64,000 nucleotides of DNA from a virus: the IMG/VR virus record IMGVR_UViG_3300013372_003978, positions 23,688 through 87,687 of that record, one strand, 5' to 3'. Shown piece after piece: positions 1-64,000 of this stretch; positions within the stretch are counted from its first letter, which is position 1; each line of letters begins with the position of its first letter. The translations under genes were made by a program, and so were the position numbers. A model generated the notes under the pieces. It saw only the letters and a list, made by a program, of their open reading frames with translations, made no database searches and was not told the origin of the DNA.

Positions 1-3000
1 TCAGTATTTTCTAATAATTCAATTTCTTCATAAGTATTTGTAATTGTTTCTCCACTCATAAAGTTTAATTCTGTTAGATATTCCAAATATAATTCATATC
101 TATTATCTATGTTATTTATGTTAGTTAATTGATAGTATTTATCCCTTTCGATTGCTTCAAGTTTATATTTGAAAATATCGTCATAACTGCATAACATTTC
201 ACCCCATTTTCTGGAAAGTAAATAAACACCACCATCATTATCAACATCAACATCGGCAATTACAAATACATCTATAGGTAATGTTGATTTAGTTACAATA
301 TCTCTTAAGTCTTGAAGTTCTAAATGTTTAAATATATCATCTAATACCTCTTTTTCATGTTTAATACCTTCTATCTTGGCAATACGCATACGTTCAACAT
401 AATCAATTTGAAGAACATCCCATTCTTCTTGTGTCATATTATTAGGTAATTTATTAACTTTAATCCAGAATTTAATTTCCTTATCTTCCATACGCATTAA
501 GTCTTCATAAGAATCTTGGTCACCTGGTTTATTTGAAATACCTGAAACTAATTCACATTCAGCTATGGTAAATACTGTTCTATCTTTAAGTTTTTCAGTT
601 ATTTTTTTAGTTGTTTTATCTTTTACCTTAACAATATCTAATATTACACTATTACGAACATCTAAATTAAAACAAACCAATAATGGTTTTATTTTTTTAT
701 TGAAAGCATCTAAATAACGAGCAACATTATATTCATCTGTATATAGTTCAGAGTTGATTTGCTCAATCCTTTCACCAGTACTAGTAAAAGCATCCATATT
801 AATATTATCTTCGCTCTCCATCGCTGTTATGGCTTTTTTAAGCATTTCTAATTCTTTAATCATTTCAAAATCATGCTCAATAACTTTTGGGTCAATTAAT
901 TTACAATTTAATTGAACTTCTCTTTTAACTGTTGGTATTGGAGAATCTGGATTATCAATAACCCATTTCTCAGTTTGTTTTTTAGTCATTTTATTCAAAT
1001 GAACAGTTTTCAAATCACCATGAGATTTAGATGTACCAGTGTTGATATAAAATAAAGTATCACCTAATGTCACGTCTAATCCAGCTTGCATTGCTAATTC
1101 CATGTGTGCTTGTTTAGGCATAGGATTACCAGCTTTATTTTTCATTGTAGCTTTCTTTTTATAATCAGCTATGTTTGATTTAATTTTAGCTTTAGATGCT
1201 ATCTTAACCAATGGAATTTGATAGTTATAAATCTTATCTACATACTCATAATAATAATTGATAAATGAATGACCATCACCATCCAACAACATACGAATCC
1301 CTTTACCTAAAAATTCTTCAATATAAACTGACATTTTTTTAGATTTAACAGAGTTACCAACTAACTTAATCTTACCACCAATATCATTAGCATAATTTTT
1401 TCTAGCAAAGTTAATCGTTGAACTACAAACATCATCTAAATCCAATCCCATACGACCTTCCATATAAATTTCATTAAATTCAGCCAAAGCAGCATCAATA
1501 CCTATTAACTCTTTACCAGCATCATCAATTGTTTTCCAATGACTACCTTTAGCTACATATTTAATTTCATTAATATTAGCTGGTGCTGCAAAGTTAAAAC
1601 CATCAGTGTCACCTACAAGAGCACGAAATCCGTGAGTTTCTGTAAAGTGTTTTACCATTAAACGTAAGTATTGACGACCACGACATGTAGTTTCTTCAGC
1701 AGAGTCAGTATCACCCCAATTAAAGATGTAAGGAGCACCATATGAACCAAACCATGAGTTAGCAAGAATCTTAAGTGGTAATTGTTTCTTATCATATAAA
1801 TTAGATAAAGCTTTATGGTCATGAACTAATTTTTTATATTCTTCTTTTTGTTCTGAAGTTAAATCTTTACCTTCTTTTAATAATGCATCATATTTCTTAG
1901 CTGTTTTCTTTTCAGTACCAGTTAAGAATTTAAATTTATCACGTGTATCTACCACATAAGTAAGGATACCTTCCATTACACCACTAATATCCAAGTCAGG
2001 AAAAATTTTATGTGTAATCTGAGTTTTAGGGTATAATGCAGCATAATCTAATTTATATACATCTCTAGCATAACCTAATTCTAATAGACGAGAAAGTCCA
2101 CCAGTAAAGTCTCTTTTAGTTTGTGTTTCTGGAATTGCTAATCCATTCTCATAAGACCATGCAGCCATAATAAGTTTCCACTGACCAGCGGTACCCATTG
2201 TTGATGAACGTTGAAATGATGTTGGAAGCATTTTTGCAATAAGGAAACTGGCTTGGTTAAAAATATTATCAATTTGTTCAGTTTCCCACAAGTCATCACA
2301 TAAATAACGTTGTACGATATAATCACCTTTTTTAATAACATAACCTTCTTTTAAAGGAGTCTTATCAGTAATCATATACCAATCACCATTGGAATCATTA
2401 AATGCATATTGATTATCTTTATCTTTCCATGTAGTATTAATTTTATCACCAGGAACATAAACACGATTAGGTTTAGCTATATCTGAATATTGTGTAATGT
2501 ACTTCAAACCCCAAGATTTAATCTCTGAGTTAATTGCCATTGCTCTACGAACAGCATGTGAAATATCCATAATATTATAACCATACATATTTGTTTGTAA
2601 GTAATGTTCTGTTTCACCACCAAACTTAACTGTAGCTGGTTTACGTTTTATTTTAGAAATTCTATTCAATGTGACAGCTAAATCTGTTATTGGAATAGAT
2701 AAACGCTCTGCACGCTCAAATAAGAATGGCCAGTCAAAGTTTTCTGAATTATAACCAGTAATAATATCTGGTTGGATAAAATCAATTATTTTGAAGAATT
2801 TAGTGATTGTTGCTCTTTCTTCATTTCTTTTCTCTTGAAGAGTTTCACCTTTTACTTCTAATACGTGTTCCATTTTTCTGTTATCTCTAACACCAATTTG
2901 GAATATACTATCTTTACTAGCAAAAAGGCCAGTAGTTTCCAAGTCAAATTGAAATCTATGCACATCATCATAATCGTCCATACCTTTAAACAAACGCTTA

Positions 3001-3455
3001 CCACTTTGGATAAGAAATTGTTCATCAGCTCTAAACATTACGAAATTTTTAGAAAAATCTTTATGAAATACATCAACACCACCATTTTTAAAAAAGTTAA
3101 TTAAATCATTATATGATTTGTTGCAGGTTGCCATGTATTTGTATCCACGTTCAAGTCTTTCGGGAGAAAAGCCTTCAGAATTACTAGTTCTTAATTCACT
3201 GATTTTAACACCATAACTACGACCAGCTTCTATTCTTTTTACACGATTACCACCATAAAGAATACTAGTAATATCGTGTTTAAACCATAAGAAAGGTTTA
3301 AAAGGGTGTGGTTCTAATCTTTTACCAGTTACTGGGTCATTGATTACTAGTGTGACAGTAGGTTCACTATATCCAGCTTCAATGGCTACAATATATTCTT
3401 GTGGGTCAGAACCTTGCAAGAAATTCTCAATTACTTCATTACTTATTTTGCTCAT
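1..3455 (-). CDS. Family B DNA polymerase (T4 gp43-like), C-terminus cut by window edge
   Basis: Replicative DNA polymerase with proofreading exonuclease. I translated the minus strand from the ATG at 3455 and it stays open to base 1, so at least 1151 residues are present and the C-terminus is missing. Exonuclease motif I (FDLET, about residue 170) and an ExoII-like NSENFD motif come first. Polymerase motif A is DYAALYP (about 466), motif B is NSWFGSYG (about 562) and motif C is GDTDGF (about 614). Motif C has Gly where most relatives have Ser (DTDS). A host-type promoter lies directly upstream, separating it from the tail genes that precede it on the same strand. It would be an early or middle gene. 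The family call is firm; the T4-type label rests on overall context. Confidence 0.95.
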   Translation of the reverse strand, partial: MSKISNEVIENFLQGSDPQEYIVAIEAGYSEPTVTLVINDPVTGKRLEPHPFKPFLWFKHDITSILYGGNRVKRIEAGRSYGVKISELRTSNSEGFSPERLERGYKYMATCNKSYNDLINFFKNGGVDVFHKDFSKNFVMFRADEQFLIQSGKRLFKGMDDYDDVHRFQFDLETTGLFASKDSIFQIGVRDNRKMEHVLEVKGETLQEKRNEERATITKFFKIIDFIQPDIITGYNSENFDWPFLFERAERLSIPITDLAVTLNRISKIKRKPATVKFGGETEHYLQTNMYGYNIMDISHAVRRAMAINSEIKSWGLKYITQYSDIAKPNRVYVPGDKINTTWKDKDNQYAFNDSNGDWYMITDKTPLKEGYVIKKGDYIVQRYLCDDLWETEQIDNIFNQASFLIAKMLPTSFQRSSTMGTAGQWKLIMAAWSYENGLAIPETQTKRDFTGGLSRLLELGYARDVYKLDYAALYPKTQITHKIFPDLDISGVMEGILTYVVDTRDKFKFLTGTEKKTAKKYDALLKEGKDLTSEQKEEYKKLVHDHKALSNLYDKKQLPLKILANSWFGSYGAPYIFNWGDTDSAEETTCRGRQYLRLMVKHFTETHGFRALVGDTDGFNFAAPANINEIKYVAKGSHWKTIDDAGKELIGIDAALAEFNEIYMEGRMGLDLDDVCSSTINFARKNYANDIGGKIKLVGNSVKSKKMSVYIEEFLGKGIRMLLDGDGHSFINYYYEYVDKIYNYQIPLVKIASKAKIKSNIADYKKKATMKNKAGNPMPKQAHMELAMQAGLDVTLGDTLFYINTGTSKSHGDLKTVHLNKMTKKQTEKWVIDNPDSPIPTVKREVQLNCKLIDPKVIEHDFEMIKELEMLKKAITAMESEDNINMDAFTSTGERIEQINSELYTDEYNVARYLDAFNKKIKPLLVCFNLDVRNSVILDIVKVKDKTTKKITEKLKDRTVFTIAECELVSGISNKPGDQDSYEDLMRMEDKEIKFWIKVNKLPNNMTQEEWDVLQIDYVERMRIAKIEGIKHEKEVLDDIFKHLELQDLRDIVTKSTLPIDVFVIADVDVDNDGGVYLLSRKWGEMLCSYDDIFKYKLEAIERDKYYQLTNINNIDNRYELYLEYLTELNFMSGETITNTYEEIELLENT

Positions 3456-3470
3456 GTTATAAATTTTTTA

Positions 3471-3502
3471 CAAATCTACAAAACAAAATTTAATTAAACA
3501 AA
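3471..3502 (-). promoter_or_regulatory. Host-type (Bacteroidota) promoter of DNA polymerase
   Basis: On the minus strand the -7 element TAGATTTG (plus 3471-3478) fits TAnnTTTG. A TTTG -33 element (plus 3499-3502) sits exactly 20 nt upstream. The polymerase ATG is 15 nt downstream of the -7 element. This is the consensus of the Bacteroidota primary sigma factor, so the host RNA polymerase should read this gene early. Confidence 0.75.
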
Positions 3503-3524
3503 TGATTTAGGGTAATTATTTTTT

Positions 3525-3572
3525 AACTTGGTGATGCACAAAGTTACCGATTTATTTTGAGTTCACCAAGTT
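3525..3572. repeat. 10-bp inverted repeat between tail operon and DNA polymerase
   Basis: AACTTGGTGA (3525-3534) is perfectly repeated in inverted orientation as TCACCAAGTT (3563-3572) with a 28-nt loop. It lies just after the stop of the last tail gene on the minus strand. No U-tract follows it in that direction, so it is a weak terminator candidate. It could instead be an operator or an RNA 3' end structure. Confidence 0.5.
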
Positions 3573-3579
3573 TTTGTGG

Positions 3580-3954
3580 TTATTTTTTTATTCCGCTATC
3601 TAAAACGTTAACATATAAGTCTTCTCTGATAGGTACAATAAGGGTTCCACTACCGTCATTAAAAGTAATTTCAAATTTAGCGACATATCTACCAGCAACG
3701 CTAGTTTGTTTTTGAGTAAATTGATATGTTAAATAATATTCATCACCAACACAATCACTTGCAGGTAATACTTGTTGATATTGTGCTGTTGCTTTACCTA
3801 TTTTAATAACACCTGTTACAATATCGGTCATGGTAAATGTTAAAGTTGAATCTTCTACTTTGTCATAAAAGCGTTGAAAATCATTTCTTCCATCTTTAAT
3901 AAGCTCCAATTTCAAAATTGGAAGTGTTGAGTTTTTTACTATGTGAAATTCCAT
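3580..3954 (-). CDS. Small tail/baseplate protein, BppU-N-like
   Basis: 124 residues, predicted mostly beta. The pattern of a beta-rich body with a central TLTFTMTDIVTGV stretch resembles the N-terminal domain of upper baseplate or fibre-attachment proteins in other phages, in which a short Ig-like fold anchors receptor-binding subunits. It is the last gene of the minus-strand tail locus, 11 nt after the large repeat fibre gene. The family resemblance is weak and is an inference; a tail role is supported mainly by position. Confidence 0.5.
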   Translation of the reverse strand: MEFHIVKNSTLPILKLELIKDGRNDFQRFYDKVEDSTLTFTMTDIVTGVIKIGKATAQYQQVLPASDCVGDEYYLTYQFTQKQTSVAGRYVAKFEITFNDGSGTLIVPIREDLYVNVLDSGIKK

Positions 3955-3965
3955 ATATTAATTTA

Positions 3966-6950
3966 TTAACCTAATGTAATTGTTTTTGTAATCCCATTAA
4001 TTCTTATTTTTAATCCAGTATCTGTATTTGATTCTAACCAAATATCACCATCATTTGGTGCACTTGGTGCTGGACCAACCTCAAGTTTCATAATAGCACT
4101 TGCAGTTGTTGATGCAGCAATATGTAAATTTGCTGTTGGATTAACTACATTTATACCAATTCTACCATTTGTTTGTGCTGACATAATTGGATTACCTAAT
4201 ATTGTTCCATATGTATTTTTTCCAAATAAAACACCGCCAATATTTAGACTATTTGTTGTTCCAGATGGTAATGTTATATTTGTACCAATAATAATATTAT
4301 TTGAACCTAAATTATTAGTACCAAATGTTTTACCAGCACAATAACCAAAGAAATTTGAATAAGATGCATTTGATGCTAGATAACCAGCATTAGTACCAAT
4401 AAAATTTGAATCATTTGCGTATGTTGCATAAGGACCAGCACCCTGACCCATAAAATTTGAACGACTAGCACCTGGTGCACTTTGACCAGCATATGAACCT
4501 ATGAAATTTGAATTTGTTGCACCTGTTGCACTATAACCAGCCCAATAACCAAAGAAATTTGAACGAATAGCATTTATCGCACCATTACCAGCATTACCAC
4601 CAAAGAAATTTGAATTATCAGCATTAGTTGCACCATAACCAGCACTACCACCAACAAAAAATGAACTATTAGCATAAGTTGCATTTTGACCAGCCAGAGA
4701 ACCTAAGAAATTTGAATAACTAGCGTTTGTTGCACTTTCACCAGCTTGATAACCAACAAAAAATGAACCTCTGGCATTTGTCGCATTTCTACCAGCCCAC
4801 ATACCAATGAAATTTGCCTCATAAGCGGCACTTGCATATTGACCAGTTTCGTAACCAATGAAATTTGCACGATAAGCATTAGTTGCACCATAACCAGCAT
4901 TATAACCCAAGAAATTTGATTGACCAGCAGATGTTGCACCATAACCAGCATTCCAACCTAAGAAATTTGATTGACCAGCACTTGATGCACCATAACCAGC
5001 TTGATATCCAAAGAAATTTGAATTAGAAGAGAATTTTGCACCATAACCAGCATTCCAACCAAAGAAATTTGAATAACTAGCAATTGTTGCACCAGAACCA
5101 GCTTGAACACCAAAGAAATTTGAATTACTTGCACCTGTTGCTAAATAACCAGTTCCAGATAATCCAGTTGAAAATAGACTACTAGTATTTACAATTGTTA
5201 TTGGTGATGTTGAACCGTTACTTCCAGTAGATGCTGATATAGTAACTACATTACCACTTGCATCAACACCAATAGGTTGACCTGCACTTGTTGTAGCTGA
5301 ACTAGTAAGTCTTTCTAACCTTAATCCTGATGTATCTGGTGCTTCACTATATATATGAAGTGTATTTGTTGGATTAACAACATTAATACCAATCTTACCT
5401 GTTGTCTGTGCTACGATGCTTGGGTCACCTCCTGTCGTACCATAAGTACCCGTTCCAAATAAAACACCACCTAAATTAATTGAATTTGTTGTACCTGAAG
5501 GTAAACTAATATTTGTTCCAATAATTATATTATTTGAACCTAGGCTACCTAATATTTCGCCATCACCAACACTATAACCAATAAGTGTTGAATAACTAGC
5601 ACCTGTTGCTAGATAACCAACATTATAACCCATAAAATTTGAATATGGTGCATTTGATGCACCATTACCAGCACCAACACCAAAGAAATTTGAAAAACTT
5701 GCATTTTTTGCATTATAACCAGCACTATAACCAAAAAAGTTAGAAAAACCAGCACCTGATGCTTGAAAACCAGCAGAATCACCAAAGAAATTTGAACGAT
5801 AAGCGTTTCTTGCACTTTGACCAGCTCTATTACCCATAAAATTTGATTGATTTGCATTATATGCACCATTACCAGCACCCCAACCTAAAAAATTTGAATA
5901 ACTAGCACCTGTTGCGGCATCACCAGCATAATATCCAATAAAATTTGAATATGGTGCATTAGTTGCTTGATAACCAGCCCTAGCACCAATGAAATTTGAA
6001 TTACTAGCACCTGATGCTTCATAACCAGCATTCAATCCTAAGAAATTTGAATAATAAGCGTTTGTTGCACTACCACCAGCACCACCACCTAGGAAATTTG
6101 ATTGATTAGCACCTGATGCTTGGTAACCAGCACCTTGACCAATGAAATTTGATTGATATGCATTTGTTGCTTGAGAACCAGCTTCTCCACCAAAGAAATT
6201 TGAATAAAAAGCACCTGTTGCGAGCAAACCAGCTCCATTACCTAAGAAATTTGATTGAGAAGCACCTATTGCACCATTACCAGCATTCAATCCTAAGAAA
6301 TTTGAATTATTAGCACCACTTGCTTGATAACCAGCATTTTGACCAAAGAAATTTGATTGATATGCATTAGTTGCACCATAACCAGCTTGCTCACCAAAGA
6401 AATTTGAATTATAACTATTTGTTGCGTTTCTACCAGCACTAGGGCCAAAGAAATTTGAACCACTGGCATTTAGAGCATTTTCACCAGCTTGTGTGCTAAA
6501 GAAATTTGATTGGCTAGCGTTTGTTGCACCATTACCAGCTGTATTACCAAAGAAGTTTGAATTAGTAGCACTTGATGCTTGCCTACCAGCTTGATTACCT
6601 AAGAAATTTGAACCACTGGCATTAGGTGCATTATAACCAGCTTGAAGACCAACAACAAACATATCATTAGATAAAGCCTCAGCACCATCACCAATTGCTA
6701 TAGAACTAGTCCCTGATGCGATAGGTAATATTGTAGGTGGTGTGTCATTTTCAGCATACCATGCAGGGCCATCATAAAAACCAGTTACATTAAACGTAGC
6801 CCCTGTATTGTTTGTAAAAGTAGTTGTACCAGCAGTATATGTAGCACCAGTAACAAAAGTATTTTCATAATACCTTTGTGATATTTTTAAATTACTATCT
6901 AATGATGGATACCCACCAGCTTTATCTTTATTTAACTTACTTTCAAACAT
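3966..6950 (-). CDS. Giant repeat tail fibre/adhesin with two blocks of 17-residue repeats
   Basis: 994 residues. After an N-terminal region of about 113 residues come about 20 tandem copies of a 17-residue unit of the form SNFxGxxAGxxATxAxx. Then follows a connector (GSLGSNNIIIGTN, then GKIGINVVNPTNTLHI). A second block has about 16 copies, followed by a near-identical connector and a short C-terminal domain. The Gly/Ala/Asn pattern is typical of repeat fibres that often precede S74 chaperone domains in Bacteroidota proteins, but no S74 domain is present here. The repeats are shared with the protein encoded at 14614-17364. Role inferred: distal tail fibre or adhesin. The internal connector duplication implies that a whole repeat-connector module was duplicated. 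Confidence 0.8.
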   Translation of the reverse strand: MFESKLNKDKAGGYPSLDSNLKISQRYYENTFVTGATYTAGTTTFTNNTGATFNVTGFYDGPAWYAENDTPPTILPIASGTSSIAIGDGAEALSNDMFVVGLQAGYNAPNASGSNFLGNQAGRQASSATNSNFFGNTAGNGATNASQSNFFSTQAGENALNASGSNFFGPSAGRNATNSYNSNFFGEQAGYGATNAYQSNFFGQNAGYQASGANNSNFLGLNAGNGAIGASQSNFLGNGAGLLATGAFYSNFFGGEAGSQATNAYQSNFIGQGAGYQASGANQSNFLGGGAGGSATNAYYSNFLGLNAGYEASGASNSNFIGARAGYQATNAPYSNFIGYYAGDAATGASYSNFLGWGAGNGAYNANQSNFMGNRAGQSARNAYRSNFFGDSAGFQASGAGFSNFFGYSAGYNAKNASFSNFFGVGAGNGASNAPYSNFMGYNVGYLATGASYSTLIGYSVGDGEILGSLGSNNIIIGTNISLPSGTTNSINLGGVLFGTGTYGTTGGDPSIVAQTTGKIGINVVNPTNTLHIYSEAPDTSGLRLERLTSSATTSAGQPIGVDASGNVVTISASTGSNGSTSPITIVNTSSLFSTGLSGTGYLATGASNSNFFGVQAGSGATIASYSNFFGWNAGYGAKFSSNSNFFGYQAGYGASSAGQSNFLGWNAGYGATSAGQSNFLGYNAGYGATNAYRANFIGYETGQYASAAYEANFIGMWAGRNATNARGSFFVGYQAGESATNASYSNFLGSLAGQNATYANSSFFVGGSAGYGATNADNSNFFGGNAGNGAINAIRSNFFGYWAGYSATGATNSNFIGSYAGQSAPGASRSNFMGQGAGPYATYANDSNFIGTNAGYLASNASYSNFFGYCAGKTFGTNNLGSNNIIIGTNITLPSGTTNSLNIGGVLFGKNTYGTILGNPIMSAQTNGRIGINVVNPTANLHIAASTTASAIMKLEVGPAPSAPNDGDIWLESNTDTGLKIRINGITKTITLG
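4330..5126 (-). repeat. Coding tandem repeat, 51-bp unit, about 16 copies (block 2)
   Basis: Second block of the same 17-residue repeat within the same gene. Some units diverge at the start (ANFIG, SFFVG). The block is followed by the same IIIGTN connector and GINVVNPT sequence as block 1. Confidence 0.9.
5592..6611 (-). repeat. Coding tandem repeat, 51-bp unit, about 20 copies (block 1)
   Basis: Each 51-bp unit encodes SNFxGxxAGxxAxxAxx. Codons for Ser-Asn-Phe are almost invariant (TCA AAT TTC), while the second half of the unit varies. The unit length is kept at exactly 17 codons throughout the block. Confidence 0.9.
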
Positions 6951-6952
6951 AT

Positions 6953-7195
6953 TTATTTATTTTTTAATAAAGCTATTAACTCATTTTCTTCTTCTTTAGA
7001 TATTGGTTTACTTTTTTGTAAGTTAACAATTTCTTTTAATTGTTCTGGGAAAAAAACACCATTTAATGCTTCTTTAGCAGTTTCACATTCTCTGTATGTC
7101 ATTTCAAATGCTTCTTTTATATCATCAACCCAAGTTTCAGTTTCTACTGATTTAAGATATTTGTTGTCTGTTGTTCTTTTTATATATTTTACCAT
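6953..7195 (-). CDS. Small tail-locus protein of unknown function
   Basis: 80 residues, mostly charged and predicted helical, with Lys/Glu-rich ends. It lies between two fibre genes with 2-nt and 17-nt gaps, so it is probably co-transcribed. Small proteins in this position can be fibre assembly chaperones, but no motif supports that here. I do not recognise it. Confidence 0.6.
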   Translation of the reverse strand: MVKYIKRTTDNKYLKSVETETWVDDIKEAFEMTYRECETAKEALNGVFFPEQLKEIVNLQKSKPISKEEENELIALLKNK

Positions 7196-7212
7196 TGTTT
7201 TTTCTTTTAAAT

Positions 7213-8190
7213 TTAATCGTTAAAAACTTCAAATGTTAATGTGTTATTAGGTGCAAATTGATTTTTTATATTGGTTGGCATTGTCAATATTATACCATTT
7301 TCAATGCTTCCATTTACTGAATACGTACCTAAAAAATTAGTACCTATATCACTATTCAATTTTGCAACCAATTCTATCATTGTACTAACTTCAGTATATG
7401 TTTCATTGTAGAATGTCTGAATTAAATCACCACCAACATATAAACTTACTGATGCATTCCCATAAGGAAGACCTGAAACATTTAATCCGTATACTAGTAT
7501 TGGTGTTGTGTCAAAATCTCTTTTGATACTAATTTCAACTGGTGTGTAGTATAGTCCATTATCAGCCAAATCACCACCAGATAACACATCAATAAAAACA
7601 GCACTATCTTTAGTATCAAAACTACTAATACCAGGGATTGGAATTGGAAAATTAAAAGGGTCACCACCACCATCAAAGGGGTATTTAATTTGAGAACTTA
7701 TTTTTGTTCTACTTCTTGGAAATTGATTAATAATAGGTCCTAATGAAGAATTAACACCAATATAATATCCAAACCCACCAAAAGGTGCTTGTTGCCAATA
7801 AATATCAAACCCTAAGTCATTTTCTAGCACATCGACAATCAATTCACCCAAAGAGGATAATTCAGAAGCGTTATCCCAAATTGTAGGTGTTTCCCCTGTT
7901 GCGACAAACACACACCCAGTTTCATTAATAACCCCACTTTGCACGTTAGCAATGTTACTAAAGTCATCACCACTCTGAAATGTTGTTATTGCATAGGTTT
8001 CACCTATAATTAAACCATAATTAAAATAACTCAAACTAGTTCCAGTAATAGAACCTGTTTGTGTTAATAATGCACTATATTTTGCAAAATTATTTGTTGA
8101 TGTACCTGTAACAACCAAACTACCTTGAATTGTTAAATTACCATTTATTGTTTGTCCTGATACGTTGTTTACTATGTATTTTGTTCCCAT
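7213..8190 (-). CDS. Tail fibre-like structural protein
   Basis: 325 residues. The start (NGNLTIQGSLVVTG) is the beta-strand pattern seen at the head of many phage fibre proteins and S74-type fibres. The rest is beta-rich with Gly/Pro segments and no enzymatic motif. It sits between the small gene at 6953 and the oxygenase-like gene. Likely a virion tail component; the exact role is unknown. Confidence 0.6.
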   Translation of the reverse strand: MGTKYIVNNVSGQTINGNLTIQGSLVVTGTSTNNFAKYSALLTQTGSITGTSLSYFNYGLIIGETYAITTFQSGDDFSNIANVQSGVINETGCVFVATGETPTIWDNASELSSLGELIVDVLENDLGFDIYWQQAPFGGFGYYIGVNSSLGPIINQFPRSRTKISSQIKYPFDGGGDPFNFPIPIPGISSFDTKDSAVFIDVLSGGDLADNGLYYTPVEISIKRDFDTTPILVYGLNVSGLPYGNASVSLYVGGDLIQTFYNETYTEVSTMIELVAKLNSDIGTNFLGTYSVNGSIENGIILTMPTNIKNQFAPNNTLTFEVFND

Positions 8191-8192
8191 AT

Positions 8193-8822
8193 TTATTTTT
8201 GAAAATGTCTTTCAATTCTTTTACTTAATCTAACCCTAGGGTCTGTTATTTTTCTATTAACCTCTTCATATGTCAACACAAAACCAAAACTTAAAAAAAT
8301 TCTTCTAGAATTAAATTCGTTGGTCCAATGTTTGTACAATGAAGCTTCAAAACAATATAAATCGGTTTCTTCTATGTTAACCACTTCGTCACCGACATAA
8401 AAATCATAATCCTCAGATAAAATGCTTATATTGCATTTATAATTAACATAACCATCAATCGATGCATCATAATGTGGATTTATCTTTCCACCTTTGTTCA
8501 TATCAACCGCTTGGAGAAAAACATTTTCTTTTGGTATATTTAACTCATTTGAGATTCTATCTATAATTACATGGATAAAATCTGGCAACGGTTCGTTTGA
8601 TACATCAGATATTGACTGAAACTTAGTTATATAATTTGTCAACTCTGTATTTGATATATTGAAAATACATGATTTACCTTTTAGTGTTTTGGATAACTCT
8701 GATAAATGATAATTGCTATCATCACCAGTATGGTTAACAGAATCTATCCATTTAACTATTTGGTTTGCCTCATCTTTTGTGATGAAGTTTTTTTTAATTT
8801 TATATGTTTTCGAATCTACCAT
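8193..8822 (-). CDS. 2-oxoglutarate/Fe(II)-dependent oxygenase-like protein
   Basis: I place the start at the ATG at 8822 (209 residues) rather than 8882, because the longer form would overlap the upstream gene by 83 bases and adds an unconserved-looking N-terminus. The double-stranded beta-helix iron site is visible: H117-x-D119 (PHYDAS) and H165 (KHWTNE), followed by Arg173/174 in a hydrophobic strand, which fits the 2-oxoglutarate salt bridge. Such enzymes hydroxylate proteins, nucleic acids or small molecules. Its place inside the fibre locus suggests a fibre protein as substrate, but that is inference. Confidence 0.7.
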   Translation of the reverse strand: MVDSKTYKIKKNFITKDEANQIVKWIDSVNHTGDDSNYHLSELSKTLKGKSCIFNISNTELTNYITKFQSISDVSNEPLPDFIHVIIDRISNELNIPKENVFLQAVDMNKGGKINPHYDASIDGYVNYKCNISILSEDYDFYVGDEVVNIEETDLYCFEASLYKHWTNEFNSRRIFLSFGFVLTYEEVNRKITDPRVRLSKRIERHFQK

Positions 8823-9069
8823 ATTTCCCAACCTTTTTAAGGTTATGTTTTTCCAAAAATTCTTTTGGACCCATAGCTTCAATAATTGTTAATTCTGCTG
8901 AATCCATAAGTTGTTTTGCTTTTTCATCAGTAACCGACATAACACATAATTTATGTGTTGCTGGCAACTCTCCAGTTGGTGATAAATCTATTTTTAAAAT
9001 ATTATCATTTTTCATTTTTTCTCTTGCTTGAAGAACTTTACCTTCTTCACATAATATACAGATTCTCAT
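8800..9069 (-). CDS. Small protein of unknown function in tail locus
   Basis: 89 residues. It begins MRICILCEEG, with two nearby cysteines, and has a mixed alpha/beta pattern. The stop overlaps the start of the oxygenase-like gene by 23 bases, suggesting translational coupling. The spacing to the upstream beta-helix fibre gene is 10 nt. No family recognised. Confidence 0.6.
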   Translation of the reverse strand: MRICILCEEGKVLQAREKMKNDNILKIDLSPTGELPATHKLCVMSVTDEKAKQLMDSAELTIIEAMGPKEFLEKHNLKKVGKYGRFENI

Positions 9070-9079
9070 ATTTTTGTTA

Positions 9080-12046
9080 TTATTGATTAATATTTGTTAT
9101 TGTTAATATATCGTTTTCATCATAGAAAGATAATCTTTTATCACCACCTTGTCTTTCAAAAATTTGACATGTGTATTGTTCATATACTGATGGGTTAAGT
9201 CCAACACCAGTTACTAATATTACAATATTATCATCAGGGATAGCACCACCAATAGAAGTACCTAATATTGTTATTGTATCACCAGTTACGTATAGTTTAC
9301 CAGCATCGTTTATAGTAACTCCAGTTACAGTACCACCTGAAACATCAATATTGAAAGTTCCATTAATACCTAAAGCGTTAGTTGTACCACCAATATCTGT
9401 ATATAGGTTATCAGTTGCACCAGTTCCAATTGAAGTGTATGTAAATCCTGTTATGTTTCCGTAGTTTGGTGTAAAATCAGTAGTATTAATATTTGTGTTA
9501 ACAACATTCCATTGGAAGTAATCACCTATTGTGTTGTTATAGAAATTATCAGGTATAGAATTATTATAAAAGTATTCACCTACTGTGTTTTCAGAAAAAT
9601 TATTTCCTATTTTGTTACCTTGTGAATCACCATACCCAACACCAAAACCATCACCAGTAATATTATTATTAAACGAGCTCCCAATTTCATTATTCTGAAA
9701 ATCATTAGCTATAGTGTTAGAATTAATATTTACTCCAAAAGTGTTATTGTAAAAGTTTAACCCTATATTATTGTTATAAAACTCACCCATCCATCTATTA
9801 TTACCAACATCACCTAAAAAGTCATTTGATAATGTATAACTGCCAATTTCATTGGTATAAACACTACCTGAAAATTGATTATCAACAACATAAGACTTAA
9901 CATTATTCAACGAAAAATAGTTAAATATTAAATTACCTTTAAAATCGTTACCTATTATATTATCTTCAAAATCACTACCGTTGTTATTTTCTATGTAGAT
10001 TGAATTCCATTCTGTCCCATAAGGTGACACATCTTCGTCCCAACTATTCTCTTCGGCAGTATTATAAATACCACCATTATTACCTCTTCTAATTTCAAGA
10101 CTACCTTCAACAATAACATCTATTTCTGAACCATAGTTTGTTTTTGTAAAATAAACGGTTGCTTCAGAAGTTGGATAAACTTTTGTTCTTTCGTATGAAA
10201 AACCACCACCATTATTGTTTTGTGTCCATTGAGTAAATATAACTTTATGATATTCATCATTAACTGTATCGTGCATTATAAGCTCTTTCCCTAGAATAAT
10301 GTTTGAATAGTTATTATCTAACGAATTATTAAAAGTGTCATAGGTTCTACCAGTTAAATTTTCAATATTGGTATTATCCCAATTAAAATAATCAGTGTTA
10401 CCTAAAGTATTGTTTTCAAAAAAGTTACCTATTTGGTTGTTTTTAAAATTATATGAAATATTATTATTATCTTCAAAATATTCACCAATTTGGTTATCTT
10501 GGAAATAATCACCAATCACATCATTGTGGTTAAAACCATTACCAATATGGTTACCGTAAAAATTATGACCTATGTTTTGGTTGTTGTTAAATCCATTACC
10601 TATAACGTTTTTATAAAAATCACCATTAAGTATGTTATTATTAAATTGGTTACCAATTTGGTTATTTTGAAAATCTTGTTTAATAATATTTTCATAAAAA
10701 TCATTTCCAATTCTATTTCTATAGAATTCAAAATTATCTAAATTACCAAAATCACCTATGGAATTATTATTAAAATCATTACCAATATTGTTATCATAAA
10801 AACCAGAATATATTGTATTATTATAAAAATCATTACCAATTTTATTATTACCAAAATCAGTACTGTTTTCAGTTAATAATCTATTGCTATGAAAATTGTT
10901 TCCAATTTGGTTATTATCCAAATTAAGATTTATAAGGTTTCCATAAAAATAATGACCAATAATACACGTATCAATATCATTTGTTGATACATTTTCGTAA
11001 CAATAATCACCCCATGTGTTGTTTTGATTATCAGTACCAAAAGTGTTATTGTAACAATAATCACCAAATTTATTGCTTTCATACTCACCTTCTAAAAACA
11101 CATTATTGGCTAATATAAAAGGTCCTGCTATATTTAGATAATTATTTGCAAAATTTCCTACATAATTGTTTTTAGCATAGTTTTCCCCTATTGCATGACC
11201 AAATGTTGTATACTCAATAAAATCATTTGTTTTAACATTTGTTCTTTTATAACTGAAATAGTACTCACCACCATCGTTATTTTCACTAACAGCTAAATAA
11301 AATGCCGAACCAAGCCCAGTTGAACCTATTGTGTCACCAGAAACTGTCATAATTGTGTTACCAGATATACTAACTATTTCATAATAATTAGGAAAAGCGT
11401 TAGGTATGTAAATAACATTACCAACGGTTAACGCTGTAAAAGATGTATTTACACCATTAACAATACCGTCATTTCCTAATTCTACAGTACCATTTAAACG
11501 TAGACCTTCTCTATGTGTATACAAACGATATCTTTTAAATAAAATTGTTCTATGGTCGTAATCTGTTCTATTATTGAATTCATCAATTCTTTCTGTTATC
11601 CTACCATAAGCTACTGAATTAGTAACTTCAGTCGCACTAAAAGTCCAATCATACTGAATCTTATCGTTAGGATACAATGGTTGATAAGCATTTATAGAAA
11701 TTGTCGATATGCTAGTGGCAAAAACTATAATAGGTTCAACATTCCCTTGCTTAGTATTACCAGTAGTTATTGGATTATTTTCGATATCAAAATCTGGTTG
11801 GTCATAACATGTTTTAAAATCAGTTATCATATAAAAACTACCAGTACTTAAACCGCTAGTACTTATAGTACTCACTAAACCTGTGTATGTTAAATTTGTT
11901 ATGTCACCACCACCACCATGGATTTGACCGTTTTCATCTTTTGCTTTGATGTTAAAATCACTTAAATCAATAAATAGATTTGACCCACCAGCTACTGGTG
12001 TTGGGACTTGTGATGCGTTTTGACCTTGAAATTGAATATATTGCAT
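9080..12046 (-). CDS. Asn-rich beta-helix tail protein
   Basis: 988 residues. The N-terminal 300 residues are a mixed beta region. From about residue 300 to 880 the sequence is dominated by short imperfect repeats of the type NxIGNxFxxN, with Asn about every fifth position, interrupted by one insertion (about residues 590-690). This fits a right-handed parallel beta-helix with Asn ladders, as in tailspikes and antifreeze-like solenoids. The C-terminus (about 890-988) is a separate domain ending in FYDENDILTITNINQ. Likely a tail spike or fibre shaft; no catalytic residues could be assigned. Confidence 0.7.
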   Translation of the reverse strand: MQYIQFQGQNASQVPTPVAGGSNLFIDLSDFNIKAKDENGQIHGGGGDITNLTYTGLVSTISTSGLSTGSFYMITDFKTCYDQPDFDIENNPITTGNTKQGNVEPIIVFATSISTISINAYQPLYPNDKIQYDWTFSATEVTNSVAYGRITERIDEFNNRTDYDHRTILFKRYRLYTHREGLRLNGTVELGNDGIVNGVNTSFTALTVGNVIYIPNAFPNYYEIVSISGNTIMTVSGDTIGSTGLGSAFYLAVSENNDGGEYYFSYKRTNVKTNDFIEYTTFGHAIGENYAKNNYVGNFANNYLNIAGPFILANNVFLEGEYESNKFGDYCYNNTFGTDNQNNTWGDYCYENVSTNDIDTCIIGHYFYGNLINLNLDNNQIGNNFHSNRLLTENSTDFGNNKIGNDFYNNTIYSGFYDNNIGNDFNNNSIGDFGNLDNFEFYRNRIGNDFYENIIKQDFQNNQIGNQFNNNILNGDFYKNVIGNGFNNNQNIGHNFYGNHIGNGFNHNDVIGDYFQDNQIGEYFEDNNNISYNFKNNQIGNFFENNTLGNTDYFNWDNTNIENLTGRTYDTFNNSLDNNYSNIILGKELIMHDTVNDEYHKVIFTQWTQNNNGGGFSYERTKVYPTSEATVYFTKTNYGSEIDVIVEGSLEIRRGNNGGIYNTAEENSWDEDVSPYGTEWNSIYIENNNGSDFEDNIIGNDFKGNLIFNYFSLNNVKSYVVDNQFSGSVYTNEIGSYTLSNDFLGDVGNNRWMGEFYNNNIGLNFYNNTFGVNINSNTIANDFQNNEIGSSFNNNITGDGFGVGYGDSQGNKIGNNFSENTVGEYFYNNSIPDNFYNNTIGDYFQWNVVNTNINTTDFTPNYGNITGFTYTSIGTGATDNLYTDIGGTTNALGINGTFNIDVSGGTVTGVTINDAGKLYVTGDTITILGTSIGGAIPDDNIVILVTGVGLNPSVYEQYTCQIFERQGGDKRLSFYDENDILTITNINQ

Positions 12047-12050
12047 AGTT

Positions 12051-12674
12051 TTAAATTATAATACCTGTACCTGTTATTGTTGAGTTTCCATTAAATATTA
12101 CTGCACCAGCAACATTAATTAAACCATCATTTGTTATGTTGCTATCTTTTAGTAATAAATTACCACCGATAAATATTTGTGAAAATTTGTTAAATGTTAA
12201 ATCACCTATTGTTATAGGTGTACCTGTTTGTAATACTAAATCAGTATCTACTAAAACATAATCACCTGAAATTAAAATAGTTTCATCACTTTTTAAAATC
12301 TTATTTTGATTTTCTTCCCAATGTTTTACGTTAGTTGTAAAACCACTAACTTCAATTGAATTACCGTATGAATTAATAAGAGTAGCAATACCAGTATTGT
12401 TATTGTATGTACCACCAGTTAATCCTGGGTTAGTTGTATAACCACTAATTTCGATTGAATTACCATCTGAATTATTAAGTGTGGTAATACCAGTATTGTT
12501 ATCGTATGTACCACCAGTTAATGATGGGTTAGTAGTATCAATATATGGGGTAATAAAATCAGTTAAACCACTTAACGTCATTTGTTTTGTTTCTCCACTA
12601 TTTACAATAGGAAATACATCACTTAGTGATGGATTATTATTGTATTCAAATGCGGTTATCTTTTTATTAGACAT
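12051..12674 (-). CDS. Small repeat tail protein
   Basis: 207 residues with two near-identical 36-residue repeats, each containing GGTYxNNTGI, followed by a beta-rich tail resembling a short beta-helix (about 130-207). The N-terminus (KKITAFEYNNNPSLSDVFPIVN) resembles the attachment segment of phage fibres, where a short helix-strand anchors to the baseplate or a preceding fibre. It has its own late-type promoter motif immediately upstream. Function inferred from context only. Confidence 0.6.
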   Translation of the reverse strand: MSNKKITAFEYNNNPSLSDVFPIVNSGETKQMTLSGLTDFITPYIDTTNPSLTGGTYDNNTGITTLNNSDGNSIEISGYTTNPGLTGGTYNNNTGIATLINSYGNSIEVSGFTTNVKHWEENQNKILKSDETILISGDYVLVDTDLVLQTGTPITIGDLTFNKFSQIFIGGNLLLKDSNITNDGLINVAGAVIFNGNSTITGTGIII

Positions 12675-12685
12675 GGTTAGATTTG

Positions 12686-12699
12686 TTTATAATAAATAT
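12686..12699 (-). promoter_or_regulatory. Phage late-type promoter motif
   Basis: Minus-strand ATATTTATTATAAA ends 11 nt before the ATG at 12674. It matches the element found upstream of many presumed virion genes in this window. Confidence 0.6.
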
Positions 12700-12745
12700 G
12701 TTATTTAATAATAAAATTACTTTAAATATGATTAATTTTAAAATA

Positions 12746-14611
12746 TTACCAATTTATTCCGTAACCATCTTGTTGTAATATAAAATATGTGTTTTCTTGT
12801 AGTATTAAATTATCATCTATAAACCCATATTTATTAGCTTCAGCCGCATAAGCATTTTGAATTTGACATAAAGACATATCACAAATATTAAATTTAAATT
12901 GTGATATACCACCGATAAAACTACCAGCAAAATTTGTTTCGATTGGTAATCCTCTATCTGATAAATCCAAACCTCCAAATGTTTGACTTTCTATCAACCC
13001 TTGACTACCACCACCTAAACTAAAATTAAATGGAACACCAACTTGTTTAGCTTTATATTCATCAAGTCTTTTACCAATAAACTCTGGGAAATTATATACA
13101 GTAAATTTTAACATACCATTAATATAAAACTTAAGTTTGCCGTTTCTAGGTTTTGCTAATTTTAAATCACATTCTGATTTATTATCTGCAACATATTTAA
13201 TCACTATATTATACCAATATCTAGGGTCAATTAAATTAGGTATTGAATAAGCTTCATGAACTGTAGCCCCAGTTATGTATTTTCTATCAGCACCATTCGT
13301 TATACACGTACCTGTAACTGTTAATAATCTATATCCAATACTACCATCGGGTTTAATTCTAAAACCTAATGCGTTATCAATTATATCAATATTATAATCA
13401 ATACTAGTTTCAGGTGTATTGCGGCCACTAAATGAATAAACGGTTTCATTACCTAAATTATCACCAACACTACCACAAAATGTGGTATTACCACTTGAGG
13501 CTCTACCATAAATTAAAAATGGATTTTGTTCATTGGTTAATTTTTTTCTAACATTAGCAACTGGAATACCACCACCATTATAAGTATATACTGTTTGAGC
13601 ACCTAATCCATCAAGACTATTACCACAACCATTATATACATTATAAACATTTGGTGTTGAACCACTAGTATATATAAGATTAGAATTAATACCACTTAAA
13701 GGACTTGGTGAAGCATCATATGCTCTACCATATATTAAGAATTCATTCGTGATTAAATCAATATCAGTTCTTGGTGGGTCTAACGAAATACCAAGACCAT
13801 AATCACCAGCAATGATAATTTCATCTTCTTTTGGTATTGTACACCATTCACTTACAGTTTCACCACTAGTACAACCACTTGTGTTACAATCAATGGTACA
13901 ACCAGTATCAGAACCTTCCCATTTATTCCAAAATTTATTTTCAGCACGAGTACCCATATAAAAGAAAAAACCACTATTATTTGGGTGCGTATCATTAAGT
14001 ATTGTATCACCTGCTGTTGCAAATTGTTTTGTAGTTAACCAAAATTCAGCTACCCACGCATGATTAACTCTAGTTGGTAAAATTTGATAATTTGAACCAT
14101 CAATTTTATAATATCCTTGATAAAAACCACCATAAAGGCTAAGAAAATTTTGAATTAAAGGTGTTGTTATGTCTAGAATAATTTCATGTGGGTATACATA
14201 ATTACCTGTTGTACCTGTTACCATGTGCATATAAAATCTATTATCATTAGCTGGTATAGTCAATGTAGAACCTGTCAATGCCGACAATAAATCTAAATTT
14301 AATTTATCGTCAGGGTCTTTATCAAAAGTTATTAAACCATTGTCAATACCTGTTAAACCAATAGTGTCAAAAGTATAACCAGTATTTACCGAACCATTCC
14401 AAGTTACAAGGCTATAAATATTATTTGACTCATTATTATTATATATGTTTGAATTATTAAAATCGTACCATACAACAAAACAATCACCTGAAGATAATGG
14501 CCCACAATAAGGTGCAGGACCTTCATCGTTAGCTAAATAAAAATCCCAATAATCACTGTTTGATAATTTTAGGTTTAGTTTATTAAAGTTAAAATTTTTA
14601 ATATTTCCCAT
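12746..14611 (-). CDS. Large tail protein, possible LamG/concanavalin-like domain
   Basis: 621 residues. It has cysteine pairs (CTIDCNTSGC region, about 235-245), aromatic/Gly-rich strands and several repeated segments ending in LIYGRA (three copies, about residues 290-370). The C-terminal part (KLKFYINGMLKFTV, then FAGSFIGGISQFKF) has the alternating strand pattern of a concanavalin A-like lectin fold, which would suit glycan binding. Two nucleotides separate it from the chaperone-bearing fibre gene upstream. Probably part of the receptor-binding apparatus; the fold call is tentative. Confidence 0.6.
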   Translation of the reverse strand: MGNIKNFNFNKLNLKLSNSDYWDFYLANDEGPAPYCGPLSSGDCFVVWYDFNNSNIYNNNESNNIYSLVTWNGSVNTGYTFDTIGLTGIDNGLITFDKDPDDKLNLDLLSALTGSTLTIPANDNRFYMHMVTGTTGNYVYPHEIILDITTPLIQNFLSLYGGFYQGYYKIDGSNYQILPTRVNHAWVAEFWLTTKQFATAGDTILNDTHPNNSGFFFYMGTRAENKFWNKWEGSDTGCTIDCNTSGCTSGETVSEWCTIPKEDEIIIAGDYGLGISLDPPRTDIDLITNEFLIYGRAYDASPSPLSGINSNLIYTSGSTPNVYNVYNGCGNSLDGLGAQTVYTYNGGGIPVANVRKKLTNEQNPFLIYGRASSGNTTFCGSVGDNLGNETVYSFSGRNTPETSIDYNIDIIDNALGFRIKPDGSIGYRLLTVTGTCITNGADRKYITGATVHEAYSIPNLIDPRYWYNIVIKYVADNKSECDLKLAKPRNGKLKFYINGMLKFTVYNFPEFIGKRLDEYKAKQVGVPFNFSLGGGSQGLIESQTFGGLDLSDRGLPIETNFAGSFIGGISQFKFNICDMSLCQIQNAYAAEANKYGFIDDNLILQENTYFILQQDGYGINW

Positions 14612-14613
14612 AG

Positions 14614-17364
14614 TTAAAAGCTTTCTAAATTAGTACGTTTCCATCCTGTACTACTTTTAATATATAAATAGTCATCATCTCTAGTAACGTTACCTAAATT
14701 TCCATTGATATCTGTTGAACCGCTTGGAGTGTAATTAGGCATTGTAATTTTATTTGGTATAAAATCATTATTTGTTGTCCAATTTCCATTCTCATCAGTA
14801 ATTAACTCCGCACCTAAATCAAGACCCATTGCGTGTAATACAGTAATACCACCACCCAAAGCAGTTGTTATATTTCCATTATGATTTAAATCAATATTGT
14901 TATCTTCAGCTAATATTGTTTGTGTTTGTAAATTTCCAACTAAAGTTGTACCACTAGTTAATTCTTTTATTGCTTCTACTAATAAAGCAACAGTGTTTTC
15001 ATAATGAACACCCATATATTTTTCTGGTGAATTATTATTAACAAACGTTAATTCAGGGACAATACTTTCAACTTCTTGAGCAATAAACCCAATTCTAGTA
15101 GGACCATCTCCATCAATCCAATCATAACTTACACCTCTAAGTTGTTTAACTTTATCTAAAGCATTTGTTAGCGTTTCAATATTATGTTTTAATCTAATAT
15201 CAGAAGTATTTGTTGTTAAAACACCACTAGAAGTATAATATAAAGCACCAGCTGATGTTGCAGCACCAATTGTTCTAATCCTTGCGTTTCCAGATACATC
15301 CAATGATTCTGTAGGTGTAACCACATTAATACCAATTTTACCTGTTGTTTGTGCAGATATACTTGGATTACCTACTATTGTTGAATATGTATTTATTCCA
15401 AATAATACTCCACCTATATTCATTGAATCTGTTGTTCCAGCAGATAACGATATATTTGTTCCTATTATTATATTATTTGAACCAAGGCTACCTAATACAG
15501 TAGCATTACCAACATTATATCCAAATAAATTTGAATTACTTGCATTTGTTGCTTGATAACCAGCATAATATCCAAATAAATTTGACCTACTTGCACCTGT
15601 TGCTTGATAACCAGCTCTAAGACCCAAGAAATTTGAATTAAATGCGTCTGTTGCATAAGCACCAGCATTACCACCAAAGAAATTTGAATATTGTGCGTTT
15701 TTCCCATCTTGACCAGCACCAGAACCTATGAAATTTGAATTAGAACTACCTGTTGCGTTCCAACCAGCATAAGAACCCAAAAAATTTGAATTAAAAGCGT
15801 TATTCGCTCCATTACCAGCCCAATAACCCATGAAATTTGAAGCACTAGCATTTATTGCATCTTGACCAGCATTTTGACCTAAGAAATTTGAACCTTGGGC
15901 ATCCGTTGCACCGTAACCAGCATTTTGACCTAAAAAATTTGAACGTTGGGCATTTGTTGCTTGATAACCAGCACTATTTCCAAAGAAATTTGAGTTGTTT
16001 GAACCAGATGCTTGATAACCAGCATTAACCCCAAATAAATTTGAATATGTTAATCCAGTCGCATCTTGACCACTCCCAATTAATCCAGTTGAAAATAAAC
16101 TATTTGTATTTATAATAGTTATAGGTGAACTAGAACCTATTATTACCCTTCCACTTGAATCGAAACCTAAATTGTTTATGCTAGTTCCACTTACAAGTGT
16201 TTTAATATTTAATTGGTCAACGTATGTTGTGTCTGCAACCAAACCAGTTATATTTGCACCTAAAACAATTGTATTACTACCACCAGCAACTGAATAATAA
16301 CCATGAACAAATGAAGTAGTTCCAGATGCTGTACTATTATTACCACCAGCATGTGAACTAGTATTCATAGCTCTTGTACTTAAACCTTCAGCATGAGAAT
16401 AATCACCACCTGCTATTGTTTCAAATCCTTCAGCATGCGATGTACTACCACTTGCAATACTATAACCTTCAGCATGACTAATACCACCACTTGCAATTGA
16501 ATCAGCACCTTCAGCGTGACTATATAAACCACTAGATATTGTTTGATAACCTTCAGCATGTGAAAAACCACCAGAAGCTAATGTACGAATACCTTCAGCA
16601 TGGTCACCATTTGTTGTTGCTGATGTAGCATTACCTTCAGCATGTGAATAATCACCAATTGCGTAAGTACCAGAACCCTCAGCCACAGAAAAACTACCAC
16701 TAGCAACACTAGTACCTCCATTTAATGTTGCCGAATTAGGTCCAGTACTAAATACCCAAACAGGTGTTCCGCTCCAACCACCTTTACCTTCAGAATCAAC
16801 ACATACCCATGAATTTCCAATTATTGGATTATTTGTAATTATAAGGTCTTGTGTTCTAGTTATACCAGAAACATCATTCCATATTGTTCTACCAGTAAAA
16901 TCTAGAGTTGAAGCTGATAAAAAATCAAGTATTTCAGTTTGAACATTCCCAACATAATTTCCACCACCTAAATCAATAAAGCTAAGAGGTGTTATATCAA
17001 AAGAAACCCCACTATATGCTGACGCAACAATATTACCATCAACTGTTATATAAGATGATGGTACAAAAGCTAAAGCATTTTGTGTAATTCCAGAATTTGA
17101 TGGTGTAATAGCTGATAAACTATTAATTGCAATATTCATATCTGGATTATACCACGAATAAACAGTTGTTGCTGAATTACCTGAAAATGTACTTAATACT
17201 GTTGATGAACTATATGTAATACCTGTAGTCACTAAATTAGGACCTGTTGGTAATGAGCTAAATGGCACACCAAATGAGGTACCACCAGATAAAACAGTAA
17301 ATGTTTCTATGCGTTGTTTAACTTGTCTGTTACTTGAAAAGTCTAATTTTGTTCTAAATGCCAT
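14614..17364 (-). CDS. Tail fibre with SHAEG and 17-residue repeats and C-terminal S74 chaperone domain
   Basis: 916 residues. Order: beta-rich N-terminus (1-210); YadA-head-like SHAEG repeats (about 225-350); 11 copies of the SNFxGxxAG repeat (about 440-620); IIIGTN and GINVVTPT connector; then the intramolecular chaperone domain of peptidase S74 fibres starting near residue 720 (DIRLKHNIETL, then GFIAQEVESIVPEL). In this family the domain drives trimerisation and cleaves itself off. Unusually, about 100 further residues follow. It is the first gene of the minus-strand tail operon and has a late-type promoter 11 nt upstream. Strongly supported as a trimeric tail fibre. Confidence 0.88.
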   Translation of the reverse strand: MAFRTKLDFSSNRQVKQRIETFTVLSGGTSFGVPFSSLPTGPNLVTTGITYSSSTVLSTFSGNSATTVYSWYNPDMNIAINSLSAITPSNSGITQNALAFVPSSYITVDGNIVASAYSGVSFDITPLSFIDLGGGNYVGNVQTEILDFLSASTLDFTGRTIWNDVSGITRTQDLIITNNPIIGNSWVCVDSEGKGGWSGTPVWVFSTGPNSATLNGGTSVASGSFSVAEGSGTYAIGDYSHAEGNATSATTNGDHAEGIRTLASGGFSHAEGYQTISSGLYSHAEGADSIASGGISHAEGYSIASGSTSHAEGFETIAGGDYSHAEGLSTRAMNTSSHAGGNNSTASGTTSFVHGYYSVAGGSNTIVLGANITGLVADTTYVDQLNIKTLVSGTSINNLGFDSSGRVIIGSSSPITIINTNSLFSTGLIGSGQDATGLTYSNLFGVNAGYQASGSNNSNFFGNSAGYQATNAQRSNFLGQNAGYGATDAQGSNFLGQNAGQDAINASASNFMGYWAGNGANNAFNSNFLGSYAGWNATGSSNSNFIGSGAGQDGKNAQYSNFFGGNAGAYATDAFNSNFLGLRAGYQATGASRSNLFGYYAGYQATNASNSNLFGYNVGNATVLGSLGSNNIIIGTNISLSAGTTDSMNIGGVLFGINTYSTIVGNPSISAQTTGKIGINVVTPTESLDVSGNARIRTIGAATSAGALYYTSSGVLTTNTSDIRLKHNIETLTNALDKVKQLRGVSYDWIDGDGPTRIGFIAQEVESIVPELTFVNNNSPEKYMGVHYENTVALLVEAIKELTSGTTLVGNLQTQTILAEDNNIDLNHNGNITTALGGGITVLHAMGLDLGAELITDENGNWTTNNDFIPNKITMPNYTPSGSTDINGNLGNVTRDDDYLYIKSSTGWKRTNLESF
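15500..16044 (-). repeat. Coding tandem repeat, 51-bp unit, about 11 copies
   Basis: Same 17-residue unit as in the gene at 3966-6950, with the same invariant Ser-Asn codons and the same downstream connector. This is a paralogous repeat block about 9 kb away. Confidence 0.9.
16320..16690 (-). repeat. SHAEG (trimeric-adhesin head-like) coding repeats
   Basis: About eight imperfect 14-16 residue units containing (S/D)HAEG and ASG, resembling the left-handed beta-roll of YadA-type adhesin heads. Confidence 0.75.
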
Positions 17365-17374
17365 AATTTAATAG

Positions 17375-17390
17375 TTTTATTATAAATATT
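17375..17390 (-). promoter_or_regulatory. Phage late-type promoter for tail fibre operon
   Basis: Minus-strand AATATTTATAATAAAA ends 10 nt before the ATG at 17364. It faces a second copy on the other strand, forming a divergent pair in a 62-nt intergenic region. Confidence 0.7.
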
Positions 17391-17403
17391 CTAACTTTCC
17401 ATT

Positions 17404-17418
17404 ATATTTATAATAAAA
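17404..17418 (+). promoter_or_regulatory. Phage late-type promoter for the 17427-20139 operon
   Basis: ATATTTATAATAAAA ends 8 nt before the ATG at 17427. Read on the opposite strand each copy also contains TATAAATA, the T4 late consensus, so the direction of each element is ambiguous. The spacing at other genes favours the reading given here. Confidence 0.65.
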
Positions 17419-17426
17419 GATAATTT

Positions 17427-17906
17427 ATGGCAACATTTAAAAAGAAAGATTTAAACGAACTAGTTGGTGGTGACATTAACTCTAGTGGTGGAGATAAAAA
17501 TGCCGTTAGTAATAGTGAAATAGAAACAGGTCCTGTTGATAATCAATGGGGTGATGATTCTTATTATGAAAAAGGTCAATCAACCACTACTGATAAGGTA
17601 TTTGCTCGTTATAGACAAAATATCCCATGGTTTGCAGTGTATAGTTTTGGTGGTTCTCGTTCTGGTCGTGGTATAACGGCTGAAGGGGCTAAAACAATCA
17701 TTACTAAAAAAACAATGGAAGAAAGAATTGAAGACTTGGTTAAAAAAACTAAAACATCTGATGTAACTGACAAAAATTACAACCCTAAAGTTGCTAAATT
17801 AGTTGATACTATCAATGATAATGATTTGACTGAAAAACAAATGGAAGAATTAATTGCTGCTATTCAAGCAAAAAAAGCTAATCAAAATAAAACAAAAAAC
17901 ATTTAA
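17427..17906 (+). CDS. Unknown hydrophilic protein, presumed virion-associated
   Basis: 159 residues, Lys/Asp/Asn-rich. A disordered N-terminal 50 residues is followed by an aromatic patch (RYRQNIPWFAVYSFGG) and a helical C-terminus. It is the first of five closely spaced genes (2-10 nt gaps) under a late-type promoter and ending at a strong terminator. No family recognised. Late expression suggests a structural or packaged role. Confidence 0.65.
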   Translation: MATFKKKDLNELVGGDINSSGGDKNAVSNSEIETGPVDNQWGDDSYYEKGQSTTTDKVFARYRQNIPWFAVYSFGGSRSGRGITAEGAKTIITKKTMEERIEDLVKKTKTSDVTDKNYNPKVAKLVDTINDNDLTEKQMEELIAAIQAKKANQNKTKNI

Positions 17907-17908
17907 TT

Positions 17909-18388
17909 ATGAATTCACAAATAAAAGATAAAAATTTGACGGATTCTGGTGATAATACTAAATCTCATCAGGCATATGCTCAAGAATTATCTAGACTTAA
18001 AGGTCCAAAACAACTTTGTGATAATACAGATAATTCTGGTGCTGGATGTTTAGCAACGCAAAAAAGATACAATGAAATTGAACATTTGGTCGGACATGCA
18101 CGTGATGTGAATTATAATAAGAAAAAAATAGGTATGGACACTGGGGCTGAAAATCAATTTCAAAAACCCAAAGACCCCACTGAAGTAGGTTTAGCTAAAG
18201 TAACAAAAAGTGCTGACCATTCTGGTTCTAGTGTTAAAGATAAAATAATGGGCACTCGTCAAATTAATAAAACAAAAGAAAGACAAGATAAAATAATTAA
18301 AAATCCTAAGTCTTTATCTGAAGAAATTTCATCAATGAGATATTTAATAGAATACATGGATAACAATAACAAAAAACAAATATTATAA
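17909..18388 (+). CDS. Unknown hydrophilic protein
   Basis: 159 residues, highly charged and polar with low predicted order. Two cysteines (C37, C47) lie in an otherwise cysteine-free sequence. It starts 2 nt after the upstream stop. No recognisable domain; grouped with neighbours as presumed late. Confidence 0.6.
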   Translation: MNSQIKDKNLTDSGDNTKSHQAYAQELSRLKGPKQLCDNTDNSGAGCLATQKRYNEIEHLVGHARDVNYNKKKIGMDTGAENQFQKPKDPTEVGLAKVTKSADHSGSSVKDKIMGTRQINKTKERQDKIIKNPKSLSEEISSMRYLIEYMDNNNKKQIL

Positions 18389-18391
18389 ATT

Positions 18392-18769
18392 ATGCCAACA
18401 AATTACAACGGTGGTCAGTCACCATTAGAAGCTGCAGCAATTGCACAAAGAGATTTTCTTATCCCAAAAAATACTTACAATAACTATGCAAACGCTAATG
18501 AATATGGTTCAAAACATACTAGAGCTTTATCAGATACTAACACACCAATATACGGTAAAGGTTCTGGTCAATTCTTAGACATATACAATTATGGTGGTGT
18601 TGGTGGTGACTGGGATATTCATGGTAACCAAGCTAATTCAATTGGTTCAGGTAGAAATCCAGAACTTATACTTAATGCTAGTACTTGGGGTTACGGCCCA
18701 TCTCAAGTAGCTGGTAGTGATTATACAGCCCCTAATACATCATTGAATAAAGGTCAAGTAATTATCTAA
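18392..18769 (+). CDS. Unknown Gly/Asn/Tyr-rich protein
   Basis: 125 residues rich in Gly, Asn, Tyr and Ser, with very few charged residues in the central part. This composition is common in small structural or head-tail accessory proteins. It sits 3 nt after the upstream gene. No family recognised. Confidence 0.6.
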   Translation: MPTNYNGGQSPLEAAAIAQRDFLIPKNTYNNYANANEYGSKHTRALSDTNTPIYGKGSGQFLDIYNYGGVGGDWDIHGNQANSIGSGRNPELILNASTWGYGPSQVAGSDYTAPNTSLNKGQVII

Positions 18770-18779
18770 AAAATAATAA

Positions 18780-19541
18780 ATGAAACTTTACAATCTATTT
18801 GAACAAGTTATATTAGAAGAAATCATTAGAACGGTACCATTAAACGAAGCTGTATCATCTAGTGAAATTGATAGCGTAATAAAAGGTGACCCTAATGTTA
18901 AAGGTAAATTTTATTATGTTAGTTTTGATTATGAAGATAAAGATGGTACAACTAGTAATAGATGGGTTAAAATTCATCAACAAAACTTATCAACAGCTGG
19001 AAATCAATTAATTGATGCTAAACAAATAAGTAAAAATAATCAAACAACTGAAACAGTAGTTGATAAAGAAGGGAATCAAATAACACAATCTGTTGAAGGT
19101 TGGAGGAAATTTAGATTAGATAAAATGAATAATTTTGTTGTATCTAAAGTTCCATTTCAACAACCAGAACCTGGGTTTAATCCAATTGGTAATAATTCTA
19201 AAACAGTTGCATATACTGATACTGATGATATTGTCGATTTTAGTTTTGGTTATAAAGACCCTAAATATGCTGAAAAAGTTGCAGCCGCAACAAAAGCTAA
19301 AAATGATGAATTTATAAAAAATAGAGAAGGAGAGAAATTAAAAAGACAACAGAATAAACCAATTAAATTAACGCCAGTACCTGTTCCAACACCTAAACAA
19401 ATTGTTAGGCCAACAAAACAAATACCAGTTGCAAAACCAATAGTTAAAACAGCAACTAGTGGAATAATAAATAAACCAGAAATTGAACCTGAAGAAATAG
19501 GTTCAGAAGAGGAAGAAGAAGAAAATTTAAATGTAAGATAA
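18780..19541 (+). CDS. Candidate internal head protein with prohead cleavage signal
   Basis: 253 residues. The N-terminus (MKLYNLFEQVILEE) is a short amphipathic helix, and L21-N22-E23 followed by A24 matches the (L/I)xE-(A/G/S) cleavage motif of gp21-type prohead proteases. T4 internal proteins have just such a removable N-terminal capsid-targeting helix. The middle (about 35-160) is mixed alpha/beta. The C-terminal third is Pro/Lys-rich then very acidic (a run of Glu near 240). Inference: a protein packaged in the prohead and possibly ejected with DNA. The sequence does not reveal its activity. Confidence 0.6.
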   Translation: MKLYNLFEQVILEEIIRTVPLNEAVSSSEIDSVIKGDPNVKGKFYYVSFDYEDKDGTTSNRWVKIHQQNLSTAGNQLIDAKQISKNNQTTETVVDKEGNQITQSVEGWRKFRLDKMNNFVVSKVPFQQPEPGFNPIGNNSKTVAYTDTDDIVDFSFGYKDPKYAEKVAAATKAKNDEFIKNREGEKLKRQQNKPIKLTPVPVPTPKQIVRPTKQIPVAKPIVKTATSGIINKPEIEPEEIGSEEEEEENLNVR

Positions 19542-19542
19542 T

Positions 19543-20139
19543 ATGAATCCAGCACCAGTAGTAATGACCCCTCAAATGATAGCTCTTTTGGCTAAGTCAA
19601 AACAGGTAATGAATAAATCTTTAGCTGATAAACCAATAGTTTCAAAACATGCACAAGCGGTTACCGAATCCTATGATTATGACTCTACACCAATATATGC
19701 TGAAAGTGATGAAAGAGAACCAAATTACAATGAATACGCACCAACACCTGTTGCTGCAGCACCATTACAAAATTTCTCCAAAGAACATATAATGGCTTCT
19801 AAATTACCAGCTAATATCAAAGAAGCTATGATTAAAAATCCAATAGCTAGACCAGAAATGACTGGGCTTAGCCAAGAAGCAATTGAAGCTATTAATCCAA
19901 CTGCTCGTAAAGCTACACCACAACCTAGACAAATGGTTAGCGAAAATAGAGCAACAAAACCTGTGGATTCTGATTTAATAACTATTAGTAGAAGTGAACT
20001 AAAAGAAATTATGAATGAAACATTAGTAAGTTTTCTAAAAACAAATTATGAAAAAAGTCTTACTGAAGCTGCAATTACAAAAACAATTAATTTACTAATT
20101 AAAGAAGGTAAAATAGGTGTAAAAAAGAAAACACTTTAA
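19543..20139 (+). CDS. Unknown protein with coiled C-terminus, possible head-associated
   Basis: 198 residues. Pro/Ala-rich and disordered to about residue 140, then a helical segment (SRSELKEIMNETLVSFLKTNY). Near the C-terminus are LTE-A and IKE-G, both fitting the prohead protease motif. It is the last gene of the operon and ends 15 nt before a strong hairpin terminator. Function unknown. Confidence 0.55.
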   Translation: MNPAPVVMTPQMIALLAKSKQVMNKSLADKPIVSKHAQAVTESYDYDSTPIYAESDEREPNYNEYAPTPVAAAPLQNFSKEHIMASKLPANIKEAMIKNPIARPEMTGLSQEAIEAINPTARKATPQPRQMVSENRATKPVDSDLITISRSELKEIMNETLVSFLKTNYEKSLTEAAITKTINLLIKEGKIGVKKKTL

Positions 20140-20144
20140 TTTAA

Positions 20145-20175
20145 TAAAAAAAAGGCCCATATGGGTCTTTTTTTA
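20145..20175 (+). terminator. Rho-independent terminator
   Basis: A-tract, then GGCCCATATGGGTC, then a T-run. The stem is almost self-complementary (one G-U pair) with flanking A/T runs extending it, so it could work in both directions. It closes the 17427-20139 operon. Confidence 0.85.
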
Positions 20176-20197
20176 TTTACAAATGTTTTTTGTTTAA

Positions 20198-20205
20198 TAT
20201 ATTTG
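20198..20205 (+). promoter_or_regulatory. Host-type promoter of the glycan island
   Basis: TATATTTG fits TAnnTTTG and lies 18 nt before the ATG at 20224, right after the terminator. The expected TTG at -33 is not clear (only TTT), so this promoter looks weaker than that at 21477-21507. Confidence 0.55.
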
Positions 20206-20223
20206 ATTATAAATGTTTAAAAT

Positions 20224-21459
20224 ATGAAAAACAAAAAAATTAAAATCTTAGTTGTACCATCAGACCGTACAGGTGTTAGTTACTTCCGTTCAACAAACCC
20301 ACACATCGCATTAGAAAATAATTACCCTGATGAATTTCACATTGACGTGGATTATGAGCCAGATTTGAATAATGATGAATGGTTAAAACAATATGACATT
20401 ATCCACTACCATAGAAGTCTTGGTGGTTTTGAACAAATGGCAATTTTAAATGAAAAACTTAAAAATTTAGGTATTGTTTCATTTATGGATTTAGATGATT
20501 ATTGGGCAGTTGGTGAACATCATCCAGCTTATCATTTAGTAAAAAATCATGAACTAGATAAAAAAATATTAGAAAATATTAAGAGTGCTGAAAATGTTAT
20601 TACAACAACAAAAATATTTGCAAATGAAATTGCTAAATATAATAAAAATGTGTTTATTTTAGCTAATGCTGTTGACCCTACTGAAAAACAATTTACACCA
20701 AAATTAGAAGCTTCAGATAGACTTAGAATTGGTTGGTTAGGTGGTAGTAGTCACTTGAAAGATTTAGAAATTCTTAATGGTGTTGTAGGTCGTTTAAGAA
20801 CTGATAAATTATTAGATAAAGTTCAATTTGTTTTATGTGGTTTTGATACAAGAGGGACACATACTGTTATTGATTCTGTTACTAGAGAACAAACTACTAG
20901 ACCAATTACACCAAAAGAAAGTGTTTGGTTCCAATATGAAAAAATATTCACTGATAACTATCAAACAGTAAGCCCTGAATATAAAGATTACTTAATGAAA
21001 TTTACACAAGATGAATATAATGACCTCGCTAATGAACCATATCGTAGAGTTTGGACAAAGCCAATTTCAACCTACGCTTCAAATTATAATTTGTTTGATG
21101 TGTCATTGGCCCCAATTGAAGAACATATCTTTAATAAAGTTAAGAGTCAATTAAAAGTAATTGAAGCTGGTTTTCATCACAAAGCTATTATCGCACAAGA
21201 TTTTGGTCCATATCAAATTGACCTTAAAAATGCAATTCAATTTGGTGGTGGTTTTGATATGTCAGCAAATAGTATATTGATTGATAGTGTTAAGAACCAT
21301 AAAGATTGGTATAGTGCAATTAAAAAAGTAATTCAAAATCCTGATTTAGTTACAGCATTACAAGAAAATCTATATAATACGGTTAAAGATACCTATTCAA
21401 TGGATAAAGTAACTGAAGAAAGACGAGAACTATATTTATCATTATTAAATAAAAAATAA
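20224..21459 (+). CDS. Glycosyltransferase, GT-B fold (GT4-like)
   Basis: 411 residues. The N-terminal half has a Rossmann-like pattern (IKILVVPSDRTGVSYFRS, then YDIIHYHRSLGG, then FMDLDDYWAV). The C-terminal half starts with the typical nucleotide-sugar domain entry IGWLGGSSHLKDLE and ends with a conserved helix region containing KVIEAGFHHKAIIAQDFG, where Glu in EAG would contact the sugar nucleotide. Substrate unknown. It opens the glycan island under a host-type promoter and is separated from the next gene by its own promoter. Confidence 0.8.
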   Translation: MKNKKIKILVVPSDRTGVSYFRSTNPHIALENNYPDEFHIDVDYEPDLNNDEWLKQYDIIHYHRSLGGFEQMAILNEKLKNLGIVSFMDLDDYWAVGEHHPAYHLVKNHELDKKILENIKSAENVITTTKIFANEIAKYNKNVFILANAVDPTEKQFTPKLEASDRLRIGWLGGSSHLKDLEILNGVVGRLRTDKLLDKVQFVLCGFDTRGTHTVIDSVTREQTTRPITPKESVWFQYEKIFTDNYQTVSPEYKDYLMKFTQDEYNDLANEPYRRVWTKPISTYASNYNLFDVSLAPIEEHIFNKVKSQLKVIEAGFHHKAIIAQDFGPYQIDLKNAIQFGGGFDMSANSILIDSVKNHKDWYSAIKKVIQNPDLVTALQENLYNTVKDTYSMDKVTEERRELYLSLLNKK

Positions 21460-21476
21460 AATTTATGGTTAAATTG

Positions 21477-21507
21477 TTGTTTAATTAAATATAAATTCAT
21501 ATATTTG
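21477..21507 (+). promoter_or_regulatory. Host-type promoter of HD/dUTPase operon
   Basis: TTG at 21477-21479, 20-nt spacer, TATATTTG at 21500-21507, then the ATG at 21541. Complete match to the Bacteroidota -33/-7 consensus. Confidence 0.8.
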
Positions 21508-21540
21508 CTGAAATAACAATTTAATTATAATTTATATAAA

Positions 21541-22104
21541 ATGTCTTTAGAAAAAGAAAAAATCTTAGCAAATGCAAAAAAATATTTTGACACTGCTAAA
21601 AAAATTGGTTTTACTAATCAAGAATTCACAGATTTCTTAGGTCAAAACTTTATTGCTGCACCTGCATCAACAATGGAAAGTTTACATAATGCTTTTGAAG
21701 GTGGTTTAATTGACCATTTATTAAGAGTTGCATCGTATGCTGTTAAATTTAACAATGCTTTACCAGAATCAGAACAAGTAAATCAAAATTCTTTATTGAA
21801 AGTTTGTTTACTTCATCAAGTAGGTAAAGCAAATCTTTACAAACCATGTACATCAGAATGGCATCGTAAGAATCAAGGTAAGATGTATGAATTTAATGAA
21901 GATTTGGTATCTATGCGTGTAACTGAGCGTAGTGTTTATTATGCGTTATCTCATGGTGTCAGTTTTACTGAAGAAGAATACTCTGCAATTCTTATGTTTG
22001 ATAAAACAGATGATAAAATGGCTGAATATCATAATTCAACGTTAGGTGACCTATTAAAAATGGCTAATTTATTCGCAATAAAACACGAAAAAAATAATAA
22101 GTAA
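21541..22104 (+). CDS. HD-fold protein with altered HD motif
   Basis: 187 residues, helical. FEGGLIDHLLRV (H59) and LLKVCLLHQVGK (H92-Q93) follow the HD-domain phosphohydrolase layout, in which GGL-x-H and H-D-x-x-K bind metal. Here the defining Asp of the HD doublet is Gln, so metal binding and catalysis may be lost or changed. It sits just upstream of dUTPase with an overlapping TAATG, so the pair is translationally coupled and probably early. Confidence 0.7.
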   Translation: MSLEKEKILANAKKYFDTAKKIGFTNQEFTDFLGQNFIAAPASTMESLHNAFEGGLIDHLLRVASYAVKFNNALPESEQVNQNSLLKVCLLHQVGKANLYKPCTSEWHRKNQGKMYEFNEDLVSMRVTERSVYYALSHGVSFTEEEYSAILMFDKTDDKMAEYHNSTLGDLLKMANLFAIKHEKNNK

Positions 22105-22682
22105 TGGGTTATGATATTAATGAGATGAGAAGAAAACTATTAGACGCTTTTGATTCTAATAGTAATTATACCTTAGAAAATTTTAATAAAGAATTTGATG
22201 GTAATATGTCAATGTCTAATAATGACGATTTTAAAATTTCTTTATCTTTTAAAAACGAATCAACAAATCCTGACCCAGAATATGCAACAGTTGGGTCATC
22301 TGGTTTTGATTTGAGAGCTAATCTAGAAACATCAATTTCATTACCACGTGGACAAACTGCAATAATACCTACTGGATTATTTTTTGAAATTCCAGATAAT
22401 TTTGAAATTCAAGTTAGACCTCGTAGCGGATTAGCAGCTAAAAATGGTGTTACTGTGTTAAACACACCTGGAACTATAGATGCTGATTATCGTGGTGAAA
22501 TTAAAATTATACTAATAAATTTAGGTAATGATACTTTTGAAATTAATCATGGTGATAGAATTGCTCAAGGTATAATGGCAGCAGTTACAGCTAAAAATTA
22601 TGTAAATCTAATTAAAGTTAATAATATTTCAGAAAATACTGAACGAGGTACTGGTGGATTCGGTAGTACTGGGACTAAATAA
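22104..22682 (+). CDS. dut: dUTPase (deoxyuridine 5'-triphosphate nucleotidohydrolase)
   Basis: 192 residues. Converts dUTP to dUMP and pyrophosphate, keeping uracil out of phage DNA and feeding dTMP synthesis. All five motifs of the trimeric family are present: GSSGFDLRA (64-72), RPRSGLAAK (105-113), GTIDADYRGEI (123-133, with the Tyr that stacks on uracil), NHGDRIAQ, and the C-terminal RGTGGFGSTG that closes over the substrate. A 44-residue N-terminal extension precedes the usual start of the fold; an internal start cannot be excluded (Met35 or Met37). The start overlaps the preceding stop by one base. Confidence 0.95.
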   Translation: MGYDINEMRRKLLDAFDSNSNYTLENFNKEFDGNMSMSNNDDFKISLSFKNESTNPDPEYATVGSSGFDLRANLETSISLPRGQTAIIPTGLFFEIPDNFEIQVRPRSGLAAKNGVTVLNTPGTIDADYRGEIKIILINLGNDTFEINHGDRIAQGIMAAVTAKNYVNLIKVNNISENTERGTGGFGSTGTK

Positions 22683-22689
22683 AATAAAA

Positions 22690-23685
22690 ATGAAAACAAA
22701 AAACAAATTTGATTTTAACGATGTTTTAATACAACCTGCTAAAGTATCGTCTATTAGTAGTAGAAAAGATATAAACCCATTTTACGATGGGTTTTTACCA
22801 TTAATAACAGCACCTATGGATACCGTTGTTAATGAAAAAAATAATCCATTGTTTACATTATTAAACATAAGAACATGTTTACCTAGAGGTGAAGAAAATC
22901 AATATGGTTTCACATCATACTCTTTAGTTGAAATAGAAACTAATTTTCTTATGTTAGACCCTAAAGGTATGTATCTAATTGATATTGCAAATGGTCATAT
23001 GGAAAAATTGGTAATTGTAATAAAAAGAATTAAAAGAAAATACCCAAAACTTATATTAATGGTTGGTAATATTGCTAATCCTCAAACTTATATTGTTTTA
23101 TCTAAGGCAGGTGCTGATTATGTTAGAATTGGTATTGGCAATGGTGGTGGTTGTAGTACAACGGTTCATACTGGTGTAGGTTACCCAATGGGTTCTCTTG
23201 TATCTGAATGTTATTTTGAATCGTGTAAACTTAAAAAACCAGCTAAGATTGTTGCTGATGGTGGTATGCAAAATTATGGTGATATAATTAAAGCTTTAGC
23301 ATTAGGTGCTGATTATGTTATGGTAGGTAGTCTTTTTAATAAAGCAATTGAATCCTGTGGTGATAATTACCTTTGGAAAAAAGTAAAAGTATGTCAAGGA
23401 ATTGCTGAATGGGCATATAAAAATAAAATACCTGTCTATAAAAAATTTAGAGGTATGAGTACTAAAGAAGTTCAAAAAAAATGGGGTAAAGAAGAACTAA
23501 CAACTTCAGAAGGTGTTGTTAGATTCAGACGAGTAGAATACACACTTCAACAATGGGTTGAAAATTTTGAATCTTATTTACGTTCAGCAATGAGTTATTC
23601 AAATGCTAAAACTCTAGAAGAATTTATCGGAATTGCCGATACAATACAAATAACAAATAACGCTTATAAAAGATTTAATAAATAA
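22690..23685 (+). CDS. IMP dehydrogenase/GMP reductase family enzyme
   Basis: 331 residues from the ATG at 22690 (an upstream in-frame extension lacks an ATG and overlaps dUTPase, so I reject it). A (beta/alpha)8 barrel with the catalytic loop GGGCSTTVHTGVG (Cys155), the phosphate-binding DGGMQNYGD and VMVGSLF segments, and the flap KKFRGMST. CBS domains are absent, as in GMP reductases; IMPDH without CBS is also possible. Either reaction controls the guanine nucleotide pool. In this position it may support GDP-sugar synthesis at the other end of the island. IMPDH versus GMPR cannot be decided by eye. Confidence 0.85.
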   Translation: MKTKNKFDFNDVLIQPAKVSSISSRKDINPFYDGFLPLITAPMDTVVNEKNNPLFTLLNIRTCLPRGEENQYGFTSYSLVEIETNFLMLDPKGMYLIDIANGHMEKLVIVIKRIKRKYPKLILMVGNIANPQTYIVLSKAGADYVRIGIGNGGGCSTTVHTGVGYPMGSLVSECYFESCKLKKPAKIVADGGMQNYGDIIKALALGADYVMVGSLFNKAIESCGDNYLWKKVKVCQGIAEWAYKNKIPVYKKFRGMSTKEVQKKWGKEELTTSEGVVRFRRVEYTLQQWVENFESYLRSAMSYSNAKTLEEFIGIADTIQITNNAYKRFNK

Positions 23686-25334
23686 TGTTAACAGTAATAT
23701 ATTGCACAAGAGAAACTAAACCAGAACATAAAGAACACTTAATTAAGTCATCTGGTCTTCATAAACACATCGAGGTTATCGAAATAATCAATAATGGTGA
23801 ATCACTAACCAAAGCGTATAATCGTGGCTTAAAACAAGCAGAATACAAACATGTAGTTTTTTGTCATGATGATATTACAATTGAAACAAAACAATGGGGT
23901 GTTAAATTGCTTAAACAATTTGAGAAAAATCCTGAATACGCTATCATTGGTGTTGCTGGTAGTAAAAATATGCCAGTATCTGGTCAATGGTGGGAAAAAC
24001 GTAATAAAATGTATGGTCGTGTTCAACATACACATGAAGGTAAAACATGGTTATCAGCTTATAGTGATGATTTAGGTCAAGAACTAGAAGAAGTTATTAA
24101 TGTTGATGGTGTTTTCTTTGCTGCCGATATAACTAAATTGGAAAAGAATTTTAATGAAAGTGTTGAAGGATTCCATTTCTATGATGTTACGTTTTGTTTT
24201 GAAAACTATTTAGCTGGGGCTAAGGTAGGTGTTACAACTGCTGTTAGAGTTAATCACCAATCAATTGGTATGACCAATGAGCAATGGGAAAGTAATAGAG
24301 AGATTTTTGCCGAAACATTTAAAGATAATTTACCAGTAGATATTAAAAGAGTATTACGTAAGGGTGAAAAATTAAAAGTTCTTATTGGTTGTTTAAGTTT
24401 TACTGATTATACTGGTTCAGAACTTTATACTTTTGAATTAGCAAAACAATTAATTAAAGAAGGTTGTGATGTTAGCATTTCTTCTACTATTGGTATGCCA
24501 TTGAGTGGTTTGGCTAACAAATTAGGTATTAAATTGTTTTCTTTACAAGAACCACCTGGTTATAAATTAGGTGATGGTAAATGGTTATTAAAAACACAAC
24601 AAGGTGATATTCCTAGCGTAGCAAATACTTTATATAAAGTAAGTGATGTACAGTTTGATGTTATTCATTTAAACCATAAACCAGTTACTGAACATATATT
24701 ACGTTTATATCCAGAAACACCAGTAATTTGTTCAATACATTCAGAAGTTATTTCTTTGGAAGAACCTGTAGTTTCTGACCAAATTAAGAAATATATCGCA
24801 ATTAGACCTGAAATTAAAGAATATATTGTTGATAGATTTAATATTGATGCTGAAAAGGTTGATGTTATATTCAATCCAATAGATACTGATAAATTTAAAG
24901 AAATTAATTCAACAGAAAAAAGAAATAAAAAACGTATATTATTTGTTGGAACTATTGATTATTTAAGAAAAGCAATGATTCAAGATTTAATCAATACAAC
25001 AAAAGAGAATGACCAAGAGTTATGGATAGTTGGTAAAAAGAATGATACATATTTAGATGAAATTATTCAAAATGAATCACATGTTAGTTATTTTGAACCA
25101 ACACTTAATATTGAAAAATTCATTCACCAATGTGATGAAACAGCTGGTATTCTTTTAGGTAGAACAACTGTTGAAGGTTGGTTATGTGGTAAAAATGGTT
25201 GGATTTACGATGTGGATTCAAGCGGTAATATCAAATCAAAAGCTTTACACGAAATTCCTAGTGATATTGATAAATTCAAAAGTGGTAATGTTGTTAAACA
25301 AATAATAGAAGAATATAAACAAATTCTAGAATAA
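23685..25334 (+). CDS. Bifunctional GT2-GT4 glycosyltransferase fusion
   Basis: 549 residues. Residues 1-225 form a GT-A domain (VIYCTRE start, FCHDDITIE as the DxD-like nucleotide site, NVDGVFFAAD acceptor segment). Residues about 230-549 form a GT-B domain (KVLIGCLSFTDYTGSELYTFELAK, then VDVIFNPIDTDKF, then KRILFVGTIDYLRKA). Such fusions add two sugars in sequence. Start overlaps the preceding stop (TAATG). Acceptor and donor unknown. Confidence 0.8.
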   Translation: MLTVIYCTRETKPEHKEHLIKSSGLHKHIEVIEIINNGESLTKAYNRGLKQAEYKHVVFCHDDITIETKQWGVKLLKQFEKNPEYAIIGVAGSKNMPVSGQWWEKRNKMYGRVQHTHEGKTWLSAYSDDLGQELEEVINVDGVFFAADITKLEKNFNESVEGFHFYDVTFCFENYLAGAKVGVTTAVRVNHQSIGMTNEQWESNREIFAETFKDNLPVDIKRVLRKGEKLKVLIGCLSFTDYTGSELYTFELAKQLIKEGCDVSISSTIGMPLSGLANKLGIKLFSLQEPPGYKLGDGKWLLKTQQGDIPSVANTLYKVSDVQFDVIHLNHKPVTEHILRLYPETPVICSIHSEVISLEEPVVSDQIKKYIAIRPEIKEYIVDRFNIDAEKVDVIFNPIDTDKFKEINSTEKRNKKRILFVGTIDYLRKAMIQDLINTTKENDQELWIVGKKNDTYLDEIIQNESHVSYFEPTLNIEKFIHQCDETAGILLGRTTVEGWLCGKNGWIYDVDSSGNIKSKALHEIPSDIDKFKSGNVVKQIIEEYKQILE

Positions 25335-26287
25335 TGAAAAAAATTAAAGATTGGTTACTTAAAAAAAGTGGGTCAGTTATGTTGTCGTTAACCAACGTTG
25401 AAAAGAACGCTTTGGGTCAATCAGGTGAATTTATGTCCAGTGATATTCAACATACACAAAAATATACCCAAGGTCAAGTAGCCGATTCTTTAATAAATGG
25501 GGAAATTACTAATGAGGTAATGGACTTAAGATGGAGAATGTATAAAATTTTACAAGAAACTGATAGTTTAACAACTCAAATTATTGGTTATGAACCAGAT
25601 GGTACCCCAATCACTAAAACTAGTAAAAAAGATGTTAAAAAAAGTCTTAAAAAAGTAAAAGTTGATTCATTTGATGATTATAAATTAGAATTTGTTGTTA
25701 CTAACGATGAGATTATCACATCTGGCAATGATATGATGAATAATCAATATATTGAAATGTTAGATAAACCAACAATAAATTTAGATGATGAAGGAAATAT
25801 TGTTAGTGCAACACATGGTGAGATTAGTGGTGACGAATACTATTTTACTAATAAAACTGAAAAATCAATAGTAATTAATAGTGAATTTACTCGTAGATTC
25901 TTTTTGGAAAATTTTACTAAAAAATTAAATATTAGACATATATCTGATAATGAAAAATTACTTGAATTTTATGTTAGTATTTATCCAGATGTTAATAATA
26001 GAACTAGCAGGCTTTTCCTAAGTGAATTAAATAAAATTATCAATGAAGGTAAAAAATCAGACATTACAAATATTGATGAAGTAGAATTTATAACTTATAA
26101 AGCTATTGGTGTTGACGATTTTTTAGAATATAAATATAAAATAACATCTTTTGATAAAATAATAGCTTTTAATGGTTCTTACGTAATTAAATTCTTATCT
26201 AAGGTAGTAATTAATGGTAAAAACATAACTAGTAAATATATTCAAAATGAATTAGAAGAAAAATATAAAAACAAAGAAAAAAAATGA
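25334..26287 (+). CDS. Unknown protein within glycan island
   Basis: 317 residues, start and stop both overlapping neighbours (TAATG upstream, ATGA downstream), so it is firmly embedded in the operon. The N-terminus is basic (KKIKDWLLKKSGS), followed by a region of mixed alpha/beta and a Lys-rich tail. No DxD or Rossmann signature is visible. It does not look like a glycosyltransferase and may be a structural protein trapped in the island. Function unknown. Confidence 0.6.
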   Translation: MKKIKDWLLKKSGSVMLSLTNVEKNALGQSGEFMSSDIQHTQKYTQGQVADSLINGEITNEVMDLRWRMYKILQETDSLTTQIIGYEPDGTPITKTSKKDVKKSLKKVKVDSFDDYKLEFVVTNDEIITSGNDMMNNQYIEMLDKPTINLDDEGNIVSATHGEISGDEYYFTNKTEKSIVINSEFTRRFFLENFTKKLNIRHISDNEKLLEFYVSIYPDVNNRTSRLFLSELNKIINEGKKSDITNIDEVEFITYKAIGVDDFLEYKYKITSFDKIIAFNGSYVIKFLSKVVINGKNITSKYIQNELEEKYKNKEKK

Positions 26288-26943
26288 GATTATTAATAAA
26301 ATTCCCAACCAGAAACAGACCTAACAAATTTTTAAAAGTTTTGGATGGTTATGTTAAAAATTTAGATGATAAGACAACTAAAATAATTGTTTCGTGTGAT
26401 TTAGATGATATTACAATGACCGAAGAACATATAAAAGATGTTATTGAACAATACGATAACGTAACTTTGGTCTATGGTGAAAATAAAAATAAAATTGAAG
26501 CGATAAACGCAGATTTAGAAAATGTAGAATTTGATATTGTATTATTAGCTTCTGATGATATGATTCCTATAGTTAAAGGGTTTGACACTATTATCAAAAA
26601 TAAAATGTTGGAAAACTATCCAGACACTGATGGAATTTTATGGTTTAATGACGGATATCAAGGTAACAAACTTAATACATTATGTATTTTGGGTAAAAAA
26701 TACTATGATAGATTTGGTTATATCTATAATCCAGAGTATGTTTCAGTTTGGTCAGATAATGAATTTATGGATGTAGGGAATATATTGGAGAAGCAAATAT
26801 ATTTTGATGAAGTAATTATTCAACATCAACACCCAGATTGGGGTTTTGGTGTTAGAGATTTTACACATACTGTTAATTCTATTAATGAAGCAAAAGATAG
26901 AGAAACATATAACAGAAGAAAGGAAAATAATTTTTATCTATGA
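26284..26943 (+). CDS. GT-A fold glycosyltransferase-like protein
   Basis: 219 residues. It begins LLIKFPTRNRPNKFLKVLDGY, the usual first strand and helix of a GT2-type fold, and has SCDLDD and LLASDDMIP as candidate metal/nucleotide sites. QHQHPDWGFG near the end could supply the late His. ATGA overlap with the upstream gene. Likely transfers a sugar; specificity unknown. Confidence 0.65.
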   Translation: MRLLIKFPTRNRPNKFLKVLDGYVKNLDDKTTKIIVSCDLDDITMTEEHIKDVIEQYDNVTLVYGENKNKIEAINADLENVEFDIVLLASDDMIPIVKGFDTIIKNKMLENYPDTDGILWFNDGYQGNKLNTLCILGKKYYDRFGYIYNPEYVSVWSDNEFMDVGNILEKQIYFDEVIIQHQHPDWGFGVRDFTHTVNSINEAKDRETYNRRKENNFYL

Positions 26944-27770
26944 AAACTGCCTTTAATACAATGTTTAAGAATGAAGAAGCAATACTTCCAGAAATCTTAA
27001 AGATATGGAAAACATACCCAATCGATTTGTTCATATTTTACGATGATAATTCAACAGATAATTCAGTTGAAATTATTAAAAAATATTTACCCAGTGAAAA
27101 AACCATAATAGTAAATGATAAACTACCAGCGTTTAATGAATCATATCAAAGACAAAAAATGATTGATGTGGCATTAGAAAATAATGTTGATATTGTATTT
27201 GCAATTGATTGTGATGAATTATTAACATCTAGTATAGTTAATAATTTTGATGAGTTTTTAAAAAAATATGAAACTACGGATATGTGGTTATTTTGGTATA
27301 ATTGTGTTAACGATACTCTTGTGCAATATAGAAATGACCCACAATACACTAATAACTATAGAAGTTTTATTTTACCTTTAAAACACACTGGTAGATTAAA
27401 TGTTAATGATTATAAATACCATACACCTAGAACACCACATGTAAATTTACCAAGAAGAGAATTTACTAGAGATTATGGTGTTATTCATTTACAAGCCGTC
27501 AATACACGTTTTTATGTTATAAAACAATTATGGTATAAACATTATGAATTTGTCACATACGGTCATAGTGTTGATTTTATAAATAGTCGATATGATTCTG
27601 TTGTTAATAATTTAAATTTTAGTGAAAGACATATGACAAATAAATTAATTGGCGGTATTGATTTTGATATTTCGGTATTTAATAATACAGCAAAGGAAAA
27701 GGAATACTTAAAATTCATTCATGACAATTATAATGAAGAATTAATAACATTTGGTAAAGAATATTTATAA
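26940..27770 (+). CDS. GT-A fold glycosyltransferase (GT2-like)
   Basis: 276 residues. MFKNEEAILPEIL and YDDNSTDNSVEII form the classical GT2 start, and AIDCDELL (D-C-D) is the DxD metal site. The C-terminal half (ending ELITFGKEYL) contains the His-rich HYEFVTYGHS segment. It overlaps the previous gene by 4 bases. Acceptor unknown. Confidence 0.8.
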   Translation: MKTAFNTMFKNEEAILPEILKIWKTYPIDLFIFYDDNSTDNSVEIIKKYLPSEKTIIVNDKLPAFNESYQRQKMIDVALENNVDIVFAIDCDELLTSSIVNNFDEFLKKYETTDMWLFWYNCVNDTLVQYRNDPQYTNNYRSFILPLKHTGRLNVNDYKYHTPRTPHVNLPRREFTRDYGVIHLQAVNTRFYVIKQLWYKHYEFVTYGHSVDFINSRYDSVVNNLNFSERHMTNKLIGGIDFDISVFNNTAKEKEYLKFIHDNYNEELITFGKEYL

Positions 27771-28513
27771 TGGAAAATTTTACAATTGCAATAACAACAT
27801 TTGCTAAAAGATATAATTACATTGTTAATTTAATACCACAAATTAGAAATTACAGTGATAATAAAATCCTATTGATTATCAACGGTGAAAAGGATGGTGA
27901 TTTTGATGAAGAATATAGAAAAAACATTCTAGAACTATGTGCTAAGTACAATAATGTATATCCAATTATGTTTGTTGAAACTAGAGGTTTATGTAAAATG
28001 TGGAACACTGGTTTAATTATGTCAGATAAAGAAGATGTTTTAATACTTAATGATGATATTGAAATCCTTTCTGGTGATATTGTTAAGTATGTATCTTCAC
28101 ATATTAAATCGCCAGAATATAAAGGATTAACTAAAATTAACGGTTCTTTTTCTCATTTTGTGACTAATAAAGTTATCATGGATAAACTTGGTTATTTTGA
28201 TGAACGATTATTAGGTTTTGGTGAAGAAGATGGTGATATTTCTTATAGATTTATTAAAGCAGGTATTAATATAAATAACATTTATATTAATGGTATCATT
28301 AATATAGTTTCTAATATAAGACATGAACACATAACAGCTGGTATTGGTAAATACTCTAATTTTAATCGTCAATTTATTTATGGTGAAAAATATTCAGTGG
28401 ATATGTCTAGCCCTTATAAAGGTATGTTTGATACACCAATGAATCAAAACTTAGAAGACATCAATCAATACCCACATGAAAATTTTTTTAGAGAAAATAA
28501 AGATAAATTGTAA
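27770..28513 (+). CDS. GT-A fold glycosyltransferase (GT2-like)
   Basis: 247 residues. The start TIAITTFAKRYNYIVNLI, LILNDDIEIL (DD metal site) and the acceptor motif GFGEEDGDISYRF (ED in the position of the catalytic base) match inverting GT2 enzymes. NIRHEHITAG would place the metal-binding His. One-base overlaps on both sides indicate translational coupling. Confidence 0.8.
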   Translation: MENFTIAITTFAKRYNYIVNLIPQIRNYSDNKILLIINGEKDGDFDEEYRKNILELCAKYNNVYPIMFVETRGLCKMWNTGLIMSDKEDVLILNDDIEILSGDIVKYVSSHIKSPEYKGLTKINGSFSHFVTNKVIMDKLGYFDERLLGFGEEDGDISYRFIKAGININNIYINGIINIVSNIRHEHITAGIGKYSNFNRQFIYGEKYSVDMSSPYKGMFDTPMNQNLEDINQYPHENFFRENKDKL

Positions 28514-29724
28514 TGGAGATAAAGCAAATCACTGAAATTAATAAAACAGATATCTCAAAACTATTTGAAAAAGATTCTAATGGTCGAGAAATTAACATTT
28601 ATGAATTAAGGGATTCAATGGTTACTGGTGAATCCTTATATTATCCAAATACGTTATTATATAATGGGTCTTTATATAACCCAATAAACGAAACAACTAT
28701 GTCATTAAAAAATGTTGAGGTTGATGATAATTTTAATTTTACATTAAAAAAACCAATTAAAACCGAAGAAAAGTCGGTTTTTTTCTTTATATATAATATG
28801 GATAATTATTTTCATTTTGTTTATGATTCGTTGCCATATTTAATAACCTTTAACAAAATAAAAGAAACTAACCCAGAAACTAAGTTACTAATGAATTACC
28901 CTGCTGGCAAAAATCGATTCTATAAATTTGTTTTAGAATTTTTAGATATATTGGGTATTAGAGAAGATGATATCATTATTGCTGATGAAAATACAAATTA
29001 TAAGAAGGTTTATATTTCAACATCTTACACACATGATTTTGATTCAAATTTACCACCTAGAAATGAAATATATGATTTTTACCAAGAAATAATTGATAAA
29101 GTAAAAATAGATGATACTGATTTACCTAAAAAGATTTACATTTCTAGAAGAAGTTGGTTACATGGTGATATGAGCAATATTGGTACTAACTATACTACTA
29201 GACGTAAATTAGTTAATGAAGATGAATTAGTTAAATTTTTGATGAGCAAAGGATACCAAGAAATTTTTACCGAAACCTTTACAACTGAACAAAAAATAGC
29301 TATATTTAAAAATGCTGAAAGTGTGGTTGGTGCTATTGGTGGTGGAATTTGTAATGTTTTGTTTTCTAAACCAGAATGTAAATTAACTGCATTAATTTCA
29401 CCATATTTTTTAGATGTTAATGAACGTTTTAAATATTCATTAAACAAAGTTAATTTAACGTTATTTGACGATGTTAAAAACACTGAAACTACGGTATTTA
29501 AAAAATATATGAGAGTTAAATGTAATGATATTATTGGGGAAATAATAGACATACAAAATGATGACATAACAATAACTTACAGTGATGTTAAATTAGCTGG
29601 TTGGAATAGTGAAAATGAATATAAAACAATAACGAAAAAAACTTATGAGTGTGTTAGATTAGATGAAGGGTTAAATTCATCGTGGAAAATAAACTTAGAT
29701 AAACTTAAAGAATTTTATGATTAA
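28513..29724 (+). CDS. GT61-family (DUF563) glycosyltransferase
   Basis: 403 residues. The central part follows the DUF563 layout: KIYISRRSWL, NEDELVKFLMSKGYQEIF, then TTEQKIAIFKNAESVVGAIGGGICNVLFS, where Gly-Gly-Gly and Asn are hallmark residues of the family. Members add xylose or other pentoses/hexoses in a retaining or inverting fashion depending on subfamily. The last 60 residues are a separate small beta region. A perfect terminator-like hairpin lies inside the coding sequence near residue 85. Confidence 0.8.
   Translation: MEIKQITEINKTDISKLFEKDSNGREINIYELRDSMVTGESLYYPNTLLYNGSLYNPINETTMSLKNVEVDDNFNFTLKKPIKTEEKSVFFFIYNMDNYFHFVYDSLPYLITFNKIKETNPETKLLMNYPAGKNRFYKFVLEFLDILGIREDDIIIADENTNYKKVYISTSYTHDFDSNLPPRNEIYDFYQEIIDKVKIDDTDLPKKIYISRRSWLHGDMSNIGTNYTTRRKLVNEDELVKFLMSKGYQEIFTETFTTEQKIAIFKNAESVVGAIGGGICNVLFSKPECKLTALISPYFLDVNERFKYSLNKVNLTLFDDVKNTETTVFKKYMRVKCNDIIGEIIDIQNDDITITYSDVKLAGWNSENEYKTITKKTYECVRLDEGLNSSWKINLDKLKEFYD
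28759..28784 (+). terminator. Intragenic terminator-like hairpin
   Basis: AAAACCGA, 7-nt loop, TCGGTTTT and three more T. The stem has 8 perfect base pairs and is followed by a T run. It lies inside the GT61 coding region, in the segment encoding PIKTEEKSVFFF. It has the form of an intrinsic terminator and could reduce transcription of the distal island. Confidence 0.6.
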
Positions 29725-30523
29725 TTATGTTGTTTATGGAAATACAGATTATTTGGATGTTTTAGAAATTCAAACTGATTACATATATGGTCGTGGTAAT
29801 ATTACATTATTTTTAAATAATAATGATTTAGAAATACAAAACCTAACATCAAAATATGATAGGATAATATATTACAATAATGATGATACATACGCTAAAA
29901 GATTATTATCCTGTATTCAACAAATAAAAGATGATTATTTTTTATTTTTACACGATATTGATGTTTTATTAAATGTTGATGATAAAATGATTAATAAATT
30001 TTATGATTTTTTAAGGGTTAATAATTTTGATAGAATTGATTTAAAACATTCTGATAATAAAATATCAAACCTAATTATTGAATATAATCCAGATAATAAA
30101 CCTAGTGAATGGGAACCTAAATTATCTGAAGAATTAACAGATGGCCTTTATCTAATAAAACAAGATAATCCAAATGATTACATTTATAATGTTAACCCAT
30201 CAATATGGAAAAAAGATTCATTTATTAAATTGCTAAGTAATTTTACACATAAAAATTATAGAACAATAGAAGAAATGGATGTGCAATTATTTTCAAAACA
30301 ATTTAAGGTTTTTAAATTAACTGCTAATACTAAAAAATTATGTGGATATTTTAATTGTGTTGACGGATTTCAATTTTTACATATTAGTCACAGTGGTAAA
30401 TTATTACCATTGAATAAAAATTTTGTGACAACATATGGTCAATCATACGTAGATATAAGTGATGAATACATTAAAATAGTAGATAAATACAACCTAACGA
30501 AATCAAATAAGTGGATAATATAA
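29717..30523 (+). CDS. Putative glycosyltransferase, paralogue of 31441-32253
   Basis: 268 residues. Starts YVVYGNTDYLDVLEIQ and has LFLHDIDVL as a DxD-like site, NPSIWKKDS in the middle and a C-terminus ending SNKWII. The gene at 31441-32253 shows the same order of motifs (YVIYSHSSFLDVLNIQ, FIHDNDIL, NPSIWKLET, SNKWIN), so the two are clear paralogues flanking one other gene. GT-A-like by pattern but not assignable to a family. Start overlaps the GT61 gene by 8 bases. Confidence 0.65.
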   Translation: MINYVVYGNTDYLDVLEIQTDYIYGRGNITLFLNNNDLEIQNLTSKYDRIIYYNNDDTYAKRLLSCIQQIKDDYFLFLHDIDVLLNVDDKMINKFYDFLRVNNFDRIDLKHSDNKISNLIIEYNPDNKPSEWEPKLSEELTDGLYLIKQDNPNDYIYNVNPSIWKKDSFIKLLSNFTHKNYRTIEEMDVQLFSKQFKVFKLTANTKKLCGYFNCVDGFQFLHISHSGKLLPLNKNFVTTYGQSYVDISDEYIKIVDKYNLTKSNKWII

Positions 30524-30524
30524 A

Positions 30525-31439
30525 ATGAGCTTAGAACAAATAAAAGAATGTAAATATATCTCTAGTGTGGGGTTATTAAAAACAATAGACGAATTAAATC
30601 TGATTACTTATGATAAAACACCATCAAATATTGTGCACGATTATTCAAAACTACAAAATGGTTATGATGGTGTTTGCATTTATATAAAATTTTCTAACGT
30701 AAGAGAATTTATGTATCATGTATTACCAAGAATAAATTATAAATTTATATTAGTAACTGGTGATGGTGATGAAACTATGCCAAATGATATGTTTGATATG
30801 ATAACATTTAATAATATAATAAATAATGAAAATATATTACATTGGTATTCGGTTAATTGTATTGAAACCATTCACCCTAAATTTTCTTTAATACCTATTG
30901 GTGTTAATTTTCATTCATTAACTTATGGTGAATTTTGTGGTTGGCATAATACATCTCAAACACCATTGGAACAAGAAAATATAATAGAAGAAATTAGAAA
31001 TAATAATTTACCATTTCATTTAAGAATTCCTAAATGTTATTCTAATTTTCATTTTGTAACTTATCAAGAATTTGGAAATCCTAGAAAAGAAGCTATGGAA
31101 AAAATACCACAAGATTTGGTATTTTATGAACCTACTTTAATACCTAGATTCAATACATGGGATAATCAAGCCAAATATGCCTTTGTATTATCACCAATGG
31201 GTCATGGAATGGATTGTCATAGAACATGGGAAGCGTTAATGTTGGGTTGTATTGTTATTGTTAAAAAATCAATAATTGATAGTTTATATGAAGAGTTACC
31301 TGTTTTGATTGTTGATGAATGGGAAGATATTACACAAGAACTTTTAAATGAAACCATGGAAAAATTTAAAGATATGGAGTTTGATTATGACAGAATAACA
31401 TTAAAATATTGGGTAAATAAAATTAAATCTTTAAAATAA
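30525..31439 (+). CDS. Exostosin-like glycosyltransferase
   Basis: 304 residues. The C-terminal part has YAFVLSPMGHGMDCHRTWEAL, then GCIVIVKKS and EELPVLIVDEWED, which follows the exostosin/GT47-type pattern in which the His-Arg-Glu segment binds the nucleotide sugar. The N-terminal half contains PIGVNFHSLTYGE. It lies between two paralogous genes with 1-2 nt gaps. Specificity unknown. Confidence 0.7.
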   Translation: MSLEQIKECKYISSVGLLKTIDELNLITYDKTPSNIVHDYSKLQNGYDGVCIYIKFSNVREFMYHVLPRINYKFILVTGDGDETMPNDMFDMITFNNIINNENILHWYSVNCIETIHPKFSLIPIGVNFHSLTYGEFCGWHNTSQTPLEQENIIEEIRNNNLPFHLRIPKCYSNFHFVTYQEFGNPRKEAMEKIPQDLVFYEPTLIPRFNTWDNQAKYAFVLSPMGHGMDCHRTWEALMLGCIVIVKKSIIDSLYEELPVLIVDEWEDITQELLNETMEKFKDMEFDYDRITLKYWVNKIKSLK

Positions 31440-31440
31440 T

Positions 31441-32253
31441 ATGATACAATACGAAGTTCACAAACATGTTAACCATGATACTTTAAGTGATGGTCTTGTA
31501 AATTATGTAATTTATAGTCATTCTAGTTTTTTGGATGTGTTAAATATTCAACTAGATTATATAATTGGTAAGGGTCATTTAACATTGTTTATAGATGAAA
31601 ATAACCATGACTTAACTCATATTTATAAAAAATTTGATAGGGTTGTTTTTTATAATGGTAATCTTACTTATGGTAATAAACTTTTAAGTTGTTTAAATCA
31701 AATTGATTATGATTATTTTGTTTTCATACACGATAATGATATTCTTTACAATGTAGATAATCAAAAAATGTTAGAGTTTATAGATTTTTTAAGAGTTAAT
31801 GACTACGATAGAGTTGATTTCCAATTAGCTTATGATTTTAATAGAGAACTTAGCCATACAATTGAAGATGATGGCTTATATCTAATTAAATCATCTAATA
31901 TAGACACAACAGCAAACGGATACATCTACAACGTTAACCCATCAATTTGGAAATTAGAAACATTAAAAAAAATAATGCAAACATATAGTCATAGAGATTA
32001 TAGAACAATAGAACATCCAGAAGTACAAGAATTTTGTTTACAATTTAATATTTTTAAACTGTATTCTAAAAAACAATACAATTGTGGATATTTCATTTGT
32101 TTGGAACCTTTTAAATATCTACACATAACACATAGCCAACATTATCTTAATCTAGCTAGTTTATCAAAAGAATCGTATAAAGATATTGAAGAAGTGTACG
32201 AAATAATAATCAACAAATATAAGTTAAGAAATTCTAACAAATGGATAAATTAA
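31441..32253 (+). CDS. Putative glycosyltransferase, paralogue of 29717-30523
   Basis: 270 residues. Duplicate of the gene at 29717-30523, with the same motif order, the same DxD-like site (HDNDIL) and the same C-terminal KYKLRNSNKWI. Divergence across the rest of the protein suggests an old duplication with a possible change of specificity. Its last 13 bases overlap the next gene. Confidence 0.65.
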   Translation: MIQYEVHKHVNHDTLSDGLVNYVIYSHSSFLDVLNIQLDYIIGKGHLTLFIDENNHDLTHIYKKFDRVVFYNGNLTYGNKLLSCLNQIDYDYFVFIHDNDILYNVDNQKMLEFIDFLRVNDYDRVDFQLAYDFNRELSHTIEDDGLYLIKSSNIDTTANGYIYNVNPSIWKLETLKKIMQTYSHRDYRTIEHPEVQEFCLQFNIFKLYSKKQYNCGYFICLEPFKYLHITHSQHYLNLASLSKESYKDIEEVYEIIINKYKLRNSNKWIN

Positions 32254-33032
32254 AAGATAAAAATAAACCAATTTTTATAATAGCCCATAAATTTTATAGA
32301 GGTTATGAATCTTACATCGAATACTATATAAGTAATATAAATAAATATTATGAAGATGCTTTAATAATTGTTGTGGATAATAATTCAACATATGTTGAAG
32401 ATATTTTTAGCACTTTGAGAAAATTTAATAACGTTATTTTATTAAAGAATGATATCGATTGTAAATTTGAAATTGGTGCTTATAAACTTGGTTTAAAATT
32501 TATTATTGATAATGATTTTATAAGTGATTATAGTTATGTTGTTTTAACTCAAGATACATTTATACTTAAAAATAAACTAGATTTTAACTTATTAAATGAA
32601 CAAAATATAACAGCAGCCCCAATTAATTCATTCACAATGGATGATATATTCAAAGATATTAGAGATGAAATTTTAATTAAACTGGGATTGTTTAATAATT
32701 TAGATAAAATTACATTTTGTTGGTGTAATAGTTTTATTATAGCTACTAATAAGGCTCAACAACTATTTAATTATTTTAAAGACATTATAATTACCACAAG
32801 AGATGAAAGTGGTGCCTCTGAAAGGTATTTAGCTAGAATTTTATGGGAATTAAATGATTATAAAAATAACGACATTGATGGTGATATGACAGCTTTAAAA
32901 TATAGTTGGAATGGAAAAATTAACCCTTCACCAAAATATGATTGTCATAATGTAAATGTTTATGATGAAAATATAACAACATATTTTGTAAAAAAAACAC
33001 AACAAAAAACTGAAAAAACTTGTGATAGATGA
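32241..33032 (+). CDS. GT-A fold glycosyltransferase-like protein
   Basis: 263 residues. It contains FIIAHKFYRGYESY, IIVVDNNSTYVEDIF (GT2-type aspartate) and VVLTQDTFILK in place of the usual DxD. The segment CKFEIGAYKLGL is typical of a small family in polysaccharide loci that uses EIGAY-like motifs. Tight overlaps with both neighbours. A role in polysaccharide assembly is likely. Confidence 0.6.
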   Translation: MDKLKDKNKPIFIIAHKFYRGYESYIEYYISNINKYYEDALIIVVDNNSTYVEDIFSTLRKFNNVILLKNDIDCKFEIGAYKLGLKFIIDNDFISDYSYVVLTQDTFILKNKLDFNLLNEQNITAAPINSFTMDDIFKDIRDEILIKLGLFNNLDKITFCWCNSFIIATNKAQQLFNYFKDIIITTRDESGASERYLARILWELNDYKNNDIDGDMTALKYSWNGKINPSPKYDCHNVNVYDENITTYFVKKTQQKTEKTCDR

Positions 33033-33913
33033 TAATAGATAAAATTAAAAATAGTTATATAATCTACACGAATAATCAAGTAGTACATACCAGAGAATAT
33101 TATAATTATTGTGTTTCTTTATTAAAAAAATGGTTAAATGACATAGATGATGATTTAAACATTATTTTTGGTGATTATAATTTTGATTTTGATAATCCTA
33201 ACAAAATAATTAAGGTAGATATTCAATGTGAACATACATTGGTTAAAAATGGTGGTCGTTCAGTTACTAATAAAATATATGGTAACGTTAAAAGTGATGA
33301 TGGTTATTATCTGGTTAGAATTGATAAATTTAATTATCTTAATTCTTTAGATATGGTAATAGAATATAGCTTACCAAATATTGAAAATATTAAAACTAGT
33401 GGTAAATTTAACGATTATTTAAATAAAGTTTTTTATGTTGCCCCTATGTTATATAAATCAAAATTTGATGGTGTTAAAACTGATATAATCACCTTATTTG
33501 ACCATAATAATAATCATAGAAGGTCTAACATATTAAATAAGTTAAAAGAATATGGGGTAAATAATAAAATAGTGACTAATTGTTTTTCACATGAATGTTT
33601 ATTAAATACTTACGATAAAACTAAAATAATGGTTAATGTTCACCAAACTGACCATCACCACACTTTTGAAGAATTAAGAGTTTTACCTGCACTATTAAAT
33701 GGTGTTATTATTATAAGTGAAGATGTTCCACTTAAAGAAGCAATACCATATAACGAATATATCATATGGTGTAACTATGAAGACATTCCTAGTAAAACCT
33801 TAGAAGTTATGAATAATTATACTTATTATTTTGATAAATTATTTACTAATGGTAATATTGATGTTATCTTAGATAAAATTAATATTAATAATTTAGAAGC
33901 GTTTAAAAGATAA
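33029..33913 (+). CDS. GT-B fold glycosyltransferase-like protein
   Basis: 294 residues. The C-terminal half shows DIITLFDHNNNHRRSNIL, then KIMVNVHQTDHHHTFEELRVLPALLNGVIIISED. The HTFEELR...L..G pattern is that of GT4/CgeB-type C-terminal domains, where the Glu contacts the donor sugar. Starts within an ATGA-type overlap with the preceding gene. Donor unknown. Confidence 0.65.
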   Translation: MIIDKIKNSYIIYTNNQVVHTREYYNYCVSLLKKWLNDIDDDLNIIFGDYNFDFDNPNKIIKVDIQCEHTLVKNGGRSVTNKIYGNVKSDDGYYLVRIDKFNYLNSLDMVIEYSLPNIENIKTSGKFNDYLNKVFYVAPMLYKSKFDGVKTDIITLFDHNNNHRRSNILNKLKEYGVNNKIVTNCFSHECLLNTYDKTKIMVNVHQTDHHHTFEELRVLPALLNGVIIISEDVPLKEAIPYNEYIIWCNYEDIPSKTLEVMNNYTYYFDKLFTNGNIDVILDKININNLEAFKR

Positions 33914-33916
33914 AAT

Positions 33917-35371
33917 ATGAGGGTTGCATTACTAATAGCTGGATATTTAAGAAGTTATGAAACAAATATTAAATACATTCATGATGAAATCATTAATAAA
34001 TTTAATGATGTTGATATATATTTGCACATAACTAAAGATGAAAATACTGAAGATAAATACTTTAATCAAATTCAAGAAACAGATATTAAAAAAATAATCG
34101 ACACATTAAATCCAACAACAACAATAATAGAAAACAATATTGTTTATAACCCTGATAAAAGAATTAATAATGTTATGAATCATTGGGGTAAATTATATAA
34201 ATTAAACCAACTTAAATCAATTAAAGAAAATGAAACATCTAATTATGATTTGGTTATTAGATATCGATTAGATTTAAATATACTTTCTAAAAACGTTTTT
34301 AATTTTGATTTAGAAAAGGGTGTTATTTATCTACCTAAAGATGCTAAGATTGATAAAGTTAAATTAACTAACCCAAACGATAAATATTTATGTGATGCGT
34401 TTGCTTTTGGTGATTCTGAATCAATGGATAAGTATTTTAATATCTATAGTTATTATGGTAATCATATGTTACCAGTTTCAGAAACTGCTTTATATGATTA
34501 CTTAACAAAAAACAAAATAAACCATAAATTAATTAATATAAATTATAATTTTGTTTTATCTAAATGCAATGTTTTTGCTATCTGTGGTGATTCTGGTTCT
34601 GGAAAATCCACACTAAGTAATTTATTGAAAAATGGTTATAGTGATTCATTTATGTTAGAATGTGATAGATACCATAAATGGGAAAGACATAATGAAAATT
34701 GGGATGGAATGACTCATTTAAATCCAGAAGCTAACTACATAACAAAAATGGAAGAAGATATCTTCAATTTAAAACTTGGAAATGATATTTATCAGGTTGA
34801 TTATGACCATCATAGCGGTAAATTTACTGAAAAACAATTAATCAATCCATCAGATAATTTAATTGTTTGTGGTTTACATAGTTTATATGGTGATAATAAC
34901 TTATATGATGTTAAAATATTTATGGATACTGATGATTCTCTTAAGAAAAAATGGAAAATTAAACGTGATGTAATTGAACGTGGTTATACTGTAGATAAAG
35001 TATTAAATAGTATAGAAAAAAGACAAAACGATTTTCAAGAATATATCACACCACAAAAAGATAATGCTGATTTAATAATTAAATTTTTTACTAGAGATAT
35101 TATTGATTTTAATGATTTTGAAAGAGAAGAAAAATTAAGTTTGGAGGTTTCAATTAACAATAAATGTAAAAATCTGAACTATATTTTAAGAACTTTTAAC
35201 GATTTAAATATTGATTATACTATTATCAATGATGATAAATTTACCAAAATAATCTTTGATGAATATGTTGAATTAAACGTGGTAGATAGAAAAATTTTTA
35301 ACAACAGTAAAACGAACACATTTTACGATTATATTTTATATTTTATTTTTTCCCTTAACTTTACTAATTAA
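33917..35371 (+). CDS. Fusion of glycosyltransferase-like domain and uridine kinase-like P-loop kinase
   Basis: 484 residues. Residues 1-210 begin MRVALLIAGYLRSYE and include YDLVIRYRLDL, a pattern found in small polysaccharide-locus proteins. From about residue 220, FAICGDSGSGKSTLSNLL is a Walker A motif, followed by ECDRYHKWERH and LIVCGLHSLYGD, which follow the layout of uridine kinase/phosphoribulokinase enzymes. This part would phosphorylate a sugar or nucleoside. The C-terminal 80 residues are unassigned. It ends 11 nt before a host-type promoter. Confidence 0.7.
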   Translation: MRVALLIAGYLRSYETNIKYIHDEIINKFNDVDIYLHITKDENTEDKYFNQIQETDIKKIIDTLNPTTTIIENNIVYNPDKRINNVMNHWGKLYKLNQLKSIKENETSNYDLVIRYRLDLNILSKNVFNFDLEKGVIYLPKDAKIDKVKLTNPNDKYLCDAFAFGDSESMDKYFNIYSYYGNHMLPVSETALYDYLTKNKINHKLININYNFVLSKCNVFAICGDSGSGKSTLSNLLKNGYSDSFMLECDRYHKWERHNENWDGMTHLNPEANYITKMEEDIFNLKLGNDIYQVDYDHHSGKFTEKQLINPSDNLIVCGLHSLYGDNNLYDVKIFMDTDDSLKKKWKIKRDVIERGYTVDKVLNSIEKRQNDFQEYITPQKDNADLIIKFFTRDIIDFNDFEREEKLSLEVSINNKCKNLNYILRTFNDLNIDYTIINDDKFTKIIFDEYVELNVVDRKIFNNSKTNTFYDYILYFIFSLNFTN

Positions 35372-35382
35372 TTTTATTTTCG

Positions 35383-35390
35383 TATATTTG
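35383..35390 (+). promoter_or_regulatory. Host-type promoter abutting the start codon at 35394
   Basis: TATATTTG fits TAnnTTTG and ends only 3 nt before the ATG at 35394. A TTT about 20 nt upstream stands in for the -33 element. With initiation a few bases downstream of the -7 element, the mRNA would begin at or just inside the start codon and be nearly leaderless. Confidence 0.6.
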
Positions 35391-35393
35391 CAT

Positions 35394-36521
35394 ATGGAAA
35401 ATAAAATTAGAAAAAATTGTATCTTTTGTGAAAATGAACTAAGAAAAGATTTTTTTAGTAATGATTTAAACAACTATGTTGCTCACTACTCAGTAAATCA
35501 AGACGCTAATAATGATGATATGCAAAACATACCTTTTAATGTTTGTGTATGTGATTATTGTAAAACTCCACAATTAAAATATTTAGGCGATTTAAATGAA
35601 ATTTATAAACTTAACCATGCTGATAGTACTGGTAAGATTATGAATAGTTTACACCGTGAAAACTTATCATTAATTTTAAAATATAAAGATTCAATAACTA
35701 ACATTATTGAAATAGGAAGTTCTAAAGGTATCTTAGCTGACGAAGTAATTAAAAACATTGATTTAACTTATTATATAATAGAACCTAGTTATTTTGGTGA
35801 CATTAATGATAAGAAAATTATAATCCCAGACTTTTATGAAAATGTGGATGATTCAGTAATAAATGCTAATACTATGGTTATATCACATGTGTTTGAACAT
35901 TTTTACCAACCAATGGAGATTCTAAATAAAATAAGTAATAATAAAAAGATTGAAAATTTCTTTTTAGTTTTTCCTGATTTAGAATACTACATAAATAATG
36001 ATGTTTTACATGTCTTAAATACCGAACATACATTTTATGTCGATAATCAATTTTTAATTAATTTATTAAAACATGTTGGTTTTGATTTGATAGAGCAAAG
36101 AAACCATGAAAACCATTCAGTATTGTTCTATTTTAAAAGAAATGACTCTGAAATTAATAACAATAAAATCGATTTTAAAAATACCAATTATGATTTGGAT
36201 ATATACTATTCAAAAATAAAAAATACTGTTGATAAATTCAACACTGTTATGTACAAAAATAAAGATAAAGAAATCTATCTTTGGCCAGCATCTATCCATT
36301 CATTATATTTATTAAATTTTGGTCTAAAAATAGAAGGTGTGACTGGATTTTTAGATAATAGTAAACTTAAAATTGGTAAGAAAATGTATGGAACCAATTT
36401 AACTGTTTTTGATTTTAAAGATAAAGTTACTGAAAAAGATGACAATGTTATTATCCTAGTAAGTGGTGGGGTGTTCAATCGTGAAGTTCAACATCAATTA
36501 ACAATAAATAAAAGTATTTAA
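35394..36521 (+). CDS. NDP-sugar C-methyltransferase-like SAM enzyme
   Basis: 375 residues from ATG 35394; the open frame continues upstream only to a TTG at 35388. N-terminal zinc-binding domain (C9-x2-C12, C53-x2-C56), central SAM-binding fold (IIEIGSSKGILADEVI, then VISHVFEHFYQP) and C-terminal domain starting at IYLWPASIHSLYLL. This is the three-domain architecture of TylC3-type deoxysugar C-methyltransferases. It suggests a branched deoxysugar in the product glycan. Confidence 0.8.
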   Translation: MENKIRKNCIFCENELRKDFFSNDLNNYVAHYSVNQDANNDDMQNIPFNVCVCDYCKTPQLKYLGDLNEIYKLNHADSTGKIMNSLHRENLSLILKYKDSITNIIEIGSSKGILADEVIKNIDLTYYIIEPSYFGDINDKKIIIPDFYENVDDSVINANTMVISHVFEHFYQPMEILNKISNNKKIENFFLVFPDLEYYINNDVLHVLNTEHTFYVDNQFLINLLKHVGFDLIEQRNHENHSVLFYFKRNDSEINNNKIDFKNTNYDLDIYYSKIKNTVDKFNTVMYKNKDKEIYLWPASIHSLYLLNFGLKIEGVTGFLDNSKLKIGKKMYGTNLTVFDFKDKVTEKDDNVIILVSGGVFNREVQHQLTINKSI

Positions 36522-36522
36522 T

Positions 36523-37200
36523 ATGAATATGGTTAAAATAACTAATAATTTAATATCCCTATCTAAAGCCATATCAAAGTACTGTGTTGGTATGGAAGGT
36601 AATATATCTGGCAAAATAGATGGAAATTCTTTTTTAATAAAAGCCAGTGGTCAAAATTTATCAAATTTAAAAGAGGATGGTCTAGTAGAATTCTCAATGG
36701 ATGGTATTCAATTAAATAACCCAGATAAAAAAGGTAGCATGGAATTAACTTTCCATACTTTTTTATTAGGGTTTGAAGATATTAATTACATATCACATAC
36801 ACACCCAACAAACACTTTAAAAATTTTATGTACCAATTACGCAAATGATTTTGCTAATAAGCGATTATTTCCAGACCAAGTAGTTTTTAATGGTGTTAAA
36901 GCATGTTTAGTTCCTTATGCTAAACCTGGTGAAAAATTAACTGAATTAATTAAACAACACATTAATTGGTTCATTGAAGAAGAAAAATATTTTCCAAAAT
37001 TAATTTTATTAAAAAACCATGGTATTATTGCGTGTGGTAATTCTATTAATGAATGTATCATTGCTACTGATATTTGTGAAAAAGCTGCAAAAATTTTTAT
37101 TGGGGGTATTGGATTAGGTGATATACATTTTTTAAGTGATAAAGAAATAAATGATTTAATTATTGATGATAATGAAAAATATAGAAAAAATTTATTATGA
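36523..37200 (+). CDS. Class II aldolase/adducin-family protein
   Basis: 225 residues. MELTFHT (E74) and HTHP (H92, H94) plus KNHGII around residue 162 form the zinc site of class II aldolases such as L-fuculose- and L-rhamnulose-phosphate aldolase. The reaction would be cleavage or formation of a phosphorylated ketose or a related dehydration. It starts 1 nt after the methyltransferase gene. In this island, formation of an unusual sugar precursor is more likely than catabolism. Confidence 0.8.
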   Translation: MNMVKITNNLISLSKAISKYCVGMEGNISGKIDGNSFLIKASGQNLSNLKEDGLVEFSMDGIQLNNPDKKGSMELTFHTFLLGFEDINYISHTHPTNTLKILCTNYANDFANKRLFPDQVVFNGVKACLVPYAKPGEKLTELIKQHINWFIEEEKYFPKLILLKNHGIIACGNSINECIIATDICEKAAKIFIGGIGLGDIHFLSDKEINDLIIDDNEKYRKNLL

Positions 37201-37943
37201 AAACAGAAGGAATAAGTTTAGGGTGGAATTGTTCTGCCGCTCAGGATGGTCTTAAATTAGGTTTAAGGAATACAAAAAGTAATGGGTATAAAACATGTCC
37301 GTTTGATATGATGATAACCAATTATGTGGGTATGTGTAAATGTATTGAAGATGATTTTAAATACTTTTGCGACCCAAATTATTTAGAACTAAGAAAAGCC
37401 CCTAAAATGTCTCCACATATCCCAAATCAAAAAGATGATGAAATGTGGGTTTTTAATTCTTATTATAATTTTTATTTTAATCATGAATCACCATATCATG
37501 GTAATCTTTATTTAAATGAGCAATGGAGTGGACCAAACCATTTTGTCAATAACAATTTTGAAAAATTCGTTGAAAGGTATGAAAGACGAATTAATAATTT
37601 TAGGGGGTATATGACTGGTTTAGAACTAGTTAATTTTATCGTATGGCGTTATAACGCAATACCTTATGAATTAGTGGATATTATTAAAGAAAAATACCCT
37701 AATTTAAATTTTAAAGTTAATACTATTATAGATTTTGGTAGACATACTGTTGATTGTTTAATAACTAACACACCAGAAGCTTCAAAAGAATATGAAATGG
37801 ATTATCTTAGATATATGAACATAACTGAAAATGAATACCCAGAAGAATTTTCCAGGTATAGAAATGAATTAATAACTAAGGATATTAAAAATGATGAACA
37901 TATCATTTTAATTTATCCAACTAAAATCTCTAGTTTAAACTAA
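37197..37943 (+). CDS. DUF1796-like papain-fold candidate
   Basis: 248 residues. EGISLGWNCSAAQDGLKLGLR followed by PFDMMITN is the signature of the DUF1796 family (S-L-G-x-x-C, then P-F-D), which is often placed among putative cysteine peptidases and often found in polysaccharide loci. The His of a triad might be in NPNYL/EFNHESP, but this is not certain. It overlaps both neighbours, so it belongs to the operon. Role unknown. Confidence 0.65.
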   Translation: MKTEGISLGWNCSAAQDGLKLGLRNTKSNGYKTCPFDMMITNYVGMCKCIEDDFKYFCDPNYLELRKAPKMSPHIPNQKDDEMWVFNSYYNFYFNHESPYHGNLYLNEQWSGPNHFVNNNFEKFVERYERRINNFRGYMTGLELVNFIVWRYNAIPYELVDIIKEKYPNLNFKVNTIIDFGRHTVDCLITNTPEASKEYEMDYLRYMNITENEYPEEFSRYRNELITKDIKNDEHIILIYPTKISSLN

Positions 37944-38242
37944 TGAAAACAAGAATAATTTACGTAGACATTGATGAAACTATTTGTGAAACACCAGAAC
38001 CTAGAAACTATTTTAATGCTGAACCGATAAAAGAAAATATCGCTAAAATTAATGAGTTGTATGATGAAGGTAACACAATAGTTTATTGGACTGCTCGTGG
38101 TAGTAGAACACAAATTAATTGGTATGATTTAACTAAACAACAATTGATTGAATGGGGTGCGAAACACCATGAATTAAATGTAAGTAAACCATACTATGAT
38201 TTGTTTATTGATGACAAAACACTTAGAATTGAAGAAATATGA
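37943..38242 (+). CDS. Small HAD-superfamily phosphatase
   Basis: 99 residues. D9-x-D11 in YVDIDETIC (nucleophile and acid/base), TAR after YW (motif II) and FIDDKT (motif III/IV) are all present, so it is likely active. The short form resembles HADs of capsule and LPS loci that dephosphorylate sugar phosphates. One-base overlaps with neighbours. Confidence 0.8.
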   Translation: MKTRIIYVDIDETICETPEPRNYFNAEPIKENIAKINELYDEGNTIVYWTARGSRTQINWYDLTKQQLIEWGAKHHELNVSKPYYDLFIDDKTLRIEEI

Positions 38243-39162
38243 AAAATAAAAAAATAATACTTATCCCACCAAATTTAGCATATGGTGATTGCTTATCCGT
38301 TATAGGATTAGTTTATTATTTGCTAGAATATTATGAATCAGTTTATTTTTATTTGGGTGAAACTGATACTTTATTAAATTATTATTCTGATTATTTTTCT
38401 AATGACCCATTATATAATCAAAGGATTTTTATTGTTGTAAAACCAGAAATTTTAATTAATAATGGTGAATATGGTGAATATCATATATGTAATACTTTAA
38501 CTGGTGATTGGTTATCGGCAAAAACTAATTATGCTGAACTTCCAAATATCAATAAAGAGTTTTACTTCAATGATTTAAATCCAATTTATAATAAATTAAA
38601 AATTCCTAACGAACATTTATGTTTACCTAATAAACATTTACCTTCTTTAGAGTTGGAAATTAATCATTTATTTTATTATGAATTGATTGGTTTAAACAAT
38701 AACGTTAGAATGGATTACTTCAATTATGAAAGAAATTTACAAAAAGAACGGATGTTTAAAAATCAAATACTTGCAAATTATGGTTTAGAACCTAATAGCA
38801 AATATAATATAATAAACGACCCTACAGGACAATTTAATGAAATCATACCTTACATTAAAAATGGGTTTAAAACAATTAACATTAACTTTTTAGCACCTAG
38901 TATTGGTAATTTATTAACTTTGTTGGAAGAAGCTGAAAGCATACATTTTATTGAAGGATGTAACGTTAACTTTTTTTATCATTGTCAATATAAGAATATT
39001 TTTAAATATGATAAAAAAATATATTTTCATACTTGGGTTCGCAATAGACATTGGTTATATCCAAATATGAATTTAGATTACGCATGGAAAATGATGGATA
39101 CACCAAAATTACTAAATTGGGAATTTATCTTTGATAAAAATGAAACACAAAATATAATTTAA
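38239..39162 (+). CDS. Unknown GT-B-like protein of the glycan island
   Basis: 307 residues. Starts IILIPPNLAYGDCLSVIGLVYYLLEYY, which resembles the first strand of heptosyltransferase/GT9-type folds, and the end (HFIEGCNVNFFYHCQYKNIFKYD) looks like the conserved C-terminal part of such enzymes. The match is only in pattern. Four-base overlap with the HAD gene. Confidence 0.5.
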   Translation: MKNKKIILIPPNLAYGDCLSVIGLVYYLLEYYESVYFYLGETDTLLNYYSDYFSNDPLYNQRIFIVVKPEILINNGEYGEYHICNTLTGDWLSAKTNYAELPNINKEFYFNDLNPIYNKLKIPNEHLCLPNKHLPSLELEINHLFYYELIGLNNNVRMDYFNYERNLQKERMFKNQILANYGLEPNSKYNIINDPTGQFNEIIPYIKNGFKTININFLAPSIGNLLTLLEEAESIHFIEGCNVNFFYHCQYKNIFKYDKKIYFHTWVRNRHWLYPNMNLDYAWKMMDTPKLLNWEFIFDKNETQNII

Positions 39163-39165
39163 AAT

Positions 39166-39657
39166 ATGAAATTAATATCCCATAGAGGAAATATAATCGG
39201 ACCAAATTTAAAAAGAGAAAACTCACCATCATATATTGACACTGCAATATGTGCTGGTTATGATGTTGAAGTGGATATAAATTTTACAAATGGTAAATTT
39301 TATCTAGGTCATGATACACCTGATTATGAAATAACTGAAATTTGGATGACTAAAAGAAAATATAACATATGGTTTCACTGTAAAAATTTAGAAGCTGCAT
39401 CAGAGCTTATCAAATTACAAAAAAAATATGATATAGAGTTTAAGTTTTTTTGTCATTCATCTGATTCTTTTATTTTAACTAGTAATGATTATATTTGGGT
39501 TCATGATTTATCCTTAGATTTAAATAACAAATGTATTATTCCATTATTAAGTGATACTGATGTTTTAAAATATAACGGTAAATTAGTTTATGGTGTGTGT
39601 ACTGATTATATTAGTTTAGCAGCATTTAATTTAAAACAAAAAGGATTATACAAATAA
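39166..39657 (+). CDS. Short glycerophosphodiesterase-like (GDPD) protein
   Basis: 163 residues, about two thirds of a typical GDPD domain. ISHRGN (H5, R6), VEVDINF and YLGHDTP reproduce the metal-binding residues of GDPD TIM barrels. The later part (WFHCKNLEAASEL) also fits. Within polysaccharide loci this short form is known as a separate subgroup of unknown substrate. It starts 3 nt after the upstream stop. Confidence 0.7.
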   Translation: MKLISHRGNIIGPNLKRENSPSYIDTAICAGYDVEVDINFTNGKFYLGHDTPDYEITEIWMTKRKYNIWFHCKNLEAASELIKLQKKYDIEFKFFCHSSDSFILTSNDYIWVHDLSLDLNNKCIIPLLSDTDVLKYNGKLVYGVCTDYISLAAFNLKQKGLYK

Positions 39658-39662
39658 AAAAA

Positions 39663-41246
39663 ATGAATAAAAATATACAATTAATTATACCTATGTCTGG
39701 TGTTGGTAAACGTTTTATCGATGCTGGTTACGCTGATACTAAATCACTTATTATTGTCGATGGAAAACCAATAATTCAACACGTAGTTGAAATGTTTAAT
39801 AGCCCTGATGATGTTATTTTCATTTGTAATGAAATACATTTAAGAGATACTAATATGAGAGAAATATTAGAATCAATATCGCCAAATTGTAAGATATTTT
39901 CTGTATCTAATGAGAATAGAAAAGGACCTGTTGATGCTGTTTATCAAATAGCTGAATATATCGATGACAATAGAGAAGTTATCGTTAGTTATTGTGATTA
40001 TGGTACTTATTGGAATTACGACAAATTTTTAAAGGAAACTAGAGAAGCAAATTCTGATGGTGCTATTGCATGTTACACTGGATTTCATCCACACATGTTA
40101 GGTTCTGATAATTATGCATTTGTTAAAATGGAAGATGATAAAGCAGTAGCGATTCAAGAAAAAAAACCTTTCACTGATAATAAAATGGCTGAATTAGCTT
40201 CTAATGGTACTTATTATTTTAAAACTGGACGTATAGTAAAAGATAAGTTTAAAGAATTAATAGATTTAAACCATTCATTAAATAATGAATTTTATGTTAG
40301 TTTAGTTTATAATTTATTAATTAAAGATGGTTTATTAGTTACAACCTTTTTAATTGAAAACATGTTACAATGGGGAACACCTTATGATTTAGAAAACTAT
40401 AAAGGTTGGTCTGAGTATTTTTCTAATATGAAAATCACACAACCAAAAATTAAAAACCCAAAAGGTACGACTCTTGTTTTACCAATGGCTGGTAGAGGAA
40501 GTCGTTTTGAAGATGAAGGGTATCCATTACCAAAACCATTATTAGAAGTTGATAAACTGCCAATGATATTACAAGCAGTTAATTGCTTACCAGAATCAGA
40601 CAATAATGTTTTTATGTGTTTAGAAGACCACATTAAAAATTTTAATATTGACAAAAAATTAAGTGAGTATTACCCTAACACTAAAATTGTTTTAATAGAT
40701 AAAACAACCGAAGGTCAAGCTTGTACATGTGAAATAGGTATTAATAAAACAAACATTGATTTAGAATCACCAATATTAATTTCTGCGTGTGATAATGGAG
40801 TTTATTACGATTCACAAAAATATTTAGATATGGTTAATGATGAATCTATAGATATTATTGTGTGGACATTTAGAAATAATCAAGCTAGTAAAACAAGCCC
40901 TAATTCGTATGCGTGGTTAGATGTTGATAGTGAAGGATTTGTTAAACATGTTTCATGTAAGAAATTTATTTATGATGACCCTTTGAAAACACATGCTATT
41001 ATTGGTACTATGTTTTTTAGAAAGAATAAATATTTCATGGATGGTTTAAAAATGAACTATGAAGAAAATATAAGAACCAATGGTGAATTTTATGTTGATG
41101 ATGTATTAAATCAAAATATAAAAAACGGATTAAAAGTAAAAGTTTTTGAAGTTAAAAATTATATTTGTTGGGGGACACCCAATGATTACAAAACATATCA
41201 ATATTGGTATAATTATTTTAATAAAATAACTAATCGCATTGACTAA
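39663..41246 (+). CDS. Tandem nucleotidyltransferase (two NTP-transferase domains)
   Basis: 527 residues. Two copies of a sugar-phosphate nucleotidyltransferase fold are joined: IIPMSGVGKRF near residue 8 and VLPMAGRGSRF near residue 272. The second has the fully canonical Gly-rich loop and PKPLLEV lysine; the first has TKSLIIV instead. Each copy ends with a CWGTP/QWGTP motif. The enzyme would activate a sugar phosphate as an NDP-sugar. The split of work between the two halves is unknown. Confidence 0.8.
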   Translation: MNKNIQLIIPMSGVGKRFIDAGYADTKSLIIVDGKPIIQHVVEMFNSPDDVIFICNEIHLRDTNMREILESISPNCKIFSVSNENRKGPVDAVYQIAEYIDDNREVIVSYCDYGTYWNYDKFLKETREANSDGAIACYTGFHPHMLGSDNYAFVKMEDDKAVAIQEKKPFTDNKMAELASNGTYYFKTGRIVKDKFKELIDLNHSLNNEFYVSLVYNLLIKDGLLVTTFLIENMLQWGTPYDLENYKGWSEYFSNMKITQPKIKNPKGTTLVLPMAGRGSRFEDEGYPLPKPLLEVDKLPMILQAVNCLPESDNNVFMCLEDHIKNFNIDKKLSEYYPNTKIVLIDKTTEGQACTCEIGINKTNIDLESPILISACDNGVYYDSQKYLDMVNDESIDIIVWTFRNNQASKTSPNSYAWLDVDSEGFVKHVSCKKFIYDDPLKTHAIIGTMFFRKNKYFMDGLKMNYEENIRTNGEFYVDDVLNQNIKNGLKVKVFEVKNYICWGTPNDYKTYQYWYNYFNKITNRID

Positions 41247-41259
41247 CCCAAAAAAATAA

Positions 41260-42252
41260 ATGAAAAAGAAATTAGCCTTAATACTAGGAGCCAATGGTCA
41301 GGATGCGTCTTATTTGGCTGAATTATTAATAGATAAAGATTATGAGGTTCATGGTACTATAAGAAGAAATTCAGTACCAGAATCTCAAACAACCAGAATC
41401 CAATCACTTCGAGATAATAATCAAATAACCCTACATTATATGGACCTTACGGACCCTATTAGTGTAGAATCAATTATTAATAATTTAAAACCTAATGAAA
41501 TATATCATTTAGCTGCTCAAAGTCACGTACAAATTAGTTTTGAATTACCAAAATACACACTAGATGTTAATGGTGGTGGCACACTTGCTGTTTTAGAAGC
41601 AGTAAGAAAATTCTCACCTAAATCTAAAATATATCATGCGGCAACGTCTGAAATGTTTGGTAATTCTATCGATGATGACGGTTATCAACGTGAAACAACA
41701 CGCTTAGCACCAGTAAGCCCATATGGTTGCAGTAAATTATATGCTCATAGTCTTTGTAATAATTATAGAAATGCGTATGGTATGTTTATAACTTCTGGGA
41801 TTTTATTTAATCATGAAAGCCCTAGGAGAGGAATTAACTTCGTAACCAACAAAGTAGTACTTGAAGCTGTAAAGATTAAACTAGGGCTCTCTAATGAGCT
41901 TGTATTGGGTAACCTAGATGCTGTTAGAGATTGGGGTCATGCAAAAGACTATGTTGAGGGGATGTGGAGAATGTTACAACAAGAAGAACCTGATGATTAT
42001 GTATTGGCTACGGGAGTATCAAAAAGTGTTAGAGATTTAGTAGAATATGTATTTGGTAAATTAGATTTAGATTCAACCAAATATGTTAAAAGCAATGAAA
42101 AATTTCAACGTGCTGAAGAATTACATTTCCTTAAAGGAGATACGTCTAAAGCTAAAGAAAAATTAGGGTGGAAGCCCATATATACTTTTGAAACAATGTT
42201 AGATGAAATGATTCACCATTGGTTTGAAATACTTAGACCAAAAAATTCATAG
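41260..42252 (+). CDS. gmd: GDP-mannose 4,6-dehydratase
   Basis: 330 residues. Converts GDP-D-mannose to GDP-4-keto-6-deoxy-D-mannose, with NADP as cofactor. ILGANGQDASYLAELL is the Rossmann dinucleotide loop, RIQSLRDN and LAAQSHVQISFE are GMD-specific, TSEMFG carries the catalytic Ser/Glu, and YGCSKLYAH is the Y-x3-K. FNHESPRRG and KEKLGWKP are also typical. Full length. Pairs directly with the next gene. Confidence 0.95.
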   Translation: MKKKLALILGANGQDASYLAELLIDKDYEVHGTIRRNSVPESQTTRIQSLRDNNQITLHYMDLTDPISVESIINNLKPNEIYHLAAQSHVQISFELPKYTLDVNGGGTLAVLEAVRKFSPKSKIYHAATSEMFGNSIDDDGYQRETTRLAPVSPYGCSKLYAHSLCNNYRNAYGMFITSGILFNHESPRRGINFVTNKVVLEAVKIKLGLSNELVLGNLDAVRDWGHAKDYVEGMWRMLQQEEPDDYVLATGVSKSVRDLVEYVFGKLDLDSTKYVKSNEKFQRAEELHFLKGDTSKAKEKLGWKPIYTFETMLDEMIHHWFEILRPKNS

Positions 42253-42254
42253 AT

Positions 42255-43190
42255 ATGGGTAGATTATTAGTAACAGGTGCCAATGGATTAGTTGGTTCCC
42301 AATTTAAGGGTGATTTAGTGCCAATAACCTCAAAAATGGTTGACCTTAGAGATAAAAAAAGCACTGAAGACATTATTAATTTTTATACCGATAAAGAAAA
42401 ACAAGGAATGTTTGCTATTGATAAAATTATTCACTGTGCTGGTAAAGTAGGTGGTGTTGGTGGAAATATGAATTATAAAGGAGATTTTTTTTATGATAAT
42501 ATTATGATAAATACTAATGTTATTGAAGCAGCTAGAAAATCTGGTGTGGAAAAATTAGTTGTATTCTTATCAACATGTATTTTTCCTAATGATGTTGAAT
42601 ATCCATTAACTGAATCTAAAATACATTTAGGTTCACCACATCCTTCTAATGATGCTTATGCTTATGCTAAAAGAATGGCAGACGTTCAAATAAGAGCTTA
42701 TAGAGAACAATATGGTTTAAAATACACGTCAGTTATTCCAACTAATATTTATGGTCCTAATGATAACTTTGATATTAAAAATGGTCATGTTATACCTTCA
42801 TTAATACATAAATGTTATTTAGCTAGAGAAAACAAAACTGATTTATATATTTGGGGTTCTGGAACACCTTTAAGAGAGTTTATTTTTTCTAAAGATGTTG
42901 CAGAATTAGTTACATGGGTAATAAATAATTATGATGATTTTGAACCATTAATACTATCAACTTCTGAGGAAATATCAATTAAAGATGTTGTTAATGTTAT
43001 CACTGAAAATATGAATTTTAAAGGTAATGTTATTTTTGATAAAACTAAACCAGATGGTCAATTTAGAAAACCTAGCGATAATTCTAAATTAAAATCCTTT
43101 TTACCAAATTTTAATTTTACTCCTTTTGAAGATGGGATTAAAGAAACTATTGAATGGTTTGAAAAGAAATATCCTAATATTAAACAATAA
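42255..43190 (+). CDS. fcl: GDP-L-fucose synthase
   Basis: 311 residues. Epimerises and reduces the GMD product to GDP-L-fucose. VTGANGLVGSQF (NADP loop), HCAGKVGGVGGN, LSTCIFPN (catalytic Ser/Cys), AYAYAKRM (Y-x3-K) and the C-terminal IKETIEWF are all diagnostic. It starts 2 nt after GMD and is the last gene of the island before a late-type promoter. Confidence 0.95.
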   Translation: MGRLLVTGANGLVGSQFKGDLVPITSKMVDLRDKKSTEDIINFYTDKEKQGMFAIDKIIHCAGKVGGVGGNMNYKGDFFYDNIMINTNVIEAARKSGVEKLVVFLSTCIFPNDVEYPLTESKIHLGSPHPSNDAYAYAKRMADVQIRAYREQYGLKYTSVIPTNIYGPNDNFDIKNGHVIPSLIHKCYLARENKTDLYIWGSGTPLREFIFSKDVAELVTWVINNYDDFEPLILSTSEEISIKDVVNVITENMNFKGNVIFDKTKPDGQFRKPSDNSKLKSFLPNFNFTPFEDGIKETIEWFEKKYPNIKQ

Positions 43191-43193
43191 CAT

Positions 43194-43208
43194 ATATTTA
43201 TTAATAAA
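43194..43208 (+). promoter_or_regulatory. Phage late-type promoter motif
   Basis: ATATTTATTAATAAA ends 6 nt before the ATG at 43215. It contains the perfect 16-bp palindrome TATTTATTAATAAATA, so it could be read in both directions. Confidence 0.6.
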
Positions 43209-43214
43209 TAATTT

Positions 43215-44069
43215 ATGACAAAAAAAGCGGCAATAACAAAAGTCCCAGCTACAAAACCCACAACTAGAATAAAAAAAACTGATGTGGTAGCTAACCAAGA
43301 AGTAAAAAAAAATGTTGACTTACTATCTCAAATAAAAATAGATTTAAAACATAAAAATGAAATTCAGAAAAAATTAACATTGGCTATCAAAAATGGTGAT
43401 GTTACAATTTGTACAGGACCAGCAGGAACTGGTAAAACACTTTTAAGTGTTGCTGAAGCTCTAATTCTTTTAAAAGCATTTCCAGATAAATACCAAGAAA
43501 TAAAACTGGTCAAATCAATAGTTCAACTTAAAGACGAAGACTTAGGCACGCTTCCTGGTGATGAGAAGGATAAACTTAAATTTATAATGATGTCATTTTT
43601 TGACGCATTTTATAAATTAATTGGAGAAGAATTAACCAACAAATTACTTGAAGCTGGGTATATTAAAATGGAAGTATTTGGTAGTATTCGTGGAAGGTCA
43701 ATCGCTAATTGTATTATTTTATTCGATGAATTTCAAAACGTTACCGATAATAATGGAAAAACATTACTTACTCGTTTCTCAGAAAATACCAAAGTTATTG
43801 CATTAGGTGATAGTAATCAAGTCGACCTTAAAAATCCAGAAACAAGTTGTTTATCAGAACTAGTTCGTATGGCAAAATTAATACCCGAAGAAGGTGTTAA
43901 TGTTATTGAATTTACAGAAGCTGAAGTTGTTAGACATAGACTTACCAAGTATTTTATTCAAATATTTGAACATAAAGATTACAAGAAAAAAACTGATTCT
44001 AAAAGTGTTACAACTAAAAAACAAAAAGAAAAATCTTTTTTTCAAAAATTTTTAAATTTATTTAAATAA
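43215..44069 (+). CDS. phoH: PhoH-like ATPase
   Basis: 284 residues. P-loop ATPase: Walker A GPAGTGKT (68-75), Walker B CIILFDEFQN and the later GDSNQVDL and RHRLTKYF. Common in T4-like phages; the physiological role is unsettled (possibly RNA or phosphate-stress related). A Lys-rich N-terminal 45 residues precedes the fold. Late-type promoter upstream; Lys-rich end. Confidence 0.9.
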   Translation: MTKKAAITKVPATKPTTRIKKTDVVANQEVKKNVDLLSQIKIDLKHKNEIQKKLTLAIKNGDVTICTGPAGTGKTLLSVAEALILLKAFPDKYQEIKLVKSIVQLKDEDLGTLPGDEKDKLKFIMMSFFDAFYKLIGEELTNKLLEAGYIKMEVFGSIRGRSIANCIILFDEFQNVTDNNGKTLLTRFSENTKVIALGDSNQVDLKNPETSCLSELVRMAKLIPEEGVNVIEFTEAEVVRHRLTKYFIQIFEHKDYKKKTDSKSVTTKKQKEKSFFQKFLNLFK

Positions 44070-44119
44070 TTTATTAGTTTTTTCTTTACTTATCTTCATA
44101 TAATCATTAAATTGGTAAC

Positions 44120-44722
44120 ATGAAGATAGGAATTACCCTTAATGAGGTTTTAAGAGATTTTATTGGCCAACTAGCTTACACTTATGATAAGTATGTTGGT
44201 GAAAATGATGTGACTGAAGAAGATATCACTAATTTTAATTTAATCGAATTTTTTAAATTTGATGACATCAACAAATTTAATACGTTTCTTTATTTGGAAG
44301 CACCTCTAGAAATTTTTGGTCATGCTGACCAGATGTCAGACGGTTTAATGAATCGTTTTAATACTTTTTTAATGGATATAAAAGACGATGGAGAACATGA
44401 AATTGAAATCGTTAGTCGTGAAATTGATAAAAGTATTCCATCAACTTATTTCTTTTTATCAAAAACCAGTTGTAGAATTGATAAAATAAGATTTGTACAG
44501 GATTATGCTAGTAAATGGGATGGTCTAGATTTATTAATTACCGCTAATCCACAAGCTTTAGAAGCTAAACCTTCAGGTAAAATTAGTGTTAAGGTTAATA
44601 CAACATATAACAAAAATATTAGTGCAGATTTTGAAATTGATTCAATATTAGATTTTATTAAAAACGAAGACCTTAGAAGTAAAATTCTAAATACCAAAAT
44701 AACAACTTACGAAGAAATTTAA
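44120..44722 (+). CDS. Degenerate HAD/nucleotidase-like protein
   Basis: 200 residues. MKIGITLNEVLRDF sits where a HAD 5'-nucleotidase would have its DxDxV nucleophile motif, and LLITANPQALEAKPSGK resembles the motif II-III region, but the catalytic Asp pair is missing (TLN). Hence it is probably a non-catalytic relative or binding protein. The 51-nt gap to PhoH holds no clear promoter or terminator. Confidence 0.5.
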   Translation: MKIGITLNEVLRDFIGQLAYTYDKYVGENDVTEEDITNFNLIEFFKFDDINKFNTFLYLEAPLEIFGHADQMSDGLMNRFNTFLMDIKDDGEHEIEIVSREIDKSIPSTYFFLSKTSCRIDKIRFVQDYASKWDGLDLLITANPQALEAKPSGKISVKVNTTYNKNISADFEIDSILDFIKNEDLRSKILNTKITTYEEI

Positions 44723-44725
44723 AAT

Positions 44726-45079
44726 ATGATAGAATTTGGTGGTATAATGTATTATATAGATATTGATGCATTAGAAAAAGTAATCAGTCCACCCTTGGAA
44801 CCAACAAAATTAGTTGAAACACATACTAAAACTTATTTAGATGAAAAGGGTAAAATTATTAGTGTTGAAGTTAACGAATCATCTACAGAAAGAGTTAGAG
44901 AAGTTAATGCCGCTAAATACGATTTAATGAGGACTATGATTGAAGTAGTATTAGATGGTACAGAAGATGACATTGATGATACAATGGGTGCTGAGAGAGG
45001 CTTAGAAAAAGCTTCATTATCATTTAAAATAGCATTTAATACTCTATACGAGTACGAAATAATAAAAGAAAAAGAATAA
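44726..45079 (+). CDS. Unknown small protein
   Basis: 117 residues, with helical segments and a Lys/Glu-rich end. It follows the degenerate HAD gene by 3 nt and precedes a glycosyltransferase. No family or motif recognised. Confidence 0.6.
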   Translation: MIEFGGIMYYIDIDALEKVISPPLEPTKLVETHTKTYLDEKGKIISVEVNESSTERVREVNAAKYDLMRTMIEVVLDGTEDDIDDTMGAERGLEKASLSFKIAFNTLYEYEIIKEKE

Positions 45080-45101
45080 CAATTAAAAACTTCAAAAAAA
45101 A

Positions 45102-46238
45102 ATGGAAGAACAAAAAAAACAAATCGAAAGTACATTGCAAAATTTAAATGATAAAACATTTAGTTTATACTTTTTTACTTTAGACACCAAAGGTAACCCT
45201 ACTGCTGGTATTGCAAACATTTACGAACACGTAAAACTACTTAATGAATTAGGTTATAATGCATCTATTCTACACGAAAAAAATGATTATAAACTTAGAG
45301 CTGATGAAGAAGGTCAAGGTGTTGCTGAATGGTTAGGTGAAGAGTATGCTCAATTACCACACGTTTCAATCGAAGGGCAACAATTAAATGTTGGACCTGC
45401 TGATTTTATTATTATCCCAGAAATCTTTTCTAATATTATGGACCAAGTTAAAGCTTTTCCATGTAGAAAAGTGGTTATGTCACAAAGCTATGATTATTTA
45501 TTAGAATTATTACCAATCGGTAAAAGATGGAACGTAGATTATGGTTTTAATGACGTAATTACTACTAGTGTTAAACAAGCACAATATTTATCAACTCTTT
45601 TCCCAGGAATAAATTTACATTTAGTTCCAGTATCAATTCCTACATACTTTAAACCTAGTGAAAAACCTAAAATTCCAGTTGTTGCTTTGCACACTAGAAA
45701 TCAATCAGATGCTTCTAAAATTGCTAAAGCATTTTATTTACAATTTCCAATGTACAAATGGATTACTTTTAAAGAATTAAGAGGGTTACCTAGACAAGAA
45801 TTTGCTGAAGAATTAGGAAAATGTGCTTTAGCGGTATGGGTTGATGATACAGCAGGTTTTGGTACGTTCCCATTAGAAGCTTTTGAATCAAATACTACCG
45901 TAATCGGTAAAATACCTAATATGGTTCCAGAATGGATGGAAACTACTGATGAAGAAGGTAATAACGTTATTAAAAATAATGGTGTTTGGACCAATACAAC
46001 ATTAAATATTCCAGAATTAATTGCAACATATTTGAAAGTATGGTTGGAAGATGCTATACCATCTGAATTAACTGAAGCAATTGACTCTAGTAAAGGTCAA
46101 TATACTTCTGAAAAACAATTAACTGCAATTACTGAAGTATACGGTGGTTTAATTTCAAATAGAATTTCTGAACTAAATAACATGCTAAATTCTATAAAAG
46201 AACAAGAACCAGCTGAAGTTGAAACAACTAACAATTAA
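45102..46238 (+). CDS. GT-B fold glycosyltransferase-like protein
   Basis: 378 residues. The middle and end hold SVKQAQYLSTLFPGINLHLVPV, then KIPVVALHTRNQSDASKI, and DDTAGFGTFPLEAFESNTTVIGK. The last fits the donor-binding GFG-PLEAF pattern of GT4-type domains, although the usual lysine-rich region is modest. It lies outside the main glycan island, next to the sigma factor gene, so it may be late. Substrate unknown. Confidence 0.65.
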   Translation: MEEQKKQIESTLQNLNDKTFSLYFFTLDTKGNPTAGIANIYEHVKLLNELGYNASILHEKNDYKLRADEEGQGVAEWLGEEYAQLPHVSIEGQQLNVGPADFIIIPEIFSNIMDQVKAFPCRKVVMSQSYDYLLELLPIGKRWNVDYGFNDVITTSVKQAQYLSTLFPGINLHLVPVSIPTYFKPSEKPKIPVVALHTRNQSDASKIAKAFYLQFPMYKWITFKELRGLPRQEFAEELGKCALAVWVDDTAGFGTFPLEAFESNTTVIGKIPNMVPEWMETTDEEGNNVIKNNGVWTNTTLNIPELIATYLKVWLEDAIPSELTEAIDSSKGQYTSEKQLTAITEVYGGLISNRISELNNMLNSIKEQEPAEVETTNN

Positions 46239-46253
46239 TTAATATAAAAAAAT

Positions 46254-47054
46254 ATGGAAACTAAAACAGAAATAAGCGTGATTCTTCCAGTTCATGAATT
46301 GAACGAAGAAACTAAAATATTATTTTCTAATGCCGTTGAAAGCGTTAGAATTCAAAGCATTAGACCTGATGAATTAGTCATTGTCGTACCTAAAGATAGC
46401 GATGTTGCTACTTTTGTAAAAGGATTTGATTTCGGTGATTACTCTAAATCAATTACTATTGCTGAAAATGACGGTGATACAGATTTTGCTTCTCAAGTAA
46501 ATTATGGTGTAGGTGTTGCTAAATCTGAATGGTTTAGTATCTTAGAATTTGATGATGAATATGCTACCATTTGGTTTAAAAATGTTGTAAAATATAGACA
46601 AGCACATCCTAATGTTGATATTTTCTTACCTATCATCGTTGATGTTGATGGTGAAAATAAATTTATTGGATTAACAAATGAAGCTGTATGGGCTAATAGT
46701 TTTTCAGATGAATTAGGTATTTTAGATAACAACGCATTATTAACTTATCAAAATTTTAATACTGATGGTATGGTAATGAGAAAATCAGTATATGAAGAAA
46801 ATGGTGGATTTAAACCTAGTATTAAATTAACCTTCTTATATGAATTTTTACTACGTATGACATTTAAAGATGTTAGAGTTATGGTTTTACCTAGATTTGG
46901 TTACAAACACATAAATCAAAGAGCTGGTGCGTTATTTACAAACTATAAAGAAACTCTAGACCCTATAGAGGCTAGATGGTGGTTAGCAACAGCAAAAAAA
47001 GAGTACTATTTCCCTAAAGATAGAAAAATAACGTATGAAGTTCAAAATGGATAA
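46254..47054 (+). CDS. GT-A fold glycosyltransferase (GT2)
   Basis: 266 residues. SVILPVHELNEETK, DELVIVVPKDSD and FSILEFDDEYATIWF (FDDE as the DxD-like site) follow the GT2 layout. FNTDGMVMRKSVYEENGGF is the typical acceptor-side segment of these enzymes. Stop and the next start (47055) are directly adjacent. Acceptor unknown. Confidence 0.75.
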   Translation: METKTEISVILPVHELNEETKILFSNAVESVRIQSIRPDELVIVVPKDSDVATFVKGFDFGDYSKSITIAENDGDTDFASQVNYGVGVAKSEWFSILEFDDEYATIWFKNVVKYRQAHPNVDIFLPIIVDVDGENKFIGLTNEAVWANSFSDELGILDNNALLTYQNFNTDGMVMRKSVYEENGGFKPSIKLTFLYEFLLRMTFKDVRVMVLPRFGYKHINQRAGALFTNYKETLDPIEARWWLATAKKEYYFPKDRKITYEVQNG

Positions 47055-47777
47055 ATGGTTAATAAACGAGGACGTAAAAGGAAAAACGATATGTACTTTG
47101 GTCCAGATGAAGAAGAAGCCGTTATCAAATTTCTGGAATCAGAAGATGAAGCAGAAAGAAATTTAATCTTTAACGAGTGGCTTAAAGCACCACTAGATAA
47201 AATGATTGAATCAATAATCAGAAGATATAAATTATATAGAAAGGGTGAAACGTTTGAAGACCTTCATACGGACACCCTTTCGTTTCTGATGACAAAAGTA
47301 CATAAATTTGAAACAGGTCGTAAAGCTTATTCTTATTTTGGCACCATATGTAAACATTATATATTAGGTCTTTTAATTAAAGATGAAAAATATATGAAAC
47401 AGAATTCTTCATATGAAGATATGTCTGAAGATATTGAGGAACGTAACGATTTAGTATACTATATCGAGGACGATGATTTTTCAATGGATAAATTCATTAA
47501 AAAAGTCTCTGATGGAATTAAAGATGAATTAGATGATACTAAACACCCACCCAAAAAGAAATTAAACGAAAATGAAAAAAAAGTAGGTTATGCTCTGGTT
47601 GAAATATTAGAAAATTGGGAAACCGCTTTTGAATCAATGGATGGAGGTTCAAAATACAATAAGAATTCAGTACTTGAAACTATGCGAAATTATACCAACC
47701 TATCAACAAAAGACATTAGACTATCTATGAAACGATTTAAAGATATGTACGAGTTGTTAAAACAAAGAGGTCTTTAG
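47055..47777 (+). CDS. gp55-like phage late sigma factor
   Basis: 240 residues. A region 2-like core (KMIESIIRRYKLYRKGETFEDL, then FETGRKAYSYFGTICKHYI) follows the gp55/sigma-70 domain 2 layout, in which this helix set contacts core RNA polymerase and melts the -10 DNA. The C-terminal part is acidic and lacks a clear region 4, again as in gp55. It would direct host RNA polymerase to phage late promoters, whose likely element is listed at many sites here. Confidence 0.75.
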   Translation: MVNKRGRKRKNDMYFGPDEEEAVIKFLESEDEAERNLIFNEWLKAPLDKMIESIIRRYKLYRKGETFEDLHTDTLSFLMTKVHKFETGRKAYSYFGTICKHYILGLLIKDEKYMKQNSSYEDMSEDIEERNDLVYYIEDDDFSMDKFIKKVSDGIKDELDDTKHPPKKKLNENEKKVGYALVEILENWETAFESMDGGSKYNKNSVLETMRNYTNLSTKDIRLSMKRFKDMYELLKQRGL

Positions 47778-47804
47778 AAAAATAGTATAAAAACAGATTT
47801 TCAG

Positions 47805-47818
47805 GTATTTATAGTAAA
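47805..47818 (+). promoter_or_regulatory. Phage late-type promoter motif
   Basis: GTATTTATAGTAAA, 24 nt before the ATG at 47843. It starts the block of presumed baseplate/virion genes 47843-51387. The first base departs from the consensus A. Confidence 0.5.
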
Positions 47819-47842
47819 TAACATTTAATTAAAACTATTACC

Positions 47843-48229
47843 ATGCCAAGAAAAACTAAACAAGACGTAAAAGTAAATAATAATGAATCGTTAGAAGGTC
47901 TTATGCAAGAAACCTATAATGATGCATGTCTACAAATAACTGATAGTCAAAAAACTATCAATGAATTATCTTCTAGTGCTGTACCAGTCGATGTTGATGA
48001 TTATACCAAAATTGCAAAAGAAAAAGGAAATCTTTTAAAAATTAAAGATTCGGCTATTAGAATAAAATTAGAAATAGCTAAATTGCAAAGTGATATAATT
48101 AAAAATAGAGGTGATGTCGATTCGGCTGTTTCTGAAAGAAGCAACGGTTCCGCAAGTCTTAGTGATTTTAAATCAATTAGAGAAATGCTTAAAAACGACA
48201 AAAATAATTTAGAACATATAGAAGATTAA
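47843..48229 (+). CDS. Coiled-coil protein of unknown function, presumed structural
   Basis: 128 residues, mainly helical and charged, with a heptad-like distribution in the second half. It is the first gene after the late-type promoter and is separated by 1 nt from a large membrane-like gene, so the two may act together. Not recognised. Confidence 0.6.
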   Translation: MPRKTKQDVKVNNNESLEGLMQETYNDACLQITDSQKTINELSSSAVPVDVDDYTKIAKEKGNLLKIKDSAIRIKLEIAKLQSDIIKNRGDVDSAVSERSNGSASLSDFKSIREMLKNDKNNLEHIED

Positions 48230-48230
48230 T

Positions 48231-49739
48231 ATGTCAACACTAGACAAAAAAAATAAAATAACTGCAAAGATTGCCTCTACCAAAGTAATGATAGCAGATA
48301 AATCTGATAAGTTCAATAAAAAGAAAACAGAGGCCTTAGAATCTTTTAACAATGCGAAAGGTAAAGTAGTTGCGTTTTTAACCGACTTGCTTACCATTCT
48401 TGTTGGTTTTAAATTGCTAATAGATACTATTGTAGATACTTTTACATATTATCTAAGCAAGATAGAAAAAGAAATTAAAAAAGGTCTTAAAATCGAATTA
48501 AAGAGTATTGTAAGTTGTGGTATCAATCCCAGCTTACCAGATTTTTTGATGTCAACAGGTACTGGTATAATTATTGAAGTTAATAAAATTGATTTTTTTG
48601 ATGTTTTTAAAGTTGACCCAAATTCTAAATCTGGTAAACTATTATACAAAGATATAGTTAACCCAGCATATAATAGTAGTGATTTTAATACATTTTTATA
48701 TGGCGTTATTCAAGACGATAACGTCTTACACTATTGGAAAAATACCTCAAATTTACCATTAATAAGTGTTATGTTTAATTCTCAAGGTACTAGCACTAGA
48801 CCAAACAATAGTTTAACTATTAAAGCTGCACCTAGTTATGATACTAAAAAACTTACTGATTTAAACAACGATTTTTTAGATACTATCACGTTATTTAATA
48901 CACAAGGAATAATTAATCGTATTTTAGATTCTATTTACGGTTCAATTTCTTTTAGTATAAACAAAAGTAAAAAACAATTAATTAATGAGGCTAAAATAAA
49001 TACGGTAATTGAAAAAATGATGGATGCTGATGCTAATGATATTATTAGTGATGAGTATTTCACTTTTACTAATGATGAAACATTTGAGAATGAAGAACGT
49101 GCTACATTAAGACAACAAGGAGTGCATGTATTACAATTATCTACACCAACAAATGCATCAATTCCAATGTCAATGTTAACTGATATGAATGACCAATTAG
49201 ATATACCTAATTTAACGGCAATTCAACAAAAAGCAATTATTTCTGAGAATTTAAGTAAAATGGCTGACCAAACTACTATCAATAATTTACCTAATTTCCC
49301 ACCAATTCCAAAAATACCTAACATACCAAAGATGCCAGTATTGCCATCAATTCCCGATAATGTTTCGATAAAATTAAGTTTTACTACCGAAATATTTAAA
49401 AATTTTACTAAAACAATTATTAGTAGTGTGTTATCACCTAAAGTAATTATGATTTTTTTAATAAATCTTAAAATAGTGTATGGGGAAAAAGCAGTGTATG
49501 AAGATGGTGTTGATTTCATCAAAAAAAATAAAAATATATTCAAAGCATTAATAAAAGGTATAACAACAATAATTATAAAGATTCTTTTAGGTTTAGCTTT
49601 AAAAGAAATTTCTAAAATAGTAGCTAAAGCCATAGTTAAAAAAAGAATTGAAAAAATGAAACATAGGAAAGACCAAATGTTATCATTGGTTGGTGTTGGA
49701 ATGCAAACTTTAAATAATCTAGCAAACACAATAGTATAA
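48231..49739 (+). CDS. Large unknown protein with hydrophobic segments, presumed virion
   Basis: 502 residues. Hydrophobic stretches near residues 40-60 (VVAFLTDLLTILVGFKLLI) and 440-460 (TTIIIKILLGLALKEI) could span a membrane or bury in an assembly. A proline repeat (PPIPKIPNIPKMP, about 360-380) lies between them. The rest is soluble-looking. Position between presumed structural genes and upstream of gp5 suggests a tail or baseplate role. No family recognised. Confidence 0.5.
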   Translation: MSTLDKKNKITAKIASTKVMIADKSDKFNKKKTEALESFNNAKGKVVAFLTDLLTILVGFKLLIDTIVDTFTYYLSKIEKEIKKGLKIELKSIVSCGINPSLPDFLMSTGTGIIIEVNKIDFFDVFKVDPNSKSGKLLYKDIVNPAYNSSDFNTFLYGVIQDDNVLHYWKNTSNLPLISVMFNSQGTSTRPNNSLTIKAAPSYDTKKLTDLNNDFLDTITLFNTQGIINRILDSIYGSISFSINKSKKQLINEAKINTVIEKMMDADANDIISDEYFTFTNDETFENEERATLRQQGVHVLQLSTPTNASIPMSMLTDMNDQLDIPNLTAIQQKAIISENLSKMADQTTINNLPNFPPIPKIPNIPKMPVLPSIPDNVSIKLSFTTEIFKNFTKTIISSVLSPKVIMIFLINLKIVYGEKAVYEDGVDFIKKNKNIFKALIKGITTIIIKILLGLALKEISKIVAKAIVKKRIEKMKHRKDQMLSLVGVGMQTLNNLANTIV

Positions 49740-50179
49740 TGAGTACAGATGTAAATAAAAAAGATGAAAATGAGGACACAGGATTTTTGGATTCTATTGA
49801 TGGTGTATTAGATACGTTATTAGCCGCCTTTTCAGTTCCAGAAGAACCAGTTGCCCCATTACCACCACCCCTTATATTGGTAGGTGCTAAATTAAGACCA
49901 GGTGTTTCAACAACATCGGTTGTTTCAAGTGTTATTGCTAGACAAACGGAAGCTGGTTTACCTGTCGGTGATGTTTTTGCGGATGGTCCCAATACCAATG
50001 AATTAATGATTAAAATAATTGTTGAAGAAGTAATGAATACGTTATTAAATGAATGTGTTGTTAACGTAGTAATTGACCCAGGGATTCCAGTAATGGTGGT
50101 TGGTGCAAATGGTGGTGGTCCAATGATTTCAATGGGTTACACAACCTTATATGGTAGTGGTAATGGTATAATAAGATAA
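49739..50179 (+). CDS. Small unknown protein, presumed virion
   Basis: 146 residues. Proline-rich around 38-45, then a Gly-rich C-terminus (GANGGGPMISMGYTTLYGSGNG) that may be a small beta structure, possibly spike-like. Start overlaps the previous stop by one base. No family recognised. Confidence 0.55.
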   Translation: MSTDVNKKDENEDTGFLDSIDGVLDTLLAAFSVPEEPVAPLPPPLILVGAKLRPGVSTTSVVSSVIARQTEAGLPVGDVFADGPNTNELMIKIIVEEVMNTLLNECVVNVVIDPGIPVMVVGANGGGPMISMGYTTLYGSGNGIIR

Positions 50180-50194
50180 TAAAATTAAAAAAAT

Positions 50195-50371
50195 ATGAGT
50201 AAATTAGATGATATGAGTAACAATGAAATACTTTTTCTTGTTAAACAACTTGAAGCTGACCATGAAGCTATTAAGCTTAAAATGATTAAAGATTATGATA
50301 AAATGGTAGAAATAGAAAAAGAATTTGATGACGCAAATAAATTATTACTTAAAAGACTTAAAGGAGAATAA
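50195..50371 (+). CDS. 58-residue coiled-coil small protein
   Basis: I found this by translating the 190-nt gap. ATG at 50195 runs to TAA at 50369-50371, whose last base is the first base of the gp5-like start. It encodes MSKLDDMSNNEILFLVKQLE onward, all helical, Lys/Glu-rich. The next gene has an AGGAG Shine-Dalgarno-like sequence inside this gene's end, unusual here. Codon use matches its neighbours. Function unknown. Confidence 0.7.
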   Translation: MSKLDDMSNNEILFLVKQLEADHEAIKLKMIKDYDKMVEIEKEFDDANKLLLKRLKGE

Positions 50372-51387
50372 TGATAGGAAATAACAATTCAACAGTTGGT
50401 ACTGGTAGAGCAAGTAGTTATGATACTAAAGATTCATATAAACATCTAGTTATAGGTGAAGTTAAGATTGTGGATGACCCTCAAGGTCTTGGTAGAATTA
50501 AAGTTAGAATAAAAGGTGTTATTGGTTTGGGTGGTGATGATAGCAAAGCAGATGTTGATTTACCATGGGCTTTTCCACTTATGCCAAAAATGTTTAATAT
50601 TCAACCAAAAGTGGGTGAAAGTGTTTATATCTTTAATTTTGGTAAAGATAAACAACATGTGGATAGAGTATATATAGGACCCATAATTTCCCAATCTCAA
50701 AAATTAAATTTTGATTCTCACTATGGAAGTGCACTAGCTGGTTTTAGTTTTGGAACACAAGCAGCAAATGTTAATATTACTAATGTACCAGATTTAAATG
50801 GTGTTTTTCCTGAACCTAGCGATGTTTCAATAGAAGGAAGATATAATACGGATATTATACAAAAATATAATGAAATAGTTATTAGAGCTGGTAAATTTGA
50901 AGCATCAACACAAACATTTGAAAACCCTTATACTTTTAAATTTAACAAAACAACACAAGCTTTTATACAAATTAAAAATGATGTTAAACTTAAAAATGAT
51001 ATGCAATTTTTAAATTTTGATAATTTATCTTCTGAAAAAGGTACTGTTACCAACATAGTATCAAACAAAATAAATCTTATAACTCATAGTGGTGGTTATC
51101 CTAGATTTAATGTAACTAATCAAACAGATTTAATTTCTGAAGATGAATTACTTAAAATACTATCTTCAGAAATTGAAGGTGGTGCTCATAGACTTCCTTT
51201 TGGTGATGTGTTATTAGAATATTTAAAATTACTTAAAAATGCATTATTATTTCACGTACATAGAGGTAACGGCCTTACGGGTACAGATTTAGCTACTTCT
51301 GGAAATGTTCAAGCAATGGCAGAATTCAAATCAAAAGCTGAAGATTTAGAGAAAAAAATGTTGAGCAATAATGTTAGAATTAATTAA
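50371..51387 (+). CDS. Baseplate hub protein gp5-like (OB-fold domain)
   Basis: 338 residues. Residues about 25-110 (VIGEVKIVDDPQGLGRIKVRIKG, then DLPWAFPLMPK, then GESVYIFNFG) match the N-terminal OB-fold of T4 gp5, which trimerises around the tail tube. Unlike T4 gp5, no lysozyme domain follows and the C-terminus is a helical region. It lies in the presumed baseplate block. Its start is coupled to the small gene upstream. Confidence 0.75.
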   Translation: MIGNNNSTVGTGRASSYDTKDSYKHLVIGEVKIVDDPQGLGRIKVRIKGVIGLGGDDSKADVDLPWAFPLMPKMFNIQPKVGESVYIFNFGKDKQHVDRVYIGPIISQSQKLNFDSHYGSALAGFSFGTQAANVNITNVPDLNGVFPEPSDVSIEGRYNTDIIQKYNEIVIRAGKFEASTQTFENPYTFKFNKTTQAFIQIKNDVKLKNDMQFLNFDNLSSEKGTVTNIVSNKINLITHSGGYPRFNVTNQTDLISEDELLKILSSEIEGGAHRLPFGDVLLEYLKLLKNALLFHVHRGNGLTGTDLATSGNVQAMAEFKSKAEDLEKKMLSNNVRIN

Positions 51388-51396
51388 TTTTCTTAG

Positions 51397-51411
51397 ATAT
51401 TTATATATAAA
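51397..51411 (+). promoter_or_regulatory. Phage late-type promoter motif
   Basis: ATATTTATATATAAA ends 8 nt before the ATG at 51420, in the 32-nt gap after the gp5-like gene. Confidence 0.6.
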
Positions 51412-51419
51412 AGAAAACA

Positions 51420-52811
51420 ATGGTAATTAGAACATATTTTGATAAGAACAATACAATCGTTAGCAGTCAAAGCGTAAATACTGGGTTAAACCCAGTAACT
51501 GAATTATTTTATGGTGGTGCCGCTGGTATGGAAAAATTTAGTAGATTCTTATTTCATTTTGATGAAACTAGACTTAAAGACTTATATACAGGTGGAACAT
51601 ACACTGACATAACTAAATTAAAACATACTCTTAGACTTACCAATACAGCTTCATTTGATACTAATTTATTAAATAAAAGTATGGCAGCTAAAAAAAGAGC
51701 TTCCTCTTTTGATTTAATAACATTTAAAATTAATCAAAATTGGGATAACGGTGTTGGTTATGATTATGAAATACCAATACTAATAGGTGGCGATGATGCC
51801 TATGCTAACACAGCTTCCAATTGGGTCAACGCTCAAACAGGTATTAGTTGGGCTAATGGTACTGGTGTTTATTCAGCTTCACCAGCTAGTATTACAGTAG
51901 CAACACAACATTTTGATAAAGGTAATGAAAATATTGAAATGGATATTACTGATTATGTTAATAGTGTTCTTACTGGTAACACTAATTATGGTTTAGGTAT
52001 TGCTTTTAGTAGAGGTTACGAACAAATGACCAATGGTACCCTTCAATATGTTGGTTTCTTTACAAACAACACACAAACATTCTACGAACCATTTATTGAA
52101 ACAATATACGATAATCATATTACTGATGATAGAAATTATTTTGTTTTAGATAAACCAAACAAATTATACCTATACGTAAATGTAAATGGAAACCCTGTTA
52201 ACTTAGATACTAAACCTAGTGTTGATGTTAATGATGGTTACGCTACTTATACACCTTCACAAGTTAATCACGTTAGCAAAGGTGTATATTCAATTGATTT
52301 AATCGTTAACTCAGCTGATGGTACACCAGATACTATTTGGGAAGATAAATGGACAGGTATTGTTCTTAATGGTGTTTCTAGACCTGATATAACACTTGAT
52401 TTTGTATTAAAAGACTCTATGAACTACTACAACCTAGGAAGTGATGATATGTTACCTAAAAAAGTTGCTGTAACTATTGGTGGTTTGCAAAATAAAGAAA
52501 AAATTAAACGTGGAGATATTCGTAAGGTTATTGTATCTGCTAGAATCCCTTTTACCATAGAACAAACACAATATATAGATAATCTTAAATATAGACTTTA
52601 TGTATCAGAAGGTTCAGCTGAATTAACTGTAATTGATTTTCAACCAGTTGAAATGGCCAATAATTATTACTATTTCTTATTGGATACAGCTAGTCTTATC
52701 CCAACAACATATTATATTGACGTATTGGCTACATCTAATTCAGAAGTTACAACACTTAAAAATGTTGTTCAGTTTGATATAGTAAATCAAGTCGATTTAA
52801 GAAAAAGATAG
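51420..52811 (+). CDS. Large beta-rich structural protein
   Basis: 463 residues, with alternating beta strands and Asn/Asp/Thr-rich loops. The N-terminal 230 residues look like a DNRLRE-type beta-sandwich (FLFHFDETRL, then HFDKGNENIEMDITDYV), a fold seen in phage and bacterial wall-associated proteins. The C-terminal 200 residues may form two Ig-like domains. Its own late-type promoter suggests high late expression. Probably a virion protein; family uncertain. Confidence 0.6.
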   Translation: MVIRTYFDKNNTIVSSQSVNTGLNPVTELFYGGAAGMEKFSRFLFHFDETRLKDLYTGGTYTDITKLKHTLRLTNTASFDTNLLNKSMAAKKRASSFDLITFKINQNWDNGVGYDYEIPILIGGDDAYANTASNWVNAQTGISWANGTGVYSASPASITVATQHFDKGNENIEMDITDYVNSVLTGNTNYGLGIAFSRGYEQMTNGTLQYVGFFTNNTQTFYEPFIETIYDNHITDDRNYFVLDKPNKLYLYVNVNGNPVNLDTKPSVDVNDGYATYTPSQVNHVSKGVYSIDLIVNSADGTPDTIWEDKWTGIVLNGVSRPDITLDFVLKDSMNYYNLGSDDMLPKKVAVTIGGLQNKEKIKRGDIRKVIVSARIPFTIEQTQYIDNLKYRLYVSEGSAELTVIDFQPVEMANNYYYFLLDTASLIPTTYYIDVLATSNSEVTTLKNVVQFDIVNQVDLRKR

Positions 52812-52819
52812 TAGAACAC

Positions 52820-52856
52820 TTGACAAAAAAATATTTTGTTGTATATTTATCATTAA
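52820..52856 (+). promoter_or_regulatory. Strong hybrid promoter with long structured leader
   Basis: TTGAC at 52820-52824, 19-nt spacer (after TTG), and TATATTTA at 52842-52849. The latter also overlaps the late-type ATATTTATCATTAA (52843-52856). A leader of about 100 nt to the ATG at 52958 has two hairpins (AGTCA-TTT-TGACT and GTTG-TTTAGG-CAAC). Other promoters here lack such a long leader. Confidence 0.6.
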
Positions 52857-52957
52857 CGTTAACTCACGTATTGGTTTCGAGTCATTTTGACTTTAGAGTT
52901 GTTTAGGCAACAAAGAAATTAGTACAATAATAACAAAAATTAAAAAGTTAAAAAAAC

Positions 52958-53911
52958 ATGAAACAATCAATCTGTGAACCTACTAAAAAGGTTCCAACAG
53001 CAAACCTTGCTGTAAACAAAAGTAGAATAAAACTCTACAACAAACAAGGCGAAATGCCGACTTATTATCTTCAAAACGGAACAGAGTTCCAAATTGAATT
53101 ATTTAACCCTACAAGAGACGTTGTATTAGCTAAAATCACACTTAACGGTAATCCTATCTCACAAGGCGGTCTTGTTTTAAATCCTGGCCAAAGAGTGTTC
53201 TTAGAACGTTATTTAGATATAGCAAAAAAATTTCTATTCGATACTTATGAAGTAGCCAAAACATCTGAAGCTCAAGAAGCAATAGAAAAGAATGGTGATT
53301 TTAAAGTTGAGTTCTTTAGAGAAAGAACCCCTTATCATAATCCATTTATATTAAATACAAATACCAATCATAGAACCATTTATGGTGGACCAAATACTAT
53401 AAATCTAAATGGAATTCTTATAGGGAATTCAACTGGTGGTTATGTTGGTCAAACTACAACAAATATCACCGATACATTTACTACTAATTCTGCTAATTCA
53501 ACAAATACATTAGGATTAACTGGTATGATTACCAACACAAGTACTTTAACTAGTGGTACCAACGCTTTCTTTAATCAAACAGCAAGTAATACTGGTAGTG
53601 TTAGTATGGATAGTCTTTATGATACTGATGTAACATATTCACAAAGAACTGTACCAATGAAAAAAAGTAAAAAATCTTTATTGGTTGAAACTGGTAGAGT
53701 GGAAAAAGGTTCATCATCTGACCAAAAAATAAAAACGATAGATAAAGATTTTGAATATTTTTCATTTCATACTATCGAATGTAAAATGCTTCCAATATCT
53801 CAAAAGATAAACACAGCCGAAGATATAAATGTAAAAGTATATTGTACAAACTGTGGTGCCAAATTAGGTAAAGGACACAAATTCTGCAGCTCATGCGGAA
53901 CTAAAGCTTAA
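52958..53911 (+). CDS. Zinc-ribbon protein, presumed abundant virion protein
   Basis: 317 residues. The N-terminal 140 residues form a beta-sandwich-like region. A Thr/Asn-rich linker (about 140-220) follows. The C-terminus ends with a zinc ribbon: CTNC (C296, C299) and CSSC (C310, C313). Such a layout fits decoration or adhesion proteins, but no homologue was identified. It is the last gene of the plus-strand block, under the strongest-looking promoter in the window and directly before a bidirectional terminator. Confidence 0.65.
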   Translation: MKQSICEPTKKVPTANLAVNKSRIKLYNKQGEMPTYYLQNGTEFQIELFNPTRDVVLAKITLNGNPISQGGLVLNPGQRVFLERYLDIAKKFLFDTYEVAKTSEAQEAIEKNGDFKVEFFRERTPYHNPFILNTNTNHRTIYGGPNTINLNGILIGNSTGGYVGQTTTNITDTFTTNSANSTNTLGLTGMITNTSTLTSGTNAFFNQTASNTGSVSMDSLYDTDVTYSQRTVPMKKSKKSLLVETGRVEKGSSSDQKIKTIDKDFEYFSFHTIECKMLPISQKINTAEDINVKVYCTNCGAKLGKGHKFCSSCGTKA

Positions 53912-53939
53912 AAAATAAACTATAAGAGTTAACGTTATA

Positions 53940-53969
53940 AAAAACCTAGAGAAAATCTAGGTTTTTTTA
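53940..53969. terminator. Bidirectional terminator between convergent genes
   Basis: AAACCTAGA-gaaaa-TCTAGGTTT with T-runs on both sides. It separates the plus-strand gene ending at 53911 from the minus-strand gene ending at 53972 and would stop transcription from both. Confidence 0.85.
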
Positions 53970-53971
53970 TT

Positions 53972-54424
53972 TTATAATGAGAACCAATTAGGTAATCCAG
54001 ACCATTTTGTTTTTAAAGCTGTTTTACCATTTTCAAACCAGTCTGGAAATTTTGTATAATATCCACCTATTTTTTTATATTCTGATGGTATTTGTGCTTC
54101 AGGTGTTATTTTTAATGGTTCAGTAATTCTTGGAAATTGGTTAGCGGTAAAATCAATACCATAACCATCAAGGATACTAAATATGTGTGAGTCACCTTCT
54201 CCAGATACACCAGGAAATTTTTTAATATCCAAAGGTGGTGCTAAAAGAAAAACATAAGGTTCAATTTTTTTATTTTGTTTTAACCAATTAACAAATTTAT
54301 AAGTTGAATTTTTACAATCATCACTTGCATTATATGATTGAGAATTCATAAATTCTTTTGCTAAATTTATTATTCCATTATAATCTAATCCTTCTCTTAA
54401 TAGTTTTTTAATTATTTGATTCAT
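53972..54424 (-). CDS. Candidate internal head protein with papain-like triad
   Basis: 150 residues. C37 (DDCKNST), H80 (GDSHIFSIL) and D91 (GIDFTANQF) are arranged as in papain-like and transglutaminase-like enzymes, where a Cys at the start of a helix is followed by a beta His and Asp, and an F-T-x-x-Q-F after the Asp is often seen. L9-R10-E11-G12 matches the prohead protease motif and would cut off an N-terminal peptide. Together these suggest a packaged enzyme ejected with the genome, possibly modifying host proteins. Substrate unknown and fold unproven. Confidence 0.55.
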   Translation of the reverse strand: MNQIIKKLLREGLDYNGIINLAKEFMNSQSYNASDDCKNSTYKFVNWLKQNKKIEPYVFLLAPPLDIKKFPGVSGEGDSHIFSILDGYGIDFTANQFPRITEPLKITPEAQIPSEYKKIGGYYTKFPDWFENGKTALKTKWSGLPNWFSL

Positions 54425-54425
54425 T

Positions 54426-55070
54426 TTATTTTATATTTAAATTCATTTTATTAGTTTTAAAAATATTATTTAAATCTTTAAGTGATATACTTGTTATTAA
54501 TCCATTTATATTAGAACCAATCCAACATTGTATCTTTACGTCTAGAAATAACACTTTAAAATATGAACTTGGAATTGGTATTCTAGACTTTGCTAAAAAT
54601 ACTTTCTTATTTGGGTCATATATGACTCCTGTGACAATAACCGCATCTTTCTTAGCTTCCCCTATCATATCTTCAATACTGCGTTCTAATTGAGCCCATA
54701 CACCTCTATTAAAACCTGCCAATTGTGGTGCTTGGTTAAACATGCTAAATGAATCATGATTAAGTTTATTATCGTAAGATGTAATATGTGATGGTGTTAA
54801 ATGACCTAAATCATATCCAGTATGTATAAATTTATCTTTTATGTATTTTCCTTTATAAATATCTTGAAACCAATTATTATCTCTTTCTTTATCTAATTTT
54901 AAATAATTAGCATATGTGATTACATGTTTAGATACGTATGTACATGTATCTTTGGTTAAATATAAAGTTATATCACCATGTGGAATAATTAATTTGTTAT
55001 CTGTAATAACTGTCTGTGCATAGTTGTTTATTTCAATAAACAACATTAATAATAAAAACATTTTCTTCAT
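54426..55070 (-). CDS. Secreted DNA/RNA non-specific endonuclease (NUC family)
   Basis: 214 residues from the ATG at 55070; the longer frame to 55094 has no ATG. The N-terminal KKMFLLLMLFIEINNYAQ is a signal peptide-like sequence, with cleavage probably after Ala/Gln at 19-20. The active site is DLGH (D87-H90), where the usual sequence is DRGH, plus the NQAP and FNRGVWAQLE (N121, E129) segments that bind Mg. The Arg-to-Leu change may alter activity. Likely exported to the periplasm, where it could destroy incoming DNA. Confidence 0.85.
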   Translation of the reverse strand: MKKMFLLLMLFIEINNYAQTVITDNKLIIPHGDITLYLTKDTCTYVSKHVITYANYLKLDKERDNNWFQDIYKGKYIKDKFIHTGYDLGHLTPSHITSYDNKLNHDSFSMFNQAPQLAGFNRGVWAQLERSIEDMIGEAKKDAVIVTGVIYDPNKKVFLAKSRIPIPSSYFKVLFLDVKIQCWIGSNINGLITSISLKDLNNIFKTNKMNLNIK

Positions 55071-55082
55071 ACCTATAAATAT
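55071..55082 (-). promoter_or_regulatory. Late-type motif abutting nuclease start
   Basis: Minus-strand ATATTTATAGGT ends right before the ATG at 55070. Transcripts from it would start downstream of the ATG by analogy with other promoters, so it may be fortuitous or the real start lies later (Met4). It lies beyond the terminator of the capsid gene. Confidence 0.35.
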
Positions 55083-55092
55083 CCTACAAAAC

Positions 55093-55124
55093 AAAAAAGA
55101 CCACCGTAATGGTAGTCTTTTTTT
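55093..55124 (-). terminator. Terminator after major capsid gene
   Basis: On the minus strand AAAAAAGACTACC-attac-GGTGGTCTTTTTT with one G-U pair, immediately downstream of the capsid gene stop. Strong stem and T-run. Confidence 0.9.
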
Positions 55125-55143
55125 GTTTATATAAGAAATTTGA

Positions 55144-56985
55144 TTATCTTAATTCGTTGATGTTGAATGTTGGAACACCATCAACTCTTACATGGCCGTA
55201 AAAACGATTATTGACTACCTTTTTAGCATATCTAGTCATAATACCTTTAACTGGAGCAAAGTTGAACGGATTGTACATCGTTGGAGTTAATTGTAATGGT
55301 ACGTATGGAGCATAGATGTAACCAGTGTCAAGCAATGATTTTCCTTTGTGTCCGATGATTACTGAGTAAGCTGGAGCATAAGGGTCACGGTACACTTGGT
55401 AACGACCACTTAATGAACCAATTCTTTCAATACCCATGTTGTAAGAATCTTGTTCTGGGTTAGCATCACTTACGTGGAAGTATTCTAAATCATCAAAGAT
55501 AGCAGAGATTTCAGAAGAAACTACGATAAAGTTAGCACCACCTCTAAGAGTAGATTTGTGGATTTGAGCAGAAACTTGGTTTAATCTAGTGATTAAAGTT
55601 TGGTTCCATTCTTTTTGAGTGTATGGGTTAGCAGACGTTGCAGCTTTTCTCCATCCATTATAATCCCATCTCAATTGCCAAGCAGCAGCTTTACGGATAT
55701 CTCTTAAGATTTCACGGTCAATTTCAGCAGCAACTTGTTCTGATAACATTGCAGTTAATTCAGCTTCAGCATCGATGTTGTGGAATGCACTAACGTCTTG
55801 AGCAAGCTCTGGAGACCAAGTAGCACGTAATTTTCTTTCTTCTACAGAAACAACAACTTCATCCAATTTGAAAGATACTTCTCCCATTTCAGTTTCAAGC
55901 TCTAATGATTTGTAGTTAGCCCATGCAGCTGTGAAAGTAAATGCAGAAGCAGTAGTTGCAGATGCACCTTTGTAACCATCATAAGTAGCTGTACCTGTTT
56001 GAGATACTGGAGCAGATAAATCTAATCCTAAGTAGCAAACACCAGTACCATCAGTTAATGAATTTGAACCAGATACGATACCTTTTCCGTATTGTTGAGT
56101 AACAAGTCTGAAAGGAACTTCTTTTCCAGCAGCAACAATAACTCCACCATCACTATTTAAAATAGCATTAGAAGAAATTACGTGTAATGATGCTAAGAAT
56201 GATTCAGTATCCATTTGGTTACCATCAGCACCTGTCATAACTTCTCTACCATTAGTAGTTAAACCAGCAGAGAATCCTGAGATACCAATTACGATTTGTC
56301 TTACAGTACCATCAGTAGCAGTAGCTAAAGTAGAAGCAGGAGCAACAACAGAATAATTACCATCAGTACCTAATGCATATTTAGCACATACATTATCAGC
56401 CATAATAGTCATTGTACCTTTTGAGTTATCAAATAAACCATCATTGTAGAATGCATCGTACAAGTTTTTAGCTTGCATTTGAGTTAATGGAGTAGAAGCT
56501 TTAGTTACAGCAACAGGTAAAGCAGCAGCAGTAGCATCACCATTGTGTAAACCATTTAATCCTGTGTGAGCAGAATAAGTAGTTCCGTAAACACCATCAC
56601 CACCATTAGCAGCATAGTTATTCCCAGCAACACCAGCAGCATCAACACGAGAAGATGTTTGTGGAACGAAGAAGAATAATTTACCGATTGGCATGTTCAT
56701 AGCTTGTACAGACACGATGTCGTTAGCAAGCAATTTAGAGAATACTCTACGTACAATTGGGAAAACAACAGTTTCGAAAGAACCTGAGTTTGTAGCAGTT
56801 GTAGATTCGCTTAATAATGTAGACGCTTGGTTTTCATATAACTGAGCGATGTTTTCTTTAACGTGTCCTTTAAGACCTTCAAGAAAACCTAATGAATCCC
56901 ATTTTGATTGGGTTTCTAAACGGATAGCTTTCATATGGTTAAGACCAATATTTCCAACTTGTCCAGATGTTAATAAATGTGACAT
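55144..56985 (-). CDS. Major capsid protein (gp23-like)
   Basis: 613 residues, versus 521 in T4 gp23. LLSE followed by STTATNSGSFETVVFPIVRRVF corresponds to the T4 cleavage region (FLTE-AEIGG), so cleavage after Glu60 by the gp21-type protease is predicted. The next segment (SKLLANDIVSVQAMNMPIGKLFFF) matches the E-loop/N-arm region and the C-terminal NPFNFAPVKGIMTRYAKK is also characteristic of the gp23 family. It follows scaffold and protease genes in T4 order. Extra length is spread over the insertion domain (about 110-330). Confidence 0.9.
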   Translation of the reverse strand: MSHLLTSGQVGNIGLNHMKAIRLETQSKWDSLGFLEGLKGHVKENIAQLYENQASTLLSESTTATNSGSFETVVFPIVRRVFSKLLANDIVSVQAMNMPIGKLFFFVPQTSSRVDAAGVAGNNYAANGGDGVYGTTYSAHTGLNGLHNGDATAAALPVAVTKASTPLTQMQAKNLYDAFYNDGLFDNSKGTMTIMADNVCAKYALGTDGNYSVVAPASTLATATDGTVRQIVIGISGFSAGLTTNGREVMTGADGNQMDTESFLASLHVISSNAILNSDGGVIVAAGKEVPFRLVTQQYGKGIVSGSNSLTDGTGVCYLGLDLSAPVSQTGTATYDGYKGASATTASAFTFTAAWANYKSLELETEMGEVSFKLDEVVVSVEERKLRATWSPELAQDVSAFHNIDAEAELTAMLSEQVAAEIDREILRDIRKAAAWQLRWDYNGWRKAATSANPYTQKEWNQTLITRLNQVSAQIHKSTLRGGANFIVVSSEISAIFDDLEYFHVSDANPEQDSYNMGIERIGSLSGRYQVYRDPYAPAYSVIIGHKGKSLLDTGYIYAPYVPLQLTPTMYNPFNFAPVKGIMTRYAKKVVNNRFYGHVRVDGVPTFNINELR

Positions 56986-57034
56986 AATTTATTGTTTTTT
57001 TTGTTTTATTGTTATGGTTATTGTATTAATTTTA

Positions 57035-58318
57035 TTATCCAACTCTTTTCATCAAATCAATGATTCTTTTAGTTGAAGGGTCAACATATGCAGTACTTTC
57101 ATTTAATTGTTTTGAACTACCTGTTGTAACCTCTTTGATTAGTTTACTTTCTACTGATTCACTAATTGGTTTTCTAGATTCCAATCCATTGATAATAGAT
57201 TTGTAAAGATTTTTAGATTCTTTAAGGTTTGAAACTTCTTCATCAAATCTTTTGATAATAGTTTGTTTCTCCGCTTTAGTTGTAGAATGTTCCATCAAAA
57301 TTCTTGTTACGTAAGTAAGATTTGAATTAAACACTACAGTTTCTACTAATTTAGTTCTAAATTCTTTTAAAGCTTTTCTGAATTCTTCATTCTCAACTTT
57401 AAGTTTTTTAGCTTCAGTTAATAGGTTATTATATTTAGTTGTTGTTTCAGAAACTAATTTTCTAGCAGCTTGAGCTTCTTCGATGGTTTCTTTAGAACTA
57501 GGAATATGTGCAGCACCGTGCATTTTTTGTCCTTGTCTTCCAGCATAACCTCTTGTATGACCTAAGTTTTCTTCTAGTTCTTCTTCAGTATCCTCTTCTT
57601 CGTCTTCTTCCTCTTCAGGAGTTTCTTCTTCAGATTCTTCTTCTTCTTCACCAGCTTCAAATTCAGGAGCTTCTTCAGATTCTTCTTCGTCTGATTCTTC
57701 GTCACCCATTTCGATTTCGTAATCTACATCATCGGATTCTTCATCACCCATTTCTTCTTCATCACCTAAACCATCAAGGTCTAAATCATCAGAAGGCATT
57801 TCTTCACTTGCAGGAGAACCACCGTTCATTTTAACAACGTATTCTCCAGGCTCAGAAACATTCAAATGAATTTCATCACCAACGATTTCAATTTCGTCTT
57901 CACCGCTTAGTTTTTTGTAAATTGCTATAACTTCATCATCAGATGATGCAGTCATGTCCATATCGTCTCCACCTAACGCATCAGCGTCCATACCCATTTC
58001 TGGTTCCATTTCTGGACCCACTTCTTCAGAGCCTTCAATGTCTTCTAAGTCATCAGATGCATCGATACCTTCTTCGTCACCACCATCTAATCCTAGTTCA
58101 TCACTAGCACCCATATCAGTGTCTAAGCCTGTATCTGTATCTAAATCTTCTTCTTCATACTCTTCTTCTTTAACATCCATAAGAGATTCTTTCACCACAC
58201 TATCAATTTCTTCTTTAGCTACGCTACGAAGTATTTCTTTTGTATTGGCGTTTAGAGCTTCTTGGATTTTATTAATATCCAATAATGCTTCTTCAAGTAT
58301 TGATTTTTTTTCAGCCAT
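57035..58318 (-). CDS. Prohead core scaffolding protein (gp22-like)
   Basis: 427 residues. Residues about 50-270 are extremely acidic and low in complexity (many Glu/Asp runs), and residues 270-427 are helical. Position between protease and capsid, and this composition, match T4 gp22, longer here than T4's 269 residues. L8-E9-E10-A11 and LLTE-A fit the protease motif; scaffolds of this type are degraded during maturation. Its own late-type promoter motif sits about 45 nt upstream of the start. Confidence 0.8.
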   Translation of the reverse strand: MAEKKSILEEALLDINKIQEALNANTKEILRSVAKEEIDSVVKESLMDVKEEEYEEEDLDTDTGLDTDMGASDELGLDGGDEEGIDASDDLEDIEGSEEVGPEMEPEMGMDADALGGDDMDMTASSDDEVIAIYKKLSGEDEIEIVGDEIHLNVSEPGEYVVKMNGGSPASEEMPSDDLDLDGLGDEEEMGDEESDDVDYEIEMGDEESDEEESEEAPEFEAGEEEEESEEETPEEEEDEEEDTEEELEENLGHTRGYAGRQGQKMHGAAHIPSSKETIEEAQAARKLVSETTTKYNNLLTEAKKLKVENEEFRKALKEFRTKLVETVVFNSNLTYVTRILMEHSTTKAEKQTIIKRFDEEVSNLKESKNLYKSIINGLESRKPISESVESKLIKEVTTGSSKQLNESTAYVDPSTKRIIDLMKRVG

Positions 58319-58362
58319 TTCTTTGTTTATTTTTTTTATAATTGTCGAGATATGTTACCTCA

Positions 58363-58377
58363 TTTGTTAATAAATAT
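58363..58377 (-). promoter_or_regulatory. Late-type promoter for scaffold/capsid
   Basis: Minus-strand ATATTTATTAACAAA, about 45 nt before the scaffold ATG. Scaffold and capsid genes are probably co-transcribed from it, since no promoter motif precedes the capsid gene. Confidence 0.5.
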
Positions 58378-58398
58378 GTGTTATTTTACCAAAAACCA

Positions 58399-58423
58399 TT
58401 TTTAACTTAAAAAAAGTTAAAAA
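58399..58423 (-). terminator. AT-only hairpin, possible terminator
   Basis: TTTTTAACTT-aaaaa-AAGTTAAAAA, perfect but AT-rich stem, 5 nt after the protease stop. The stability would be low; a partial terminator or protection element is possible. Confidence 0.4.
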
Positions 58424-58428
58424 AAATA

Positions 58429-59145
58429 TTAATCTATTAAAAATTTATCTAAGTTATTTAATAAATTTTCTTTCATCAAAGGTTTTTTAACCTCAGTATT
58501 TTCAACGTATGGTCTCATTTCTTCAATATTTCTACCAATCCAAGCATCTGGTGTTGATGGTGCGGTTACAACATCCCAACAAATAATTTCAAAATCTTCC
58601 TGAACTATTTGTTCACCATTTTTACCTTCTTTAAGTGAACCAACACCTCTAGAAGAAACACCAATCTTAATTCTATTTCTTAATAAGTTTGCAACCTCAT
58701 CACCTTTGGTTGATACAATACCGTAGTTAATAAACCCAGGAGTCATTAATATTTCCATCTTACCCATAAGTGTTTGGTTTTCCCACCATGTTTCAGTAAT
58801 GTTGTGTGATATTCTATCTCCAGCAATAACGCTTGATTCTGGGTGGTCTAATTCACCTACAGCTCTACGCTCACGGATTGCTTGTTGATAAAGTTTATCT
58901 TGACTTTTAAGTATTTGTTCTGGATAGATTCTACCATTACGGTTAAGGATACCGTATTTTTGTAATACCACATAAACTATAAGTGGTTCAACGATAGCAA
59001 CTCTATTACCGCTATCTAATTTTTTTATTTCGTTAATAAAAGGTTGGTTTCTAGGTTCATCAGGTGAAATAAATCCAGCATCATGCTCGATTAGAATCCC
59101 TGTCCCAGTTTGTCCTCTTTTTAATAATTTTATATCTTTATCCAT
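58429..59145 (-). CDS. Prohead maturation protease (gp21-like)
   Basis: 238 residues. GELDHPES (H101) and IGVSSRGVGS (S164/S165) are the catalytic His and Ser motifs of the gp21/herpesvirus protease fold, and FEIICWDVVTAPSTPDAW continues the family pattern. It cleaves capsid, scaffold and internal proteins after (L/I)xE. Order portal-protease-scaffold-capsid is the T4 order. A late-type promoter lies just upstream. Confidence 0.88.
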   Translation of the reverse strand: MDKDIKLLKRGQTGTGILIEHDAGFISPDEPRNQPFINEIKKLDSGNRVAIVEPLIVYVVLQKYGILNRNGRIYPEQILKSQDKLYQQAIRERRAVGELDHPESSVIAGDRISHNITETWWENQTLMGKMEILMTPGFINYGIVSTKGDEVANLLRNRIKIGVSSRGVGSLKEGKNGEQIVQEDFEIICWDVVTAPSTPDAWIGRNIEEMRPYVENTEVKKPLMKENLLNNLDKFLID

Positions 59146-59152
59146 AGTATTG

Positions 59153-59169
59153 TTTATAGATATAAATAT
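59153..59169 (-). promoter_or_regulatory. Late-type promoter for prohead protease
   Basis: Minus-strand ATATTTATATCTATAAA ends 7 nt before the ATG at 59145. Confidence 0.6.
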
Positions 59170-59184
59170 GTAAATAAAATAAAA

Positions 59185-59212
59185 AAACCCCTAATCATTA
59201 GATTAAGGGTTT
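59185..59212 (-). terminator. Terminator after gene 59217-59660
   Basis: Minus strand AAACCCTTAATC-taat-GATTAGGGGTTT followed by a T run. One G-U pair. It isolates the preceding host-promoted gene from the protease gene. Confidence 0.8.
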
Positions 59213-59216
59213 AGAA

Positions 59217-59660
59217 TTATATTTTTTTCTTGTGAAATTTAAAGGTTTTGTTATTATCAAAACAGGAATTAATTATTTTTTCTGTAACAAAATTTAATTT
59301 ATCTTTCATGTTTTCAGAATTAACGGGTATTTCAGAATTTAAAAAAAGTGTGATTTCACAATTGGTAAAGCTTCTTTTGCCATATCTTATTCCAGATTCT
59401 CTAATATCCAAATCTACAATAGTATTATTTTTTTTAATTTCTATTTCTGTTTTTGTATCAAAAATATTAAATAAAGTTTGTCTAACTTTTTTATTAATAT
59501 CTTTAATAACTCTACTATAAGATATTAATTCTTTATTTTGTGGTTCAGCCCATGCTGAGATGTTAATATAAACTGCTTTCGAATGCTTATTATCAACGCT
59601 GCCATAAACTATACTATAGTTTTTAAAGTTACTTACTTTTACTTCTTTTCCGTTTTTCAT
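59217..59660 (-). CDS. Unknown protein with its own host-type promoter
   Basis: 147 residues, mixed alpha/beta, Lys-rich with a basic C-terminus. It is a single-gene unit: complete host-type promoter upstream (59690-59720) and terminator downstream. Among head genes this stands out and suggests early expression, so it may act on the host. No motif or family recognised. Confidence 0.65.
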   Translation of the reverse strand: MKNGKEVKVSNFKNYSIVYGSVDNKHSKAVYINISAWAEPQNKELISYSRVIKDINKKVRQTLFNIFDTKTEIEIKKNNTIVDLDIRESGIRYGKRSFTNCEITLFLNSEIPVNSENMKDKLNFVTEKIINSCFDNNKTFKFHKKKI

Positions 59661-59689
59661 ATTTGTATAAATTTTTTATTTATTATATA

Positions 59690-59720
59690 CAAATATACGA
59701 AAAATTTACCAGGAAGTCAA
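59690..59720 (-). promoter_or_regulatory. Complete host-type promoter
   Basis: Minus strand: TTG (plus 59718-59720), 20-nt spacer, TATATTTG (plus 59690-59697), ATG at 59660. The TTGACT of the -33 element lies in the loop of a hairpin (59708-59727). Confidence 0.8.
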
Positions 59721-59727
59721 GCCTGGT
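59708..59727 (-). terminator. Hairpin just after stop of gene 59729-60070, containing a -33 element
   Basis: ACCAGG-8nt-CCTGGT directly after the stop. The following T-tract is poor (AAATTTTT). It may slow read-through from upstream genes while the host promoter in the loop starts a new transcript. Confidence 0.45.
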
Positions 59728-59728
59728 A

Positions 59729-60070
59729 TTAATGAGCTATTTTAGACCAAATACTAACAACAATAGCAATTACAATTTGAACAAAAGTTATTATGGCAAT
59801 ACCAGCAGCTAACATAGTTTTTTGTTTATATATTTCGTCTTTAGCTTCTTTCATTTGAGTAGGTGACCAAACATCATTAACCTTCTCAATCCATGCACTA
59901 TTACTACCAACATTTTTTTCGATAGTTTTTACTTCACCTAATTTAAGATTAATTTCGTTAAAACGGTTATCAAAATCTGTACGCATTTTTTCGTGGTTAT
60001 CGTTAAGACGTTCTAATTCTTTAAGAACTAGTTTACCATATTCACCCCAGCTATCTTTTTCTCCCCCCAT
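59729..60070 (-). CDS. Small membrane-anchored coiled-coil protein
   Basis: 113 residues. A helical, charged N-terminus (about 1-85) with heptad-like spacing and one C-terminal membrane segment (TMLAAGIAIITFVQIVIAIVVSIW), ending in a short basic tail. The layout resembles XhlA/holin-associated proteins. It is in the portal-to-protease interval, tightly spaced to its neighbour (1 nt). Function unknown; lysis or membrane attachment are possible. Confidence 0.65.
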   Translation of the reverse strand: MGGEKDSWGEYGKLVLKELERLNDNHEKMRTDFDNRFNEINLKLGEVKTIEKNVGSNSAWIEKVNDVWSPTQMKEAKDEIYKQKTMLAAGIAIITFVQIVIAIVVSIWSKIAH

Positions 60071-60071
60071 T

Positions 60072-60293
60072 TTATTTTAGTTTTTGTAATAGATTTGTTA
60101 TGTTATTGCACATATTTTCATAACACTTAATTTTTTCTTTAGGTGTTTTATTTTGCATTATTTCAGTTGTACTAGTTTCAACCACTTTTTTAACTTCAAC
60201 AATAATATCTTTGTAATTATCAGCATTAGTTTCGCTTAATTTAGCTGATAATCTCCTTAATTCTAAAATGTTTTCACTAGGAGTAGTATCCAT
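60072..60293 (-). CDS. Small helical protein of unknown function
   Basis: 73 residues, helical and charged. It lies between the candidate internal protein and the membrane coiled-coil protein. In T4 the same interval holds small prohead core proteins, but no sequence motif links it to them. Confidence 0.6.
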   Translation of the reverse strand: MDTTPSENILELRRLSAKLSETNADNYKDIIVEVKKVVETSTTEIMQNKTPKEKIKCYENMCNNITNLLQKLK

Positions 60294-60307
60294 AATCTTT
60301 TTTTTTA

Positions 60308-61078
60308 TTAGTCGTTATTTTTAAGACTACTTTTTAACTCTACTAATTTTGATATGTTTTTGAAAAAGTTTTCATTAACTTCAATAGTGTCATTCAATAG
60401 TTTTTCCTTAACTTGTAATAATTTGTCTTTTGCGTTTAAATCAGCTTCTTTTAGGTTTTCATTGATTAAATCAATACACTCTTTAAGTGTTTTTTTGTAA
60501 ACCTCTTGCTTTTGGTCGTCAGTAGACTCTATTAAAACTTTAAGTATTTCTTTTTCATTTTCATCGAGAGTAGAATATCTCTCATTGTATTTTTCAACCA
60601 TAATAGTTGATAACATACTATTTGGTAATTCAATTGCTTCTTTAACAAGTTTTAATTTGTTATTCTTCATATGAATAATAATTTTAGAAGTTGCTTCAAC
60701 AATAGCATCAATGTTTTTAGATGTTTTCTTTAAGAATATTAATTCACTTAAATTTTCGTGTAATTCTTGTTTCTCATATGATTCATCTTCTATAGATATA
60801 GATTTTGCTAATTTCATATTAGCTTCTAATAAGTCTTTTTTTGAAAATTTATTTAAAAGAGCGATGTTTTCTTGTAGAAATAAATTAGCTTTAAATTCAT
60901 TCTCTTCAATTTTATTTTCTATATTGTTATACACCAAAAACTGAGTTTTAAGTGCTTCATTTTCTCTAATAGTTTTAATATATGTTTTGAAAATATTTTT
61001 ATTAGATTCTTTATCTCCAACAAAACTTTCAACTAATACTCCATTAAATGCGTTTTTTATTTTTCCGAAATTTTGCAT
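60308..61078 (-). CDS. Candidate prohead core/internal protein
   Basis: 256 residues, almost entirely helical and Lys/Glu-rich. L15-V16-E17-S18 fits the prohead protease cleavage motif after a short N-terminal amphipathic segment (QNFGKIKNAFNGVLVESF). In T4 the genes between portal and protease code for prohead core proteins (gp67, gp68), so by position and cleavage site this may be the equivalent. It has its own late-type promoter. No direct similarity seen. Confidence 0.6.
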   Translation of the reverse strand: MQNFGKIKNAFNGVLVESFVGDKESNKNIFKTYIKTIRENEALKTQFLVYNNIENKIEENEFKANLFLQENIALLNKFSKKDLLEANMKLAKSISIEDESYEKQELHENLSELIFLKKTSKNIDAIVEATSKIIIHMKNNKLKLVKEAIELPNSMLSTIMVEKYNERYSTLDENEKEILKVLIESTDDQKQEVYKKTLKECIDLINENLKEADLNAKDKLLQVKEKLLNDTIEVNENFFKNISKLVELKSSLKNND

Positions 61079-61087
61079 GTTTTTGCG

Positions 61088-61102
61088 TTTAAATATAAAT
61101 AT
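61088..61102 (-). promoter_or_regulatory. Late-type promoter for 60308-61078
   Basis: Minus-strand ATATTTATATTTAAA ends 9 nt before the ATG at 61078. Confidence 0.6.
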
Positions 61103-61125
61103 CGTTATTTTCTACAAAAATTAAA

Positions 61126-63207
61126 TTATTCATCTAATATTTTATCAATACCTTTTATCATGTTAGATATGTCTTCATTTATTTTAACATTTTTATCATA
61201 AAGTTTTATTTTTTCATCGATTACTTCATGATTAGGCCTCATAGACTCAACTAATCTATTAAAATATATATCTTGATATTTTTTAGTTCTATGTTCTAAT
61301 TTTTTACCTAATATGTGTTTTTCTTCTTTTAATAAATTACCAACTTTATTAACTTTTTCAGCTACTGTTTCTGGTGCCCCTGCTTCTGGAGCCGCACCTG
61401 CCTCTGGTGTTGCTTCTGCACCTGCTTCTGGAGTAGCACCTGCCTCTGGTGCACCACCAGCTTCAGCCCCTCCAAAGTCTTCGCCAGGAACTTCTTCACC
61501 AGCTGTTTCATCACCAAAATCTAAATCTTCACCACCGACACTACCGCCACCGAAGCCACCGCCTCCGCCTCCTCCAGCAGGTGCTCCACCTTCTTCACTA
61601 CCACCAGCAGCACCGCCACCTTTAAGAGCAGCTTCAAAATCGCCATAAAGTCTATCAACATTATCAAACATACCAGTATGTTTAATTACATTTGCTGTAT
61701 TTGCTATTTCAGCAGCCGCAGCTTTCTCCATACGTTGTTCAAGTAAATCTTGTTTAATTTCATCATCAGACCAACCTAGGATTTCTCTGTGAGCTCTAGT
61801 CATAGACATTGTAGCAAATCCATTTCCTAAATCTTGTGTTGCTGCTTGGAATAAAGTAACTTTAAGTTGAGTTTGCTCTACTTTAAGCATTTCACCTTGC
61901 GTAGATGGATTATTAAGAGTAAGGGTAAAATTATCTAAATCGTCTTCAAATCCTAAGATATATAAATGAATAATAGCTATTTTATTAAGTTCTTGAATCA
62001 TTGATTGTTGGATTCTATTAATAGTTCTAGAAAAACGAATATCTTGGATTGCTAGGTTTTTACCATCACCTGATGTTTCTTCAAATCCTAAGAAAGGTTT
62101 AGGAACACGCAATGCTGTAAATAAGTTTCTTTGTAAGTATTCAATATCAGCAATTTGGTCTAAGTTACTAGCACCAGGTAACACATCAATTGGATTTGGA
62201 GCATCTTCAGTTCTAACTGGGATAAAGAAATCTTGGTCATTAGACATCATATTGTATCTAAGGTCAATTTGTCCAGTTTGTGGGTCAGTAATAGGCATAC
62301 GCTTAAATCTGTCCGCAATTTGATTTACGTATTGTTCAACATCGGCATCATCAATGTTACCGACAAAGATTTTATATACTCTACGCTCTGGAGCTCTAGT
62401 AACACGATATACAAGCATTGAATCTTCAGACAGAATAAGTTGTTTCCAAATACGTCTAGCTTTTTCCAATACTGAAGTACCATAAGGTAAACGTCTATCA
62501 TCACCTAAAAGTCTAAAGTGAGCAATTTGCCATGAATTAAATTCAATATCACGACCTCTCCAGAAAAATTTAACTTTATCACCAGCAGATTGTTCTTCGC
62601 TATGAGCTAATTCTCTACCTGATATCATATCAAATAATCCAGATTCTCTACGTTCCATTTCATAGTTAGGCATTTGTTTACCACCCATAATACCATGTTT
62701 CTCATCAATATTCATATAAACAAAATTATCACCGTATTTACATGTATTTCTAGTAAACATTGGTAATGCTGTATGCAAATCTAATCTATTAAAAAATAAG
62801 TCTTCTAGAATACTTTTAACACGTTTGCTATCAGAATAAATATTCATCATCTTACCCTTATCATTAAGGGTTGTCGATTCTTCCATCATTACATCTAAAG
62901 CAGCCGCAATAGTAGGATAAAATTCCATAGCTTCAAAATCTGAATAAGAACCAATACGAGTTGTTTCATAATTCATTGATTGTTGGAATAAACCACTCTC
63001 AACCTTTTTCCATACTTGTCCTAAATATTTGCTTTGTTGTGCTTGTAATTTAGCTTGTTCAAATTCAGCTTTATTATCGGTTTTTAGTAATTCACCTTTA
63101 CCAATATTATATTTTTGTGTTTGCTTAATTTGTGTTTTTGTTGCAGCATCTGGACCTAGGATTTGTCCTAGTCTTTGAAATACTGTTAAATTTTTATTTG
63201 TTGCCAT
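61126..63207 (-). CDS. Portal protein (gp20-like) with Gly/Ala/Pro-rich insertion
   Basis: 693 residues, longer than T4 gp20 (524). Residues 1-530 carry the portal core (EFYPTIAAALDVMMEESTT; RITRAPERRVYKIFVGNID-type segment; then RVPKPFLGFEET). From about 530 to 635 a low-complexity Gly/Ala/Pro/Glu insertion appears, followed by a helical C-terminus of about 60 residues. The DNA for this insertion is clearly richer in G and C than the surroundings. The dodecameric portal is the DNA gateway of the head. T4 order is kept. Confidence 0.88.
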   Translation of the reverse strand: MATNKNLTVFQRLGQILGPDAATKTQIKQTQKYNIGKGELLKTDNKAEFEQAKLQAQQSKYLGQVWKKVESGLFQQSMNYETTRIGSYSDFEAMEFYPTIAAALDVMMEESTTLNDKGKMMNIYSDSKRVKSILEDLFFNRLDLHTALPMFTRNTCKYGDNFVYMNIDEKHGIMGGKQMPNYEMERRESGLFDMISGRELAHSEEQSAGDKVKFFWRGRDIEFNSWQIAHFRLLGDDRRLPYGTSVLEKARRIWKQLILSEDSMLVYRVTRAPERRVYKIFVGNIDDADVEQYVNQIADRFKRMPITDPQTGQIDLRYNMMSNDQDFFIPVRTEDAPNPIDVLPGASNLDQIADIEYLQRNLFTALRVPKPFLGFEETSGDGKNLAIQDIRFSRTINRIQQSMIQELNKIAIIHLYILGFEDDLDNFTLTLNNPSTQGEMLKVEQTQLKVTLFQAATQDLGNGFATMSMTRAHREILGWSDDEIKQDLLEQRMEKAAAAEIANTANVIKHTGMFDNVDRLYGDFEAALKGGGAAGGSEEGGAPAGGGGGGGFGGGSVGGEDLDFGDETAGEEVPGEDFGGAEAGGAPEAGATPEAGAEATPEAGAAPEAGAPETVAEKVNKVGNLLKEEKHILGKKLEHRTKKYQDIYFNRLVESMRPNHEVIDEKIKLYDKNVKINEDISNMIKGIDKILDE

Positions 63208-63255
63208 ATTTTTTATTTTAATTATAATGTATTTATTTGAAAATTAAAGGGTTTT

Positions 63256-64000
63256 CTATCTAGAACCACTAAATAACCACATGTATTTACCTGTTGGGTC
63301 TTGCATGTTTTTAGAAACTACAGGGTTAAATTTAGGTGATTTATTTGCCACAACATGTCTATTTGCCACTGACACAAAACCATCACCAGGCATAGGTGTA
63401 GTTACAGGGTTATCCGTACCACCAGCAACCCAACTAGTTAACATAGCCTTGGTTTGTTTTTCAAGTCTTTCTAAATTTTTAAATGAATGTTCAATAACCC
63501 ACAAAGCCATACCAATAGCCATAAGTAAATCATCATGGTATCCTTCCATGTGGTCAGGACGACCATTTTTAAAGATAAATGTTTTCATTTCAGATACCAT
63601 TCTACTTGAACGTATTTTAATCCCGTTAGTTCTAATTTGATATTCAAGGTTTGAAATCATAGGTACACGGACACTAGTTGCATGAAAACCTGGTATTTTA
63701 TCTACTTTACCATGTGACGATAATTCTCTTTGTCTTGCAGAAAGAATTTTACCATTGGCATTATCGTAGTGAAGTCTTTTGTATTGGAATTCGAGTAATT
63801 TTAATACTGTTGATACACCCATACCACCAGTTACATCGACTACTGTATAAGCTTTATATAAATCACCATATTGTTCTACAATTTGAGCAAGTAAATCTGG
63901 TTGAATTTTACCTTGATATTCCATAACCTGTTCCATTGTCGTAACGTCAACTACAACGATTGTAGAAGCATCTTCACCATCACCCCTAGATACATCAACA
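63256..64000 (-). CDS. Terminase large subunit, C-terminal nuclease domain (gp17-like), N-terminus cut by window edge
   Basis: The frame continues past the internal Met at 63936 to the window edge: DVSRGDGEDASTIVVVDVTT precedes it, matching the first acidic motif of the gp17 RNase H-like nuclease. GYHDDLLMAIGMALW carries the later Asp pair. At least 248 residues are present; the ATPase half lies beyond base 64000. It cuts concatemeric DNA during packaging. Followed by the portal gene after 48 nt. Confidence 0.88.
   Translation of the reverse strand, partial: VDVSRGDGEDASTIVVVDVTTMEQVMEYQGKIQPDLLAQIVEQYGDLYKAYTVVDVTGGMGVSTVLKLLEFQYKRLHYDNANGKILSARQRELSSHGKVDKIPGFHATSVRVPMISNLEYQIRTNGIKIRSSRMVSEMKTFIFKNGRPDHMEGYHDDLLMAIGMALWVIEHSFKNLERLEKQTKAMLTSWVAGGTDNPVTTPMPGDGFVSVANRHVVANKSPKFNPVVSKNMQDPTGKYMWLFSGSR

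Follow-up and report, generated by a model that had tools for sequence, protein, structure and literature searches.

At least three fibre genes of one large phage are built from a 17-residue repeat, whose blocks appear to be replaced or lost between close relatives

Fibre genes and repeat blocks

The window analysed here, 64,000 nucleotides in length, corresponds to G000:C1:23688-87687 within a virus record of 87,687 bases. The record is that of a tailed phage, with matches to portal, major head protein, head maturation protease, terminase and DNA polymerase families. Among named phages, the portal best matches those of Microcystis phage Mel-JY01 and Flavobacterium phage immuto (38–39%), and a megablast search of the region against named phages gave no match. 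Contigs carrying relatives reach 306–362 kb. Hence, the record probably represents part of a large genome.

Fibre gene A (3966..6950, minus strand) is an intact open reading frame for a protein of 994 aa. An N-terminal MFESKLNKDKA region is followed by repeat block 1 (5541..6611, minus strand; ~20–21 units of 51 bp), a connector (GSNNIIIGTNISLP...GKIGINVV; 5376..5540, minus strand; residues 470–525), a leader, block 2 (4308..5123, minus strand; 15–18 units, including two SFFVG variants), a second connector (GSNNIIIGTNITLP...GRIGINVV; 4143..4307, minus strand; residues 881–936) and a conserved C-terminus (NDGDIWLESNTDTGLKIRINGITKTITLG). Fibre gene B (14614..17364, minus strand) is likewise intact and encodes 916 aa. 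Its product has a SHAEG/YadA-head-like stretch, one block of 11 17-residue units (15484..16044, minus strand), a connector (GSNNIIIGTNISLSAG...GKIGINVV; 15319..15483, minus strand; residues 627–682) and a Peptidase_S74 intramolecular chaperone (PF13884, residues 721–772, E = 1.2e-18); PF13884 is absent from gene A. The preliminary description placed the repeat in two genes, and A and B do both carry it, but they are joined by gene C, which lies on the minus strand beyond the window (G000:C1 8138-15550) and has ~27 of the same units. Thus, at least three fibre genes of one large phage are built from a single 17-residue repeat.

Each unit has 17 aa (51 bp), and the three blocks of A and B together contain 46 to 49 of them, in agreement with the earlier count of about 47. 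A position weight matrix finds 46 strong units (20 and 15 in A, 11 in B), and a looser rule that adds the two SFFVG units finds 48. Tandem Repeats Finder independently detected 51-bp arrays at 4332-5125, 5561-6641 and 15508-16046, and a degenerate unit pattern matched 34 times in the window, as compared with no match in 100 dinucleotide-preserving shuffles. A connector follows each block, as described previously. The GINVVNPT ending that was thought to accompany it each time is limited to the two connectors of A; B has GINVVTPT and C has GINVVNPS. The closest matches of the four connectors in this genome are one another.

Several neighbouring genes merit mention. The fibre cluster includes a second kind of repeat protein, of 988 aa (9080-12046), in which motifs such as NNxIGNDFYNN recur and which matched no Pfam or PHROG model. 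Beside it lies a 207-aa gene (12051-12674) whose N-terminus resembles, by eye, that of fibre genes of the relatives G006, G009 and G010; two 99-bp tandem copies, 88% matching, lie within it at 12330-12538. Outside the window, amid fibre genes, is an 853-aa DUF285 repeat protein (G000:C1 5089-7647; PF03382, E = 3e-165). The product of 8193-8882, inside the fibre cluster, weakly resembles an aspartyl/asparaginyl hydroxylase (E = 0.05, short of the cut-off); modification of fibre residues by this product is speculative. Sugar and glycosylation genes follow one another in a long series over positions 20224-47777, including several glycosyltransferases, GDP-mannose dehydratase and epimerase, a nucleotidyltransferase, a class II aldolase and a uridine-kinase-like protein.

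The same units also occur in bacterial sequences. Four loci (L074, L076, L078 and L081) from Candidatus Nomurabacteria and other uncultured bacteria encode large proteins whose N-termini are hydrophobic and which have the same leader, 17-residue units and connector. The L074 frame has 1879 aa and ~63–71 units; that of L076 has 1443 aa and, by eye, an S74-like C-terminus. Both adjoin a site-2-protease-like gene, which may mean that the locus is conserved but varies in unit number. The collagen-like repeats of a putative prophage fibre in Flavobacterium sp. ZT3R18 (L080) occur together with the same units and connector.

Codons and variable positions of the unit

We counted codons over 75 units of genes A, B and C. 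The preliminary description of nearly invariant Ser-Asn codons holds for this larger set: Ser1 is TCA in 72 of 73 units and Asn2 is AAT in 64 of 70. Ala8 is always GCT (69/69), Ala12 is GCA in 62 of 69, Phe3 is TTC in 48/66 to 50/70, and Ser16 is never TCA (0/29). The other part of the unit changes, also as described: about half of its positions are free to vary, with an entropy of 2.2–3.6 bits at about eight of them (6, 7, 10, 11, 13, 14, 16 and 17). The position-specific codons exceed by far a background matched by dipeptide context. Codon-context bias, tested as a source of the fixed codons against codon use in the same dipeptides, is therefore insufficient.

Ser1 TCA is found across most of the clade and is therefore ancestral, at least in part. 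Phe3 differs: in units of the relatives G006, L037, L038 and L040, which have genomic backgrounds similar to that of this genome, it is mostly TTT rather than TTC (p = 1e-5 to 4e-11, values that do not correspond to a number of events because the units have common ancestry). The genome-specific Phe3 codon would thus be a better sign of within-genome homogenisation than Ser1.

We also considered GCTGGT, which matches 6 of the 8 bases of E. coli Chi, as a recombination signal. This reading was dropped because Ala-Gly favours GCTGGT here in any case and the full GCTGGTGG occurs only 12 times.

Predicted fold

An AlphaFold2 model of block 2 of gene A with its connector has one short strand per 17 residues, with a pLDDT of 93–99 over most of the repeats. 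The 51-bp units are thus predicted to encode a beta-solenoid shaft with one strand per unit. This monomer model matched no solved structure in the PDB with E below 0.1; its best match in BFVD is annotated as a YadA-like head (E = 2.8e-8). A PDB sequence search with gene A gave no match, and no Pfam or PHROG model matched its repeat block. In gene B, YadA_head (PF05658) matches residues 339–365, below the cut-off (0.0024) and outside the 17-residue block. With no PF05658 match over the 17-residue repeats, we do not assign them to the YadA-like head repeat family, although the model makes a YadA-type head or stalk function plausible.

Repeat blocks in close relatives

Are repeat number and order constant among related phages? 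A search of viral contigs with a two-unit DNA pattern found only two further loci. Over ~10 kb of core sequence, G006 is 98.0–98.3% identical to G009 and G010, and G009 and G010 are 99.0% identical to each other. The fibre gene adjoining the DNA polymerase has 792 aa and 25 strong units in G006, where the fibre gene is at the end of its contig, and 5 units in G009 (440 aa) and G010 (471 aa); here, as throughout, the relatives compared are metagenome assemblies, in which long repeats may be mis-assembled. The N-terminal part of the G006 gene is ~95% identical to both G009 and G010, the middle block is 67–76% identical, and identity to G010 rises to 98.9% only in the last ~165 bp. A second locus carries a 461-aa gene without units in G006 and a 691-aa gene with 11 units in G010, the N- and C-termini being the same. 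Hence, repeat number and order are not constant even at 98–99% core identity.

Similar differences affect genes A and B. Orthologues of A, recognised by their MFESKLNKDK start, have 20 and 15 units in the window, 15 and 6 in L038 (709 aa, with the same ends and two-block plan) and 39 in L040. In L037, with 84–86% core identity to this genome, gene A is missing, as are its neighbours between the polymerase and a 621-aa gene. In the G001 homologue of B, six units have been duplicated in tandem over 306 bp (306/306 identical), and a third half copy follows (153/153 identical).

Together, these comparisons indicate that repeat blocks have been lengthened, swapped or lost between close relatives while neighbouring genes remained nearly unchanged. 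To a large extent, the differences look as if entire blocks had been replaced between conserved ends of the gene, not as if units had been gained one by one.

Other close pairs differ less. G009 and G010 have the same number of 17-residue units; they differ by a 93-bp duplication of another N-terminal repeat in G010, and at several variable codons by two or three bases (AAA to CGT, AAC to GGT), whereas the core has almost no adjacent differences. We found no donor for these codon-sized patches in four records. No difference separates G010 from G011 over 18,469 bp, a stretch that includes two repeat genes; this argues against rapid hypervariation.

Age and exchange of units within the genome

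The units of the window have a mean identity of 66–70%, and the longest exact tract common to repeat blocks is 29 bp. Exact tracts, unit identity and unit order gave no sign of recent duplication or exchange among them. The order of units has no significant higher-order period in either block of A or in B; a lag of 7 in gene C (p = 0.006 among ~30 tests) was not counted. The window's own units are thus old.

Nonetheless, A, B and C resemble one another in their units and connectors more than they resemble relatives. The nearest neighbour of a unit outside its own gene lies in another gene of this genome in 39–76% of cases, with 13–20% expected. Codon style and connectors cluster by genome and not by gene, the pattern expected from copying between genes. 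These observations suggest exchange among the genes of one genome; the likeness of A, B and C would fit either past copying between genes or lineage-specific gene duplication.

Discussion

What process could generate these differences? The preliminary description proposed unequal recombination, within or between genes, that lengthens, shortens or swaps repeats. Differences between relatives in the number, order and presence of blocks, together with the 306-bp duplication in G001, agree with this proposal, and codon style and connectors suggest exchange between genes; recent exchange within the window itself was not supported. We consider it likely that the units form solenoid shafts in tail fibres or spikes, and that exchange at conserved flanks, combined with unequal exchange within arrays, best accounts for the pattern. 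Homologous exchange at the N-terminal leader, the connector and the C-terminus would replace or remove whole blocks, the partners being co-infecting phages or fibre genes of one genome. Unequal exchange or slippage between units in register could lengthen or shorten blocks, and short conserved tracts (TCAAATTTCTTTGGT, GCTGGT and GCAACA) would keep units alignable. Any in-register event would preserve the reading frame. Selection would then act on fibre length and on the variable, probably exposed, positions; altered fibre length or receptor binding would be the outcome expected by analogy. This scheme involves no reverse transcriptase. Large relatives have frames of 341–372 aa with a RecA-like match that is weak and falls short of the family cut-off; no such match was found in this 87.7-kb fragment.

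An alternative explanation is that the solenoid architecture is old, such that common origin and purifying selection on the fold account for the likeness of units and codons, with little recombination now. The divergence of the window's units, none of them a recent duplicate, and the identity of G010 and G011 over 18.5 kb are both as this would predict. However, an old architecture does not readily account for relatives that are 98–99% identical and yet differ in unit number and block presence, for the perfect duplication in G001, or for a genome-specific codon style, and we regard it as unlikely. Replication slippage alone, changing unit number independently in each gene with no homologous recombination, is compatible with the tandem duplications in G001 (306 bp) and G010 (93 bp). 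Yet the replacement of a whole block between conserved ends in G006 versus G010, with Ser1 codons TCA versus TCT, needs sequence exchange, as does the similarity of connectors between genes, and slippage alone seems to us less probable again. Targeted hypermutation of variable codons, by a diversity-generating retroelement or similar, could explain the multi-base codon differences between G009 and G010, but it is highly improbable given that AAC to GGT also alters a non-adenine base and that reverse transcriptase (PF00078), already unseen in the preliminary description, was found neither in the 87.7-kb contig nor in eight related records, of which three exceed 300 kb.

We tentatively propose, while thinking it improbable, that the fibre genes draw on a common stock of 17-residue cassettes, moved by recombination between genes and phages and perhaps exchanged with Patescibacteria surface proteins that have the same leader, units and connector. 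The fibre set would then be a combinatorial repertoire that needs no retroelement.

A pattern first described from one sequence has now been tested in relatives: at ~98% core identity, a fibre repeat block is replaced or lost and the flanking genes are hardly changed. If units circulate between fibre genes, large phages could diversify several receptor-binding candidates at once, free of retroelements. The relatives found here are natural material for testing such circulation.

How does this compare with known systems? Gene B recalls S74 fibres in its S74 domain and, in its weak YadA_head match, the YadA-like head repeats known from trimeric autotransporters and from phage fibres; the best BFVD match of the model of A is also annotated as a YadA-like head. 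The repeat block of A differs in matching no Pfam or PHROG model, and its monomer model gave no PDB match at E < 0.1. The best named phage record for gene A is Sphingomonas phage PAU gp257 (43% identity over 47% of the query), a product that has no name in its record; we know of no study of its repeats. In the tail-fibre adhesin of phage T4, domain duplications alter the copy number of small segments and host range (Tetart et al. 1996, doi 10.1006/jmbi.1996.0281, as cited in PMC2248197). The likeness to T4 gp37 is that the copy number of a fibre segment changes by duplication; the T4 case concerns a small adhesin domain in one gene, whereas here long arrays of 17-residue units lie in at least three. 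Tandem copies of N-terminal fibre domains differ among the related Xanthomonas oryzae phages OP1, Xp10 and Xop411 and have been linked to host range, with short repeats proposed as the substrate (PMC2248197). Those copies involve domains 1-2-3, a region of ~118 aa in one gene, and sharing among several genes is not reported in that paper. A further system, to judge from its title as cited in PMC6466182, replaces a variable part by exchange between conserved flanking motifs (1998, doi 10.1006/jmbi.1998.2047); here the exchanged part would be a repeat block with its connector. In Campylobacter phage CP220, extragenic repeats have been shown to occur in mixed lengths (PMC2853527). As with T4 gp37 and OP1, fibre segments differ in copy number or order between close relatives. 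Hence, the mode of fibre evolution is already known, and what is new is an uncatalogued repeat family and its sharing among several genes.
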